A stretch of DNA of 64,000 nt from Gallionella sp. Lineage in GTDB: Bacteria; Pseudomonadota; Gammaproteobacteria; Burkholderiales; Gallionellaceae. How positions within the stretch are numbered: the first letter of the stretch is position 1; each line of letters begins with the position of its first letter. Location: assembly GCA_030682375.1 (NCBI GenBank), contig JAUXOL010000011.1:62001-126000 (forward strand), written 5' to 3'. Below, piece after piece: positions 1 through 64,000 of the stretch. Under the pieces are notes generated by a model. The model had not been told where the DNA came from and searched no databases. It was given only the letters and a program-made list of their open reading frames with translations. The translations under genes were made by a program, and so were the position numbers.

Positions 1-1
1 A

Positions 2-133
2 TCACGATATGTTAGGCTGGACAATATGTCGCATATTGCGATGGGTTGTAAAACGCGACTAACGAAACTTGAAGAACGGACGAAAGGCAAAAATGCACAG
101 GCCAAAATGGATGTCTCCAGAAGCGTGGGTTGA
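2..133 (+). CDS. possible 3' end of an upstream gene (partial)
   Basis: This frame is open from the first bases of the window to a TGA at 131-133 and would encode 43 residues, rich in Lys, Arg and Glu near the end (LTKLEERTKGK). If real, it is the tail of a gene beginning outside the window and overlapping the start of the HNH gene by about 40 nt. Nothing in it identifies a family, and a chance open frame of this length is common. An internal ATG at 26 could alternatively start a very small ORF. Confidence 0.2.
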   Translation, partial: SRYVRLDNMSHIAMGCKTRLTKLEERTKGKNAQAKMDVSRSVG

Positions 134-1046
134 ATTTGTTAGTCGCTGGCAAGATGAGAGCGGAAGCATCACCTGCGTTACTCCGAATTGCGGCGAGTTC
201 AACGGAGATCACATGTCCGTTGATCACATTACGCCACGTACGGCAGGGGGAACGAATGATGTGTCCAACCTACAACCACTATGCCGATCCTGCAATTCCA
301 AGAAAGGCGCGCGTCCTGATGGCTATTGGAGCAGGTCGTTCTACTTCGACAAGCCTCTCAATACAAACCAATTGCGCATTTCTCAAATGGATTACGTGTA
401 CAACCCGATCCTTGAGAATGAAGAATTCTTTTCGCGGCCATACAGTGCCATCAACGGCAAGCTGTTTTCCTTCATTCAGATCGTCGGCGCAGGGAAAACC
501 TTGGGAATGTTCTGCCTTCCGTTTGCGCTCAATACGGCAATCAATCGTAACCACACTGCACAAGCCCGCATTGATCGAATGCTTATCGTGACCAAAGATC
601 AGACGCTTCGTGGGCAGATTGCCAAGGAGATACTCGAAGAGCCGATGAAATATGGATTCGTCAACGAAGTCCCTAGAGTCGTGGAAATCACAAAAGGCGA
701 TATGTTGACCGACACCAATCTGGACTATGACATCGCGGTGATGTGCCCGAACATGCTTTGGCCACAAGCCGACAACAATTCAGAGACGGGCAACGTAGTT
801 TACACCTGGAGTCCCGGCATCGAGCGCATTCTCAATCGACATCCACTTATTGCTTTTGACGAAATGCACTACGCGCATTCGAGCATTCGCCGCCTGATAA
901 ATGCCGCAAGGCATTCGTTGGTATTCGGCTTTACCGCTTCGCCAATTGATTCTTGCGGTGAGCTTCTTGATGACATGATTCGCGTGACGGTTTACACCTA
1001 TCACGATGCCATCGTGAATGATGGTTCGATGAAGCACGTTTCTTAA
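93..1046 (+). CDS. HNH endonuclease fused to N-terminal half of an SF2 helicase
   Basis: Seen (numbering from the upstream TTG at 69): an HNH module at about residues 36-80 with paired cysteines, VDHITPRTAGG, and LCRSCNSKKG; then a first RecA-like helicase domain with Walker A VGAGKT (139-144), Walker B DEMH (264-267) and motif III TAS (289-291). The ATG at 93 is preferred over the TTG at 69 because an AAAGG lies about 6 nt upstream. The protein stops right after helicase domain 1, and motifs IV-VI are in the next gene, which continues in the same frame. It probably works with that product as an ATP-driven, metal-dependent nuclease, perhaps in phage or plasmid defence. That role is inference. 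GC is lower than in the core genes. A single helicase gene broken by one stop codon is the alternative. Confidence 0.7.
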   Translation: MHRPKWMSPEAWVEFVSRWQDESGSITCVTPNCGEFNGDHMSVDHITPRTAGGTNDVSNLQPLCRSCNSKKGARPDGYWSRSFYFDKPLNTNQLRISQMDYVYNPILENEEFFSRPYSAINGKLFSFIQIVGAGKTLGMFCLPFALNTAINRNHTAQARIDRMLIVTKDQTLRGQIAKEILEEPMKYGFVNEVPRVVEITKGDMLTDTNLDYDIAVMCPNMLWPQADNNSETGNVVYTWSPGIERILNRHPLIAFDEMHYAHSSIRRLINAARHSLVFGFTASPIDSCGELLDDMIRVTVYTYHDAIVNDGSMKHVS

Positions 1047-1061
1047 TTGAGGAAATGCAAC

Positions 1062-2732
1062 ATGACCGCCGAAAATCAGATTGAGAACGTAACCACCACA
1101 TCCCCTGCGGCACAGTATCCACGCTGTCTGACCGTACTCACGGCCAAGGAGCAAAAAACATTCGGCGGCGAATGGGCGAGCGATACGAAACTAAGCGGCC
1201 TGCCGACTGTGCGCTCGGTGGTTAATGCTGTTATCAAGCAGGCATACGAGCTTGACGATACTCAGATCAAGGGCGACAAAGAGTATTTGCTACATGACGA
1301 GCATTGGATTCATTATCGTGGCGAGGAAACGCTGGTTCTAGGGCAGACGTATCCTGTTCATGGGCTTGTTTCAGTTGGCAGCATTGAAACGGCGAATGAC
1401 GTGGCTGATTACATGAACAAAGTATTCAGCGCTGATCGCGGCAAGTATCCAAAGAAAGATGGCTGGCAAGCGATGGCCGCGCATTCGACTGCTTCGATTG
1501 CGTTAGATAAGAACCATCCCTTTTTCCGTTACAAGGAAACGAGAAAACTGGACTCGCGGTGTTGCCGATTTCTCGTGGTCAACGAAATGGCCGTTGAAGG
1601 AATGAATAATCGCTACTTGGGCATTTGGGGAGCGGCTGAGACATTCGGCAGTGTGCGCAAGGGTGTTCAGCGTATTGGACGAATCATGCGCTCTGCAGCG
1701 GTACGCGATGGGGGCAAATTCTTCATTCCGCCAGCATCGCACGACCAGGCTTACATCATTACCCACGAAGCGTTCGAATCCAGACCAAGTGCAAGCGGCA
1801 CTACGATTTCCACCGCCAGAACGATCAGTGAGAGCGTCGATTTCATCGTTGACATGCACCAAGCGACGGCTGACATTATGACGCTGGACGAATACGTAGC
1901 ATTGGATGTCAGCGAAACCGATACGGGTGACATCAATCGAGCTTCCCAACTCACCAGATGGGCAAAGTACGCTATTGCGGTTCAGATAGGCCAAGCACTG
2001 CAACAGGGGCGGCGTCCTCAAATTGGTCGGCTCGTCCGCAATTTTGGCGGGACTAGCGAATTGAAGAAGTCATACGTCCGCGCCTTCGCTGAAAGTGCCC
2101 TAAATCATCATCCAAGTCATTGCCACGTCATCAAGGATGGCGTGGTGGCCGACAAGGCTGTGGATGCCATTGAAGACCTCAAGCGGGGCGTTTTGAGAAT
2201 TGAACCACCCGAACCAGCACAGGTGTTGGAGGCCGAGCGAATGGCCGTTCAGGCACTTGACCTAGAGGGGGCAAAAGCATGGCTATCCAAGTTTGGATTT
2301 GGGCCGTACTGGCTTCGCAAGTTGACCGATGCGGATGAAGCGGAATGGTTGGAATCCGTGAATCAAATGCGCCTCTCCTGGGAGGGCCAATTCGACAAGT
2401 ACGAGCTTGATGTTAGGCAAACACCGGCGGCTCGTTTGATGTCGATGGCAGATGAGATCACCAAGAACCTTAACGTTGAGGATAGTGCGGCAAGAGTTCG
2501 GGAATTGGCGCTTGAAGGCGCCGTGCATCATCTGGGAAGTCTCGGAGCGACAACATTGGACGACTTCGATGAGGGCGGCGCATTCTGCCGTCCTGAGATC
2601 ACCTACGCCTTCCGATCCGAGCCTTTTGTCTCTCAGCTCCAGGCTTGGGTGTGTTTTATACTGCTTAAGGAGAAACGCCTTAATGATTTGTGGGCGGTGC
2701 TGCGTTTTGAGCGGTTTTGGGAGGAAGCATAG
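1062..2732 (+). CDS. C-terminal half of the SF2 helicase, with a long unknown C-terminal region
   Basis: The frame is the same as the HNH gene, from which it is separated only by TAA (1044-1046) and 15 nt. A GAGGAAA sits about 8 nt before the ATG at 1062 (a TTG at 1047 is also possible), so independent, coupled translation is plausible. Seen about 170-215 residues in: a motif V-like stretch (FLVVNEMAVEGMNNR) and motif VI (QRIGRIMRSA), which provides the arginine finger in SF2 enzymes. No Walker A or B is present, so it cannot hydrolyse ATP alone. The remaining ~340 residues are largely helical and unrecognised. The motif split fits a two-subunit helicase assembled from this protein and its neighbour, or a nonsense-mutated single gene. 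Confidence 0.7.
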   Translation: MTAENQIENVTTTSPAAQYPRCLTVLTAKEQKTFGGEWASDTKLSGLPTVRSVVNAVIKQAYELDDTQIKGDKEYLLHDEHWIHYRGEETLVLGQTYPVHGLVSVGSIETANDVADYMNKVFSADRGKYPKKDGWQAMAAHSTASIALDKNHPFFRYKETRKLDSRCCRFLVVNEMAVEGMNNRYLGIWGAAETFGSVRKGVQRIGRIMRSAAVRDGGKFFIPPASHDQAYIITHEAFESRPSASGTTISTARTISESVDFIVDMHQATADIMTLDEYVALDVSETDTGDINRASQLTRWAKYAIAVQIGQALQQGRRPQIGRLVRNFGGTSELKKSYVRAFAESALNHHPSHCHVIKDGVVADKAVDAIEDLKRGVLRIEPPEPAQVLEAERMAVQALDLEGAKAWLSKFGFGPYWLRKLTDADEAEWLESVNQMRLSWEGQFDKYELDVRQTPAARLMSMADEITKNLNVEDSAARVRELALEGAVHHLGSLGATTLDDFDEGGAFCRPEITYAFRSEPFVSQLQAWVCFILLKEKRLNDLWAVLRFERFWEEA

Positions 2733-2756
2733 CTTTGATGCCGCATCAAAGCTATG
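2728..2756. repeat. perfect 13-bp inverted repeat with 3-nt loop
   Basis: The arms 2728-2740 and 2744-2756 are exact reverse complements around CCG. The repeat covers the stop codon of the helicase C-half gene and lies 50 bp before the next gene. No T-run follows, so it is not a typical intrinsic terminator. It could be an operator or partition-like site for the KfrA-type protein encoded downstream, or an RNA hairpin that tunes expression or stability within the operon. Confidence 0.85.
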
Positions 2757-2806
2757 TAACATACTGATGTTGCGACAAATAATAACGATAGATACAAGGA
2801 GCTAAC

Positions 2807-3670
2807 GTGGCACGGACAACCAGCGAGAGTAAGGCTGTACGCGACAATTTAACCGGGCATAACGTTGCGGCGACCGTACCTATCCCGGAACTCATTTCAA
2901 TAACGAGCGGCGATGTACGAGGCCGATTTGCCTCTCTTGAGAATGACGAGCAGCGCCAAGGATTCTTGGACTCGATCACCACCAAACTCGATAGCAATTG
3001 GGGTAATTGGGCAAAATTCTACGAAGCTGTCTCGATCATTCGAGAACAGAAGTCGTACTGGCAGTCGAAAGGGTTTGATAGCTTCGAGAGCTTTTGGCGG
3101 GCCAAAGCTGGCCCTGCGTTCCAGTCATTCAAGGAACTAGAGGGCATTTACAATTTTGCCAAGACCGCGTGTCCTGAACTTTTCGGTATTGATTTCGAAG
3201 GGGCTAAACAATTACGCAAGAAATTGGAAAAGTTAAGTTCAATTCCAGCACTCGCGCAGAATGGCGTGACGAAGGCTAAGAAACGTCTCTATTCCGACAC
3301 AACAGAGGCTCACGCAGCCGTTACGCAAGCGATGGGTTGGCACAATGCTGGAGGAACCTCGCTTGAATACCGATTGGCAAAACTGAAGAGGGATCGCCCA
3401 GATATAGCCGCTCGAATCCTGGCGGGCGAATTCTTCAAAGAATTGGGGACAGGACAAATCGGGATTGATATGGCAGCGGCTGAACGGGAAGCCTATGGAG
3501 AGGTAACGCGCAAGCCAAAACGCCAAGCTTCTAACGTCGGAAGTGAGGTCGCCAAAACGATCAGGTCGGCAGCCAAGTCACAAACAAGTCGCCAGCAAGT
3601 CATCAACGAACTGCGTGAAATTCCTTGGTTGATGGAAGCGCTTGCAGCAAACTTCAAGAAGAAGAGATAG
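2807..3670 (+). CDS. uncharacterised 287-aa protein of the helicase cluster
   Basis: Starts at GTG with a strong AAGGAG 5 nt upstream. No enzyme motif is recognised. The N-terminus (first ~30 residues) looks disordered; the middle is helical with aromatic residues (WGNWAKFYEAV). At about residues 193-220 a charged stretch, YRLAKLKRDRPDIAARILAG, resembles a segment I associate with phage and plasmid DNA-binding regulators. The C-terminus is basic (KRQASN, ending FKKKR), which suits nucleic-acid binding. It lies 10 nt before the KfrA-type gene and 74 nt after the helicase half, so it is probably in the same operon. It may be a DNA-binding adaptor; function is unknown. Confidence 0.6.
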   Translation: MARTTSESKAVRDNLTGHNVAATVPIPELISITSGDVRGRFASLENDEQRQGFLDSITTKLDSNWGNWAKFYEAVSIIREQKSYWQSKGFDSFESFWRAKAGPAFQSFKELEGIYNFAKTACPELFGIDFEGAKQLRKKLEKLSSIPALAQNGVTKAKKRLYSDTTEAHAAVTQAMGWHNAGGTSLEYRLAKLKRDRPDIAARILAGEFFKELGTGQIGIDMAAAEREAYGEVTRKPKRQASNVGSEVAKTIRSAAKSQTSRQQVINELREIPWLMEALAANFKKKR

Positions 3671-3680
3671 GTGACTCCCT

Positions 3681-4514
3681 ATGCCACGCGAATCCACTAT
3701 TACTTACAATATGGTCGCAGCTATAGCGGACAGCCTTTTTAAACAAGGCAAAAAGCCCACGGCGCGCGCCGTTCGCGAGGCTCTTGGTGTTGGTAGCATG
3801 GCAATGATCCTCAAGCATTTGCGTCAGTGGCATGACAGCCGGGAACATCAACGTCCGATTGTAGATGCAGGAATGTCCATCACCCCGGCATCACGCCAGA
3901 AGCGGACTGAGAAGGCCGCCATTTACCAGGTCGATGGCGTAAGCGTGGACGTTACTGACTTACTCAATATCGACTTTGAGATTCTTGACCTGGCGTCCGA
4001 TGCTATGACACATGTTTCAACTACAATGGCTCGGGCATCGGGTGAAGATCGCGCCAAATACTTATCCGAAGTTCTCACAAACATCCTTGATCGCCAGAGC
4101 GATCGGGTATTAGAACTCTCTGCGAGGTTGGGCGAGGTGGATGCTCCTCCACCTCGCCAATCAGTCCATCCAGAAAATGTTAGGCCGAGCATTGTGGCGC
4201 AATGTGCTCGCCTGAATCGGCTGGGCGGCAGAGCAGGAAAGAATGATTACATCACTCTCTACACTGGTGGGCAGGACGATTTTTCCGCCATGTCGATTGG
4301 GGAATTGCAGGAAATCATCCACTCCGATAAATGGCTTGAGATGCAAATACGGCTACGCGCATCGGGGATGCTGATATCAACCAACGTTGTAAAAGTGGCG
4401 AGGTGGGTTGCAAGAGGCCTGGATGTACGTCATGCCATCAACAAAATTCTGGTTGATAACGAAGTCTATACAACAGAGAGCCGACCCGCCTCAGCTTTTC
4501 AACGAAAGGCCTAA
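3681..4514 (+). CDS. KfrA-type DNA-binding protein
   Basis: The N-terminal ~50 residues fit the plasmid replication-region DNA-binding (KfrA N-terminal) domain: a helical start, then QGKKPTARAVREALGVGSMAMILKHLRQW, an HTH of the form G-K-x-PT-x-x-x-V. In plasmid KfrA proteins this domain binds operator repeats and precedes a long coiled coil. Here the remaining ~225 residues are not an obvious coiled coil and include a segment near 170-200 (LNRLGGRAGKNDYITLYTGG) that I do not recognise. The ATG has AGGTGA about 10 nt upstream, and the gene is only 10 nt from its upstream neighbour. A role as cluster regulator or DNA-recognition factor is inference. It converges on the XamI-type gene. Confidence 0.65.
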   Translation: MPRESTITYNMVAAIADSLFKQGKKPTARAVREALGVGSMAMILKHLRQWHDSREHQRPIVDAGMSITPASRQKRTEKAAIYQVDGVSVDVTDLLNIDFEILDLASDAMTHVSTTMARASGEDRAKYLSEVLTNILDRQSDRVLELSARLGEVDAPPPRQSVHPENVRPSIVAQCARLNRLGGRAGKNDYITLYTGGQDDFSAMSIGELQEIIHSDKWLEMQIRLRASGMLISTNVVKVARWVARGLDVRHAINKILVDNEVYTTESRPASAFQRKA

Positions 4515-4560
4515 CTAACCCACTACTAATGAGGTGCCTTGTGGCGTCGAGCCTTCTGGG

Positions 4561-5478
4561 TCAGCGGGTTGATTCAATAAACTGGCCGAGGCGATCCAAG
4601 TCATGCGCCCAGAAAATTGTCAAACCGCCCTTCTGGGCTTGTACCAGATTCAGGGTCTTGAACACACCGGACAATACGGCTGACGGAACGACCTGAGACA
4701 ACCCAAATTCCTTGTTCCAATGCGCAGCCTTCACCGCTGCATCATTGTTCACGCGCTTTACGCTGTTCGTCGCGGAATTGGATACCTTGCATTCAATCGC
4801 CATCAAACGTGTATCGTGCAACCGAAGTGCGACATCGGCTTTGCGATCACCCAACATGCATTCAGCGCTGAACTGGCCTGGACCAGGGCCTTTCACGATG
4901 GTGTTGATAGTTGCTGCTGGCACTTCGGTAAAGCCGCGGGTGCGCAGGTAGTCCTTCACCATGGTTTCTTGTTCATCCTTCCCTTCACTGCGTCGCTCAG
5001 TTGCGATCCGTTGTGCTGCCAATAGCACGGACGAGGCTAGCAATGCGGCGGACTTCTCTGCGTCTGTGGGAGCACGCTGCGCAATAACCCATGGAAAACG
5101 GAATGGGTCGATAACCCGTTCGATCACATCAAAAACTTTTCGCAATGACGCTGGATCGGCGCTCAGGACGCCAGGTGCAAGCGAGCTGACATCGGCAATT
5201 ACCTTCAGGTCATCATCCGAAATTGGTGGCCCCGCCAAGTAACGCAGCGCTTCCCCAAGTTTCCCTTTGTAAGCCAATGCAAGACTTGCATCCGTAAAGT
5301 TCTTTGGGTCGAGATCGCCAAGCTCGCCGAAAAGTGTCTCGAACTTGGCGCGTGCGGCATGGTAATGATCCGACCACGCCTGTGTAGGCGACAGGCGCTC
5401 GGCCCGGAAGTTGGCGGCAGAGATGTCCGCGTCAGCACTTAGCTCTTCTTCGGTCCAGCGGGGAGGGTGGCTATTCAC
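4561..5478 (-). CDS. XamI-type restriction endonuclease
   Basis: 305 aa. The region around residues 205-235 (GDRKADVALRLHDTRLMAIECKVS) has the spacing of a PD-(D/E)XK nuclease core, with an acidic residue, then ECK on the next strand. The overall sequence fits the XamI restriction endonuclease family, whose founding member recognises GTCGAC; the specificity of this copy is not shown. The GTG start at 5478 overlaps the methyltransferase stop by 4 nt (GTGA), so nuclease translation is coupled to methylase translation. It is the last gene of a controller-methylase-nuclease operon and faces the KfrA-type gene. Confidence 0.72.
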   Translation of the reverse strand: MNSHPPRWTEEELSADADISAANFRAERLSPTQAWSDHYHAARAKFETLFGELGDLDPKNFTDASLALAYKGKLGEALRYLAGPPISDDDLKVIADVSSLAPGVLSADPASLRKVFDVIERVIDPFRFPWVIAQRAPTDAEKSAALLASSVLLAAQRIATERRSEGKDEQETMVKDYLRTRGFTEVPAATINTIVKGPGPGQFSAECMLGDRKADVALRLHDTRLMAIECKVSNSATNSVKRVNNDAAVKAAHWNKEFGLSQVVPSAVLSGVFKTLNLVQAQKGGLTIFWAHDLDRLGQFIESTR

Positions 5479-7061
5479 TCGGTAAATCCTTCCAACCGTG
5501 GCATGCGCAATCGTTCAATCTCTTTCGGTTCGAATTTGGTTAAGCCGCCCGCGTAAGTCCGCCCTGCGGCAACCGAAATGTTCTCGTTCAGCCAAGCGAC
5601 AATGCGGGTCATGATCTCGGGCGCAATGGGCTCGCGTGGGTAAAGGCCATGGGCTATGTTAATGTGGCGAGCGTCACAGCCATTCATGGTGAATTGCGGC
5701 GACCGCCTAGCCATGTAGGTACACAGAATCGGCGCAGGCGCTTTAAGTCCGACAGACCACCAAGCCTTGCGATGCTGGGCAACATAGGACTTATCCGCTC
5801 CTTGCCCTCGCGCCCATTTCAGAAATGCACTTATGCGCTGACGCTCACCACGCGTGAACTCTTCGAGTTCTGGCGGGATATCTACGATACGACGCAAGAT
5901 ATCGGCATTCTGCAATCGCTCGCCCGCCATGATCAAGTCCTTCGCCTTTGTAACAGTGGGAATAAGCAAGCGCTCAGGCAATCGTAGAGCCTCTTCGCCG
6001 GCAATCCAAACACTATTTGCTCCTGTGACCTGCCCGCGATGCACTCGGAACAGTTCGCCCAATTCCATATCGCCCTCTCGGCGCATTTCTGTAGGACGAA
6101 CAATGATCGACCATTTGGCACTGTCATGCAGGCGGTCGCGTTCAACCAGAGTCCCGGAAGACAACCCATTCAGCTTGGGGAGAGTACTGACGGAGCGTAC
6201 ACGAAACGGAGCTTCTGCTTCCCCAACACGGAAGCACGTAATGGCAGCGGTGGTAGCGGTACCAGGAAAAGCTTCGACCGTGGGCTCTAGGACGTGCAAG
6301 GCTAAACCGCCAAGCTCGTTAATCAGGAGATTGCGCAATGACGCGCCATAGTTAACGTCCATCCATTCGGCGGACGTAATGAAAACACCCACGTCCCCCT
6401 CTTTGACGAGCATGCGGGTCTTAAGAAAGAAATGCAGATGTAGTCCGGCGAGTGCACTGGCACGGATACCGAGCTCAGCAAAGTTGTCCACGTACCACGC
6501 TTTCCACTCTTTGCCGATTGCGTGGTGACGGACATAGGGCGGGTTGCCGATATAGGCGGTCACCCCTTCGATTTCTTGCAATTCAATGGCTCGGTAGTCG
6601 TCCACTATCACAGTAGTTCGGTCAGCCATCCCGGCAGCATGCAGGTTCGCCCGCAACATCAGCGCGGCCAATGGGTCCAGCTCTACAGCAACGAGCTGAG
6701 CACGAGGAAAGCTTCTTCCTGCATTCAGGATGAATCGACCTGAACCAGCGCCAGGGTCGACAATACGCGCCGGGGTAGTTTCGTTGCCCAGCCAGCGCAG
6801 CATCGAGCCGATGATGGTCAGTGGAGTATAAACCGCACCCATACTGCGGCGATCCGATGAAGAACGCAATTCCGCAAATGCATCGCCGAGCGGGTCCATG
6901 CCCTTCTGTATGGCTTTCCGCAGCGCCAATACTTTGCTATCGCGCGCTGCCATGGGCGTAATGTTGCCAACCAACGACCTCTCGGCAGGCGAAAGATCAT
7001 TGACGTTCGTTATCAATGCAACGCAGGCAGCGATCAGTTCTTTTTCGGTTGTAAACGACAT
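5475..7061 (-). CDS. N6-adenine DNA methyltransferase of the restriction-modification operon
   Basis: About 528 aa. Motif I of the SAM site reads DPGAGSGRF (about residue 102) and the catalytic N6-adenine motif IV reads NPPYV (about residue 173), in the order typical of gamma-class type II methyltransferases. The C-terminal half, with no strong motif, is likely the target-recognition region. ATG at 7061 is chosen because a GGAG lies 9 nt upstream; a GTG at 7076, two bases after the controller stop, would add five residues. It protects host DNA from the downstream nuclease. The target sequence cannot be read from the protein alone. Confidence 0.85.
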   Translation of the reverse strand: MSFTTEKELIAACVALITNVNDLSPAERSLVGNITPMAARDSKVLALRKAIQKGMDPLGDAFAELRSSSDRRSMGAVYTPLTIIGSMLRWLGNETTPARIVDPGAGSGRFILNAGRSFPRAQLVAVELDPLAALMLRANLHAAGMADRTTVIVDDYRAIELQEIEGVTAYIGNPPYVRHHAIGKEWKAWYVDNFAELGIRASALAGLHLHFFLKTRMLVKEGDVGVFITSAEWMDVNYGASLRNLLINELGGLALHVLEPTVEAFPGTATTAAITCFRVGEAEAPFRVRSVSTLPKLNGLSSGTLVERDRLHDSAKWSIIVRPTEMRREGDMELGELFRVHRGQVTGANSVWIAGEEALRLPERLLIPTVTKAKDLIMAGERLQNADILRRIVDIPPELEEFTRGERQRISAFLKWARGQGADKSYVAQHRKAWWSVGLKAPAPILCTYMARRSPQFTMNGCDARHINIAHGLYPREPIAPEIMTRIVAWLNENISVAAGRTYAGGLTKFEPKEIERLRMPRLEGFTE

Positions 7062-7078
7062 GCACTTGGTCTCCACTA

Positions 7079-7381
7079 CTAGCCCCGTGGAAACAGGTAA
7101 TTTTGTTTGTTGTCGCCGCCAAACCTGCCAATTCCTGCTCCGCGTGGCTTCTTGGGCGTGATATCGATGTTCGACAGCACTTCCCGAAAGTCAATCTTGC
7201 GCTCGGCCATTTCCCCCAGCAGGGTGGCGATTACGGCCAAGTGGGAAGGTACCTCTCCCTTCTTGCCGTAATTGCTTAGCGAGATGCGGTTCATCTTCAC
7301 CAGATCCGCGAACTGGCGAAGGTTCAACCCGGCTTTCCCGATCTGCCGCTGAAATTCCTCATAAGTCATGGCGCGCATCAT
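7079..7381 (-). CDS. small HTH protein, likely controller of the restriction-modification operon
   Basis: 100 aa. A helix-turn-helix of XRE/lambda-Cro style is visible (FQRQIGKAGLNLRQFADLVKMN followed by ISLSNYGKKGEVPSHLAVIATLL). The frame is open further upstream to 7474, but the promoter at 7407-7435 would initiate near 7400 and a GGGGAAA lies 7 nt before ATG 7381, so 7381 is the start. The C-terminus is Gly- and basic-rich. Position first in an operon with methylase and nuclease is that of C (controller) proteins, which delay nuclease expression after entry into a new host. That role is inferred from position and fold. Confidence 0.7.
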   Translation of the reverse strand: MMRAMTYEEFQRQIGKAGLNLRQFADLVKMNRISLSNYGKKGEVPSHLAVIATLLGEMAERKIDFREVLSNIDITPKKPRGAGIGRFGGDNKQNYLFPRG

Positions 7382-7406
7382 AACAATTTCCCCATTGTCA
7401 GGCTTT

Positions 7407-7435
7407 AATATATCAACAACATATAACAATGTCAA
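7407..7435 (-). promoter_or_regulatory. sigma-70 promoter of the restriction-modification operon
   Basis: On the minus strand: -35 TTGACA (complement of 7430-7435), a 17-nt spacer, and -10 TATATT (complement of 7407-7412). It points at the controller gene, with an expected start near 7400 and a ~20-nt leader. The spacer is AT-rich with short TTGTT repeats that could be controller-binding sites. Confidence 0.7.
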
Positions 7436-7462
7436 AAACACATTAGTAAATGTTCGAATCTC

Positions 7463-7491
7463 TTGACTGAACATAAATTAGTGACTATGAT
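7463..7491 (+). promoter_or_regulatory. sigma-70 promoter of the transposase gene
   Basis: TTGACT (7463-7468), a 17-nt spacer, TATGAT (7486-7491); expected start near 7498, 25 nt before the transposase ATG. A small inverted repeat GTCAT-N6-ATGAC at 7496-7511 covers the expected start and could be a regulatory or terminal site. Confidence 0.7.
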
Positions 7492-7522
7492 TCATGTCAT
7501 ATATTTATGACGGAGGTTCGCT

Positions 7523-8545
7523 ATGTCCCACCACAAACAACATTTCTTACTTTCAGCCGAAGCCCGCACCCTGTCTGTGCGCAAGGTGTTCGAAATGAGC
7601 GACGACGAGGCCTTCGCCGTGTTCCGTGAAGTGCGCTGGGGCAAGAGCGGGGAAGTGGTGTGCCCGGTGTGTGGTGTGATCGGCAAGCATTACTTCAAGG
7701 CCACTCGCAAGCAGTGGCAATGCAAGGACTGCAAGCACACGTTCTCCGTGACCAGTGGGACGATCTTCGCCTTCCACAAGTTGCCGCTGAAGGTATACCT
7801 CGGAGCCATCGCTATCTTCACCAATGCGGTGAAAGGTATTTCAGCCCTGCAACTGGGCCGCGACCTCGGCGTTCAATACAAGACCGCCTTCGTGCTGGCG
7901 CACAAGATTCGCGAGTCGCTGATGGAAAAGCGCGACGACGCGCCACTGTCCGGTGAAGTCCACATGGACGGCGCATACGTCAACGGCCATATCCGTCCGA
8001 AGAACAAGAAGGCCGACCGTATTGATCGCCGCCTGGCCGTCAACCAGAAGCCCGGCAAGCGCTGCGTATTCGTAATGCGTCAGAAGTGTCAGGAACTGGC
8101 CGCAGGAGCCGTTAAAACGCTTACCTTCGTCATCAAGGGCGAGAATCAAACCGACGTAAGCAACCTAGCGGAATCGTATGTGAAGAAAGGCTCGATCATC
8201 TGCGCAGACGAATCCAACGCCTACGATCCGCTGCATGCAAAATACGACACTCGCCGGGTGAATCACAGCGTCGAATATCGCGCCGACGATGGCACCACGA
8301 ACAACCTGGCTGAATCCTACTTCTCCCGCTTCCGCCGGATGCAGTACGGACAAGTCCACAAGTTCGGGAATCTGTACCTCGCCAACTATGCCAATGAAGC
8401 GGCCTACCGCGAGGACACACGCCGCTGGGCGAACGGCAAAATATTCACTGACATTATGACCAAGTGCGCCCGCACGCTGACTAATCGTGACTGGTGCGGT
8501 TACTGGCAGGGGAACAAGCGGCAGGAAGAGCGCCTTGCCGCTTAA
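7523..8545 (+). mobile_element. IS1595 (ISXO2-like) family transposase
   Basis: 340 aa, full length for the family. An N-terminal zinc ribbon (CPVCGVIG ... CKDCKHTF) is followed by the signature region FHKLPLKVYLGAIAIF. The DDE-type core shows HMDGAYVNG (first Asp), ICADESNAYD (second Asp) and NNLAESYFSRFRRMQYGQ (third acidic residue). GGAGG lies about 8 nt before the ATG. The frame is intact, so the enzyme could be active. I could not find a convincing pair of terminal inverted repeats or target duplications by eye, so the ends of the element are undefined; the two leftward genes to the right may be passengers. Confidence 0.85.
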
Positions 8546-8553
8546 CTGAATCG

Positions 8554-9000
8554 CTAAACAAGCTCCCAGATCATTGCGCCTCTGGGAGAGTCATCGACAC
8601 GACCAACCATCTTGATCGTGCCTTTTCTCTCCAGCCGTTGAGCGGCGCTCAACACCGGCTTCAAGAAAGAATCCCATTCCTTAACGCCGTTGACGGTCAT
8701 GTCCTTGAGGGCAACCATCGCTTCGCCGATCTGACGGGTTGAGAGTGGCTTTCCAGCCGTTCTCAACACATTCAATATCAGCCGGTTCGCCTCGCCATGT
8801 TCGAACCAGATATTTGAAAGCCGATGATTGGTCACTTTGATGGTGCGCAAATCTATATCGGGATCGAATAGTTTGATCGTGGTGGTCAAGTGGTCGAGAT
8901 CGGCGGCGATCTGCCGCATAACTTCCTGGTGATGCTGGAATTGGCTGCTCAGTTCGGAATACTTGGCGATCAAACCGGATACAACATGAGATTCAGACAT
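8554..9000 (-). CDS. uncharacterised 148-aa protein, paralogue of its upstream neighbour
   Basis: It aligns along its length with the neighbouring 142-aa protein: SGLIAKYSE near the N-terminus, a coiled-coil stretch with HHQ, LFDPDIDLRTIK, then GEANRLILNVLRTAGKPLSTRQIGEAM and a basic tail. The last part looks like a winged-helix DNA-binding fold. It ends 8 bp from the transposase stop, in convergent orientation. I recall similar proteins near IS1595-type transposases, which would make it a passenger or accessory gene, but this is from memory. Probable DNA-binding regulator; function unknown. Confidence 0.6.
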   Translation of the reverse strand: MSESHVVSGLIAKYSELSSQFQHHQEVMRQIAADLDHLTTTIKLFDPDIDLRTIKVTNHRLSNIWFEHGEANRLILNVLRTAGKPLSTRQIGEAMVALKDMTVNGVKEWDSFLKPVLSAAQRLERKGTIKMVGRVDDSPRGAMIWELV

Positions 9001-9012
9001 GATGTTTCCCCT

Positions 9013-9441
9013 CTAATCTGCGATCTTCCAGCGGATGCTCACACCATCCATGCCAACGCGCTGGACGATGCCCCTTCGCTCGGCGAAGCGCAGTGAGTTG
9101 TTCACGCTGTCGGTAACGGTCGATTGCTGTTCTTGCGGCACGTTCTTCTTGTGCATGATGATCTCGGTGATGAGCGTGGTACTCAGCACGTCATCTGCGC
9201 GGCGCAACGCCTCCAAGCAGAGGCGGTAGCATTCCCCCTTCTTGAAGATGCGGCTGTAGCGACGGTATTCCTTCGCCTTGATAGATCGGATACGATAGGC
9301 CGGGTCGAAGATGCGGATCGCGGCGTCGATCTGGTACAAGCATTGCCGAAGACGCTCGATTTCCTTCTGGTGATGCTCGATCATTCCGGCCATTTCTGAA
9401 CGTTTGCCGACTAGCCCTGATATGGCGTAGGTGTGTCCCAT
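9013..9441 (-). CDS. uncharacterised 142-aa protein, first of the paralogous pair
   Basis: Same layout as the following gene: SGLVGKRSEMA, a coiled coil with HHQKEIERLR, IFDPAYRIRSIK, then FKKGECYRLCLEALRRADDVLST and a C-terminal segment (FAERRGIVQRVG) resembling the wing of a winged helix. The start follows a GGAGAG. The stop is 12 nt before the next start, so the two are co-transcribed and probably arose by duplication. Their divergence suggests an old duplication, perhaps forming a heterodimer. No function is assigned. Confidence 0.6.
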   Translation of the reverse strand: MGHTYAISGLVGKRSEMAGMIEHHQKEIERLRQCLYQIDAAIRIFDPAYRIRSIKAKEYRRYSRIFKKGECYRLCLEALRRADDVLSTTLITEIIMHKKNVPQEQQSTVTDSVNNSLRFAERRGIVQRVGMDGVSIRWKIAD

Positions 9442-9550
9442 TTATCTCTCCATTCAACGATTCTTGAATAGGGAGATTCTACGAAGATGGGGCAGAATAT
9501 CCTTGTGCGGTTGCTACATAATTCCGGGCAAGACAAGAAAGGTAACTTGC

Positions 9551-9574
9551 TGCCGGGCAACCCCCGGCGGTTTT
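9551..9574 (+). terminator. hairpin with T-run, first half of a composite repeat
   Basis: Stem GCCGGG/CCCGGC (9552-9557 with 9563-9568), loop CAACC, then GG and TTTT. It has the form of an intrinsic terminator, but no plus-strand gene lies immediately upstream. The same hairpin design followed by the same 36-bp motif occurs at 44743-44832, so it belongs to a dispersed repeat. Confidence 0.55.
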
Positions 9575-9600
9575 CGTTGAGTACCGACTAAATCGTTATG

Positions 9601-9636
9601 CTTCGATACGGCCTTCGGCCTACTCAGCACGAACGG
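9601..9636 (+). repeat. dispersed intergenic repeat, copy 1
   Basis: Contains the palindrome GGCCTTCGGCC followed by CTACTCAGCACGAACGG. A near-identical copy is at 44795-44832, with only a few differences. REP-like elements of this sort are common in intergenic DNA of proteobacteria. Here it marks the junction between the accessory region and core genes. Confidence 0.75.
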
Positions 9637-9647
9637 ATACGCTCTGG

Positions 9648-9667
9648 ATTCCGGCCTGCGCCGGAAT
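9648..9667. repeat. 8-bp perfect hairpin repeat
   Basis: ATTCCGGC and GCCGGAAT around CTGC. It follows a CTGG and precedes GACGAACG, a combination resembling a widespread REP-like intergenic element. It lies just past the end of the rhodanese gene (minus strand), where it could protect or terminate that transcript, though no T-run is present. Confidence 0.6.
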
Positions 9668-9675
9668 GACGAACG

Positions 9676-10062
9676 TTAAGTCTGCCCCCACGGCAACCCG
9701 TCAAACCGCCACCCGTTATGCGAATTGCGATGATGGCTATCGTCCAGATCTCCCTCGAATCCGTGCGTCACGTTGTACACCTCGGTGAACCCGGCCTGCT
9801 CCAGCGCCTGACCGGCATCCATCGAACGGCGACCTGAACGGCAGATCAGCACCACCGGGCGGTTCTGGCTGGCAGCCTTTTTCACATGGGCGACAAAATG
9901 CGGGTTGATATCCCACTCCGGGCCGTCCACCCAGGGAATCAGCATGGAATCCTTGGGACTGCCGACGAACATGTGTTCCATCTCGCTGCGCACGTCGACG
10001 AAGATCGCCTCGGGGTTGGATTGCAAAAATTCGTAGGCCTGCTTGGGGGTGAGATGTTGCAT
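9676..10062 (-). CDS. single-domain rhodanese-like protein
   Basis: 128 aa, one rhodanese domain. The active-site loop is CRSGRRS (about residues 74-80), with the catalytic Cys and the R-S-G-R arrangement of sulfurtransferases; the N-terminal IFVDVRSEMEH is the family's conserved entry strand. No signal peptide or membrane segment, so cytoplasmic. Such proteins transfer sulfane sulfur or serve in thiol chemistry; the partner is unknown. It is divergent from ubiA and the first core-like gene after the accessory region. Confidence 0.85.
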   Translation of the reverse strand: MQHLTPKQAYEFLQSNPEAIFVDVRSEMEHMFVGSPKDSMLIPWVDGPEWDINPHFVAHVKKAASQNRPVVLICRSGRRSMDAGQALEQAGFTEVYNVTHGFEGDLDDSHHRNSHNGWRFDGLPWGQT

Positions 10063-10208
10063 GGCATTGCTCCTGAATTCATCGGTCGGCTCGATGATAG
10101 TGCCGGACGGCGCTACGCGTCCAGCATGACGTCTTGAAGTCCGTTCGATTGAAATTTGCGTTCGTAGCGCATATGCTCGCGCCCCGTACCGACGATACCC
10201 GCTGCCCG

Positions 10209-11072
10209 ATGATCCTCTCCGAACGCCTCTCCCTGTATATCCAGCTGACCCGGCTGCACCGCCCTATCGGCATTTTGCTGCTGCTGTGGCCCACGCTGTG
10301 GGGCTTGTGGATCGCCGGCGACGGACGGCCGTCGTGGCTGATCGTGGCGATCTTCGCGCTCGGCACGGTGCTGATGCGCTCCGCCGGGTGCGCGGTCAAC
10401 GACTATGCCGACCGCCATATCGACAAGCATGTGCAGCGCACCAAGGACAGGCCGCTGACCAGCGGCAAGGTCAGCGAACGCGAGACGCTGTGGCTGGCGG
10501 TCGTGCTGACGCTGCTCGCGTTCGCGCTGATCCTGCCGCTGAATCCGCTGACCTGGTTGCTGGCCTTCCCCGCTGCCTTCCTCGCGGCGAGCTACCCGTT
10601 CACCAAACGCTTCTTCGCGATCCCGCAAGCCTACCTCGGCATCGCGTTCGGCTTCGGCATCCCGATGGCCTTCGCCGCGCAGACCGGAGACGTGCCCGCG
10701 GTCGCCTGGGTGCTGCTGCTCGCGAACATCTTCTGGGCGGTCGCCTACGACACCGAATACGCGATGGTGGACAGGGACGACGACGTGCATCTCGGCATTC
10801 ATTCCTCGGCGCTGTTCTTCGGCAAACACGACGTCGCCGCGGTGATGGGCTGCTATGCGGTCACGCTGGCGCTGCTGGCCTGGGCGGGGCAGATGAGCGG
10901 GCTGGGTACGGCCTACCACGTCGGCCTGCTGGCCGCGGCGGGCATCGCGCTGTATCACTACACCCTCATCAAGGACAGGAGCCGCGAGCGTTGCTTCGCC
11001 GCGTTCCTGCACAACAACTGGTTCGGCGCGGCGGTGTTCGCCGGGCTGGTTGTCGATTACGCGCTGCGATAG
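10209..11072 (+). CDS. ubiA: 4-hydroxybenzoate octaprenyltransferase
   Basis: Prenylates 4-hydroxybenzoate in ubiquinone synthesis at the inner membrane. The first Asp-rich motif is NDYADRHID and the second includes [12 protein letters not shown], both binding the Mg-diphosphate of the prenyl donor. About eight hydrophobic segments are visible. The frame is open from 10134, but ATG 10209 gives [21 protein letters not shown], the usual start of the family, and 287 aa, the usual length. No clear ribosome site precedes any candidate, so the start is tentative. The gene ends in a bidirectional terminator shared with hemE. Confidence 0.93.
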
Positions 11073-11092
11073 CCGCAGGCTTTATGCGCTGC

Positions 11093-11129
11093 AATGAAAA
11101 AGGCCGCGGGATTCGCGGCCTTTTTCATT
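11093..11129. terminator. bidirectional terminator between ubiA and hemE
   Basis: AATGAAAAAGGCCGCG pairs with CGCGGCCTTTTTCATT. A-run on one side and T-run on the other give a terminator in both directions, suited to the convergent ubiA and hemE genes. Confidence 0.9.
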
Positions 11130-11146
11130 CGGTGAAGCGAGCTGGA

Positions 11147-12211
11147 TTAATGATATTTCCTGCTCAGCTCGTGCACCGCTGCAACCAGTGCCGCTGCATG
11201 ATCCGGGTTGGTGTGCTGCGAGATGCCGTGACCCAGGTTGAACACGTGGCCGCTGCCGTAGCCGTAGCTGCTCAGCACTTTTTCCACTTCGCTGTGGATC
11301 GCATCCGGCGAAGCGAACAGCACGGCCGGATCCAGGTTGCCCTGCAGCGCAACCTTGTGGCCGACCTTCTGGCGCGCGACGCCGATGTCCATCGTCCAGT
11401 CCAGCCCGACCGCATCGCAGCCGGTGTCGGCGATGCTCTCGATCCACAGGCCACCGCCCTTGGTGAACACGATGGACGGGATGCGCACGCCGTCTTTTTC
11501 CTTGATCAGGCCGTCGACGATGCGGCGGGTGTAGGCCAGCGAGAATTCGTGGAACGCCGCATGCGACAGCACGCCGCCCCAGGAGTCGAAGATCATCACG
11601 GCCTGCGCGCCTGCTTCGATCTGCGCGTTCAAGTAAGCGATCACGGCTTGCGTGGTCACTTCCAGGATGTGGTGCATCAGCTTGGGCTCGTTGTACATCA
11701 AGGTCTTCACCTTGGCGTAGTCGTCGCTGCCGCCGCCCTCGACCATGTAGCAGGACAGCGTAAACGGGCTGCCGGAGAAACCGATCAACGGCACGCGGCC
11801 GTCCAGCGCCTTGCGGATCTGGGTTACCGCGTCGGTGACGTAACGCAAATCGGTGCCGATGTCGGGCACGCGCAGCGCTTTGATGTCGGCTTCCGTCTTC
11901 AGCGGGCGCTCGAACTTCGGGCCTTCGCCTTCGGAGAAATACAGGCCCAGACCCATCGCATCCGGCACGGTGAGAATATCGGAGAACAGGATCGCGGCAT
12001 CGAGAGGAAAACGGTCCAGCGGCTGCAGCGTCACTTCGGTGGCAAAGTCCGGGCTCTTGCACAGGCCGAGGAAGCTGCCCGCCGTCTTGCGTGTCTCGCG
12101 GTATTCCGGCAGGTAACGGCCGGCCTGGCGCATCATCCACAGCGGGGTGTAGTCGGTCGGCTGGCGCAGCAGCGCGCGCAGGAAGGTGTCGTTCTTCAGC
12201 TTGAAATTCAT
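11147..12211 (-). CDS. hemE: uroporphyrinogen decarboxylase
   Basis: 354 aa, standard length. Converts uroporphyrinogen III to coproporphyrinogen III in the cytoplasm. The N-terminal signature [16 protein letters not shown] carries the arginines that bind substrate carboxylates, and [12 protein letters not shown] contains the catalytic aspartate. [14 protein letters not shown] near the C-terminus is also typical. It follows gltD in the same direction, but a 115-bp gap with a large inverted repeat separates them, so it may have its own promoter. Confidence 0.96.
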
Positions 12212-12243
12212 TATGTTCTCTATTTACCGTTCATTAACTAAGG

Positions 12244-12318
12244 AGCTGGTAGCTCGTAGCCTGTAGCGGGTAGCAAAAACAGGTTCTGCTACGCGCTACA
12301 AGCTACAAGCTACAAGCT
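12244..12318. repeat. large imperfect inverted repeat (32-nt arms)
   Basis: Arms 12244-12275 and 12287-12318 match as reverse complements at 28 of 32 positions, around an 11-nt spacer. Each arm is itself made of GTAGC-type units repeated every 6-8 nt. It fills the space between gltD and hemE and would form a long RNA hairpin in transcripts passing from gltD towards hemE. No T-run, so not a classical terminator. Probably a dispersed intergenic element. Confidence 0.85.
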
Positions 12319-12325
12319 GTCTCAC

Positions 12326-13779
12326 CTAGCGTGGCAGCACCGACGAGCCCATCAGGAACTCGTCGACGGAGCGTGCGCACTGGCGGCCTTCGCGGATCGC
12401 CCACACCACCAGCGACTGGCCGCGGCGCATGTCGCCCGCGGCGAATACCTTGTCCACGCTGGTGCGGTAGCTGTCGGTGTCGGCCTTGACGTTGCCGCGA
12501 CCATCCTTCTCCACGCCGAACGCATCCAGCACCGGTGCCAGCGGATTGGTGAAGCCCATCGCGAGGAACGCGAAGTCGGCCTTCAGTTCGAACTCGCTGC
12601 CCGCGATTTCGCTCATCTTGCCGTCCTTCCACTCGACGCGCACCGCCTTGATGGACTTGAGCACGCCCTTCTCGCCGACGAATTCCTTGGTGGCGATAGA
12701 CCAGTCGCGGGTGCAGCCTTCGTCGTGCGAGCTGGAGGTGCGCAGCTTCAGCGGCCAGTTCGGCCACACCAGCGACTTGTCTTCCTGCTCGGGCGGACGC
12801 GGCATCACTTCGATCTGGGTGATCGACGCCGCACCGTGACGGTTGGAGGTGCCTACGCAGTCGGAGCCGGTATCGCCGCCGCCAATGACGACGACATGCT
12901 TGCCCTTGACGTTGATCGGGTTCTTGCCGTCGCCCGCCACTTCCTTGTTCTGCGGGATCAGGAACTCCAGCGCAAAATGCACACCCTTCAAGTCGCGTCC
13001 CGGCATCGGCAGGTCGCGCGGCTGCTCGGAACCGCCCGCGAGGATCACCGCATCGAATTTCTTCGCGAGTTCCTCGGGCGAAACGGTCTTCTTCGCATCG
13101 TTAGCAACCCCGGCGCCTGGCGCTTGCTTGCCGACGTAGGTGTTGGTCTGGAACTTCACGCCTTCGGCTTCCAGCTGGGCCATACGCCAATCGATCAGAC
13201 CCTTGTCGAGCTTGAAGTCGGGGATGCCGTAGCGCAACAGGCCGCCTACGCGACTGTTCTTCTCGAACACGGTCACCGCATGACCGGCGCGAGCCAGCTG
13301 CTGCGCAGCCGCCAGGCCAGCAGGGCCGGAGCCGACCACGGCGACCTTCTTGCCGGTCTTCTTCGCTGCGGGCTGAGGCACGACCCAGCCGTTCTCGCCG
13401 GCCTTGTCGATGATGAAGTGCTCGATGGACTTGATGCCCACCGCATCGCCGTTCAGGTTTACCGTGCAGGCGGCCTCGCAGGGCGCGGGACAGATGCGGC
13501 CGGTGAACTCGGGGAAGTTGTTGGTGGAGTGCAACACATCCAGCGCCGCGCGCCAGTTGCCACGGTACACCAGGTCGTTCCAGTCCGGGATGATGTTGTT
13601 GACCGGGCAGCCGTTGTTGCAGAACGGGATGCCGCAGTCCATGCAACGCGCACCCTGCGTCTTCGCCTGCTCGTCGCTCAGATGCAGCACGAACTCCTTG
13701 TAGTTCTTCAAGCGTTTCGCGACCGGCAGATACTCCTCGCTCAGACGCTGAAACTCCATGAATCCGGTTGGCTTACCCA

Positions 13780-13780
<1 letters not shown>
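12326..13780 (-). CDS. gltD: glutamate synthase (NADPH) small subunit
   Basis: 484 aa. Supplies electrons from NADPH to the GltB subunit. The N-terminal region has cysteines for Fe-S clusters ([17 protein letters not shown] and [12 protein letters not shown]), followed by an FAD site ([21 protein letters not shown]) and an NADPH site ([16 protein letters not shown]). Its start overlaps the gltB stop by 1 nt (TAATG), so expression is coupled. The C-terminal FAD segment [18 protein letters not shown] is intact. Confidence 0.97.
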
Positions 13781-18438
<4,658 letters not shown>

Positions 18439-18472
18439 GGCATTCCTCGGTCAATTCATTAAAGCCAAAACA

Positions 18473-18497
18473 ATGGCGACACATGTCGCCATGTCAA
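18473..18497 (-). promoter_or_regulatory. candidate gltB promoter element with overlapping palindrome
   Basis: On the minus strand a perfect TTGACA (complement of 18492-18497) is followed immediately by ATGGCGACA-TG-TGTCGCCAT, a 9-bp inverted repeat at 18473-18492. The palindrome fills the place of a promoter spacer; a matching -10 is weak. It starts about 60 nt before the gltB start codon. A regulator binding site at the gltB promoter is the simplest reading; a leader hairpin is the alternative. Confidence 0.5.
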
Positions 18498-18942
18498 ATA
18501 CAAAAGCGAAAGGGCGGGAATCTTACCTTGTTCGGGGGTTGCGGGCAACCGCGCCGGACTGGCGAGGCCTGAAGGAGATGAGGGAGCCTTGAAAACCGTA
18601 GCGAGCGGCTTGAGTGCAAGGCGCACGGAGCTTTGCATGGCCAATCGACTAAGCTGGCAGAAAACGCCAGCCAAGTCGCTGGTCAGCGCAGAAACCGGAA
18701 TGTACTCAATGTTTGCCGCTACGCGGCCCCGGATTTAGCACCGGCATCACATGGTCTATGCCCATATGAGCCTCACTGAAACCTTCCGGTTTTCGACAAC
18801 GAAGTTGCGGTGAAGGCTCATGCGCAAAGCGCGTGATGCCGAAGCCAACACCGCGCAACGCAGCGTGCGGAAGGGTGGCTGCATACGCCGCCCCCCTTGC
18901 GGGTGAATCGAGTCGCGCAGTAGGTTTTCGAGGCCCCCAGGC
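18498..18942. other. non-coding stretch between dgt and gltB
   Basis: About 445 bp with no convincing gene on either strand. Short open frames here (up to 77 codons) lack ribosome sites and family-like sequence. It contains several GC-rich inverted motifs and C-runs (18890-18900) but no clear terminator for dgt, whose stop is at 18943. It could hold a decayed gene, an intergenic repeat cluster or a regulatory RNA; I cannot decide. Confidence 0.5.
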
Positions 18943-20064
18943 TTAAACTTCTTCGACCGCGAAGATGCGGCGGTGCTCGCGGATCGCATAGCGGTCGGTC
19001 ATGCCGGCAATGTAATCGGCGACGGAGCGGGCGCGCTCGACTTCGGCCGGGCGCTGGAATGCGGGCGGCAGCAGCCGGTTGTCGCCCATGAATACGCCGA
19101 ACAGATCGCCGATGATGCGTTGCGCCTTCGCGCTCATGCGCATCACGCGATAGTGGCGATACAGATTGGTGTGCAGGAAGCGCTTTAGCACGCGCTGCTC
19201 TTCGTTGAGCTCGTCGCTGAACGCGATCAGCACCGGCGCGCAATGCACATCTTCCAGCGTCGCCAGCTTCTGCGCCGCGATGTTCTGTTCACTCTGCCGG
19301 ATCAGGTCTGACACCAGCGTGTTGATCATGCGCCGCACCGTTTCGTGCACGATGCGGCGTTCCGGCAATACAGGATAAGCGGATCGAACTTCGTCGAGAT
19401 GGCGCGCGACCAGCGGCACATCGGCCAGTTGCTCCAGCGTGATCAGGCCAGAGCGCAGGCCATCGTCGACATCGTGATTGTTGTAAGCGATCTCGTCGGC
19501 GAGGTTGGCGATCTGCGCCTCCAGCGACGGCCGACGATCATTCAGGAAACGCGCCCCCAAGTCACCGAGCTTCGCGGCGTTGTCGCGCGAACAATGCTTG
19601 AGTATGCCTTCGCGCGTCTCGAAAGTCAGATTCAAGCCGTCGAACTCGGCGTAGCGTTCCTCCAGCAACTCGACCACGCGCAGCGATTGCAGATTGTGCT
19701 CGAACCCGCCCCAGGCCTGCATGCAGTTGTTCAGCGCATCCTGTCCGGCATGGCCGAACGGCGTGTGGCCAAGGTCATGCGCCAGCGAAATCGCCTCGGC
19801 GAGATCCTCGTTAAGACGCAGACGGCGTGCAATGGAACGGGCAATCTGCGCGACCTCGATGCTGTGGGTCAGTCGGGTGCGGAACAGGTCGCCCTCGTGA
19901 TTCACGAACACCTGAGTCTTGTATTCGAGACGACGGAACGCACCGGAATGGATAATGCGGTCGCGGTCGCGCTGGAACTCGCCTCGCCCTTGCGGCGTCG
20001 GCTCCACAATGTTGCGTCCGTGCGAATTGGATTCGCTTACTGCATAGGGGGCAAGCTCAACCAT
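18943..20064 (-). CDS. dgt: dGTPase-like HD-domain triphosphohydrolase
   Basis: 373 aa from ATG 20064. Belongs to the deoxyguanosinetriphosphate triphosphohydrolase-like family, which cleaves dNTPs to the nucleoside and triphosphate. HD-domain ligands appear as [10 protein letters not shown] and [10 protein letters not shown], with a later NHDVDDG. The N-terminal [27 protein letters not shown] is the family's signature. The longer frame to 20133 only overlaps aroB and lacks family sequence. The start overlaps the aroB stop by 8 nt, as in many betaproteobacteria. A role in limiting phage dNTP supply is known for some relatives but is not implied here. Confidence 0.9.
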
Positions 20065-21142
20065 GCACACACGCTTCCAGCGTTTGTTGCAGCAACTCCG
20101 GCGGCGCGTCGCCATACACCACCGCGCGCCCAACTTCCTTCAGCAGCACGAAACGTATCTTGCCGCCCTCGACCTTTTTGTCGAGCCCCATAAATTCGAG
20201 ATACTTTCCGGTCCCGATATCCGGTGCGATCACCGGCAGATTGGCTCGCTCGAACAGCTGGCGAATCCGCGCGACATCCTGCGCGGATATCCAGCCCAAG
20301 CGATGCGACAGGTCGGCCGCCATGATCGTTCCGGCTGCCACGCCTTCGCCGTGGAGCCAGTTGCCGTAGCCCATGCCGGACTCGATGGCGTGACCAAAGG
20401 TGTGGCCCAGATTCAGCAACGCCCGCTCGCCGCTCTCGCGCTCATCGGCAGCGACGATCTCGGCCTTGTTCTGGCAGCTGCGCGCAATCGCATATTGCAG
20501 CGCAGCGGTATCGCGCGCCTGCAGCTTGTCGATGTTCTGCTCCAGCCATTCGAGGAAGGGCAGGTCGCGGATCAACCCATACTTGATGACCTCGGCCATA
20601 CCTGCCGCCAGTTCGTTGTCCGGCAGTGAATTCAGCGTATCGGTGTCGGCCAGCACCAGCTGCGGCTGGTAGAACGCGCCTATCATGTTCTTGCCGAGCG
20701 GATGGTTGATGCCGGTCTTGCCGCCGACCGAGGAATCCACCTGCGCCAGCAGCGTGGTCGGTATCTGGATGAACGGCACGCCGCGCAGATAGGTCGCCGC
20801 GGCATAACCAGTCATATCGCCGACGACACCGCCGCCCAGCGCGATCAGCGGCGTGCTGCGCTCGCAACGATTCTGCAGCAGCGCATCATAGATCAGGTTC
20901 AGTGTCTCTGCGGTCTTGTATTCCTCGCCGTCCGGCAGGATTACCGACACGCTGCTGACGCCGATGCTCGCCAGCGTTTGCTCGAGCTTTGCCAGATACA
21001 GCGGCGCGACCGTGGTGTTGGTCACGATCGCAGCCCGTTTGCGCGGCAGGTGCGCCTGCAACAGATCAGGCCGCCCCAGCAGCCCGCTGCCGATATGTAT
21101 CGGATAACTGCGCTCACCCAAGCCTACGGTCAATGTCTGCAT
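20057..21142 (-). CDS. aroB: 3-dehydroquinate synthase
   Basis: 361 aa. Second step of the shikimate pathway, NAD- and metal-dependent, cytoplasmic. Visible motifs: [29 protein letters not shown] (NAD site), [27 protein letters not shown], and the metal-binding stretch [11 protein letters not shown] with HGEGVAAG. It follows aroK at a 48-nt distance and overlaps dgt by 8 nt, so all three are one transcription unit. Confidence 0.97.
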
Positions 21143-21190
21143 ATTCTTTCGGTCAATTTTGTTATGGCTTTGTAGGGGCGCGGCGTGCCC

Positions 21191-21778
21191 CTACCTTCCG
21201 TTATTCTTTCTGAATGCCTCGATTTCATCCACCAAATGAAGCATCAAGGCCTGCACGCTTTGCTTGCCGCTTTGCACCACGATGTCGGCCGCCTGCTGAT
21301 ACAGCGGGTCTCGCTGCTCGAACAGCTCCGTCAATTTAGCGCGAGGATCGTCCGTCTGCAGCAACGGCCTGTTACGGTCATGTCGCGTGCGCACCCATAA
21401 ATCATGCACATTGGCCCTCAGATAGACGACGATGCCGTTCTGGCGCAGCATGTCGCGATTCTGCTCGGCGAGAATCGCTCCGCCCCCGGTCGCCAGCACC
21501 ATGTTGTCGCGCTTCATCAGTTCACTTATCGCCGCACTTTCCCGCAACCGAAAACCGGCCTCACCTTCGATATCGAAAATATGCGGTATCGTCACTCCGG
21601 TACGCTGCTGGACCTCTTCGTCGCTATCCACGAATATCTTGTCCAGATGTTTCGCCAATGTGCGCCCTATCGTGGTCTTGCCCGAACCCATCATGCCCAC
21701 CAGGATCAGATTGCCCGACTGGAACTTTCGACCACCCTGCAGGCCGCTGTTTGCTTGATCGCTATGCATGGCGCACAT
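21191..21778 (-). CDS. aroK: shikimate kinase
   Basis: 195 aa, including ~20 variable residues before the conserved start NLILVGMMGSGKTTIGRTLA, which holds the P-loop GMMGSGKTT. Other motifs: FVDSDEEVQQRTG (shikimate-binding Asp), FRLRES, ATGGGAIL (Walker B region with substrate-binding glycines), and RNRPLL in the lid. Phosphorylates shikimate with ATP. A second ATG nine bases in (21769) is an equally possible start. It lies downstream of pilQ but is separated from it by an intrinsic terminator. Confidence 0.95.
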   Translation of the reverse strand: MCAMHSDQANSGLQGGRKFQSGNLILVGMMGSGKTTIGRTLAKHLDKIFVDSDEEVQQRTGVTIPHIFDIEGEAGFRLRESAAISELMKRDNMVLATGGGAILAEQNRDMLRQNGIVVYLRANVHDLWVRTRHDRNRPLLQTDDPRAKLTELFEQRDPLYQQAADIVVQSGKQSVQALMLHLVDEIEAFRKNNGR

Positions 21779-21783
21779 TGTAA

Positions 21784-21817
21784 ACGATAAAACAAAAAGC
21801 CCGGACTATGCCGGGCT
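21784..21817 (-). terminator. intrinsic terminator after pilQ
   Basis: On the minus strand the stem AGCCCGG-CATAGT-CCGGGCT is followed by TTTTTGTTTT. It lies 26 nt after the pilQ stop and just before aroK, so read-through would be needed for pil-aro cotranscription. Confidence 0.88.
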
Positions 21818-21842
21818 TCCGTCGAGCCTGTACCAGTAACGA

Positions 21843-23924
21843 TCAGCGCAGATTCATCGCATCCTTCATGATCTTCGGCGTGATGAAGATCAACAACTCA
21901 GACTTGGTGTCGCTCCTGACGTTGTTCTTGAACATCCAGCCGACCACAGGCACATCACCCAGCAAGGGAACCTTCTGGGTCGTATTGCCGACATCCTGGG
22001 TGAAGACGCCACCGATCACCACCGTTCCGCCGTTCTCGACCATCACCTGCGTACTGACCTGCTTGGTGTTGATGCTCGGCACACCGCCATAAATGGCGCC
22101 GACCGTATCCTGATTAACATCCAGCTTCATGTCGATGTTGTCGTCAGGCGAGATCTGCGGCGTCACCGTCAGGCTCAGCGTCGCATCCTTGAATGCCACC
22201 GCCGTCGCACCGCTGCTCGATGCCTGCTGATACGGGATCTGCGTACCGGCCGAGATCTTGGCCTCGGCCTTGTCCGCCGTCACCACGCGCGGGCTGGCAA
22301 TATTCTTGGTCTTGCCGTCCAGCTCCGAGGCGGTCAACTCCAGCGTCAGCACCTTGGTCGCAGCCGGGTTGAACAGCGAAAGCGTCAAGCCTCCCGTACC
22401 ACTGGCCGCACCCGGCAAGTTGACGTTGCCGCCAATCACACCGCGCGTCACCGATGGCCCGTTCCGGCCTATCGAGAATCCATTACCAACGCCGACCGCT
22501 TCGCCGGTAAAGCCCAGCTTGCCGCCCAGCGTACGATTGAAGTCGTCGGTCGCGGAAACGAAGCGCGCCTCGATCATCACTTGACGCACCGGCACGTCGA
22601 TTTGCTTGATCAGTTTGCGCACCTCTTCCAGACGTGAAGGCGTGTCCTGCACGAACAACGTGTTGGTGCGCGGATCGACCACGGTGCTGCCCCGCTTCGA
22701 CAGGATGCGCTGCTTGTCTCCGGCCAGCAGCTTGGTGACCGCATCGCCTTTCTGGTAGCTCAACTGGAAGCTCTCGGTACGCAACTCTTCTAGATCGGAT
22801 ATCTCCTGGCGTGCAGTCAGATCGATCTTCTCCTTGGCAGCGATCTCCTCACGCGGTGCGACCTGGATCACATTACCGCTCTTGCGCATGTCCAGACCGC
22901 GGCTTTGGAGAATGATGTCCAAAGCCTGGTCCCACGGTACGTCCTTCAAACGCAAGGTCAGGTTACCGCTCACGGTATCACTGATCACCAGGTTCATCGG
23001 ATTGTTGTTTTCATTATTGAAATCCGCAATGATGTACAACGCATCGCGCACGTCGATCTTCTGGAAATTCAGTGTCAGCTTCTCGCCGGCATAGCCGATC
23101 TGACTACCCTTGACCAGCTTGTTCGGATCGTCCGCGACCGGCTTCACTTCGACGATGAACTTGTTGTCTGTCTGGTAAGCGGCATGCTCCCACAGCCCCT
23201 TCGGCTCGATCACCATGCGCACGCTGTCGCCCTGCGCAAAAGTATCCACGCCCTGTACCGGCGTGGCGAAATCGACCACATCGAGCTTGCGCTGCAGATT
23301 GCGCGGCAAACTGGTCTTGAGGAAATCGACGATCAGCGTCGTGCCTTGCTGACGGATATCGATGCCGATACCGGAATCGGAAAGATCCACCTGGATACGT
23401 CCCTCGCCGTTCTTTCCACGACGGAAGTCGATATCGCGCAAGGAATGCTTCTGCACCCCCTGCTGCTTTACCTCGGCGAAACGCGAGGGAGTGCCGGACA
23501 CAGCCGTCGCGGCGACCTTGCCTTGCAACGTGATCAGCAGGCTATTGCCATCGACCTTGGTATCGTAGGCCAGCATCTGGTTCAAATTGATCACCAGGCG
23601 CGTACGCGTTCCAGCCTGAACGATATTGGCGCTACGCAGCTCCCCTTCGGAGAAATTCTGAACCGACTTGCCCAGCCCATTGGTGGTATTGGGGAAATCC
23701 AGCGCGATGCGCGGCGGAGTGTTGATCGTAAAATCGCGCGGCACTCCGGTCAGCGGTTGGGCGAACTCAACCTTGACAACCGTCGCCCCATTGCCGGCAC
23801 TGCTCGCACCCAGCGCGGTGATACTGTTCTGCCCCTCGGCCTGCGCAACCGATACCGCACCCAGCACGGCGATCAGTCCCAGCACCTGCACCATACCCTT
23901 AAGGATGGAATTGAATGGTTTCAT
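21843..23924 (-). CDS. pilQ: type IV pilus secretin
   Basis: 693 aa from ATG 23924, chosen because AGGAG lies 7 nt upstream and a signal peptide follows directly (hydrophobic run, then SVAQA-EG). Forms the outer-membrane channel for the pilus. Order of domains: two AMIN domains (peptidoglycan-binding, about 40-260), a secretin N0 domain (LNFQKIDVRDALYIIADF), the N1 domain, and the C-terminal secretin barrel with ISPDDNIDMKLDV and VVIGGVFTQDV. A Gly-rich loop (GTGGLTLSL) sits at the gate region. Last gene of pilMNOPQ. Confidence 0.96.
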   Translation of the reverse strand: MKPFNSILKGMVQVLGLIAVLGAVSVAQAEGQNSITALGASSAGNGATVVKVEFAQPLTGVPRDFTINTPPRIALDFPNTTNGLGKSVQNFSEGELRSANIVQAGTRTRLVINLNQMLAYDTKVDGNSLLITLQGKVAATAVSGTPSRFAEVKQQGVQKHSLRDIDFRRGKNGEGRIQVDLSDSGIGIDIRQQGTTLIVDFLKTSLPRNLQRKLDVVDFATPVQGVDTFAQGDSVRMVIEPKGLWEHAAYQTDNKFIVEVKPVADDPNKLVKGSQIGYAGEKLTLNFQKIDVRDALYIIADFNNENNNPMNLVISDTVSGNLTLRLKDVPWDQALDIILQSRGLDMRKSGNVIQVAPREEIAAKEKIDLTARQEISDLEELRTESFQLSYQKGDAVTKLLAGDKQRILSKRGSTVVDPRTNTLFVQDTPSRLEEVRKLIKQIDVPVRQVMIEARFVSATDDFNRTLGGKLGFTGEAVGVGNGFSIGRNGPSVTRGVIGGNVNLPGAASGTGGLTLSLFNPAATKVLTLELTASELDGKTKNIASPRVVTADKAEAKISAGTQIPYQQASSSGATAVAFKDATLSLTVTPQISPDDNIDMKLDVNQDTVGAIYGGVPSINTKQVSTQVMVENGGTVVIGGVFTQDVGNTTQKVPLLGDVPVVGWMFKNNVRSDTKSELLIFITPKIMKDAMNLR

Positions 23925-24014
23925 TGCTTCGCTCCTAAACCGGCATTGCCGGATCAAACATTAATGACACCATGACTACAGCATCGTCGAGAATCGCCCT
24001 GTAGCACTCGCCAC

Positions 24015-24521
24015 TCATTCGATCAGCTGCAAACTGCTCATTCGCTCGGACCAGTCGCCGGCACTATCCTGCACAGTTTCCTGTATCACGATCTCCGTGT
24101 CGCTCACTTCCTTGATCTGCCCGAAGTTCATGCCTACATAGTTACCGGCCCTGACCCGATGCAGCTTTCCGTCAGGCGCGCGTATCACCGCGTAACCGAC
24201 CCTGTTTTGATGGATATAGCCCACCATCCTGAGACCCTCTAGCGGAAACTCTTCCAGCGCCTCCCGAGGACGATCCATGTCCGGCTGATTCAACCCGGGC
24301 CGACTGGCAGAACGATCCGGCTTGCGCGGCTTGAATGGATCCGGCAAACCGGCCTCGTTGTCGTATACGAAGGGCTCGTAAGGTTTCACCTCCGGCGGGG
24401 GCGGTATCTTGCCGCGCATGTCCGCCCCGGCATTCTTCACGAAGTCACGCAAATCCTGAAACTCCTCGCCGCCGCAACCGACCAGCAGCGCCGAAGCCAA
24501 TACCAGATAGATCAGTCTCAT
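24015..24521 (-). CDS. pilP: type IV pilus assembly lipoprotein PilP
   Basis: 168 aa. N-terminal lipobox LLVGC (Cys at residue 16) directs lipidation and anchoring to the inner membrane. The periplasmic beta domain, with GYIHQNRVGYAVIRAPDGKLHRVRAGNYVG, is the typical PilP fold that contacts PilNO and the PilQ N0 domain. The ATG overlaps the pilO stop by 4 nt, and the gene is followed by pilQ after about 90 nt. Confidence 0.95.
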   Translation of the reverse strand: MRLIYLVLASALLVGCGGEEFQDLRDFVKNAGADMRGKIPPPPEVKPYEPFVYDNEAGLPDPFKPRKPDRSASRPGLNQPDMDRPREALEEFPLEGLRMVGYIHQNRVGYAVIRAPDGKLHRVRAGNYVGMNFGQIKEVSDTEIVIQETVQDSAGDWSERMSSLQLIE

Positions 24522-25150
24522 GGTTTTTTCGCTCCTGGCGCCTTTGCTCCGGCCTTCTTCTGAGTCGCCACTTCCTCTTCATCGAGATAACGGAAAGTCT
24601 TCGCGATCGCGTCCATAGTCAACCCGCTACCGGAGGGACTAATCGCTATCTCGTTGAGCGTAACGATACGCGGCAGCATGGATATGTCGCTGGAGAACTT
24701 GCCGATGTCGTCGTAATTTCCGGTCACCTTGATAGTGATCGGCTGCTCGGCAAACGCGCCATTTACCGTTTCAGCTCCGGGACGGAAAAGTTCGAACTGC
24801 AGGCCTCGTCCCAGCCCAGCCTGGTTGATATCGGTCAACAACGCATCCATCTCCGACTTGCTCGGCAACTGCTTGAGCAAGGCGCCGAAAGATTCCTGCG
24901 TCTCGATCAGTTGTTTCTTGATCAGATCCAGATTGATGGCCTGCTTCTTCTTGACCAGGAAAGTCTCCTTGAGGCTCTCCTCCTCCTTCTGGACTGCCTG
25001 CAAAGCCTCCCACTGACCCTGCCAGTCGAACAACGCGCCAGCCACAACCACGCTCAAGAACAGCACCGCAAAGGCCAGCATTTTCGCCAGCCACGGCCAT
25101 GACCCGGGATTTTTCGGGTTCAGGTTCTTCAGTTCATCCATATTCATCAT
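24518..25150 (-). CDS. pilO: type IV pilus inner-membrane protein PilO
   Basis: 210 aa from ATG 25150, which has AAGGGTGA just upstream. The open frame extends to 25306, but that part overlaps pilN and is not family-like. One membrane segment at about residues 27-45 (MLAFAVLFLSVVVAGALF), then a coiled coil (WEALQAVQKEEESLKETFLVKKK) and a periplasmic ferredoxin-like domain. It dimerises with PilN to form the alignment complex. Low-complexity KKAGAKAPGAKKP at the C-terminus. Confidence 0.94.
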   Translation of the reverse strand: MMNMDELKNLNPKNPGSWPWLAKMLAFAVLFLSVVVAGALFDWQGQWEALQAVQKEEESLKETFLVKKKQAINLDLIKKQLIETQESFGALLKQLPSKSEMDALLTDINQAGLGRGLQFELFRPGAETVNGAFAEQPITIKVTGNYDDIGKFSSDISMLPRIVTLNEIAISPSGSGLTMDAIAKTFRYLDEEEVATQKKAGAKAPGAKKP

Positions 25151-25155
25151 GGCGC

Positions 25156-25749
25156 TCACCCTTTCGGACCGGCCGGCTTGGCCGCCGCTCCTGCAACCGC
25201 ATCGACCTGCGTCTTGGTCAGATTGAACGTCAGCGTGAACTCGCTCACCCGTGCTCCGTTGGCATTGGTGGCACTGATGACTACCAGCGCCGGCGAATCC
25301 AGCCAAGGAGAGTCCTCGATCGCCCGCATCAGTGTGGAGATACGCGCATTGGACTGCGCGTAGCCGACCAGATTGATCTTGTTGCCGGTCTGCTTGAGAG
25401 ATTTGATATAAACCCCGTCAGGCAGGATGCGCAACATCTGATCGAGCAGATGCACCACATCGGAGCGCGTGCTTTGCAGATTCTCGACCACATTCTTGCG
25501 CGCGAGCAGGGAGTCCGTCTGTTCGCGCAGCTTCTTGATCTCGGCGATCTGCCGATCCAGCACTGCGGTCTCCTGCTTCAGATATTCGTTGCGCCGCTCC
25601 TGATTGGATATCTGGGTGCCGATCGCGACATGCACGAAGCCGACCAGAACCGCACCCAATATGACGGAGATCACACTGAATGCGACGAACTGGATCTGGC
25701 GGGCGCGGCGCTTCTCGGCGCGGTGCGGCAATAAGTTTATGCGTATCAT
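25156..25749 (-). CDS. pilN: type IV pilus inner-membrane protein PilN
   Basis: 197 aa. The cytoplasmic start MIRINLLPHRAEKR carries the INLLP motif that binds PilM. A single membrane segment follows (FVAFSVISVILGAVLVGFVHVAI, about 22-45), then a coiled coil and a periplasmic domain. The start overlaps the pilM stop by 4 nt (ATGA). Pairs with PilO. The C-terminus is Ala/Pro-rich. Confidence 0.95.
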   Translation of the reverse strand: MIRINLLPHRAEKRRARQIQFVAFSVISVILGAVLVGFVHVAIGTQISNQERRNEYLKQETAVLDRQIAEIKKLREQTDSLLARKNVVENLQSTRSDVVHLLDQMLRILPDGVYIKSLKQTGNKINLVGYAQSNARISTLMRAIEDSPWLDSPALVVISATNANGARVSEFTLTFNLTKTQVDAVAGAAAKPAGPKG

Positions 25750-26846
25750 GATGGGTCAAACCTCCGCATGGCCAACCCGCATGCAATGATCAAGGCTGGC
25801 GCATCGGCCTGCAGCTGGCGCGGCTTGATGCGGCTGGACAGCGTCATCAGCGCGAATGGATTTGCAACCATCGTACTCACCTGGGTTCGGGTCGCGACGG
25901 CATCGTCCAGCCCCGGCAAAACCGCACAGCCACCAGCCAGCACGATGTAATCGACCTCGTTGTATTGCGTCGAGGTAAAGAAAAACTGCAAGGCCCGAGC
26001 GACTTCCATCACCACGTTCTCGCGGAACGGCGACAGCACATCGCTTTCGTAATTGTCGGGCAACCCGCCATTGCGCTTAGCGGACTCGGCCTCTTGCGCC
26101 GACAGGCCGAACATCGCTTGAATCTGCTGAGTCAACTGATCGCCGCCGACCTGCTGATCCCTCAGATATATCGACTGCCCGTTGCGCAACACGTTGACAT
26201 TCATCACGTTCGCACCGATATCGACCAGCGCCACGCATTTGTCCTCGGCACCATCCGGAAGCTGCGCCATGATCTGCCCGAACGCCATCTCCGCCGCATA
26301 AGGCTCGACATCGACGACCAGCGCCCTGAGCCCTGCAACCTGAGCAGCGGCTACGCGATCCTCGACATTCGCCTTGCGCGACGCCGCCAGCAGCACCTCC
26401 ACCTCGTCCGGGTTACCGGGTGCCGGGCCGACCACCTGAAAATCGAGATTGACCTCTTCCAGCGCAAATGGAATATATTGGTTGGCCTCGGATTCGACCT
26501 GATACTCCAGATCCTCCTCGCGCATACCGGCGGGCAGCAATATCTTCTTGGTAATGACAGCGGCGGCGGGAAGCGCCAGACTGACGTTTTTGATGCGCGT
26601 CCCCATCCGCTTCCATGCATGCTGCAAAGTTTCGGCGACAGCCTCCAGATTGGCGATGTTACCGTCGCTTACCGCATCCTTGGGCAACGGCTCGATCACA
26701 TAGCGTTCAACGACGTAGCCGCCCTTCTTGGGCACTTCGCTCAGCTCGACCATCTTGACCGAAGATGCACTGATATCCACACCGATCAACGGAGGCGTGG
26801 AGGCCTGCAAAAAATCCAGTGGAATATCGAAATTTACTTTAGGCAT
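25746..26846 (-). CDS. pilM: type IV pilus assembly ATPase-like protein PilM
   Basis: 366 aa, an actin-like (FtsA-type) cytoplasmic protein that clamps the PilN N-terminus. Seen: IGVDISASSVKMVEL (phosphate 1 region), ALPAAAVITKKILLPAGM, VALVDIGANVMNVNVLRNG (phosphate 2), and VLAGGCAVLPGLDD (adenosine motif). First gene of pilMNOPQ, transcribed divergently from mrcA, with a good sigma-70 promoter upstream. The ribosome-binding site is weak. Confidence 0.96.
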   Translation of the reverse strand: MPKVNFDIPLDFLQASTPPLIGVDISASSVKMVELSEVPKKGGYVVERYVIEPLPKDAVSDGNIANLEAVAETLQHAWKRMGTRIKNVSLALPAAAVITKKILLPAGMREEDLEYQVESEANQYIPFALEEVNLDFQVVGPAPGNPDEVEVLLAASRKANVEDRVAAAQVAGLRALVVDVEPYAAEMAFGQIMAQLPDGAEDKCVALVDIGANVMNVNVLRNGQSIYLRDQQVGGDQLTQQIQAMFGLSAQEAESAKRNGGLPDNYESDVLSPFRENVVMEVARALQFFFTSTQYNEVDYIVLAGGCAVLPGLDDAVATRTQVSTMVANPFALMTLSSRIKPRQLQADAPALIIACGLAMRRFDPS

Positions 26847-26882
26847 AGGCCGTTTAGGAGATTTCCGTATAAAGTGGTTTAA

Positions 26883-26911
26883 ATCCTAGCAATAACTATA
26901 AATCGTGTAAA
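26883..26911 (-). promoter_or_regulatory. sigma-70 promoter of pilMNOPQ
   Basis: On the minus strand: TTTACA (complement of 26906-26911), a 17-nt spacer, TAGGAT (complement of 26883-26888). The expected start is about 30 nt upstream of the pilM start codon. It lies in the divergent gap shared with mrcA. Confidence 0.6.
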
Positions 26912-26948
26912 GCTATTTCTGGGGGGTTATTTATCCTCGTCTAGCCTA

Positions 26949-26954
26949 TATAAT
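26949..26954 (+). promoter_or_regulatory. -10 box for mrcA
   Basis: Perfect TATAAT, 41 nt before the mrcA ATG. No good -35 lies 16-18 nt upstream, so the promoter may depend on an activator or simply be weak. Confidence 0.45.
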
Positions 26955-26995
26955 CAGCCGAATTATCACAGGCTTCCGTTCCCGGATAACTGCTT

Positions 26996-29314
26996 ATGCT
27001 TTCGCGCCGTTGGCTACTCCCCCTTCTTGTTTCACTGACTCTGCTGCTGCTGCCCGCGATCCTGCTCGGTCTGGCGGTGATGCTGACCTATCCTACACTG
27101 CCCTCCCTGGAAGCGCTCACCGACTATCGCCCCAAGATCCCGCTGCGAGTCTACAGCGCCGATGGCGTGCTGCTGGGTGAGTTCGGCGAAGAGCGCCGGG
27201 CACTGGTCCGGATCGCCGAAGTGCCGGACGTCATGAAACATGCCATCCTTGCCGCCGAGGATGACCGTTTCTACCAGCACGGTGGCGTAGACTACATGGG
27301 CGTGCTACGTGCGGCGCTCTCGAACTTCACCTCCGGCGGCGCCAAACAGGGTGCCAGCACCATCACGATGCAGGTCGCACGCAACTTCTTCCTTTCCAAG
27401 GAGAAGACCCTGTCGCGCAAGTTCAACGAAGTGCTGCTCGCCTTCAAGATCGAACATAATCTGACCAAAGATCAGATCCTCGAGCTGTATTTCAACCAGA
27501 TATACCTCGGTCAGCGCGCCTACGGCTTTGCCGCCGCATCCCAGATCTACTTCGGAAAACCGCTCGGCCAGCTGACGGCCGCCGAAGCTGCGATGCTCGC
27601 CGGCCTGCCCAAAGCCCCCTCGGCTTACAATCCCGTGGTCAATCCGAAACGGGCCAAACTGCGCCAGATGTATGTGCTGCGCCGCATGCACGAACTCCGC
27701 TTCATAGATGACGAGCAATTGAGGGTCTCGCAACTGCAACCCATGACAGTCAAGCACGGCAATCAGGAATTCGGCGTCAAGTCAGACTACATCGCAGAGA
27801 TGGTGCGCCAGGCTGTCTATGAGCAATATCATGAAGACACCTATACGCAAGGCTTCACGGTCTACACCACGATACGCCAGCAGGATCAGCTCGCCGCCTA
27901 TCAGGCCGTGCGCAAGAGCGTGCTGGACTATGATCGCCGCCATGGTTACCGCGGCCCGGAGGGCTTCGTAGACCTGCGAAACGGCAGCGGCGACGAACTG
28001 CTGGAAGAGGCACTGCAAGACATCACCGACAACGACGATCTGATCCCGGCCGTGGTGCTGGCCTCCTCGCCCAAACTGGTTCGCGCCTACACCAAGGGCG
28101 GCGAAGTCGCAGAACTCAGCGGTGAAGGACTGCGCTTCGCACAGCGAGCCCTTAGCGACAAGGTCGCCCTCAACCAGCGCATCGTTGCCGGCTCCATCGT
28201 TCGCGTCCAGAAGGATGAAAAAGGCGTCTGGCAGATCGGCCAACTGCCCCAGGTCGAGGCTGCATTTGTCTCCGCCGATCCGCGCAACGGCGCGGTCCTC
28301 GCGCTGGTCGGCGGCTTCGACTTCAACCGCAACCAGTACAACCACATCACCCAGGCGTGGCGCCAGCCAGGCTCCAGTCTGAAGCCCTTCATCTATTCCG
28401 CTTCGCTGGAGAAGGGCTTCACTCCCGCGACTGTGATCAACGACGCACCGCTGATGTTCGACGCCGAACAAACCGGCAGCGAACCCTGGCAACCCAAGAA
28501 CTACGATGGGACGTTCGAAGGCCCGATGCGCATGCGCGAAGCCCTGACCAAATCGAAGAACCTGGTCTCGATCCGCATCCTGCAGTCGATCACACCGCAA
28601 TATGCGCAGGACTACCTGACCAAGTTCGGCTTTGACGCCGACAAGCATCCTCCCTATCTGACGATGGCGCTGGGCGCCGGCATGGTGACTCCGATGCAGA
28701 TGCTGACCGGCTATTCGGTGTTCGCCAACGGCGGCTTCCGCATCCAGCCCTACTTCATCGAACGCATCGAGGACGCCAACGGCAAGGTGCTCAGCCGTCA
28801 TGCACCGGTGATCGCGGGCGAAGGCGCAGAACAAGTCATCGACGTGCGCAACGCGTTCACGATGGTCAACATGATGCAGGACGTCGTCCGCCGCGGTACC
28901 GCCGCCTCCGCGATGCGCTTGGGCCGCATGGACCTGGCAGGCAAGACCGGCACCACCAGCGACTCGATCGACGCCTGGTTCTGCGGCTTCCAGCCCACCG
29001 TCGTCGGCGTCGCGTGGATGGGCTTCGACCAGCCGCGCAGTCTGGGCGACAAAGAGACCGGCGGCGGCGCGGCCTTGCCGATGTGGATAGGCTATATGGA
29101 AAAGGTGCTCAAGGATGTGCCGCAAGCCATTTATGCCGTACCGGAAGGCATCGCAACCGTGCGCGTCAATGAAGCCGGACAGCGCGACGAGAACGGCAGC
29201 TTGACCGACTACTTCTATCAGGAGAACATCCCGTCCGAACTGCCGTCGCCGCCTCAGCCGCTTCCCGGCAGCGAAGTACGGACTACCGAAACGCTCAAAG
29301 ACCAGCTGCTCTAA
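26996..29314 (+). CDS. mrcA: penicillin-binding protein 1A
   Basis: 772 aa bifunctional peptidoglycan synthase. A membrane anchor at residues 8-30 is followed by the glycosyltransferase domain: EDDRFYQHGGVD (catalytic Glu), GASTITMQVARNFFL and KFNEVLLAFKIE. The transpeptidase domain has SxxK as SSLK (catalytic Ser), SxN as SKN, and KTGTT. An OB-like insert lies between. The context (divergent from pilM) is conserved in beta- and gammaproteobacteria. The gene is complete; it is followed after 4 nt by a nucleotidyltransferase-like gene. Confidence 0.96.
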   Translation: MLSRRWLLPLLVSLTLLLLPAILLGLAVMLTYPTLPSLEALTDYRPKIPLRVYSADGVLLGEFGEERRALVRIAEVPDVMKHAILAAEDDRFYQHGGVDYMGVLRAALSNFTSGGAKQGASTITMQVARNFFLSKEKTLSRKFNEVLLAFKIEHNLTKDQILELYFNQIYLGQRAYGFAAASQIYFGKPLGQLTAAEAAMLAGLPKAPSAYNPVVNPKRAKLRQMYVLRRMHELRFIDDEQLRVSQLQPMTVKHGNQEFGVKSDYIAEMVRQAVYEQYHEDTYTQGFTVYTTIRQQDQLAAYQAVRKSVLDYDRRHGYRGPEGFVDLRNGSGDELLEEALQDITDNDDLIPAVVLASSPKLVRAYTKGGEVAELSGEGLRFAQRALSDKVALNQRIVAGSIVRVQKDEKGVWQIGQLPQVEAAFVSADPRNGAVLALVGGFDFNRNQYNHITQAWRQPGSSLKPFIYSASLEKGFTPATVINDAPLMFDAEQTGSEPWQPKNYDGTFEGPMRMREALTKSKNLVSIRILQSITPQYAQDYLTKFGFDADKHPPYLTMALGAGMVTPMQMLTGYSVFANGGFRIQPYFIERIEDANGKVLSRHAPVIAGEGAEQVIDVRNAFTMVNMMQDVVRRGTAASAMRLGRMDLAGKTGTTSDSIDAWFCGFQPTVVGVAWMGFDQPRSLGDKETGGGAALPMWIGYMEKVLKDVPQAIYAVPEGIATVRVNEAGQRDENGSLTDYFYQENIPSELPSPPQPLPGSEVRTTETLKDQLL

Positions 29315-29318
29315 AGCT

Positions 29319-29909
29319 ATGAACCGAGAGCATGGACACAAGCGCGACCTGATGCGCGAACAGATCGCGCACCTGGCCGCCAAACTGATGGCCGAGGGCG
29401 GCATCACCGACCACGCCCTCGCCAAACGCAAGGCGGCAAAGCAGCTTGGCGCAATGGACACCCAGCACCTGCCCGGCAATCAGGAAGTGGATGACGCATT
29501 GCACAGCTACCGCGCGTTGTATCAGCAGGACAGCCATCCCGGGGTTCTGCGCTTGTTGCGCGAGGAAGCGCTAAACACCATGCGCCTGCTGTCGGCCTTT
29601 CACCCCTACCTGACCGGCTCGGTGCTGAACGGCACCGCCGGCCGACATTCCGACATCAACCTGATGCTGTTCTCCGACGACGTGAAAGCCGTGCTGCTGT
29701 TCCTGCTCAAACACAACCTGGAATTCGACGACGGGGAATGGCGGGTGAAGATAAACGGGCGCGAGGAGAGCGTGCCTAGCTACACGCTGACAGCCGAATC
29801 CGGCATCCAGACGCATATCGTCGTGCTGCCCGAAAACGCCCGCCACAGCGGCAGCCGGCATCCGGAGACGCATGGGGATATTGCGGCGGTGGAAGCTCTG
29901 CTGGCTTGA
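29319..29909 (+). CDS. uncharacterised protein with nucleotidyltransferase-like domain
   Basis: 196 aa. Residues about 100-125 read LTGSVLNGTAGRHSDINLMLFSDD, resembling the GS-(x)n-D-x-D/N loop of polymerase-beta-like nucleotidyltransferases, although the second metal ligand is Asn. The N-terminal ~60 residues are helical and charged. It starts only 4 nt after mrcA, so it is translated from the same transcript, which is ended by the terminator at 29927-29973. Role unknown; a link to cell-wall synthesis is only positional. Confidence 0.7.
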   Translation: MNREHGHKRDLMREQIAHLAAKLMAEGGITDHALAKRKAAKQLGAMDTQHLPGNQEVDDALHSYRALYQQDSHPGVLRLLREEALNTMRLLSAFHPYLTGSVLNGTAGRHSDINLMLFSDDVKAVLLFLLKHNLEFDDGEWRVKINGREESVPSYTLTAESGIQTHIVVLPENARHSGSRHPETHGDIAAVEALLA

Positions 29910-29926
29910 TACGAAGGATATTTATG

Positions 29927-29973
29927 CACAAAAAACGCGAAGAAGTCGTTAGGACTCCTTCGCGTTTTTTGTG
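29927..29973. terminator. bidirectional terminator between the mrcA operon and hemB
   Basis: CACAAAAAACGCGAAG pairs with CTTCGCGTTTTTTGTG, extended by AGTC/GACT with one mismatch. A- and T-runs on either side serve both converging transcripts. Confidence 0.92.
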
Positions 29974-29986
29974 AATTGATTCGTTT

Positions 29987-31148
<1,162 letters not shown>

Positions 31149-31176
31149 CCCCCCAGAATCCAAATGCCGCCTGCGG

Positions 31177-31794
31177 TTAATCCGGTTCGACCGGATTCGC
31201 TTCTGCAGCAAGCCAGCCAGCGATCACCGCCTCGGCCTCTTCCGTGCCCTGCTTCTTCAGGCTGGAGAACAATTGCACGGTACAGTTCGGAAAATGTTCC
31301 TTGAGGTAGGCTTTCACTTCGAGCAAGGTCTTGGTCGCCTGCTGGCGGCTGAGCTTGTCCGATTTGGTCAGTAGCACATGCACCGGCTTGCCGGTCGGAG
31401 CGAACCATTCCAGCATGCCCTCGTCCAGCGCCGTCAGCGGATGGCGCGAGTCCATGATGACCACCAGCCCCGCCAGCTCATCGCGGGTTTGCAGGTAATC
31501 GCCCAGCAACTTTTCCCAATGCTTCTGCACATCGGGCGGCACCTTGGCATAGCCGTAGCCCGGCAAGTCCACCAGAAACTTATCCTCGCCCAGCGAGAAA
31601 TAGTTCAGGTGCTGGGTGCGTCCCGGCGTCTTGCTGGTATAGGCCAGCCGCACATGGTTCGCCAGCGTGTTGATCGCGCTGGACTTGCCGGCGTTGGAAC
31701 GCCCGACGAACGCGACTTCCCTACCGCCGTGCAGCGGCAGATCTTTCATGTGGTTGACGGTGGTGTAGAACTCCGCCTTAGAGAAGAGTCCCAT
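31177..31794 (-). CDS. engB: ribosome biogenesis GTPase YsxC/EngB
   Basis: 205 aa. Acts in late assembly of the large ribosomal subunit. GTPase motifs: G1 [10 protein letters not shown]2 [10 protein letters not shown]3 DLPGYG, G4 TKSD, and G5-like LFSSLKKQG. The start overlaps the hemL stop by 1-3 nt (TAATG), so it is translated after hemL. The gene ends in a GC-rich gap with no minus-strand terminator. Confidence 0.95.
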
Positions 31795-33077
31795 TATTTC
31801 CAGGCCGCGAAGACTCTGTCGGCGGCGGCGATGGTCGCCGCGATGTCCGCGTCAGTATGGGCAGCGGACACGAAACCGGCCTCGAACGCCGACGGCGCGA
31901 GATACACGCCTTCCTCCAGCATCGCGTGGAAGAAGCGGTTGAACGCCGCCTTGTCGCTGGCCATCACCTCGGCATAGCTGGTCGGCGCTTTTTCGCTGAA
32001 ATACAGACCGAACATGCTACCGATGGACTGGGCGCTGAACGGGATGCCGTGCTTCTTCGCACTGGCCGCGATGCCTTCGGTCATATCTTTGGCGATCTTC
32101 GTCAGACGCTCGTAGAAACCGGGGGCCTGCACCAGCTTCAACGTGGCCAGACCCGCCGCGACCGCGACCGGATTGCCGGACAGCGTACCGGCTTGATACA
32201 CCGCACCCAGCGGAGCCAGGCATTGCATGATGTCGCGGCGACCGCCGAACGCGGCAGCGGGCAGACCGCCGCCCATCACCTTGCCCAGCGTGATCAGGTC
32301 AGGCTTGATGCCGTAGTAACCATGCGCACCTTGCAGGCCAACGCGGAAGCCGGACATCACCTCGTCCAGGATCAGCACCGCGCCGTGCTTGGTGCACAGG
32401 TTGCGCATCGCGTCGAGGAACTCGCGCTTAGGCAGGATCAGGTTCATGTTGCCGGCGACCGGCTCGACGATCACCGCGGCGATCTCGTCGCCGTACTCGG
32501 CGAAGGCTTTTTCCAGACCGGCGGCATCGTTGTAGTCCAGCACCGTGGTCAGCGCGGCGATCTCGGCGGGCACGCCGGAGGAGCTCGGCTGGCCGAAGGT
32601 CAGCGCGCCGGAACCGGCCTTGACCAGCAGACCGTCGGAATGGCCGTGGTAGCAGCCCTCGAACTTGACGATGCGGCTGCGGCCGGTAAAACCGCGCGCC
32701 AGACGGATCGCGGTCATCGTCGCCTCGGTGCCGGAGCTGACCAGTCTCACCATTTCCAGCGACGGCAGGATCTTGCACAGCAGTTCGGCGATCTCCAGCT
32801 CGCTCGCCGTCGGCGCGCCGAAACCCAGACCTTCGGCGGCGGCATCCTGCACCGCCTTGACCACCTCGGGATGGCAGTGGCCTACGATCATCGGGCCCCA
32901 GGAATTCACGTAGTCGATGTACTGCTTGTCGTCCGCGTCCCACACGTAAGCGCCCTTGCCGCGCTTGAAGAACAGCGGCGTGCCGCCGACCGACTTGAAC
33001 GCGCGCACCGGCGAATTCACACCGCCGGGGATGATCTTCTGGGATTCGTCGAATAGCTGCTGGTTGTGCGAAGTCAT
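31794..33077 (-). CDS. hemL: glutamate-1-semialdehyde 2,1-aminomutase
   Basis: 427 aa PLP enzyme of the C5 route to 5-aminolevulinate. The PLP lysine is in [30 protein letters not shown] carries the Asp that contacts the pyridine nitrogen; [16 protein letters not shown] binds phosphate. Its presence with hemB and hemE shows that tetrapyrroles are made from glutamyl-tRNA. It lies 11 nt after thiE. Confidence 0.97.
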
Positions 33078-33088
33078 GTTGCGTCTTT

Positions 33089-33718
33089 CTAACTGTTGTT
33101 TCGGGAATATTTCAAATCTGCGAACTGCCTGGCCGCGTCCTGAATGTCCGGTGCGGCAAACACCGCCGAGATCACCGCCAGCGCATCCGCGCCGGCCTCC
33201 AGCAACTGCGCACCGTTCTGCGCGGTGATGCCACCTATCGCGACGATGGGCACATTCAACTCGTGCCGCGCCTGCCGCAATAATTCAAGAGACGCCGCCA
33301 CCGCACCGGGCTTGACGCCGGAAGGGAAGAACGCGCCGAACGCCACGTAATCCGCGCCCTGCTTCACCGCCTCCTGCGCCAGCGAGAGACGATTATAGCA
33401 AGACACGCCGACGATCCCGGCATCCCCCAACAGCGCGCGTGCCTCGGCCACTGAACCGTCCTCGCCGCCCAGATGCACGCCGTTCGCCTCCACATGCCGC
33501 GCCAGCACCGCGTCGTCATTGACGATCAGCGGCACGCTGAACTCGCGCGTCAGTCGGCGCAACGCGCCCGCCTGCTCGGCGCGCAACGACGCATCGGCGA
33601 TCTTGTTGCGGTATTGCAGCACACCGGCGCCACCCAACAAAGCGAGCCGCACCTTGTACAGCAACGCCGCCGTATCGATCTCATCCGGCGTGATCGCGTA
33701 CAGACCCTTGATTTTAAT
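33089..33718 (-). CDS. thiE: thiamine phosphate synthase, probable ATT start
   Basis: 209 aa if started at ATT 33718. Joins the pyrimidine and thiazole moieties of thiamine. Motifs: [10 protein letters not shown] (N-terminal strand), QYRNK (diphosphate binding), [31 protein letters not shown] and AIGGIT. No ATG, GTG or TTG lies near the family's normal N-terminus. The ATT has CGGAG about 7 nt upstream and overlaps the thiD stop (ATTAA). The next alternative is GTG 33805, which adds 29 residues encoded inside thiD without family likeness. Confidence 0.88.
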
Positions 33719-34544
33719 TTGGGCGCTCCGGCATATCTTCTTCGCCGCGCGCCCAGAACAGGCGGTCGGGAATATGCTGACCCATGCCCGGACGGAAGCC
33801 CGCACTCAGGGCTTGCCAGGTGTATTCCTGCGCTTCCTTGACCGCCTCCGGCACATCCACGTCCTGCGCCAGCAAAGACGCGATCGCCGACGCCAGCGTA
33901 CAGCCGGAACCGTGGTAAATGCCCGGCAGGCGCGCCCAGCTGTCGCTGCGCACGATGCCGTGTTCGTTGTACAGCGTGTTGACGACCTTGTGGGTCTGCT
34001 CGTGTGTACCGGTGATCAGCACATACTCGCAGCCCATACGCAGCAGGCGTTTCGCGCATTCGTCCAGACTCGGATCGTCGTCTTCGTCGTCGTTCATCAC
34101 CAGCCGACGTGCCTCAATGCTGTTCGGTGTGATGATGGTTGTCTGCGGAATCAGCAGTTCGCGCATTGCGTCCAGCATATCCTCGTCGGCCAGCTCGTCG
34201 CCGCGCCCCGATGCCAGCACCGGGTCCAGCACCAAAGGGATATCGGGATAATCCGCCAGCACCTCGGCAATCGCCGCGATGTTCTCGACGCTGCCGAGAA
34301 GGCCGATCTTGAACGCCGCGACCGGCACATCCTCCAGCATCGCGCGCGCCTGATCCACCACCCATTCCGCATCGATAGCCAAGATGTCGTCCACGCCGCT
34401 GGTGTCCTGCACCGTGATCGCGGTGACCACCGACAGCGGATGGCAGCCCATGCTGGAGATGGTCAGCAGGTCGGCCTGCAGGCCCGCGCCGCCGCTCGGG
34501 TCGGTCGCGGCAAAGCTCATTACTAAGGGAAAGGATTCGGACAT
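33714..34544 (-). CDS. thiD: hydroxymethylpyrimidine / phosphomethylpyrimidine kinase
   Basis: 276 aa. Phosphorylates HMP twice for thiamine synthesis. Motifs: FAATDPSGGAGLQADLLTI at the N-terminus, VVTAITVQDT, VLDPVLASGRGDELAD, and the C-terminal GSGCTLASAIASLLA anion hole with the catalytic Cys. Its 3' end overlaps the start of thiE. An acidic insert (NDDEDDDPSLDE) at about residues 150-162 is unusual but in frame. Confidence 0.95.
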   Translation of the reverse strand: MSESFPLVMSFAATDPSGGAGLQADLLTISSMGCHPLSVVTAITVQDTSGVDDILAIDAEWVVDQARAMLEDVPVAAFKIGLLGSVENIAAIAEVLADYPDIPLVLDPVLASGRGDELADEDMLDAMRELLIPQTTIITPNSIEARRLVMNDDEDDDPSLDECAKRLLRMGCEYVLITGTHEQTHKVVNTLYNEHGIVRSDSWARLPGIYHGSGCTLASAIASLLAQDVDVPEAVKEAQEYTWQALSAGFRPGMGQHIPDRLFWARGEEDMPERPN

Positions 34545-34619
34545 TTTTGTGACAGTAATGATGCGCTTGGGCGAGCATTTTACCCTATATAAGCGGTGCG
34601 TCTTGCTTCAAAGCCTTGC

Positions 34620-34645
34620 GGCGGATTGCGCTGCGCTTATCCGCC
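34620..34645. repeat. palindromic intergenic repeat
   Basis: GGCGGAT and ATCCGCC (34620-34626, 34639-34645) around a GC-rich loop TGCGCTGCGCTT. It is in the 117-bp gap between thiD and rsmA and resembles a REP-like element common in proteobacterial genomes. Confidence 0.6.
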
Positions 34646-34661
34646 CTGCGCCCGACCCGCC

Positions 34662-35450
34662 TTACACTCGATCGTTCAGGTAATTCGCCACCCGGATGAA
34701 ATCTTCCACCGCCAGGTTCTCGGCGCGCAACTGCGAATCGATACCGAGTTCGGCGAAAGCCGCTTCGTCCAGATGATCGCGCAACGTGTTGCGCAGCGTC
34801 TTGCGGCGCTGGCCGAAAGCGGCGCTAACGATCTGGGCGTACAGCCTCTCGTTCTTCACGGCGATTTCGGCGATTGGCAGCGGGATCATGCGCACAATCG
34901 CGGAATCGACCTTGGGCGCGGGGCGGAAGGATTCCGGCGGCACGTCCAGCAGCTTCTCCATGTAGAAGCGGTATTGCAGCATCACCGACAGCCGACCGTA
35001 GGCCGGCGTCGAATGTTCGGCGACCATGCGCTCGACCACTTCGTTCTGCAGCATGAAGTGCATGTCCGTCACGCGCTCGGTGTAAGCGGCGAAGTGGAAC
35101 AGCAGCGGCGACGAGATGTTGTACGGCAGGTTGCCGACGATGCGCAGCGGCGCGGGCAGGGTCGCGAAATCGAACGCCAGCGCATCCCCGGCATGGATGG
35201 TCAGTTTTCTGCTGGCGGCCTCCTGCGGATAGTCGTTTTCCAGCCGCGCGATGATGTCGCGGTCGATCTCCACGACATGCAAGTGATTCAGCCGTTTCAG
35301 CAGCGGCCGCGTCAGCGCGCCGAGGCCGGGACCGATCTCCACCATATTGTCGTCCGGCTCGGGACGGATCGCGCTGACGATGTCGGCGATGATTTGCTGG
35401 TCGACCAAGAAATTCTGACCGAACTTTTTTTTGGCTTTATGTGAACTCAT
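34662..35450 (-). CDS. rsmA: 16S rRNA dimethyladenosine transferase (KsgA/RsmA)
   Basis: 262 aa from ATG 35450, which overlaps the pdxA stop by 4 nt. Dimethylates two adjacent adenines near the 3' end of 16S rRNA. Motifs: [11 protein letters not shown] at the N-terminus, SAM motif [10 protein letters not shown], and catalytic motif [11 protein letters not shown]. The C-terminal helical domain ([12 protein letters not shown]) is complete. Conserved context lptD-surA-pdxA-rsmA. Confidence 0.96.
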
Positions 35451-36529
35451 TCGGGGTATCCGGACCTTTCGCATTTCGCCATCTCCGCGGCCAGCCGGAT
35501 CGCTTCCAGCAGGCTGCCGACATTAGCCTTGCCGGTCCCCGCCAGATCCAGCGCGGTACCATGATCGACCGAGGTGCGGATGATGGGCAGACCGAGCGTG
35601 ACGTTGACCCCCTGACCGAAACTGGCATGCTTCAGCACCGGCAAGCCCTGATCGTGATACATCGTCAGCACGCAATCGCATTGCGCCAGCTTGTGCGGCG
35701 TAAACAGCGTGTCCGCAGGCAACGGGACGCTGACATCGAAACCCTCGGCGCGCAGGCGGTCGAGCACCGGGATCATCACCTCGATTTCCTCACGCCCCAG
35801 ATAGCCGCCCTCGCCCGCATGGGGATTCAGCCCGGCCACCAGGATGCGCGGATGCGCGATGCCGAAGCGGCGCTGCAGGTCGCGCCGGATGATGCGCAGC
35901 ACCTCTTCCAGCAGCGGCGCGGTGATCGCGTCCGGCACTTCGCGCAACGCGAGATGCGTGGTCGCCAGCGCGACCCGCATGCCGCCGCCGACCAGCATCA
36001 TCACCACCAATGGCGTGCCGGTCTGCTCGGCGAGATATTCGGTGTGACCGGTGAACGGGATGCCGGCATCGTTGATGATGCCCTTGTGTACCGGCGCGGT
36101 GACCATGCCGGAGAATTCCCCGGATTGGCAGCCTTGCAGCGCACGGCGCAATGTTTCCAGCACATAGCCGCCGTTCGCCGCATCGAGCACGCCGACATGG
36201 CAATGTGCGGCGAGCGGGACGTGAATTACCGAAAGAGAAGGGGGCCCCCGCAAGGGGGAGGCCGACGGGTGCCCAACGGCTTCGCCGTTACCCGTTCGCA
36301 CAAGGGATAAGGGGGAAGGGAAAACGGCTCCCTGTCCGGCCACATAGTCCTGAACTCGTATCGATACACCGAGCTGTGCGGCGCGCTGTTGCAGCAGCTG
36401 CCTGTCTGCGACAACGACAAACGGAAAATCGGGCGGCTCTATCGCAAGGCGCACGCACAGGTCGGGACCGATGCCCGCGGGTTCGCCGGCGGTGATCGCC
36501 AGCGGCGCGGAAAGGAAGGCGTTGCTCAC
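35447..36529 (-). CDS. pdxA: 4-hydroxythreonine-4-phosphate dehydrogenase, with internal insertion
   Basis: 360 aa, about 30 longer than usual. Oxidises 4-phosphohydroxy-L-threonine in pyridoxal phosphate synthesis. Family motifs: [41 protein letters not shown] (metal His and substrate binding), [13 protein letters not shown], and [11 protein letters not shown]. The extra residues (about 70-100: [18 protein letters not shown] and [10 protein letters not shown]) precede the conserved strand [11 protein letters not shown] and are encoded by a palindromic element. The loop lies before a surface strand, so the enzyme may still work. Starts 3 nt after surA. Confidence 0.93.
36241..36300. repeat. 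palindromic element inserted in frame in pdxA
   Basis: Two adjacent hairpins: CCCCC-GCAA-GGGGG (36245-36258) and ACGGGT..AACGGC-TTC-GCCGTT.ACCCGT (36265-36295). They encode the residues that are extra compared with other PdxA proteins. The composition, with C/G-runs flanked by AGGG-rich DNA up to about 36325, looks like an intergenic repeat that landed inside a gene without breaking the frame. Confidence 0.75.
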
Positions 36530-36532
36530 CGG

Positions 36533-37903
36533 CTAATTTTGCTCTTCGAGGCGGTATTCGATGAAGGCGCGGTCGCGCAACTGGCGCAGCCAGTCCTGAT
36601 AAAGCTCTTCGGACTTGAAGCTGCCGATCGCCTGACGCGCCTGCTGGCGCTGTTGCTGCTCGCTGATGTCGGTATTGCGCCGCTCGATCACCTGGATCAG
36701 ATGCCAGCCGAACTGCGTCTGCACCGCCCCTATCATGCCGGGCTGCAACTTGTTCATCGCCTCCTCGAAGTCGGTCACGGTCTGCCCCGGCGACAACCAG
36801 TCCAGATCGCCGCCCTGCTGGGCGCTGCCATCCTGCGAGAAGCGCTTGGCCTGTTCGGCGAAATCGGCACCCGCCTCGATGCGCGCCTTGACCTCCATAA
36901 TGCGTTTCTTCGCCTCGGCTTCCGAAACAATCTCGCTGGTCTTGATCAGGATGTGCCGCGCATGGGTCTGCGTGATGACCACCGGCGCGCTGCCGCTGCG
37001 GCGATCGATCAACTTGAGGATGTGGAAACCGCTAGGACTGCGCAGCACCGCCGACGTCTGGCCGGGTTGCAATTCCTGCAATGCATTCAGGAACAACGGC
37101 GGAATGCGATCGGACGGACGCCAGCCTAAGTCGCCCCCCTTGAGCGCATCCTTGGCATCGGACGAGCCTGCCGCGACCTGCGCGAAATCCGCGCCGCCAT
37201 TCAACTGCGCCAACGCCTGCTCCGCCTTGTCGCGCGCCGCCTGTATTTTTTCGGCGCTGGCCTGCTCCGGCACGACCACCAGGATATGCGCCAGATGCAG
37301 CTCCTGCTCGGCGCCGCCCATTTTCGACTTGTTGGCCAGATAGCTGTCGACCTCGCTGTCGCCGATCACCAGTTTGCTCTCGACCTCGCGCTCGCGCAAC
37401 CGCGTGGAAATGATCTCGCTGCGGACCTCCTCGCGAAATTTATTGTAGTCCACGCCCTCTTCTTCGAGCTTGACACGAAACTCGCCCAGCGACGGGAATC
37501 CGTTCTGCTGCGCGATGCGCGCGATCGCCAGGTCAAGCTGGGGATCGTCCACCCGTACGCCGCTTTCCTTGGCGAACTGCGCCTGCAACATATCGCCTAT
37601 CATGCGCTCGAGTATCTGCTTTTCCAGCACCTCCTGCGCCGGCAGAGGCGTGCCCTGTTTCTGCAACTGACGAATCACCACCGCCAACCGGTCGCCCAGC
37701 TCGCGGCGTGTGATCACATCGTCGTTGACCACGGCGACCACGGAATCGATCACCGCCACCTGTTTCTGCGGATCGAGCGCCGCAGGGATGACCGTCGCCG
37801 GCTTGGCGGCTGGCGCCGGTTCCGCGGCCGGCACGGGTTCGGCAGCATGAGCCGCTGGCAATACCAGCAACGCGCCGCACATCATCAGGGATCTCATTCG
37901 CAT
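36533..37903 (-). CDS. surA: periplasmic chaperone and peptidyl-prolyl isomerase SurA
   Basis: 456 aa from ATG 37903, with GGAAAG 8 nt upstream. Escorts outer-membrane proteins through the periplasm. A signal peptide (MMCGALLVLPAAHA-A) is followed by a Pro/Ala-rich linker, the N-terminal SurA domain (IDSVVAVVNDDVITRRELGDRL), and two parvulin domains (ending in GWRPSDRIPPLFLNAL and WLSPGQTVTDFEEAMNKL). Located between lptD, one of its clients, and pdxA, as in enterobacteria. Confidence 0.96.
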   Translation of the reverse strand: MRMRSLMMCGALLVLPAAHAAEPVPAAEPAPAAKPATVIPAALDPQKQVAVIDSVVAVVNDDVITRRELGDRLAVVIRQLQKQGTPLPAQEVLEKQILERMIGDMLQAQFAKESGVRVDDPQLDLAIARIAQQNGFPSLGEFRVKLEEEGVDYNKFREEVRSEIISTRLREREVESKLVIGDSEVDSYLANKSKMGGAEQELHLAHILVVVPEQASAEKIQAARDKAEQALAQLNGGADFAQVAAGSSDAKDALKGGDLGWRPSDRIPPLFLNALQELQPGQTSAVLRSPSGFHILKLIDRRSGSAPVVITQTHARHILIKTSEIVSEAEAKKRIMEVKARIEAGADFAEQAKRFSQDGSAQQGGDLDWLSPGQTVTDFEEAMNKLQPGMIGAVQTQFGWHLIQVIERRNTDISEQQQRQQARQAIGSFKSEELYQDWLRQLRDRAFIEYRLEEQN

Positions 37904-37919
37904 CTTGTTCTTTCCGTAA

Positions 37920-40136
37920 TCACTGCAAAGGCTGCCGCGCATCGTCGGCAGGTTTCTCGTTCAGCTTGGCATAACCGGGCACGCTCTGTTTGAGCAGGGT
38001 CAAAGGATCGGAGCCGACCTTGACGAAATCGTTCAATTCCAGCTGCAGGAAGAAACCGGTGTTGGTCTGCTGTGCGCCGATGGCAAAGCGCTGTGCCACC
38101 ATGCGCAGCGTCCAGCAGCTTTGATTATACTCAAGCCCGGCTATCGCCTCCAGAATGCGGGCATCCTGCAGCGAATAGTTCCAGCGCCCCACCGCATGCC
38201 AGCGGCTGGACAGCGGCCACTGCCCGGAGACATCGACCTGGCGCAGGGTGTTGCGCATGAAACGGTAGCCGAGGTTGAGCACCTTGCCCGCTTCGGGACG
38301 GTAACGTGCCGCTACGTTGTAGCGCTGCGTATGCGATTGGTTGGGATCGATCTGGAATTCGCTGTCCAGCGACCACGCATCGGTCACGAGCCCGCTGGCC
38401 GCCAGCAGAATATCGGAACGATTGGTACTGACGGTTGCAGGAACGAGATTGACCTGCGGTGCGCTGAAGCTGAAGCGCTCGCCCACGGTCACTTTCAGGC
38501 GCTCCTTGCCGTTTGCCTGCTCCAGCAGGCGCGAGGTCATCGCCAGCGTGACGTGATTGGCATCGCCGATGCGGTCGCTACCGAAGAAGCGGTTCTCGGT
38601 GAACATCTGGGTGAAGCTGAAATCGGCCTGCGCCGAATCGAAGTTCGGCAAATTGGCCTGATTCTTGTACGGCACGTATACATAAAACACGCGCGGCTCG
38701 AGCGTTTGCAGGTAATTGCCTCCGCCCAGCCCCCAGTCTCTCTCCATCGACACTCCGCTGTCCACGCTCAGTATCGGCAATATGCGCGTGCTGTCCGGCA
38801 AGCCTGCCGGATTGTTCATGCCCATCGCGTAATGCGTGCCGTGGATCGCCACCTTGGGCGTGACATAGAAGGCCGGCGCATTGACGAGCGGATAACTCAC
38901 GCTGGGATTCAGCACCAGACGTTTGCCGTTCAGTGCCGTCGGATGGACGAAGTCCACATACTCGCCGGCAAAGGCCATCGAGGCCGAAGAATAGTCCTGC
39001 TGCGCAGTGACGGTCAGCTGCGGCAAACGCTTGTACGGAACCACGATAGGGGCGGCCAGATCCTGCAAGGTCTGGTAGCGCTGCACGCGCAGCGCGGCAT
39101 TCCACCATGCGGCAGAATAGTTCAACATCCCTTCCTGCACCAGATTCGCCTGCGAGGTGGCACCCACAGAATCGGCCAGGTCGCGATAGTAGTTGTCGTC
39201 GGACACGCTGTTCAGATTGAGATAGCCGCTCAGCCCATCGACGATCGCCTGCTGATGCAGCACCCCGAGACGAGTGCGGCTGCGGCCCGCCACCCTGTCG
39301 TTCGGCAGGACGTCCAGATGCAACTCGCCGGCATAACCCGACTCCAGATAACGGAACTCATTGTTGAGCTGCAGCCCGCGCTTGACCATCACCCGAGGCG
39401 CGATGGTCGCGTCGCGGTTAGTCGCGATGTTCCAGTAATACGGCAGCGTCAACTCGCTGCCGCCCTTGGTGGTGCCGCCGAACACCGGCGCGAGAAAGCC
39501 GGACTTGCGCTTGTCGTCGAGCGGAAAATCCATCCACGGCGAATACAGGATGGGCAAGCCCATGAACTCGACCCAAGCTTGATGCGCCGTACCGATCTGG
39601 CGGTCGCGATCGATCTCCAGCCCGCCCATCTTCAGCAGCCAGTCTTCGTTGTCGGCGGGACAAGTGGTATAGGTCGCGTTGTCCAACGTGTAATGCTTCT
39701 TGTCGTGGAAATGCATCGCATCGGCCGATCCGCGCGCATCGTTCTCAGCCAAGTAGAACTCCGGCTTTTCCATCAAGCCGACACTGGTATCAAGATTGAG
39801 CCTCAGGTGCGGGCCGCTCATCGTGTTGCCGTCCTGCTCGACCACCACCGAACCCTGCGCATCGAGCTCGCGCGTGTCTTGGAAATACAACAGACGGTCG
39901 GCGCGGATGGACTGGCCGCGCTTGCGCAACACCGCATTGCCGGTCGCCTCGATCTGGTTGTCCTTCCTGCCTTCCAGCCGGTCCGCCTCGACGAACGCCG
40001 GCGTCTCCTGACCGGACTCCGCCATCGCCATGAAGCTCTTGTCCATGCGCAATGCCAGCAGCTCGACGTTCGCGGCCGCATCGTGCGCGAACGCGCACAG
40101 CAGGGAAAAGACGACGGGTTTGAGACGGAACCGCAT
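37920..40136 (-). CDS. lptD: LPS-assembly outer-membrane protein LptD
   Basis: 738 aa from ATG 40136. Inserts lipopolysaccharide in the outer leaflet with LptE. A signal peptide (VVFSLLCAFAHDAAA) is followed by a jellyroll OstA-like domain (VEADRLEGRKDNQIEATGNAVLRKRGQSI) and a large beta-barrel with GLPILYSPWMDFPLDDKRKSGFL. Cysteines at TTYTTCPADN and near the C-terminus (YNQSCWTLRM) could form the structural disulfide. Divergent from amgK across 60 bp. Confidence 0.95.
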   Translation of the reverse strand: MRFRLKPVVFSLLCAFAHDAAANVELLALRMDKSFMAMAESGQETPAFVEADRLEGRKDNQIEATGNAVLRKRGQSIRADRLLYFQDTRELDAQGSVVVEQDGNTMSGPHLRLNLDTSVGLMEKPEFYLAENDARGSADAMHFHDKKHYTLDNATYTTCPADNEDWLLKMGGLEIDRDRQIGTAHQAWVEFMGLPILYSPWMDFPLDDKRKSGFLAPVFGGTTKGGSELTLPYYWNIATNRDATIAPRVMVKRGLQLNNEFRYLESGYAGELHLDVLPNDRVAGRSRTRLGVLHQQAIVDGLSGYLNLNSVSDDNYYRDLADSVGATSQANLVQEGMLNYSAAWWNAALRVQRYQTLQDLAAPIVVPYKRLPQLTVTAQQDYSSASMAFAGEYVDFVHPTALNGKRLVLNPSVSYPLVNAPAFYVTPKVAIHGTHYAMGMNNPAGLPDSTRILPILSVDSGVSMERDWGLGGGNYLQTLEPRVFYVYVPYKNQANLPNFDSAQADFSFTQMFTENRFFGSDRIGDANHVTLAMTSRLLEQANGKERLKVTVGERFSFSAPQVNLVPATVSTNRSDILLAASGLVTDAWSLDSEFQIDPNQSHTQRYNVAARYRPEAGKVLNLGYRFMRNTLRQVDVSGQWPLSSRWHAVGRWNYSLQDARILEAIAGLEYNQSCWTLRMVAQRFAIGAQQTNTGFFLQLELNDFVKVGSDPLTLLKQSVPGYAKLNEKPADDARQPLQ

Positions 40137-40196
40137 AACGATAGCCAAATGGTAAACTGGCGCGAGTTTACCTTAAGACCATCCGAAAATCCCGTT

Positions 40197-41905
<1,709 letters not shown>

Positions 41906-41917
41906 GTCATCAACACC

Positions 41918-42190
41918 ATGCCCATCGCGCCAGCCAATCGCTTTGTCCTGAAGTACATCAAGCACATCGAGATGACCGGGGTGCTGATGCGCATCTTCAG
42001 CTTCTCGCTGGTGAGCTGGATGGGACCGGCCAGCCCGTTCATGTTCGTCTGGGTGTTCAACACCATAGACGCGGTGATGCTTTCCTGGTGCGCACTGCTG
42101 AAGAAAGATGCGGCCTACACCATGCTCAACGTCTTCTGGGTGATGGTCGGCATCGTGGGCATACTCCGCGCCGGGGGATGGCTGCACTGA
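41918..42190 (+). CDS. small inner-membrane protein, unknown function
   Basis: 90 aa with two or three hydrophobic segments (about 18-35, 37-58 and 68-84). Rich in Met, Phe and Trp; no catalytic motif. It begins 12 nt after murU and probably belongs to the same transcript, which continues into pepP. I do not recognise the family. Confidence 0.65.
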   Translation: MPIAPANRFVLKYIKHIEMTGVLMRIFSFSLVSWMGPASPFMFVWVFNTIDAVMLSWCALLKKDAAYTMLNVFWVMVGIVGILRAGGWLH

Positions 42191-42230
42191 GCCTCCGCAT
42201 GAAGCGAACGAACCGGTTTATCATTCGACC

Positions 42231-43524
<1,294 letters not shown>

Positions 43525-43532
<8 letters not shown>

Positions 43533-44685
43533 AAAATGTGATATCGCGATCATCGGCGGCGGCCCGGTCGGCGCCGCTCTGGCCCTCGCACTGCGCGACA
43601 GCGGCCTCGATATCCGCGTGCTGGAAGCGCGTCAGGCCGACGCCCCCAGCAGCGACGCGCGCGCGCTGGCGCTGTCCTGCGGCAGCCGATTGCTGCTGGA
43701 CAGGCTCGGCATCTGGAACCAGCTCAACCCGGTGTCTTCGATACGCACCATCCATGTCTCGCAACGCCACAGCTTCGGCCGCGCAGTGCTGCGCGCCGCC
43801 GAACTCGACGTCCCGGAACTCGGTTACGTGCTGCCCTACCCGGTGCTGCAAGACGCGCTGGACGACGCGATGCGCGCCTCCGCCGCGAAGGTGGTCTACG
43901 GCGCTTCCGTCACACAACTGACTGGCGAGGCGGATCATGCCGTGATCGGCTATCGGCACGAAGGCATCGAACGCGAACTGCACACCCGCCTCGCGGTCGT
44001 CGCCGATGGCGGACGCCTGCTGGCGCAACAATTTCCGCCCGAGACACGCGACTACGGCCAGAGCGCGCTGATCGCCCATGTCACCTGCGCCGCGCCCAAG
44101 GCCGACACTGCATTCGAACGCTTCACCTCGCAAGGCCCGATGGCGCTGCTGCCGTTCCAGAACGGCTACGAACTGGTATGGACCGCACCGCACGAACGCG
44201 CGCAGGAAATGCTCGCTTGGAGCGATACACGGTTTCTCGACGAGTTGCACAACCACTTCGGCGACCGCGTCGGCGCATTCACCGGTGCCGGCAAACGCAG
44301 CTGCTTCGCGCTCGGCCTGAAACGCGCACCGCAACAAACGCCGATGCCACACACCGTGCTGCTCGGCAACGCCGCGCAGACGCTGCATCCAGTCGCCGGG
44401 CAAGGCTTCAACATGGGCGTGCGCGATGCGTGGGAACTGGCGCAGGAAATCCTCGATGTCGCGCCCGAACAACTCGGTGCCGGAGCGATGCTAGCCGCCT
44501 ACCGCAGCAGCCGCCGCACCGATCGCGAGGCGGGTATCCGCTTCACCGACGGATTGGTGCGGCTGTTCTCCAATGACCTGCCGCTGCTGGCCCCAGCACG
44601 GGCGGCTTCGCTGTCGCTGCTGGATTGTTTGCCATTCGCGAAGAAGTTTGTGGCGAAGAGGATGATGTTTGGGGCGAACGGATAA
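43525..44685 (+). CDS. ubiH: FAD-dependent ubiquinone-biosynthesis hydroxylase
   Basis: 386 aa. UbiH/UbiF/VisC/COQ6 family monooxygenase that hydroxylates the ubiquinone ring. FAD motifs: CDIAIIGGGPVGAALALAL at the N-terminus and GNAAQTLHPVAGQGFNMGVRDAWELA. The middle region (VVADGGRLLAQ) is the DG motif region. Position after pepP favours UbiH, but which ring carbon it modifies cannot be read from sequence. The operon ends at the terminator 44743-44772. Confidence 0.9.
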
Positions 44686-44694
44686 GGTTAGTAG

Positions 44695-44721
44695 GATGGG
44701 TTGAGCGCAGCGATACCCATC
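44695..44721. repeat. palindromic intergenic repeat
   Basis: GATGGGT and ACCCATC (44695-44701, 44715-44721) around a TGAGCGCAGCGAT loop. A second partial ACCCATC follows at 44726-44732. This resembles a widespread proteobacterial REP-like unit. It sits 10 nt after the ubiH stop. Confidence 0.65.
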
Positions 44722-44742
44722 AGATACCCATCAATCAAAGTC

Positions 44743-44772
44743 AAAACTGTCGGGCTACCCCCCGACGGTTTT
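44743..44772. terminator. terminator-like hairpin, second copy of composite repeat
   Basis: AAAACTGTCGGG pairs with CCCGACGGTTTT around CTACCC, giving A- and T-runs on both sides. It can end both ubiH (plus) and xth (minus) transcripts. The same design is found at 9551-9574. Confidence 0.8.
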
Positions 44773-44794
44773 GCTTTTGATGTTGGTTATTCAT

Positions 44795-44832
44795 GTTTCG
44801 ATACGGCCTTTGGCCTACTCAACACAAACGGA
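44795..44832 (+). repeat. dispersed intergenic repeat, copy 2
   Basis: Matches 9601-9636 with only a few changes (GGCCTTTGGCC for GGCCTTCGGCC, AACAC for AGCAC, AAACGG for GAACGG). It lies 47 nt after its hairpin partner, compared with 49 nt in the first copy, so the two loci share a composite ~90-bp unit in the same orientation. Confidence 0.75.
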
Positions 44833-44849
44833 CTTAATCAGCGCGCCCC

Positions 44850-45611
44850 CTACAGCTCCACCACCACCGGCGTGTGATCCGACGGCCGCTCCAGCTTGCG
44901 CGGGGTCTTGTCGATGATGCAGCCCTTGCACGACGCGACCAGCGGTTCGCTGATCAGGATATGGTCGATGCGCAGACCCATGTTGCGGCGGAAGGCCATC
45001 ATGCGGTAGTCCCACCACGAGTAGCTCTTCTCCGGCTGCTCGAACAGGCGAAAGCTGTCGCGCAGGCCGAGCGCCTGCAAGGCCTTGAACGCGTCGCGTT
45101 CCGGCTCGCTGACCAGCACGTTGCCTTCCCATCCCTTGGGGTCGTACACGTCGGCGTCTTCAGGGGCGATGTTGTAGTCTCCCAACAATGCGAGCTTCGG
45201 ATATTTCGTCAGCTCGTCGCGCAGCCAGTCATGCAGCGCGGCCAGCCACTTCAGCTTGTATGCATATTTGTCGGAGCCGACTTCCTGCCCGTTGGGGATG
45301 TAGACGCACACCACGCGCACGTCGCCCACGGTCGCGGCGATCACGCGCCTCTGTTCGTCGTCGAAATCGGGGATGCCGTACTGCACGTCGATAGCCGGTA
45401 CACGACTCAGGATCGCGACGCCGTTGTAGGTCTTCTGCCCCATGAACACGGAGTGATAGCCCGCCTCATGCAATGCGGCTTGCGGGAAATCGGCGTCCTG
45501 CTGTTTGGTCTCCTGCAGGCACAACGCATCGACCGGATTCGCCTCTAGCCATTCCAGCACATGCGGCAGGCGCACCTTCAGCGAATTGACGTTCCAGGTA
45601 GCGAGCTTCAT
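44850..45611 (-). CDS. xth: exodeoxyribonuclease III
   Basis: 253 aa, Mg-dependent AP endonuclease/3'-exonuclease of base-excision repair. Motifs: ATWNVNSLKVRL (N-terminal Asn), LQETKQQD (metal Glu), GDYNIAPEDADVYDP (catalytic Asp-Asn), MGLRIDHILIS, and C-terminal SDHTPVVVEL (catalytic Asp-His). Its ATG overlaps the preceding DUF4124 gene by 4 nt. Confidence 0.95.
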   Translation of the reverse strand: MKLATWNVNSLKVRLPHVLEWLEANPVDALCLQETKQQDADFPQAALHEAGYHSVFMGQKTYNGVAILSRVPAIDVQYGIPDFDDEQRRVIAATVGDVRVVCVYIPNGQEVGSDKYAYKLKWLAALHDWLRDELTKYPKLALLGDYNIAPEDADVYDPKGWEGNVLVSEPERDAFKALQALGLRDSFRLFEQPEKSYSWWDYRMMAFRRNMGLRIDHILISEPLVASCKGCIIDKTPRKLERPSDHTPVVVEL

Positions 45612-46141
45612 GGTGCTGCGGTTCCGGCCGGGGAGACCGCGCTAACTGCATCTTTCACTTCTGCCGCACGCGGGCGATAGGGTGCAAGCTTCGGGTAACC
45701 GGCGATATCCAGCTCGTTATGCCAACGCTCGCTGTTGAAGCCGTTGACGAAACTCTTGCCGACGCCCAGCGCCGGGATATTTTCGCTGCCGGAAGCGGCC
45801 TTGAACGCATCGATCTCTTCCTGGGTCGCCAGGTTCTTCTCGGCGAACGGGATGCCTCGCTTGGTCAGCAGCTCGCGCGCCTGCTTGCAGAACTCGGCGC
45901 AGTTGTCCGCGACATACAGCGTCACCGGGAAGTTCTGCTGCGCGCGCCGCGTCGCGTAAGGCTGGCCCGCATCGGGTTCGACGGCATCGGAGAATTTCTT
46001 CTTTTCGATATCCGCGACCGGCACCGGCACATCGCCGTAATGCACCTTGCCCTTATCGTCTATCCAGCGATACAGCTCGCCAGCCTGTGCCGACAACGAT
46101 ACCGCCAGCAGTCCACCAATCAACAGAACGATGCGTTTCAT
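45608..46141 (-). CDS. periplasmic DUF4124 / glutaredoxin-like protein
   Basis: 177 aa. A signal peptide (IVLLIGGLLAVSLSAQA) is followed by a DUF4124 segment (GELYRWIDDKGKVHYGDVPVP) and a glutaredoxin-like domain (VTLYVADNCAEFCKQARELLTKRGIPF). The cysteines are spaced C-x3-C rather than the classical C-x2-C, which in this family may still support redox activity. LYRW(V/I)DDxG-type segments occur in many exported proteobacterial proteins. The open frame extends upstream into prlC as a shadow. Confidence 0.82.
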   Translation of the reverse strand: MKRIVLLIGGLLAVSLSAQAGELYRWIDDKGKVHYGDVPVPVADIEKKKFSDAVEPDAGQPYATRRAQQNFPVTLYVADNCAEFCKQARELLTKRGIPFAEKNLATQEEIDAFKAASGSENIPALGVGKSFVNGFNSERWHNELDIAGYPKLAPYRPRAAEVKDAVSAVSPAGTAAP

Positions 46142-46158
46142 CTTGCCTCCTTGCAGGA

Positions 46159-48192
46159 TCAACCTTCCTCGACCAACCCGTTGTGCCGCAACAGCGCGTC
46201 TATGCTCGGCTCGCGCCCGCGGAACGCGCTGAACGAATCCATTGCACCCCGCGAACCGCCCATCGCCAGTATCTCGGCGCGGAAGCGCGCGCCGATATCC
46301 GGGTTCAGCACGCCGTGTTCCTCGAACAGGCTGTAGGCGTCGGCGGACAGCACCTCGGCCCACTTGTAGCTGTAGTAGCCCGCCGCGTAACCGCCGGAGA
46401 AGATATGCGAGAAGCTGTGCGGGAAGCGGTTGAAATCTGGCGGCAGCAGCACCGCGACTTCGGCGCGCACCTCGTCGAGCAGCTGCAAAATAGTCTTGCC
46501 GCCGCCCGCCTCGAAGCTGCTGTGCATCAGCATGTCGAACAGCGAGAACTCGATCTGGCGCAGCGTCTGCAAACCGCTCTGGAAGTTCTTCGCGGCGAGC
46601 ATCTTGTCGAACAGCGCGCGCGGCAATTTCTCGCTGGTGTCCGCCTGGCGCGTCATGCCCTGCACCACATCCCACTCCCAGCAGAAGTTCTCCATGAACT
46701 GGCTGGGCAGCTCGACCGCATCCCACTCCACTCCATTGATGCCGGACACCCCGATGTCCTCTACCTCGGTCAGCAGATGGTGCAGGCCGTGGCCGAATTC
46801 GTGGAACAGCGTGATGACTTCGTCGTGTGTGAAGGTCGCGGGCTTGCCGCCGACCGGTGCGGAGAAGTTGCAGTTCAGATACGCGACCGGCGTCTGTATG
46901 CCGGAAGCCTTGCGGCGGCGTGCGATCACGTCGTCCATCCACGCGCCGCCGCGCTTGCTGCTGCGCGCGTACATGTCCAGATAGAACTGGCCGATCAGCT
47001 TGCCCTGTGCATCATGGATGTCGTAGAAATGCGCATCCTCGTGCCAGACCGGCGCCTCGCCCCTCGTGATCTGCAGACCGTATAGCGTCTCGACCAAACG
47101 GAACATGCCGGGCAGCACCGCGTCTTCGGGAAAATACTGTTTCACCTCCTGCTCGGAGAACGCATAGCGCTGCTCGCGCAGCTTCTCGCTGGCATAACCG
47201 ACATCCCAGGAATGCAGTTCGGCCAAACCCAGTTCCTTGCGTGCGAACTCGCGCAGCTCGGCCAGGTCCTTCTCGGCGAACGGCCGCGCGCGCTGCGCCA
47301 GCTCACGCATGAACTGCACCACCTGCTGCGGCGTCTCCGCCATCTTCGCCGCGAGCGACAGTTCGCCGTAATTCGCGAAGCCCAGCAGTGCTGCCTCCTC
47401 GCCGCGCAGTTTGACGATCTCATCCATCAGCGGGCCGTTGTCCCAGTCCGACTTGCCGAACTCGGAAGCGCGCGTCGCATAGGCGCGGTACATCGTCTCG
47501 CGCAGTTTGCGGTTGTCGGCATACTGCATCACCGGCATGTAGGACGGCGCCTTCAGCGTGAACAGCCAGCCTTGTTTTCCCGCGGCTTGGGCAGCTTCCT
47601 GCGCCGTCTGCAGCACGTCTTCCGGCAGGCCATTCAATTCGTCGCGGCTCTCGATCACCAGCGTGTAGTCGTTGGTCGCATCCAGCAAGTTGTCGGAGAA
47701 GCGCGACGACAGCTCGGCCTGCCGCTCCTGCACTTCGAGATAACGCGGCTTCTTGTCATCCGGCAACTCCGCGCCGCCCAAGCGGAAGTCGCGCAACTCG
47801 TTCTCGATCACCTTCTTGCGCGCGCCGCTCAACGCCTCGAACTCGTCGCTGTTGCGCAGCGCCTTGAACTTCTGGAACAGCGCGAGGTTCTGCCCCATCT
47901 CGGCGTAATACTGCGTGATCTTCGGCAGCGTCGCGTTGTACGCCTCGCGCAACTCGGGCGAATTCATCACCGCATTCAGATGCCCCACCGGCCCCCAAGC
48001 ACGCGACATGCGCTCGTTCGCATCCTCCATCGGCAGCACAAAATCGTCCCAAGTCGGCGGCACATCGTCCGCCAGCAGGCGCGCGACCAACGCGCGGTTC
48101 TCGTCCAGCAACTGCTCTATCGCCGGTGCGACATGTTCGGGTTTGATCTCCGCGAAGCGCGGCAGACCGGTAAAGTCGAGTAATGGGTTCAT
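46159..48192 (-). CDS. prlC: oligopeptidase A
   Basis: 677 aa, M3-family zinc metallopeptidase of the cytoplasm that degrades oligopeptides and cleaved signal peptides. The zinc motif is HEFGHGLHHLL, with a downstream Glu in EWDAVELPSQFMENF. The conserved GHLNAVMNSPELREAYN in the N-terminal part fits the family. First gene of a minus-strand unit with the DUF4124 and xth genes. A 17-nt gap separates it from the next. Confidence 0.96.
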   Translation of the reverse strand: MNPLLDFTGLPRFAEIKPEHVAPAIEQLLDENRALVARLLADDVPPTWDDFVLPMEDANERMSRAWGPVGHLNAVMNSPELREAYNATLPKITQYYAEMGQNLALFQKFKALRNSDEFEALSGARKKVIENELRDFRLGGAELPDDKKPRYLEVQERQAELSSRFSDNLLDATNDYTLVIESRDELNGLPEDVLQTAQEAAQAAGKQGWLFTLKAPSYMPVMQYADNRKLRETMYRAYATRASEFGKSDWDNGPLMDEIVKLRGEEAALLGFANYGELSLAAKMAETPQQVVQFMRELAQRARPFAEKDLAELREFARKELGLAELHSWDVGYASEKLREQRYAFSEQEVKQYFPEDAVLPGMFRLVETLYGLQITRGEAPVWHEDAHFYDIHDAQGKLIGQFYLDMYARSSKRGGAWMDDVIARRRKASGIQTPVAYLNCNFSAPVGGKPATFTHDEVITLFHEFGHGLHHLLTEVEDIGVSGINGVEWDAVELPSQFMENFCWEWDVVQGMTRQADTSEKLPRALFDKMLAAKNFQSGLQTLRQIEFSLFDMLMHSSFEAGGGKTILQLLDEVRAEVAVLLPPDFNRFPHSFSHIFSGGYAAGYYSYKWAEVLSADAYSLFEEHGVLNPDIGARFRAEILAMGGSRGAMDSFSAFRGREPSIDALLRHNGLVEEG

Positions 48193-48217
48193 GTGAAAAC
48201 TCTGAGAATGGAACGAG

Positions 48218-48239
48218 CTCTCCCCTGTATCGGGGAGAG
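48218..48239. repeat. 8-bp perfect hairpin between pyrC' and prlC
   Basis: CTCTCCCC and GGGGAGAG around TGTATC, 10 nt past the pyrC' stop. No T-run follows on the minus strand, so it may stabilise the transcript 3' end rather than terminate it. Confidence 0.6.
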
Positions 48240-48249
48240 AATCAATACA

Positions 48250-49524
48250 TCAAACCTGATAGACGACGCTGCCATCCACCAGCGTATAGCGCACCCGGCC
48301 CTGCAGCTCGATGCCGTTGAACGGGGTGTTCTTGCCCTGGCTCTTCAGCGCGGCGGGTTCGACCTTCCACCAGGCTTCGGGATCGAACACGCAGATGTCG
48401 GCGGTCGACCCTGCGCTCAGGTGGCCCGCGTCCAGGCCGAGCACGCGCGCCGGGTGCAACGTCGCACGGGCGAGCGCATCGGACAGCGCAACCTTCTCCT
48501 GCCCAGCCCATTTCAGCACCAGCGGCAACAACAGTTCCAGCCCGGTCGCGCCCGGCTCGGCCTCGGCGAACGGCAGTTGTTTCGCATCTTCGTCCACCGG
48601 CGCGTGGTTGGAGCAGATCGCGTCGATGGTGCCGTCCGCCAGACCGGCGCGCAGCGCGGCGCGGTCGCGCAGGCTGCGCAGCGGCGGCACGAGATGGCAG
48701 TTCGGGTCGAAGAAGCCGATGTCGTTTTCGGACAGATGGGTGTGGTTCATCGACACATCGCAGGTGACCTTGATGCCCTCGCGCTTCGCGGCACGTATCA
48801 TCTCGACGCCCGCCGCGCTGGAGATGCGGCAGATGTGCAACCGTACACCGGTGTCGCGCGCCAGCGCGAGCATGGTGGCCAGCGCGATGGTCTCGGCGCT
48901 GACCGGGATCGCGGGCAGGCCGCAGCGCGTCGCGACTTCGCCGTCGTGCGCCACGCCGTTCTTGGCGAGGAAGCTATCCTGCGGACGCAGCCACACCGGG
49001 AAATCAAAAGTCGCGGCATACTGCATCGCGCGCAGCAGCACACGCGTGTCGGTCAGCGGCGCATCGGCCTGGCTGAACGCGACACAACCGGCATCGACCA
49101 GCTCGGCCATCTCGGTCAACTCCTTGCCGTGCAGCCCGGCGGTCAGCGCGCCGACCGGATAGACGCGCGCCTGATTCAGGTTGCGCGCCTTGTGTTTGAG
49201 CATCTCGACCAGCCCCGGTTCGTCCAGCGCCGGGTCGGTGTCCGGCGGACAAGCCAGGCTGGTGATACCGCCCGCGACCGCCGCCGCCATCTCGGACTCC
49301 AGCGTCGCCATGTATTCGTAGCCGGGTTCGCGCAGGCGCGCGGCGAGATCGATCAGGCCGGGGGCGACGATCAGACCGCTCGCATCGATGACCTTGTCCG
49401 CAACAAAACCCGCCGGGGCGTTGCCGATGCCGGCGATTTTGCCGGCATCGACGAACAAGTCCATCTGGCCGTCGATCTTGTTCTTCGGGTCGATCAATCG
49501 ACCGTTCTTGATGTGAATATTCAT
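48250..49524 (-). CDS. pyrC': dihydroorotase-like protein without metal ligands (PyrC'/PyrX type)
   Basis: 424 aa, amidohydrolase fold. Active dihydroorotases have HxH after the first strand (LIDxHVHLREPG); here it is [12 protein letters not shown], so both His are lost. The late catalytic Asp (TDHAP) is Asn in [11 protein letters not shown]. The product is therefore almost certainly inactive. In Pseudomonas an inactive PyrC' is needed to assemble aspartate carbamoyltransferase with PyrB, and the gene order here (yqgE, ruvX, pyrB, pyrC') matches. Overlaps the pyrB stop by 4 nt. A true dihydroorotase must be elsewhere. Confidence 0.92.
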
Positions 49525-50477
49525 TGCTTGTCTCCCGCCAGCATGCTCATCACCGCCATGCGCACCGCGATACCGAAGGTCACTTGCGACAGGATCACCG
49601 AACGCGGGCCATCGGCGACGACAGAGTCGATCTCGACGCCGCGGTTCATCGGGCCCGGATGCATCACGATGGCATCGTCTTTCGCATGCGCCAGCTTCTC
49701 CTCGGTGAGGCCGTAGTTCTTGAAATATTCTTGCGCCGAGGGCAGCGCCGCGCCCTGCATGCGCTCGTTCTGCAGGCGCAACATCAGCACCACGTCCACG
49801 TCCTTCAGGCCCTGCGCCATGTCGTGGTAGACGCGCACGCCGAGGTTCTCGACCATGGTCGGCAGCAAGGTCTTGGGCGCAATCACGCGCACTTCCGGCA
49901 CACCCAGCGTGGTCAGCGCGTGTATCTGCGAACGCGCCACGCGCGAGTGCAGCACGTCGCCAACAATCGCGACGCGCAGGTTGTGGAATTCCTTCTTGTA
50001 GTGACGGATGGTGAACATGTCCAGCAGCGCCTGCGTCGGATGCGCGTGGCGGCCGTCACCGGCATTGATCACGTGGATCTCCGGTGCGACATGGCGCGCG
50101 ATCAGGTGCGCCGCGCCGCTCTGCGAGTGGCGCACGATGAACATGTCGGCATGCATCGCACAGAGGTTGTCCACAGTGTCCAGCAGGGTCTCGCCCTTGC
50201 TGGTCGAGGACGAGCCTATGTTCAGGTTGACCACGTCGGCGGACAGCCGCTTCGCCGCGATCTCGAAGGTAGTGCGCGTGCGCGTGCTGTTCTCGAAGAA
50301 CACATTGAACACCGACTTGCCGTGCAGCAACGGCACCTTCTTGATCTCGCGCCCTTCGGCGACATCGAGGAAGGTCGCGGCGCGGTCGAGGATGTCGCGC
50401 ACGATGCGCGCGGGCAGGCCTTCGGTGGTCAGCAGGTGCTGGAGCTCGCCGTCTTTGTTCAGTTGTGGATTATTCAT
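49521..50477 (-). CDS. pyrB: aspartate carbamoyltransferase catalytic subunit
   Basis: 318 aa. Forms N-carbamoyl-aspartate in pyrimidine synthesis. Motifs: [19 protein letters not shown] (carbamoyl-phosphate site), [12 protein letters not shown] (mobile loop Ser and Lys), [12 protein letters not shown], and [12 protein letters not shown]. Coupled to pyrC' by a 4-nt overlap. The N-terminal ~15 residues before the conserved domain are typical of PyrB proteins that associate with PyrC'. No pyrR precedes it. Confidence 0.96.
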
Positions 50478-50492
50478 TGGCTCCTCGAAAAT

Positions 50493-50975
50493 CTATTTCT
50501 CATCGCGCCTTGACGGTTCGCGGACGACCAGCCTTCCCGCCGAGGGTTCGTCAAAATACGCTTGCAATATCTGTTGCGCGGCATACTGGTCGAGCAGCGC
50601 CTTCTGCTTGCGACCATGCACGCCGACCTCGTTCAGCCGCTCACTCGCGGCGAGCGAAGTATACCTTTCGTCGACCAGTATCGTGGGCAGAGCGAATCGC
50701 CCCTTGAGGCGGTTGGCGAAGCGGCGGCACAGCGCGGTCAGCTCGTGCGGCGTGCCGTCGTCGTTGCTCGGCAGGCCCACCACCAGCGCGGCCGGCTGCC
50801 ATTCGGCGACCAGCGCGGCGATGCGAGCGAAGCGCGGCTCGTTCTTCTCTTCGTCTATGGTTTCCAGCGGGTTGGCCGAGGCCGAGATGGTGTTGCCGAC
50901 CGCGATGCCGATGCGCCGGGCGCCGAAGTCGAATGCTAGCAAGGTACCTTGTGGGAGCCTCGCCCCCTCAGGCAT
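50493..50975 (-). CDS. ruvX: RuvX/YqgF family Holliday-junction resolvase-like protein
   Basis: 160 aa, RNase H-like fold. Conserved elements: LLAFDFGARRIGIAVGN (first catalytic Asp), ALVVGLPSNDDGTPHELT, and ILVDERYTSLAA (second acidic site). YqgF proteins act in processing of the 5' end of pre-16S rRNA in E. coli; a resolvase role is older annotation. Overlaps yqgE by 8 nt and precedes pyrB by 15 nt. Confidence 0.93.
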   Translation of the reverse strand: MPEGARLPQGTLLAFDFGARRIGIAVGNTISASANPLETIDEEKNEPRFARIAALVAEWQPAALVVGLPSNDDGTPHELTALCRRFANRLKGRFALPTILVDERYTSLAASERLNEVGVHGRKQKALLDQYAAQQILQAYFDEPSAGRLVVREPSRRDEK

Positions 50976-51528
50976 GTCCGGCCTCGTCCGACAGCGACGC
51001 GTAGTCCACGCCGAGCAGGGCCATCGCCGCCGCGAAGCGCTCTTCCGGCGGTAGCTCGAACAGGATGTGCTCGGAGGCCGGCACGGTCAGCCAGACGTTC
51101 TCCGATATCTCGTGCTCCAGCTGCCCCTGATCCCAGCCGGAATAGCCCAGCGTGACGATCATGTGGCGCGGCCCGGTGCCTTCGCCCATCGACTCCAAGA
51201 TGTCCTTGGACGTGGTCAGCGATAGCTTGTCGTTGATGCGCAGCGTGGACTGCCAGTCGCCCTGAGTGTCGTGCAGCACGAAGCCGCGCTCGGTCTGCAC
51301 CGGTCCGCCGAAATAGATAGGCATCTGTTCCAGATTGGGTTGGTGCAGCGGGATATTGATCTGGTCGAACATCTCGCCCAGCGTCAGGCTGAGCGGCCGA
51401 TTCACGACGATGCCCAGCGCACCGTTCTCGTTGTGCTCGCAGACATAGGCCAGCGCTCCGGCGAACACGCCATCCTGCGTGCCGGGCATCGCAATCAGGA
51501 AGTGGTGGGTAAGATTGAAATCAGCCAT
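50968..51528 (-). CDS. yqgE: YqgE/AlgH family protein
   Basis: 186 aa. Typical start FNLTHHFLIAMPGTQDGVFAGALAYVCEHNENGALGIVVNRP, and later FGGPVQTERGFVLHD and LGYSGWDQGQLEHEI. Function of the family is unknown; in Pseudomonas AlgH is linked to alginate regulation. First gene of the yqgE-ruvX-pyrB-pyrC' unit, separated by 48 nt from trkH upstream. Confidence 0.94.
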   Translation of the reverse strand: MADFNLTHHFLIAMPGTQDGVFAGALAYVCEHNENGALGIVVNRPLSLTLGEMFDQINIPLHQPNLEQMPIYFGGPVQTERGFVLHDTQGDWQSTLRINDKLSLTTSKDILESMGEGTGPRHMIVTLGYSGWDQGQLEHEISENVWLTVPASEHILFELPPEERFAAAMALLGVDYASLSDEAGHA

Positions 51529-51576
51529 GGCGGCATTGTAGCGGCAAGCCGGGCAGCGGCATAGCGCAACCCATGG

Positions 51577-53037
51577 CTAGCGCTGCCAGAAGCGCGGCGT
51601 GAACAGGATCAGCACCGTGAAGATCTCCAGACGACCGACCAGCATGCCGAACATGCACACCCAGGTCTGAAAATCGGTCAGACCGGCGTAATTGCCGGCA
51701 GGGCCGACCACACCCAGACCGGGGCCGAAGTTGTTCACGCAGGCCAACACCGCAGAGAACGCCGTAAGGAAGTCCATGCCGCTGATCAGCAGCACGAAGG
51801 TCAGCGTCGCGATGGTCATGAAGTACAGGAAGATGAAGCCCAACACCGCGAACACGATGTTGTTCGGCACCACATGGCCGCCAATTTTCATCGGGTTAAT
51901 TGCCGCCGGATGCAGCAGCTTGAGGAATTCGCGTCCGGCCTGCTTCACCAGCACCAGCGTGCGTATCATCTTGATGCCGCCACCGGTCGAACCCGAACTG
52001 GCCGCGATGCAGGCGAGGAACATCATCCATATCGGCGCAAAGATCGGCCATTGCGCGAAGTCGACGCTGGCATAGCCGGAACTGGTTCCAATAGAAACCA
52101 CATTGAAGCTGGCATGGCGCAATGCCGTCAGGAAATCGGAATAGACGCCGTTCCACCACAGAAAGAAGGCGATGCCGAAACAACTAAGCAGGATCAGGCT
52201 CACGGCGGCGCGCCCTTCGGCATCGCCGAGATAGACCGACAGCGACTTGCTGCGCCAGACCAGAAAATGCGTCGCGAAGTTGACCACCGCGAACAGCATG
52301 AATACGATCATCACGAACTCGATCAACGGCGAGTCGAAGTAACCGACGCTGGCATCGTGGGTCGAGAAACCGCCCAGCCCCATCGTGGAAAAACCATGGC
52401 ACACCGCATCCAGCCAGTCCATCCCGGCCCATTTCAGCGCGGCGATGCAGGCCAGCGTGATGACGAAATAGACCACCCACAGGTTGCGCGCGGTATCGGC
52501 AATACGCGGCGTCAGCGCAGCATCCTTCATCGGCCCCGGCATCTCGGCCTTGAACAGCTGGCGTCCGCCGATACCCAACAGCGGCAGCACCGCAACCGCC
52601 AGCACGATGACACCCAAACCTCCCAGCCACTGCAATTCATGTCGCCAGACGTTGATCGCGGGCGGCATGGTGTCCAGCCCGACCAGCACGGTCGCGCCGG
52701 TGGTAGTCATCGCAGACATGGTCTCGAAATAGGCGTCGGTCAGCGACAAACCGGGGATCATCAGCAGCAGCGGTATCGTCGCAAACAGCGGCATCGCGGT
52801 CCACATCGTCACCACCAGCAGGTAGCCGTGGCGTATCGACAGCTCGCCCTTGTAGCGCCGCGTCAGCATCCACATCAGCACCCCCGCAGCCGCGGTCCAC
52901 ACCATCGCCAGCAGGAAATCCAGGAACATCGTGGCATCGCCGTAGATCAGCGCGGTGACGATAGGAATGACGTAGGCGATGCTGAACATCACCAGCAACA
53001 GCCCCAGCGCATGAAAAACGGGCAGTGTGCGTTCCAT
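51577..53037 (-). CDS. trkH: Trk potassium uptake membrane subunit
   Basis: 486 aa with about ten membrane segments. Pore-loop signatures include SAMTTTGATVLVG, TMGLGGFSTHD, GSTGGGIK and CVNNFGPGLG, the four selectivity-filter repeats. Forms the potassium channel with the regulatory TrkA protein. Its start overlaps the trkA stop by 1 nt (TGATG). Confidence 0.95.
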   Translation of the reverse strand: MERTLPVFHALGLLLVMFSIAYVIPIVTALIYGDATMFLDFLLAMVWTAAAGVLMWMLTRRYKGELSIRHGYLLVVTMWTAMPLFATIPLLLMIPGLSLTDAYFETMSAMTTTGATVLVGLDTMPPAINVWRHELQWLGGLGVIVLAVAVLPLLGIGGRQLFKAEMPGPMKDAALTPRIADTARNLWVVYFVITLACIAALKWAGMDWLDAVCHGFSTMGLGGFSTHDASVGYFDSPLIEFVMIVFMLFAVVNFATHFLVWRSKSLSVYLGDAEGRAAVSLILLSCFGIAFFLWWNGVYSDFLTALRHASFNVVSIGTSSGYASVDFAQWPIFAPIWMMFLACIAASSGSTGGGIKMIRTLVLVKQAGREFLKLLHPAAINPMKIGGHVVPNNIVFAVLGFIFLYFMTIATLTFVLLISGMDFLTAFSAVLACVNNFGPGLGVVGPAGNYAGLTDFQTWVCMFGMLVGRLEIFTVLILFTPRFWQR

Positions 53038-54410
53038 CAGAAGAATCCGACACCGACCTGGAACAGTTTTTCGACCTTCCTGACCATACGCTTGTCGATC
53101 ACGAACACGATGATGTGGTCGCCGACCTCGATCACGGTGTCGTGATGCGCGATGACCACCGCTCCCCCGCGCACGATGGCGCCTATGGTGGCCCCCTTGG
53201 GCAGGTCGATCTCGTCGATGTGGCGACCGACCACTTTGGAGGACTTGCGGTCGCCGTGCGCCACCAGTTCCAATGCCTCGGCCGCACCTCGCCGCAACGA
53301 GTGCACCGCCACCACGTCGCCCTGGCGCACATAGGCCAAAAGCGAACCGATGGTGACATGCGCGGGCGACAACGCGATGTCGATCTTGCCGCCCTGCAGC
53401 AGATCGACATAGGCGCTGCGGTTGATCAGCGCGATCACCTTGCGCGCCCCTGCCTGCTTGGCCAGCAGGGAGGACATGATGTTGTTCTCGTCGTCATTGG
53501 TCAGCGCGCAGAACACGTCGACTTCGTCGACATGCTCCTGCTGCATCAGTTTCTCGTCCGTGCCGTCACCGTTCAGCACCAGCGTATTCTTCAGCTCGCC
53601 GGCCAGTTTCTCGCAGGACTTCTTGTTGAACTCGATCAGCTTGACCTGATAGTCGTTTTCCAGCGCCTTGGCCAGCCGCCGCCCGATGTTTCCGCCGCCG
53701 ACGATCATCACCCGCTTGGAAGGTTTGTCCATGCGGCGCATCTCTTTCAACACGCTGCGGATGTTGTCCGTCGCAGCGATGAAGAAGATCTCGTCGCCGT
53801 CCTCGACGACGGTGCCGCCCTCCGGAATGATGGGGCTGCCCTGGCGGAAGATCGCCGCGACGCGGGTCTCGACCTGCGGCATATGCGTGCGCAGAAAACT
53901 CAGCGGCTTGCCCACCAGCGGCCCGCCGACGAAAGCGCGCACCGCGACCAGCGAGGCCTTGCCATCGGCGAATTCCAGCACCTGCAGCGCTTCCGGAAAC
54001 TCGATCAGCTTGGCGATGTAGTCGGTCAGTATCTGCTCCGGGCAGATCGAGAAATCGACGCAGAAGTTGTCGGCGCTGAACACCTCTTCGCGGTTCAGGT
54101 AGTCGGCGGCGCGTATGCGCGCGATGCGCGTCGGCGTGTTGTACAGGCTGGCGGCCAGCTTGCAGGCGACCAGGTTGACCTCGTCGCTCTGCGTCACCGC
54201 GAGCAGCATATCGGTGTCGGCGATGCCGGCCTGTTCCAGCACGGAAGGGTGGGCGGCATTGCCGGTCAGCGTGCGCAGGTCCAGCCGGTCCTGCAACAGA
54301 CGCAGCTTGGCGGCATCCGAATCCACGACGGTGATGTCGTTGGCCTCGCCGACCAGGCTTTCCGCCACGGTAGAGCCGACTTGGCCCGCTCCCAGTATCA
54401 ATATCTTCAC
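53037..54410 (-). CDS. trkA: Trk potassium uptake NAD-binding regulator
   Basis: 457 aa from GTG 54410, which has AGGAGG about 6 nt upstream. Two RCK modules: ILILGAGQVGSTVAESL at the N-terminus and VMIVGGGNIGRRLAKAL at about 235, each a Rossmann NAD site followed by a TrkA-C domain. It gates TrkH in response to nucleotides. The longer frame adds ten residues without family likeness. Confidence 0.95.
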   Translation of the reverse strand: MKILILGAGQVGSTVAESLVGEANDITVVDSDAAKLRLLQDRLDLRTLTGNAAHPSVLEQAGIADTDMLLAVTQSDEVNLVACKLAASLYNTPTRIARIRAADYLNREEVFSADNFCVDFSICPEQILTDYIAKLIEFPEALQVLEFADGKASLVAVRAFVGGPLVGKPLSFLRTHMPQVETRVAAIFRQGSPIIPEGGTVVEDGDEIFFIAATDNIRSVLKEMRRMDKPSKRVMIVGGGNIGRRLAKALENDYQVKLIEFNKKSCEKLAGELKNTLVLNGDGTDEKLMQQEHVDEVDVFCALTNDDENNIMSSLLAKQAGARKVIALINRSAYVDLLQGGKIDIALSPAHVTIGSLLAYVRQGDVVAVHSLRRGAAEALELVAHGDRKSSKVVGRHIDEIDLPKGATIGAIVRGGAVVIAHHDTVIEVGDHIIVFVIDKRMVRKVEKLFQVGVGFF

Positions 54411-54447
54411 AGTTCCTCCTGTTGCACGAGCACGGCGCACCGTGCCC

Positions 54448-55275
54448 TTACTGCGCGCGTATCCAGTTCTTCCATTCTTCGAACAGCTTCGCGTCGCGCG
54501 CGGCGATCACCGAACGCTGCCAGATGTCGCCCTGCGCGAAGTCGTCGCACTCGATGCAACACGCGTGACCGCCCGCCTCGGACAGCACCAGCGAACCGGC
54601 CGCATAGTCCCACAGTTTCTGCCCGCCGTGCAGGTACAGATCGTAACGGCCGACCGCGGTATAGCACCAGTCCAGCGCGCTCGCACCAAAGTTGCGCTGC
54701 GAAGCATACGGCGGACGGATCGCCAGCTGTTCGACCAGCTTGATGTTCAGCCGCTTCAGATCGACATTCGCCAGCGCCTGCGCCAGCGAGCCGATCGGCT
54801 CGCGGCCGATCAGCGGCTCGTTGTTCAGGAACGCGCCCTTGCCCAGCTCGGCGGCGAACATCTCGTCCCCGACCGGGTCGTACACCGCGCCCAGCACGCT
54901 CTTGCCGTCGCGCAGCAGAGCGACCGATACCGCAAAATAAGGCAAGCCGCGCACGAAGTTCGAGGTGCCGTCGATCGGGTCTATGCACCACAGCCCGTCG
55001 TTGCCGGACTGCCAGATCGCATGCTGCTCCTCGGCCGACATCTCCTCGCCCAGCACCGGCACATGCAATATCGCCTGCAGCTTGCGGGTCAGCGCGGTCT
55101 GGGTCGCCATGTCCGCCTCGGTGCACAGGCTGCCGTCGCTTTTGCGCTGATGGGTGACCTTCATGTAGCGCGGCATGATCTCCTCGGCCGCGACCAGCTT
55201 GATCGCGGCGGCCACCGCCTTGAGCATCGCGCTCATGCCTTTGCCCGCACCGGCTATCGTTCGGCGGCTTTCCAT
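54448..55275 (-). CDS. inositol monophosphatase family protein
   Basis: 275 aa. Metal-site motifs are complete: GEEMS, CIDPIDGTSNFVRGLPYFAVSVAL, and KLWDYAAGSLVLSEAGG. Substrate could be an inositol phosphate, histidinol phosphate, PAP or a sugar phosphate; sequence does not decide. The first 13-16 residues may not be translated because Met14 and Met17 are alternative starts. It lies 38 nt upstream of trkA, same direction. Confidence 0.85.
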   Translation of the reverse strand: MESRRTIAGAGKGMSAMLKAVAAAIKLVAAEEIMPRYMKVTHQRKSDGSLCTEADMATQTALTRKLQAILHVPVLGEEMSAEEQHAIWQSGNDGLWCIDPIDGTSNFVRGLPYFAVSVALLRDGKSVLGAVYDPVGDEMFAAELGKGAFLNNEPLIGREPIGSLAQALANVDLKRLNIKLVEQLAIRPPYASQRNFGASALDWCYTAVGRYDLYLHGGQKLWDYAAGSLVLSEAGGHACCIECDDFAQGDIWQRSVIAARDAKLFEEWKNWIRAQ

Positions 55276-55281
55276 GGCTGT

Positions 55282-55839
55282 TTACGCCTCGTCCTTCCAC
55301 TTGATGGAACAGCCCATGCTGGCAAGCTGCTCGCGCGGCCCCTGTCCGGTCTGCGCCACCTGCACCATCGCGTTATAAAGGTCGCGCGCCGCATCGGGCA
55401 CGGCTTCCTTGCGCGAGGCGTCGAGACGTCCGCGGTATTGCAGCTCGAGGTTGGCGTTGAAACCGAAGTAGTCCGGGGTGCACACCGCGCCGTAGTCCTT
55501 GGCGATCTGCTGGGTCTCGTCCCACACATAGGGGAAAGGATAGGCGAACTCCTGCGCGACCTTCCTCATGTTCTCGAACGAGTCTTCCTCGTATTCGGCG
55601 GGATCGTTGGACATGATGGCGATGGTGTTGATGCCGTGCTGCTGGAGCTCGCGCACGTCGCGGATGATGCGGTCACGGATGGACTTAACGTAGGGGCAGT
55701 GGTTGCAGATGAACATCACCAGCAGGCCGTTAGGGCCGCGCGCATCGGCGAGGTTGTAGCGCTTGCCGTCGACGCCCGGCAGGTCGAAATCTCGGGCTTT
55801 CCAGCCGAAATCGCACAATGGGGGTTGCAGACTGACCAT
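55282..55839 (-). CDS. thioredoxin-fold (AhpC/TSA-like) protein
   Basis: 185 aa. Starts with an AhpC/TSA-like entry (FDLPGVDGKRYNLADARGPNGLLVMFICNHCPYVKSIRDRI). The active site is CNHC, a C-x2-C pair typical of this cytoplasmic thioredoxin-like family; no signal peptide. VCTPDYFGFNANLELQYRG is also conserved. Substrate unknown. Ends 6 nt before the inositol monophosphatase-like gene and is divergent from rsmE. Confidence 0.85.
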   Translation of the reverse strand: MVSLQPPLCDFGWKARDFDLPGVDGKRYNLADARGPNGLLVMFICNHCPYVKSIRDRIIRDVRELQQHGINTIAIMSNDPAEYEEDSFENMRKVAQEFAYPFPYVWDETQQIAKDYGAVCTPDYFGFNANLELQYRGRLDASRKEAVPDAARDLYNAMVQVAQTGQGPREQLASMGCSIKWKDEA

Positions 55840-55909
55840 GGGAAATTCCTCACAACATTCGAGGGGCGTTATATTATCACGCCGACCAAATCATTCGCCC
55901 GCACCCGCC

Positions 55910-56647
55910 ATGCCACGCTTCTATTGCCCGCCCCCACTGCCCGATCACGGTTCCTTCGATTTGCCGCCGGACGCGGCGCACCATGCCTCGCGCGTGCTGC
56001 GCCTGCGCGAAGGAGATGCCGTGGAGATATTCGACGGTATCGGCAACGAGCGCCGTGGCTTCATCGCAGAACTCGCCGGCAAACGCGTCGTCGTCGGCGA
56101 ACTGGCCGTCACCGATGCGGGACGCGAATCTCCGTTGCGAGTGGTGCTGGCGCAAGCGATGGCCAGCAGCGAAAAGATGGACTGGGTGGTGCAGAAGGCC
56201 ACCGAGCTGGGCGTGACCGAGATCCAGCCGCTGGACACCGAGCGCAGCGTCGCCCGCCTCTCCGCCGAACGCGCCGAGAAGCGCATGGAACACTGGCGCC
56301 AGGTCGCCATCTCCGCCTGCGAACAATGCGGCCGCAACGTGCTTCCGACCATCCACGCCCCGCTGGACATCATGGTCTGGCTGCGCCAGACGCAAGCTGC
56401 GCCAGAAACGAAGCTGATCCTGCTGCCGCAAGGTGCGACCTCGCTGCATGCGCAGCCCAGACCGCAGTCCGGCGTCGTGCTGCTGATCGGCGCGGAAGGC
56501 GGCTTCACCGCCGCCGAGAGCGAAACCGCGCTGAACTGCGGCTACACCGCTATCCGCATGGGCGCACGCGTGCTGCGCACCGAGACCGCCGCCGTCGCGG
56601 GGCTGGCCGCATTACAGACGCTGTGGGGGGATTTCAACGGGGCATGA
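55910..56647 (+). CDS. rsmE: 16S rRNA (uracil-1498-N3) methyltransferase
   Basis: 245 aa from ATG 55910 (MPRFYCPPPL). SPOUT-class enzyme. Motifs: HHASRVLRLREGD in the PUA-like N-terminal domain, LAQAMASSEKMDWVVQKATELGV, and the SAM-binding knot LLIGAEGGFTAAE with LGARVLRTETA-like MGARVLRTETA. Converges on the diguanylate cyclase gene with a 22-nt gap. Confidence 0.95.
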   Translation: MPRFYCPPPLPDHGSFDLPPDAAHHASRVLRLREGDAVEIFDGIGNERRGFIAELAGKRVVVGELAVTDAGRESPLRVVLAQAMASSEKMDWVVQKATELGVTEIQPLDTERSVARLSAERAEKRMEHWRQVAISACEQCGRNVLPTIHAPLDIMVWLRQTQAAPETKLILLPQGATSLHAQPRPQSGVVLLIGAEGGFTAAESETALNCGYTAIRMGARVLRTETAAVAGLAALQTLWGDFNGA

Positions 56648-56669
56648 CTGCACAGGCGACGACAGGAAG

Positions 56670-58289
56670 CTAGCCCGCCGCCACCCGGTTCCGCCCCTCG
56701 CGCTTCGCCCGATAGAGGTTTGCATCGGCCTGCTGCAATAACGCCGAGGATCGCGCAGCCTGATCGGGCGTCATCGCGGCCACGCCGATGCTGATAGTCA
56801 CAACGGCTGCCGGTACGTTACCCGGATGCGGCATGTGCATCTGCTCGACCGCAAGCCGGATTTTTTCTGCCACCTCGACTGCGGACTCGGTGTCCAGCCC
56901 CGGCAGGATCGCCACGAACTCTTCACCGCCATACCTTGCCACCAGATCGCCGGCGCGCTGCATCAACGCATCCAGCATCTCCGCCACCAGCCTCAGACAT
57001 TTATCGCCTTCCTGATGGCCGAACAGGTCGTTGTACTCTTTGAAATGATCGATATCGAACATCAGGAGGGCCAACGGCTGTTCCTCGCGTATCGCCCGCC
57101 TCCATTCCATCTCCACCTCCGCGTCGAACTTGCGGCGGTTGGCGATCCCGGTCAGCCCATCGATCTCGCTGAGCTGCTGCAATTTGCGGTTCGCCTCGGA
57201 AAGATCGACGGTACGTTCGGCGATCTGCCTTTCCAGTTCCTGGTTGTACAGCGTGACGAACGCCAGATTGCTGGCCTGACTCTCCCTGAGCGCATCCTGC
57301 TCCTTGACGAGCGCTTCGGTACGCATGGCCACCTGCCGCCGCAACGTGCGGTTCCACGCGAGAATAACGGCAAGCACCGAAAGCACCACCGCCAGCACGC
57401 TACCCAGAATGATCCAGAACTGCCTGACTTCGAAGATGCTCTGGTTTTGCGGTGCACTGATCCAGCGGTTCTTTATCTCCAGACGCTCGGCCTCGGTAAT
57501 GGCTGCAAGCCCTTTTTGCAGTATGCCGTGCAGCACCGGTTCGTTCAGCGGGGTGCCTATCGAAAGCCGGATATCGTATGCCACCTCACCCGCCACCCGC
57601 AGGTTGGCGATCCCCTTTTCCGAAATCAGGTAAGACGCGGTCGCCAAATCAATCACCGCCGCATCGGAGCGCCCGAAAGATACGTTCAACAAGGCGGTGA
57701 GGTCGTCCGGCACCAGATCGGGAATGAAGTGCAGGCCGCGATTGCTCATATGCTCCGTGATGGCATAACTCTTCACGAGAGCCACCCTCAATCCGGAAAG
57801 CTCGTATTCCGGCATCTGTCCGGAGTGATCCTTGCGCACGATAATGACGTTGGGTACGGAGACGTAGGCCTCTGTCATCGAAAGAAATTTGGAGCGGGCG
57901 GGGGTACTGGTCACGGCATTGACGATATGCACCTCGCCGTCGCGGACCTTCTGGAATATCTCGTCCAGCGATGAGAAGCGCCGCTGCCTGAATTGCACGC
58001 CCAGCTTGGCCTCGATCAGCCGCAGGTAATCGTGGGCAAGGCCGGTGGGTTGTTGCTGGGCATCGAGAAACACGAACGGGGCGTAGCCGGTTTCGACCGC
58101 GAGCACCAGACGCGATTGATTCTTCATCAGCCAGGCACGCTCGGCGGCGTTCAGAATCTCTTTGCCGCCGGAATTGCCGTGAGCCGCGGTCGCAAGGAAA
58201 AGAACCAGCATGACGCCGACCAGTACATCTCTGCACAGCATCACGGCTGTTCCAAAGTTCTTCGACGATTTATTGACTGGAGATATCAT
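56670..58289 (-). CDS. diguanylate cyclase with periplasmic solute-binding sensor domain
   Basis: 539 aa. Signal/anchor (VLVGVMLVLFLATAAHG), then a bacterial extracellular solute-binding (SBP family 3-like) sensor at about 45-280, a membrane segment (FWIILGSVLAVVLSVLAVIL, about 290-312), a coiled coil, and a C-terminal GGDEF domain. The active site is GGEEF (454-458), and an RAGD inhibitory site lies five residues upstream, so product inhibition by c-di-GMP is expected. The sensor resembles amino-acid binders, but the ligand is unknown. Met17 is an alternative start. Confidence 0.9.
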   Translation of the reverse strand: MISPVNKSSKNFGTAVMLCRDVLVGVMLVLFLATAAHGNSGGKEILNAAERAWLMKNQSRLVLAVETGYAPFVFLDAQQQPTGLAHDYLRLIEAKLGVQFRQRRFSSLDEIFQKVRDGEVHIVNAVTSTPARSKFLSMTEAYVSVPNVIIVRKDHSGQMPEYELSGLRVALVKSYAITEHMSNRGLHFIPDLVPDDLTALLNVSFGRSDAAVIDLATASYLISEKGIANLRVAGEVAYDIRLSIGTPLNEPVLHGILQKGLAAITEAERLEIKNRWISAPQNQSIFEVRQFWIILGSVLAVVLSVLAVILAWNRTLRRQVAMRTEALVKEQDALRESQASNLAFVTLYNQELERQIAERTVDLSEANRKLQQLSEIDGLTGIANRRKFDAEVEMEWRRAIREEQPLALLMFDIDHFKEYNDLFGHQEGDKCLRLVAEMLDALMQRAGDLVARYGGEEFVAILPGLDTESAVEVAEKIRLAVEQMHMPHPGNVPAAVVTISIGVAAMTPDQAARSSALLQQADANLYRAKREGRNRVAAG

Positions 58290-58433
58290 GACTACCCGCG
58301 CCGATATTTATAAAATGCCGCGACTGCCCAAGATTCAGCGCCACACGGGTCAGATTCTATACCCAAAAACTTCTCGGGCAGCCGGGATAAACTCTGCCCA
58401 CGCCATTTCTCGATTCATTCCGGAGACCACAAC

Positions 58434-58619
58434 ATGCCCTACGTCAATATCCGCATCGCCGGCACCTTGAGCCGCGAACAGAAGGCGAAGATTGCCGCCG
58501 AGATCACCGACACGCTGGAGCGCATCGCGCTCAAGCCCGCGTCCTACACCTATATCGCCTTCGACGAGCTGCCTGACGAGAACTGGGCCATTGCGGGGAA
58601 GTTGCTGGATGAGGAATAG
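58434..58619 (+). CDS. 4-oxalocrotonate tautomerase family protein
   Basis: 61 aa, the family's monomer size. Pro2 (MPYVNIRI), the catalytic base after Met removal, is present. REQKAKIAAEITDTLERI is the conserved helix. These enzymes tautomerise small keto acids; the physiological substrate is unknown. CCGGAGA lies about 10 nt before the ATG. 38 nt before argA. Confidence 0.85.
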   Translation: MPYVNIRIAGTLSREQKAKIAAEITDTLERIALKPASYTYIAFDELPDENWAIAGKLLDEE

Positions 58620-58657
58620 CACGGCATGATGCGCATATCCAAACAGGGAGACCATTG

Positions 58658-59980
58658 ATGCCCGCCACCACCAGCCCAGCCGATTTCGTCGCATGGTTCC
58701 GCTCCGTCGCGCCCTACATCAACGCGTTCCGCGGCAAGACTTTCGTGATCGCCTTCGGCGGCGAAGTGGTCGCGGACGGCAAGTTCGTCGAGCTGACCCA
58801 CGATTTCAACCTGCTCGCCGCACTGGGCATCCGGCTGGTGCTGGTGCATGGTGCGCGCCCGCAGATCGAGCAACACTTGGCGAAGAACAATCTGGGCGAC
58901 ACCTATCATCAAGGCATACGCATGACCAATGCCGAGACCATGCAATGCGTGAAGGAGGCGGTCGGCCGCGTGCGCGTCGAGATCGAGGCGCTGCTGTCGA
59001 TGGGGCTGGCGAATTCGCCGATGGCCAATGCCGACATCCGCGTCGCGGGCGGCAATTTCATCACCGCGCAGCCTATCGGCGTGATCAACGGCATGGACCT
59101 GCAGCACACCGGCAGCGTGCGCAAGGTGGATGTCGCGGCGCTGAACGACCGCATGGAATTCGGCGAGGTCGTGCTGCTGTCGCCGCTGGGTTATTCGCCG
59201 ACCGGCGAGGTGTTCAACCTGACGCTGGAAGACGTCGCCACCGCGACCGCCGTGGCACTGGACGCCGACAAGCTGGTGTTCCTGATGGATACCGACGGCG
59301 TGACGGGCAAGAAGGGCGAGCTGCTGAAAGAGCTCACGATCGCCCAGGCGCAAGAGGCGCTTTCAGGCAAACGCAAACTGTCGGACGACGTCGGCCTGTT
59401 CCTGCCCTGCGCGATCCGCGCCTGCGAGGCCGGTGTGGCGCGCACCCACCTGATCAGCCGTCACACCGACGGCTCTGTTCTACAAGAATTGTTCAGCGAT
59501 GACGGCATAGGCACGATGGTGGTGGAGAGCACGCTCAACACCTTGCGGGAAGCCACCATCGACGACATCGGTGGCATCATCGAACTGCTGCGTCCGCTGG
59601 AAGAGAGCGGCATCCTGGTGCGGCGCTCGCGCGAACTACTGGAGCGCGAGATCGACCGCTTCGTGGTGCTGGAACACGACCACCGCATCATCGGCTGCGC
59701 AGCGCTGTATCCGTTCCCGGACGAGGCCGCGGCGGAACTCGCCTGCCTGGCGGTGGATGCGCAATGCCGCGACCGGGGTTACGGCGAAGCCGTGCTCAAC
59801 CACATGATGTCTATCGCCAAGGGACAGGGGTTGAAGAAGCTGTTCGTGCTGACCACGCGCACCGCACACTGGTTCATCGAACGGGGATTCAAGGAGAGCG
59901 ACGTCGCAGAACTGCCCGCGCAAAAGAAGTCGCTATACAACTACCAGCGCAAATCCAAGGTATTCGTGCGCAAGATCTAA
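58658..59980 (+). CDS. argA: N-acetylglutamate synthase
   Basis: 440 aa from ATG 58658 (AGGGAG upstream; a TTG three bases earlier is not needed). First step of arginine synthesis. The N-terminal amino-acid-kinase-like domain (FVIAFGGEVVADGKF, HGARPQIEQHL) binds the feedback inhibitor arginine in relatives; the C-terminal GNAT domain (LACLAVDAQCRDRGYGEAVLNHM) binds acetyl-CoA. This is the classical long ArgA, not ArgJ. Confidence 0.95.
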   Translation: MPATTSPADFVAWFRSVAPYINAFRGKTFVIAFGGEVVADGKFVELTHDFNLLAALGIRLVLVHGARPQIEQHLAKNNLGDTYHQGIRMTNAETMQCVKEAVGRVRVEIEALLSMGLANSPMANADIRVAGGNFITAQPIGVINGMDLQHTGSVRKVDVAALNDRMEFGEVVLLSPLGYSPTGEVFNLTLEDVATATAVALDADKLVFLMDTDGVTGKKGELLKELTIAQAQEALSGKRKLSDDVGLFLPCAIRACEAGVARTHLISRHTDGSVLQELFSDDGIGTMVVESTLNTLREATIDDIGGIIELLRPLEESGILVRRSRELLEREIDRFVVLEHDHRIIGCAALYPFPDEAAAELACLAVDAQCRDRGYGEAVLNHMMSIAKGQGLKKLFVLTTRTAHWFIERGFKESDVAELPAQKKSLYNYQRKSKVFVRKI

Positions 59981-60019
59981 AGACCGTTCGCCCCATAGAG
60001 CTTCGGTCTGGCTCCCGCC

Positions 60020-60035
60020 TGAGCCTGTCGAAGGG
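60020..60035. repeat. short REP-like intergenic motif
   Basis: TGAGCCTGTCGAAGGG, a motif common in intergenic repeats of proteobacteria, with a CCGTTCGCCC about 25 nt upstream that could be the other half of a degenerate copy. It is in the gap between argA and the polysaccharide cluster. Confidence 0.35.
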
Positions 60036-60043
60036 AAATCGGG

Positions 60044-60997
60044 TCAGCGCTGGCCGCGGTACCACTCCGCGGTCGCGCGCAGCCCCTGCTCCAGCGTGTA
60101 CGGCGGAATCCAGCCCAGTTCGCGGCGTATCTTCTCGTCATCGACCCGTAGCGAACCGAACAGGCGGTCGATCTGGGCCGAACGCCCCAGCAGCGCGGCA
60201 GCAGCTCGCATTAACACAGGCGGAAAATAAAAAGAGCGACTGCGGCAATCCAACGCTCCGGCGATCTTCTCGACCAGCGTTGCCGTCGAAACCGGCATCC
60301 CGTCACTGACCAGATAAGTCTGCCCGGCCACAGCCGGATGGGTCGCGCAGGCGATCAGCGCATCCACCAGATTACCCACATACACCAGACTGCGCGCATT
60401 ATCGGCGCCAGCCAGCGGCAATGGGATGCCCTTGCCGACCGCCGCCAGCAGGCTGATGAAGTTCCCTTTCACGCCCGGCCCATAGACCAGCGGCGGACGC
60501 ACGACGACGACTTCCAGCCCGGTCTCCTGCGCGACGCGATGCAAAGCCTGCTCGGCCTCCCATTTCGATATCCCATAGGCATCCTGCGGCGCAGGCGCAT
60601 CGGACTCGGAATAGCCTTGCGACCCGGAAGTCCCCTCGCCGTTCACCTTGATCGAGCTGACATAGACCAGCCGCCTCACCCCCGCGCGCGCCGCCTGCCG
60701 CGCCAGATTCTCCGTGCCCTGCACATTGACCTTGCGGAACTCCGCCAATGGATCGACCGAGGTGTCTTTCATCACATGCACGCGGGCGGCGAGATGGATC
60801 ACTACATCGACATCGCGTAGTGCCTCAGTCCAATCCGTTTGCCCATCTATCTGCCGCACCATAACCGGCTCAGTGCCCGCTCTCCCGGAACCAGCCGTAC
60901 GTATCGCGGCCCTGACCTCATGTCCGAGTCTGACGATCTCATCGCACAAGCAGCCACCGACGAATCCGCTTGCTCCGGTCACCAGCATCCTGCTCAT
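60044..60997 (-). CDS. NAD-dependent sugar epimerase/dehydratase (polysaccharide cluster)
   Basis: 317 aa from ATG 60997, which overlaps the upstream glycosyltransferase by 4 nt. Extended SDR: MLVTGASGFVGGCL binds NAD and the catalytic pair is in YGISKWEAEQ (Tyr, Lys), with Ser in VYVSSIKVNG. Likely a UDP-hexose 4-epimerase-type enzyme that supplies a sugar nucleotide for a surface glycan; the exact substrate is not shown. Last gene of the leftward cluster in this window. Confidence 0.85.
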   Translation of the reverse strand: MSRMLVTGASGFVGGCLCDEIVRLGHEVRAAIRTAGSGRAGTEPVMVRQIDGQTDWTEALRDVDVVIHLAARVHVMKDTSVDPLAEFRKVNVQGTENLARQAARAGVRRLVYVSSIKVNGEGTSGSQGYSESDAPAPQDAYGISKWEAEQALHRVAQETGLEVVVVRPPLVYGPGVKGNFISLLAAVGKGIPLPLAGADNARSLVYVGNLVDALIACATHPAVAGQTYLVSDGMPVSTATLVEKIAGALDCRSRSFYFPPVLMRAAAALLGRSAQIDRLFGSLRVDDEKIRRELGWIPPYTLEQGLRATAEWYRGQR

Positions 60998-61740
60998 GAG
61001 ATTCTTTCCCACAGCCGGATCGGCAGTTTCAACGCCAGTATGAACATATTGGTGTACAGGCCGTTTTCGGCACAGGCTCGAATGATCTCGCGATTGACTA
61101 TCCAGCTGGATTTTATCCCGCTGCTGCTCAACCCGCCCGCCCGCATCTTGACGATAGTCTCATCGATGAAACTCCAGGTGATGCGATACCTGAGCAACAG
61201 CCGAACCATCATTTCGAAATCCGCAGCGATACGATAATCCGTGCGATACGGACCGGCCTTGTCGTAACACGATTTCTTGCAATAGAAAGTCGGATGCGGC
61301 GGCATCACGCCTATCCGCAACATGAATGGACTGAAATGAGAGATACGATATTTGCGCAGCACACGATCAAGATTATCCGGATCGACGATATCCAGACAGG
61401 AAAACACCGCATCCGTATCGCGCTCCTTGAAACGGCGAACCACTTTTTCAATCGCCGATGGATCGGCAAAATAGTCGTCCGAATTCAGGAATCCGACAAC
61501 TTCCCCGCTCGCCAGACGCAAGCCCTTGTTCATTGCATCGTAAATACCGGCATCAGGCTCCGAAACGAACTGCCTGACTCTTGCCCCTTCGCGCGCGACG
61601 ATTTCCAGCGTGGCATCCGTCGACCCTCCATCGATCACGATATGTTCGATATCGGGATAGGTCTGCCCGGAAACCGAGCGCAGGGTATCGGCAATGGTGG
61701 CGGCAGAGTTGTACGCCACTGTAATGATACTGACTCTCAC
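60994..61740 (-). CDS. family 2 glycosyltransferase
   Basis: 248 aa, GT-A fold. Begins SIITVAYNSAATIADTLRSV; VIDGGSTDATLEIV and LNSDDYFAD (DxD-like SDD) are the nucleotide-sugar and metal sites. No membrane helix is evident except perhaps the C-terminal hydrophobic stretch. GTG start overlapping the preceding gene by 4 nt (GTGA). Donor and acceptor unknown; position implies exopolysaccharide or O-antigen synthesis. Confidence 0.9.
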   Translation of the reverse strand: MRVSIITVAYNSAATIADTLRSVSGQTYPDIEHIVIDGGSTDATLEIVAREGARVRQFVSEPDAGIYDAMNKGLRLASGEVVGFLNSDDYFADPSAIEKVVRRFKERDTDAVFSCLDIVDPDNLDRVLRKYRISHFSPFMLRIGVMPPHPTFYCKKSCYDKAGPYRTDYRIAADFEMMVRLLLRYRITWSFIDETIVKMRAGGLSSSGIKSSWIVNREIIRACAENGLYTNMFILALKLPIRLWERIS

Positions 61741-62909
61741 CCCACACCCCTGCCAAGCGTATCGACCAGATCTGCAAACTCATCGCCGAAGCGCTTTACG
61801 CGCTGCACGGAATCGATCCGCGCCAGATCGGCCATATCGCGTCTTTGCGGCATATCCAGGACGGGGAAGTTCTGCAAGGCGTCAGCAAGGTCCTCGGCTG
61901 AACAGCGATTAAAGTAGGTCGCCGCGGCTCCCATCTGTTCGCGGTGCACATCCAGATCGGACAACAGCATTGGCGTCCCCATAGCGCGCGCCTCTTCCAC
62001 CGTGGTACTCCATCCCTCGAACAAGGACGGATTCAAAAGCGCGACACAAGCTCGCATCAACGAGCCGAGATCCGCATAGGGAATCACGCCGAGAAGACGC
62101 ATATTCTGCTCCACACCGAGCAACTCGATTCGTGCCCGCAAACGCGAGAAATGCCCCGAGTCACGAGGATCGCTTTGTACGCCCGATGCCGCAACGACTA
62201 TCGATACGCCGCGCTGCTTCAGGATCGCCAACGCATCTACCACCAGAGCATGATTCTTGTGTTTCCAGAATTGATTCGGCATGAAGAAAAACCGCTCCGG
62301 CAAGCCGTATTGATCGGCGACCATGCGCGCGCGCAAGAAATCCGCCTCGGCATCACTCGCGGGAACCGCGAAATGTATCGTGCTGGTTCGTCCCCGCGTG
62401 GCAGGGAAAAATCGCTCGCAGGCCAAGCGGGCGTCCTCACTACTTAACATGATATGACGCCCCCCGACTACTTGCGCCATAAACCCCAATTCCCGCTTCC
62501 ATCGACTTAACAAAGGGAACATCGCTGGCAACAGACGATGCTGAAAATCGGGTATCCACGCGATGGCCGGAATGCCTAATCTCCAGCCGAAGAATTGTGC
62601 ATTCTCGAAGATCACATCGATGTGCTGCCGCACCAATAACTGCTGCATGGCGACATCCCTGCCCAACAGCATTGCCTGCAGCAACGATGTAATTCGCCGC
62701 GAGCCATTGAGAAGCGGGGTGCGCACTACCTCAATCCCGTGAATGGCGGCAAGCTCTTCTGCCCCTTGGCTTACTCCCTCGGCCCCCAGAAACAACACCG
62801 CAGTCAGACGATGCTTCTGGTATTGCGACAGTATCCTGAGCAGATTGGCCAGATAGTTGTAACCTCCCGACCAATGCGCTCCGCCGATCAGTGTGAATGC
62901 AATCCGCAT
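61737..62909 (-). CDS. family 4 (GT-B) glycosyltransferase
   Basis: 390 aa from ATG 62909, which overlaps the preceding stop by 1 nt. N-terminal GGAHWSGGYNYLANLLRIL (Gly-rich acceptor loop); C-terminal donor site LFEGWSTTVEEARAMGTPMLLSDL with the conserved E-x7-E pattern. The open frame to 62948 adds no family sequence. Sugar specificity cannot be read. Confidence 0.88.
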   Translation of the reverse strand: MRIAFTLIGGAHWSGGYNYLANLLRILSQYQKHRLTAVLFLGAEGVSQGAEELAAIHGIEVVRTPLLNGSRRITSLLQAMLLGRDVAMQQLLVRQHIDVIFENAQFFGWRLGIPAIAWIPDFQHRLLPAMFPLLSRWKRELGFMAQVVGGRHIMLSSEDARLACERFFPATRGRTSTIHFAVPASDAEADFLRARMVADQYGLPERFFFMPNQFWKHKNHALVVDALAILKQRGVSIVVAASGVQSDPRDSGHFSRLRARIELLGVEQNMRLLGVIPYADLGSLMRACVALLNPSLFEGWSTTVEEARAMGTPMLLSDLDVHREQMGAAATYFNRCSAEDLADALQNFPVLDMPQRRDMADLARIDSVQRVKRFGDEFADLVDTLGRGVG

Positions 62910-63865
62910 CAACTTCCCTTCAGACCATAATCGGCCTGCTGAGTACAAAACCAGCGCACATAGTCATCCACACCCTGCTGAACGGGCACCAGATCGCCGA
63001 TCTCCAGTGTCTGCATAAGCGCCGTATCGGCAACCAGACTGAATGGATCGCCCGGCCTGGATTTTCCGTTAAAGGTGATGTCGCTCGCCGCCCTGCCCAT
63101 CGCTTGCCAGGCCGCGCCAACCAGTGCGGTTATCTCTTTCACCGCTGTCGCCTTGCCCGAAGCGACATTGACGACCCGCGCATCGGTATCGGCCAAGACT
63201 GGCAGTCGCTGCAGAACCCTCACCACATCACGCACCTCGATCCAGTCTCGCAACTCTTCTCCCGAGCCCCCCAGCTCAACATGGCCGCTCCCTGAGAGCT
63301 TGCAGCACATATCCCAGAGCAATTGCTTCTTCAGTCCTGTACCGTACACGGAGAATAGACGCGGCAACACTATTCGCAGGCCGAAATTCGTCGCGTACGA
63401 GCGGCACAGCTCCTCCATGAGATATTTATGGCTGCCATATGGAGAATAGGGCTGAACCGATGCCGTCTCTGCGATCGGGTCGCGATGGGCATTGCCGTAG
63501 ACAGCTGCGCTCGACACCGCCACGAGGCGTGCATTCGGTGCATGCTGCCGCAGCCAGTCCAACAGCTCGGCGGTGGAATCGACAGTCCGCCGAAAGTCCT
63601 CGAGCGGATTGGCAATGGCAATACCGACGGAGGATCCTCCTGCGAGGTGGAATACGGTATCGGGGAGGCCCACAGACTGGCTTAACGATGCAAGATTGCT
63701 GGCGGATATTTCCCCATTGATCCAGTGCGAAATTCCCCAGCTTGCAGACTCGGCTTCCGGCCAAGCGCCATGACCGATGCCGACCACCAGCTCGCCAGTG
63801 CGGCTCAGCTGCCTGGCCAGGTGGCTGCCGATAAAACCATGCGCACCAGTGATCCAGACGCTCAT
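62909..63865 (-). CDS. NAD-dependent epimerase/dehydratase (polysaccharide cluster)
   Basis: 318 aa from ATG 63865, with GAGGAAA upstream. Extended SDR: VWITGAHGFIGSHLARQL binds NAD; the catalytic Tyr-Lys is YGSHK, following SSAAVYGN. Similar to GDP-mannose or UDP-glucose-type epimerases/dehydratases. It may provide a modified sugar for the downstream glycosyltransferases. Confidence 0.87.
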   Translation of the reverse strand: MSVWITGAHGFIGSHLARQLSRTGELVVGIGHGAWPEAESASWGISHWINGEISASNLASLSQSVGLPDTVFHLAGGSSVGIAIANPLEDFRRTVDSTAELLDWLRQHAPNARLVAVSSAAVYGNAHRDPIAETASVQPYSPYGSHKYLMEELCRSYATNFGLRIVLPRLFSVYGTGLKKQLLWDMCCKLSGSGHVELGGSGEELRDWIEVRDVVRVLQRLPVLADTDARVVNVASGKATAVKEITALVGAAWQAMGRAASDITFNGKSRPGDPFSLVADTALMQTLEIGDLVPVQQGVDDYVRWFCTQQADYGLKGS

Positions 63866-63866
63866 A

Positions 63867-64000
63867 CTAAACTTTCCTCGCAACGAACGAATAAAGTCGT
63901 CCAGGACGGCGATCCAGTCTCGCCAACAGGGGTCTGGCTATCGGCCACACTCCGGGAATTCGCAACACACCGGTCAACAGCGCTGCGACGATCGGGATGC
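63867..64000 (-). CDS. 3' end of a further cluster gene (partial)
   Basis: 44 codons open to the window edge, ending TAG at 63867-63869, 1 nt before the next start codon. The tail is hydrophobic then basic (IPIVAALLTGVLRIPGVWP, then RPLLARLDRRPGRLYSF). Too short to assign a family. Tight spacing to the next gene supports it being a real upstream member of the operon. Confidence 0.5.
   Translation of the reverse strand, partial: IPIVAALLTGVLRIPGVWPIARPLLARLDRRPGRLYSFVARKV

Follow-up and report, generated by a model that had tools for sequence, protein, structure and literature searches.

Tn7-like transposons are well known to carry defence genes, and elements of the IS1595 family are reportedly treated by Siguier et al. 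in 2009. Benler et al. 2021 (PMC8649781) describe the cargo of Tn7-like transposons as abounding in immune systems, restriction-modification among them, with previously described innate immune systems in 26% of these transposons. Plain IS1595-family members are short, about 700-1287 bp (PMC7371123), and larger members with passenger genes are already known, e.g. tISCpe8 and MTnSag1, the former a lincomycin-resistance element by the title of a reference (PMC5704250). Among the matches listed, no title or abstract opening described defence systems being carried by the IS1595 family. WYL regulators of the CapW/BrxR type are the subject of three further papers (PMC9122588, PMC9122589, PMC9122601).

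The four genes studied here, at the start of the window (the whole 64,000-nucleotide stretch of Gallionella sp. DNA that was analysed), belong to the cargo of a transposon that is complete and 11,609 bp long (G000:C20:59918-71526). The whole block is one IS1595-family transposon with inverted repeats, a target duplication, a transposase and two small companions. The transposase (7523..8545, + strand) is an IS1595/ISXO2 DDE enzyme, matched to the family by two profile searches (PF12762, E 5.2e-46; NF033547, E 5.3e-40 and 137.6 bits, well above the cut-off of 75). Comparison across elements places the companion proteins of 148 aa (8554..9000, - strand) and 142 aa (9013..9441, - strand) in one family; a member of the family of the former lies near one end in all 6 full-length elements, and the latter is 91-96% identical to its counterparts in three other elements. 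The right terminal inverted repeat, CGGAATTATGTAGCAACCGCACAA (24 bp, 9503..9526, - strand), differs at 1 position from the left one, which begins at G000:C20:59918, outside the window. The element is flanked by an 8-bp target duplication, GGCAAGAC (9527..9534, no strand; left copy at L002:9910-9917), identical on both sides (8/8) and of the length that is characteristic of the IS1595 family. Like Tn7-like transposons, the element carries restriction-modification genes among its cargo. Unlike them, it has no tnsABC-type genes in ORF lists inspected by eye; what it has is one transposase, of the IS1595 family, together with end repeats of 24 bp, a duplication of 8 bp and the companions of 142 and 148 aa.

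The same genome also contains the target repeat in uninterrupted form, with GGCAAGAC present just once, and a sister element sits in the same kind of repeat. In the closest congener (G404), the same chromosomal site holds about 2.3 kb of other DNA, without such an element. This comparison is limited to G404 within the genus draw (n=76) because the rhodanese/ubiA flank, some part of which was matched in 76/76 genomes, a few by very short pieces, occurs in one piece in G404 and the own genome only. In the search for the end pattern, the reversed-pattern control gave 0 hits among the matches listed at 1 mismatch and 1 in the own genome at 3 mismatches.

All four genes lie on the + strand, separated by gaps of 15, 74 and 10 nt, and the cluster has a GC content of 49-53%, whereas the mean further on, past 10 kb, is 61.6% (1-kb steps 55-67%), which bears out the sequence-only reading of four same-strand, closely spaced genes of low GC. 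The restriction-modification operon and transposase that it had named as neighbours are likewise confirmed by profile matches. The former consists of a XamI-type restriction endonuclease (4561..5478, - strand) and its partner DNA methyltransferase (5475..7076, - strand; Eco57I/N6_Mtase matches), both carried by this transposon. Next to the methyltransferase gene lies that of a 131-aa protein without family match (7079..7474, - strand), which may be a small XRE-like controller. The context of a single transposon, the left part of which is outside the window, and the shared frame of genes 1 and 2 had both escaped that reading.

The own genome contains a second element of the same kind and, with this genome included, six full-length elements of 7-15 kb were recovered from five genomes, all of one order, with common ends and companion proteins. 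Strong PADLOC matches to restriction, methylation or other defence genes were found in 5/6 of them, as a raw count; the related copies mostly carry other bacterial defence genes, and they visibly combine different modules. As in tISCpe8 and MTnSag1, an IS1595-family DDE transposase mobilises extra genes; unlike in tISCpe8, the six elements have common ends and companions, and five have multi-gene defence cargo. The operon of the element in G383 had no PADLOC match, and the G724 copy may be inactive, since its transposase matches in two frames. Incomplete elements (G865, G1013, G901, G1053, with its ends on two contigs, G369, L045, L046 and the pair L044/L047) were kept outside the cargo count.

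Adjoining gene 1 and divergent to it is a gene for a protein with a WYL domain, which is homologous to CapW and BrxR over most of its length (E 1.4e-39 to 1.9e-27; against solved structures, CapW E 1.4e-39 and BrxR E 4.1e-36) and, judged by this homology, belongs to the CapW/BrxR type. As with those regulators, it is divergent to an operon perhaps under its control; that operon, however, gave no match to the CBASS and BREX models of PADLOC. Between the two divergent genes lies a perfect 7+3+7 palindrome, CAATATGTCGCATATTG (22..38, no strand), a possible operator, the strength of which is weak in that 45/1000 approximate dinucleotide shuffles reach it; the corresponding spacer palindrome in G383 is no stronger than chance (401/1000 shuffles). 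The operon slot of these transposons looks exchangeable, because in the element of a congener a WYL protein 39% identical to the present one is divergent to a different operon. The present element also keeps a 40-aa phosphoesterase remnant, 75% identical to the gene that follows the congener's WYL gene.

Genes 1 and 2 look like a DNA-cutting motor protein divided into two genes, as predicted from their domains and motifs. Gene 1 (93..1046, + strand, ATG at 93, 317 aa) combines an HNH nuclease (PF01844, E 1.2e-12) with the first RecA lobe of an SF2 helicase (ResIII, PF04851, E 8.7e-8), including motifs I, II and III (GAGKT at residue 132, DEMH at 256, TASP at 281). Gene 2 (1062..2732, + strand, 556 aa, frame open from 1047) would supply the second RecA lobe, with motifs IV-VI, and a C-terminal region for which no relatives were found. 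It had no match in a Pfam search set to E 10, a setting at which most weak matches still fail to pass the filters of HMMER. The stretch with its motifs V and VI (VNEMAVEGM...VQRIGRIMR) aligns to a profile of 10 plasmid SF2 helicases at i-E 1.4e-11 in a 3-sequence set, a partly circular result since the ten include three helicases that gene 2 itself had weakly matched. Motifs I, II, III, V and VI are thus all present and spread over the two genes, as the earlier claim of an HNH nuclease with a split helicase had it. Against PADLOC-DB 2.0.0, gene 1 gave weak HNH matches only (best E about 0.001) and genes 2-4 none, and no described system's models were matched. A single-sequence fold prediction of the helicase halves read through as one chain had a mean pLDDT of 31.5, too low to be of use.

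The ResIII domain of gene 1 recalls the helicases of type III and type I restriction. Here, however, the HNH domain is fused before the first RecA lobe, the lobes are on two genes and the sole methyltransferase seen in the element belongs to the XamI-type pair. A similar arrangement is found on Gloeothece plasmid Cy782202 (L083), where an HNH gene directly precedes and overlaps an SF2 helicase gene, with marginal similarity to gene 1 (E 0.04); that pair is split between nuclease and helicase, whereas the present split falls between the RecA lobes.

We infer that the four-gene stretch holds a defence operon, and its best reading, to which we give a probability of roughly 60%, is a restriction system of helicase and nuclease that is controlled by the WYL protein and resides on an IS1595 transposon carrying defence genes. 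According to this model, the WYL protein would repress the divergent promoter until infection or DNA damage is signalled; the HNH-RecA1 and RecA2 proteins would then join into one SF2 motor, which would move on foreign DNA while the HNH domain cuts. The 287-aa and KfrA-type proteins could be DNA-binding helpers or a separate, self-regulated pair, and the transposon would spread such operons by swapping the content of one cargo slot. The multi-protein, ATP-driven nuclease system first proposed survives in part: a nuclease-linked, ATP-driven candidate gains from the CapW/BrxR-type regulator and the sister cargo, whereas the inclusion of all four genes in one system loses ground to the palindrome and promoter-like site that genes 3 and 4 have of their own.

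These last two features speak for an alternative that we regard as possible although on balance doubtful, namely that the four genes make up two cargo modules, 1-2 and 3-4, which are unrelated and became neighbours on one strand by chance. KfrA-type proteins bind repeats and regulate themselves, and gene 4 (3681..4514, + strand, 277 aa) is indeed the KfrA-type DNA binder it had been called (KfrA_N, E 8e-14). Gene 3 (2807..3670, + strand) encodes the 287-aa protein, which, in keeping with the early reading, has no match in Pfam, PADLOC, PHROGs or NCBIfam; it is predicted to be mostly helical, at low confidence (single-sequence prediction, mean pLDDT 47.6), and may carry an HTH-like signature, RLxRDxPDIxxRxxAGE. 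The 74-nt gap before it contains most of a perfect 14-bp stem with a 3-nt loop (2727..2757, + strand), which extends over the gene 2 stop and is single-copy in the window, and, directly after it, a promoter-like site (2756-2783). For this reason genes 1-4 need not be one system, and genes 3-4 may be a separate module; the mixing of modules visible among related elements points the same way. On the other hand, the genes share a strand, a short gap and one transposon, and a promoter scan of 1-4700 gave no more sites than shuffles (3 against a mean of 4.0). Since the stem lacks a T-run, it was ruled out as an intrinsic terminator separating genes 2 and 3. An Rfam scan of window positions 1-10000 returned no family at gathering score.

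It is unlikely, in our estimate, that genes 1 and 2 are instead the two pieces of one HNH-SF2 gene interrupted by a nonsense codon, and hence dead or dying cargo. Gene 2 does read on in the same frame as gene 1, separated from it by a lone TAA (1044-1046) and then the Shine-Dalgarno and ATG, MAFFT aligns LRK after the stop with the LRK of two intact helicases, and the truncated phosphoesterase shows that the element already holds one decayed gene. The LRK similarity, however, lacks significance (it is attained in 251 and 371 of 2000 shuffles, and the junction window ranks 157/839), so the residues after the stop were rejected as a trace of an ancestral continuous helicase. Moreover, the second half is still open over 556 aa, and the junction (1047..1064, + strand) offers a good Shine-Dalgarno-like TTGAGGAAA with an in-frame ATG at 1062, a signal that follows 93/8664 local codons (27/8664 under stricter rules). 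Because the break lies in the inter-lobe linker, by an alignment judged by eye, and has its own Shine-Dalgarno and ATG, a helicase truly split into two genes is favoured.

Relatives of these genes were sought widely. Gene 2 was found in 1/274 class, 2/398 phylum and 1/399 order genomes, the own genome being one in each of these overlapping draws; a match in G689 (E 4.9e-4, 71 residues) was taken as chance, as it lies opposite a 601-aa ORF that looks like an acetolactate synthase. Plasmids, phages, viral contigs and genome contigs held nothing, both contig scans being of a kind that finds near relatives only; at E up to 10, the plasmid matches were 4/4 records annotated as helicases (E 0.3-3). 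The RecA1 half of gene 1 was found in 1/350 class genomes and gene 3 in 1/150 family genomes, each time the own genome itself, with nothing better than E 3 for gene 3 elsewhere. Gene 1 had no relative in genome contigs, viral contigs or plasmids. Phages have 127 records with a partial match to it, none over 80%, and the 20 listed lie on the HNH side and are annotated as HNH endonuclease, endonuclease, hypothetical or, once, replication initiation protein. Neither conservation nor co-occurrence of the four genes, the check first proposed, thus lends the function support, since these searches gave gene 2, the RecA1 half and gene 3 no relatives beyond chance matches or weak ones to helicases in general.

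It is very improbable that what is seen here is left over from the replication or partition module of a plasmid or phage: KfrA_N-like N-termini are common on plasmids (143 plasmid records), as are SF2 helicases of about 600 aa, the kind that gene 2 weakly matches (167 records), yet no replication or partition genes, whether Rep, ParA, ParB or relaxase, appear in the element's ORF lists inspected by eye or among the proteins searched with Pfam, genes 1-3 have no plasmid match at E 1e-5, phages match gene 2 nowhere at E 0.01 and gene 1 only in part, around the HNH portion among the matches listed, and the boundaries are those of a transposon.

If the pattern of the defence-carrying IS1595 transposon holds, new immune systems could be found via the 24-bp end, by reading the DNA between two copies. 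Dividing a helicase at the boundary of its RecA lobes, so that just one of them bears the nuclease, would make for an unusual kind of safety design if true, and two proteins would suffice for a direct test of this reading. A bolder version, which we put forward tentatively and hold to be rather unlikely, is that this IS1595-family group with its own companions is a dedicated carrier that exchanges whole defence operons, some behind a shared CapW/BrxR-type switch, and that one such operon is an undescribed immune system in which the RecA lobes are separate proteins, one of them HNH-armed, so that the motor-nuclease forms only when both are present. A distant element of 3.6 kb in a phage contig (L077), with a 45% identical transposase, carries two cargo genes.

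The low-GC block that contains the four genes begins left of the window, in the upstream DNA (L002), and its inverted ends emerged when it was compared against itself and against a congener: CGGAATTATGTAGCAGCCGCACAA at L002:9918 and a near-identical complement of it at 9503-9526. These ends delimit an IS1595-family transposon of 11,609 bp (element A), and GGCAAGAC adjoins it on either side. The target repeat also occurs uninterrupted, with a single GGCAAGAC, some 1.4 kb further left (around L002:8480-8511). The rhodanese/ubiA flank was matched as one piece only by the genome itself and by its closest congener, G404, in a draw from the genus (n=76). In G404, the stretch from the mltA-like gene to the rhodanese gene measures 2338 bp (L035:4195-6532) and is mostly without counterpart in element A apart from repeats; these gene names are presumed from the translations. 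The G404 site holds ORFs of 181 and 307 aa and lacks transposon ends. Both congeners have inverted repeats of about 200-230 bp next to the integration site (L002:8492-8696 and 9712-9917; L035:4224-4453 and 6297-6526), and element A is inserted inside one of them.

The four genes, all on the forward strand, were found where the sequence-only reading had placed them, at 93-1046, 1062-2732, 2807-3670 and 3681-4514, and the short gaps (15, 74 and 10 nt) and lower GC (49-53%, compared with 61.6% on average past 10 kb) which it had described were likewise observed. Pfam matched both domains named in that reading, the HNH in gene 1, where it accompanies a ResIII half, and the KfrA_N in gene 4, while genes 2 and 3 matched no family in family-model searches including Pfam and PADLOC. 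The proposal that the motifs of one helicase are divided between genes 1 and 2 was borne out by alignment, in the order I, II, III and IV, V, VI. A profile of ten plasmid SF2 helicases, searched against three target sequences, recovered motifs V-VI of gene 2 (i-E 1.4e-11) and, weakly, motif I of gene 1 (i-E 3.7e-4), in a test that is partly circular because three of the ten were picked through gene 2's own weak matches.

The stop codon of gene 1 (TAA, 1044-1046) is followed in the same frame by gene 2, and the helicase could accordingly be read as one gene interrupted by a nonsense mutation. The residues LRK after the stop do resemble two intact helicases, a likeness equalled by 251/2000 and 371/2000 shuffles and thus not significant, and the junction window ranks 157 of 839. 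Between the stop and gene 2 lies TTGAGGAAATGCAACATG, with a core resembling a Shine-Dalgarno sequence and, at 1062, an ATG. When a stop was placed at each of the 8664 codons of 16 local genes (genes 1-4 included), a comparable signal with an in-frame ATG followed in 93 cases, and in 27 under stricter rules. By eye in the alignment, the break falls in the linker that leads to lobe 2, just after lobe 1 ends. A true split into two genes appears more likely than a nonsense mutation, if unproven.

The pairing of HNH and helicase is comparable to one on a Gloeothece plasmid, in which the HNH gene (75 aa) and the SF2 helicase gene (868 aa) overlap; sequence similarity to gene 1 is marginal (E 0.04). 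Behind each of four other plasmid SF2 helicases of about 615-630 aa (L080:6029-8307, L082:5155-7433, L084:2995-5202, L085:2983-5229) comes a small gene for about 110-140 aa, and one of these helicases lies near Tn7-like genes; the two scanned, L080 and L085, show distant similarity to the PADLOC models mREase_IV and PbeA.

A search with the ends brought the full-length elements with both ends to six: A; element B, the second in the same genome (C13:50932-64802, 13,871 bp); and those of genomes G724 (6,976 bp), G964 (15,396 bp), G930 (12,048 bp) and the congener G383 (12,666 bp), the second ends of B and G930 being found only by looser matching. A seventh, distant element is short (L077, 3,558 bp). 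One end of B has 3 mismatches, and B sits in the same kind of repeat as A; its flanks share at least 29 bp of the 200-230-bp repeat on each side. All 8 bp of the target duplication agree in A, B, G964, G930, G383 and L077, and 7 of them in G724. The other five full-length elements encode transposases 75-87% identical to that of A over the main aligned piece, and every one of the six encodes, close to one of its ends, one or two companions from the 142/148-aa family. The G724 transposase (L059:1597-2600) aligns to that of A at 74.8% in one frame and at 57.4% in another; this suggests a frameshift, and this copy may therefore be inactive.

The 24-bp end, with at most one mismatch, occurs in 8/300 genomes of the order and 3/51 of the genus (the own genome counted in both). 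Four stretches of a viral collection match it exactly, and two of these, under one source number, carry the two ends of apparently one element with an 8/8 duplication. The L077 element, on a phage contig (L077:8718-12275), has the same kind of ends, a transposase, a companion-like gene and two further genes whose products look membrane-bound by eye.

Divergent from gene 1 is a gene for a WYL protein (L002:11140-11958, reverse strand) whose best matches among solved structures are CapW (1.4e-39) and BrxR (4.1e-36). The element of G383 encodes a WYL protein 39% identical to it, likewise divergent to an operon. Of the phosphoesterase whose gene comes after WYL in G383, element A retains a 40-aa remnant with 75% identity (L002:10648-10767). 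Neither WYL nor phosphoesterase was found in 13 other loci, which include elements B, G724, G964 and G930. The order is the same in A and G383: companions, transposase, operon, WYL, phosphoesterase, with a XamI-type pair additionally between transposase and operon in A; since the operon itself differs, its position suggests an exchangeable slot. Between the left end of A and the truncated phosphoesterase lies a second HNH-like gene (L002:9981-10637, reverse strand, 218 aa; Pfam HNH E 3e-4, just below the cut-off).

The spacer between the WYL gene and gene 1 contains a 7+3+7 palindrome, whose arm length was reached by 45/1000 approximate shuffles; the corresponding spacer of G383 shows no palindrome beyond chance (401/1000). 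A perfect 14-bp stem spans the stop of gene 2 (z -3.48; 0/200 shuffles fold as well), is present once in the window and adjoins a promoter-like site, and may be an operator for genes 3-4. Onto the established parts, namely the transposon, the domains, the divided helicase motifs and the regulator family, a mechanism may be built in which the WYL protein would repress the operon until infection or damage released it, the two lobes from genes 1 and 2 would assemble, and the helicase would translocate while HNH cut; for genes 3 and 4 any role is a guess. Structure predictions gave mean pLDDT of 31.5 and 47.6, too low to inform this model.

Defence cargo on transposons is already known; element A has cargo of that kind but another engine, and the candidate system on it matches none of the PADLOC models. 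The IS1595 family is reportedly the subject of a 2009 study by Siguier et al., going by its title. Members with passenger genes are already known, MTnSag1 and tISCpe8 being named in passages of PMC5704250. Among the open-licence PMC papers listed (titles, abstract starts and some passages), no report of this family as a carrier of defence systems was found, and the phrase 'split helicase' was absent from the best 12 of 25 papers on split SF2 helicases with HNH in defence.

PADLOC, run on part of the ORFs, gave strong defence matches other than WYL in five of the six full-length elements; set beside the 26% of Tn7-like transposons stated to carry previously described innate immune systems (Benler et al., PMC8649781), this is a loose comparison, since the models differ and the present sample is tiny, comes from a single bacterial order and has no random-locus control. 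Element A carries a XamI-type REase (5.8e-129) and MTase (2.7e-244), and G724 a type IIG enzyme (2.6e-110) with a specificity subunit (1.2e-76). G964 combines a type III methyltransferase (6e-142) and a ResIII helicase with DUF5131, its PDC-M30A-type partner and PDC-M18A (3.9e-118), while G930 has a type IIG enzyme (E 0), a PDC-M30B/M41B gene and a PDC-M41A-type partner.

The cargo of element B (L048:4106-15153) begins with a gene for a 1734-aa helicase (MkoC, 4.9e-161) with a Toprim domain, then a Topoisom_bac gene, and is possibly an unusual Mokosh-like system. Next to the Topoisom_bac gene come one of 253 aa whose product looks by eye like an HNH nuclease, without a Pfam match, and a SUKH-like gene that falls just below the Pfam cut-off.

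In G383, the cargo comprises the WYL gene, a phosphoesterase that matches PDC-S10 more weakly (1.1e-11) and an operon of three genes (1669, 262 and 454 aa; L074:4695-11813) without Pfam or PADLOC match at E 0.001. Lying beside a CapW-like WYL gene, this operon is a candidate for a second undescribed system; its 1669-aa protein reads like an SMC-type ATPase by eye.

The elements at L060 (3955-5972 and 11280-12920) and L062 (2732-6711) have in common a DUF5131/PDC-M30B-type gene, a partner gene and an AAA ATPase, similar by eye, and differ in their restriction-modification genes (type III and type IIG), so that modules seem to be mixed. Between the PDC-M30A-type gene and the type III methyltransferase, L060:5983-6414 is an ORF of tandem AAGCWLL-type units, possibly a phase-variable repeat.
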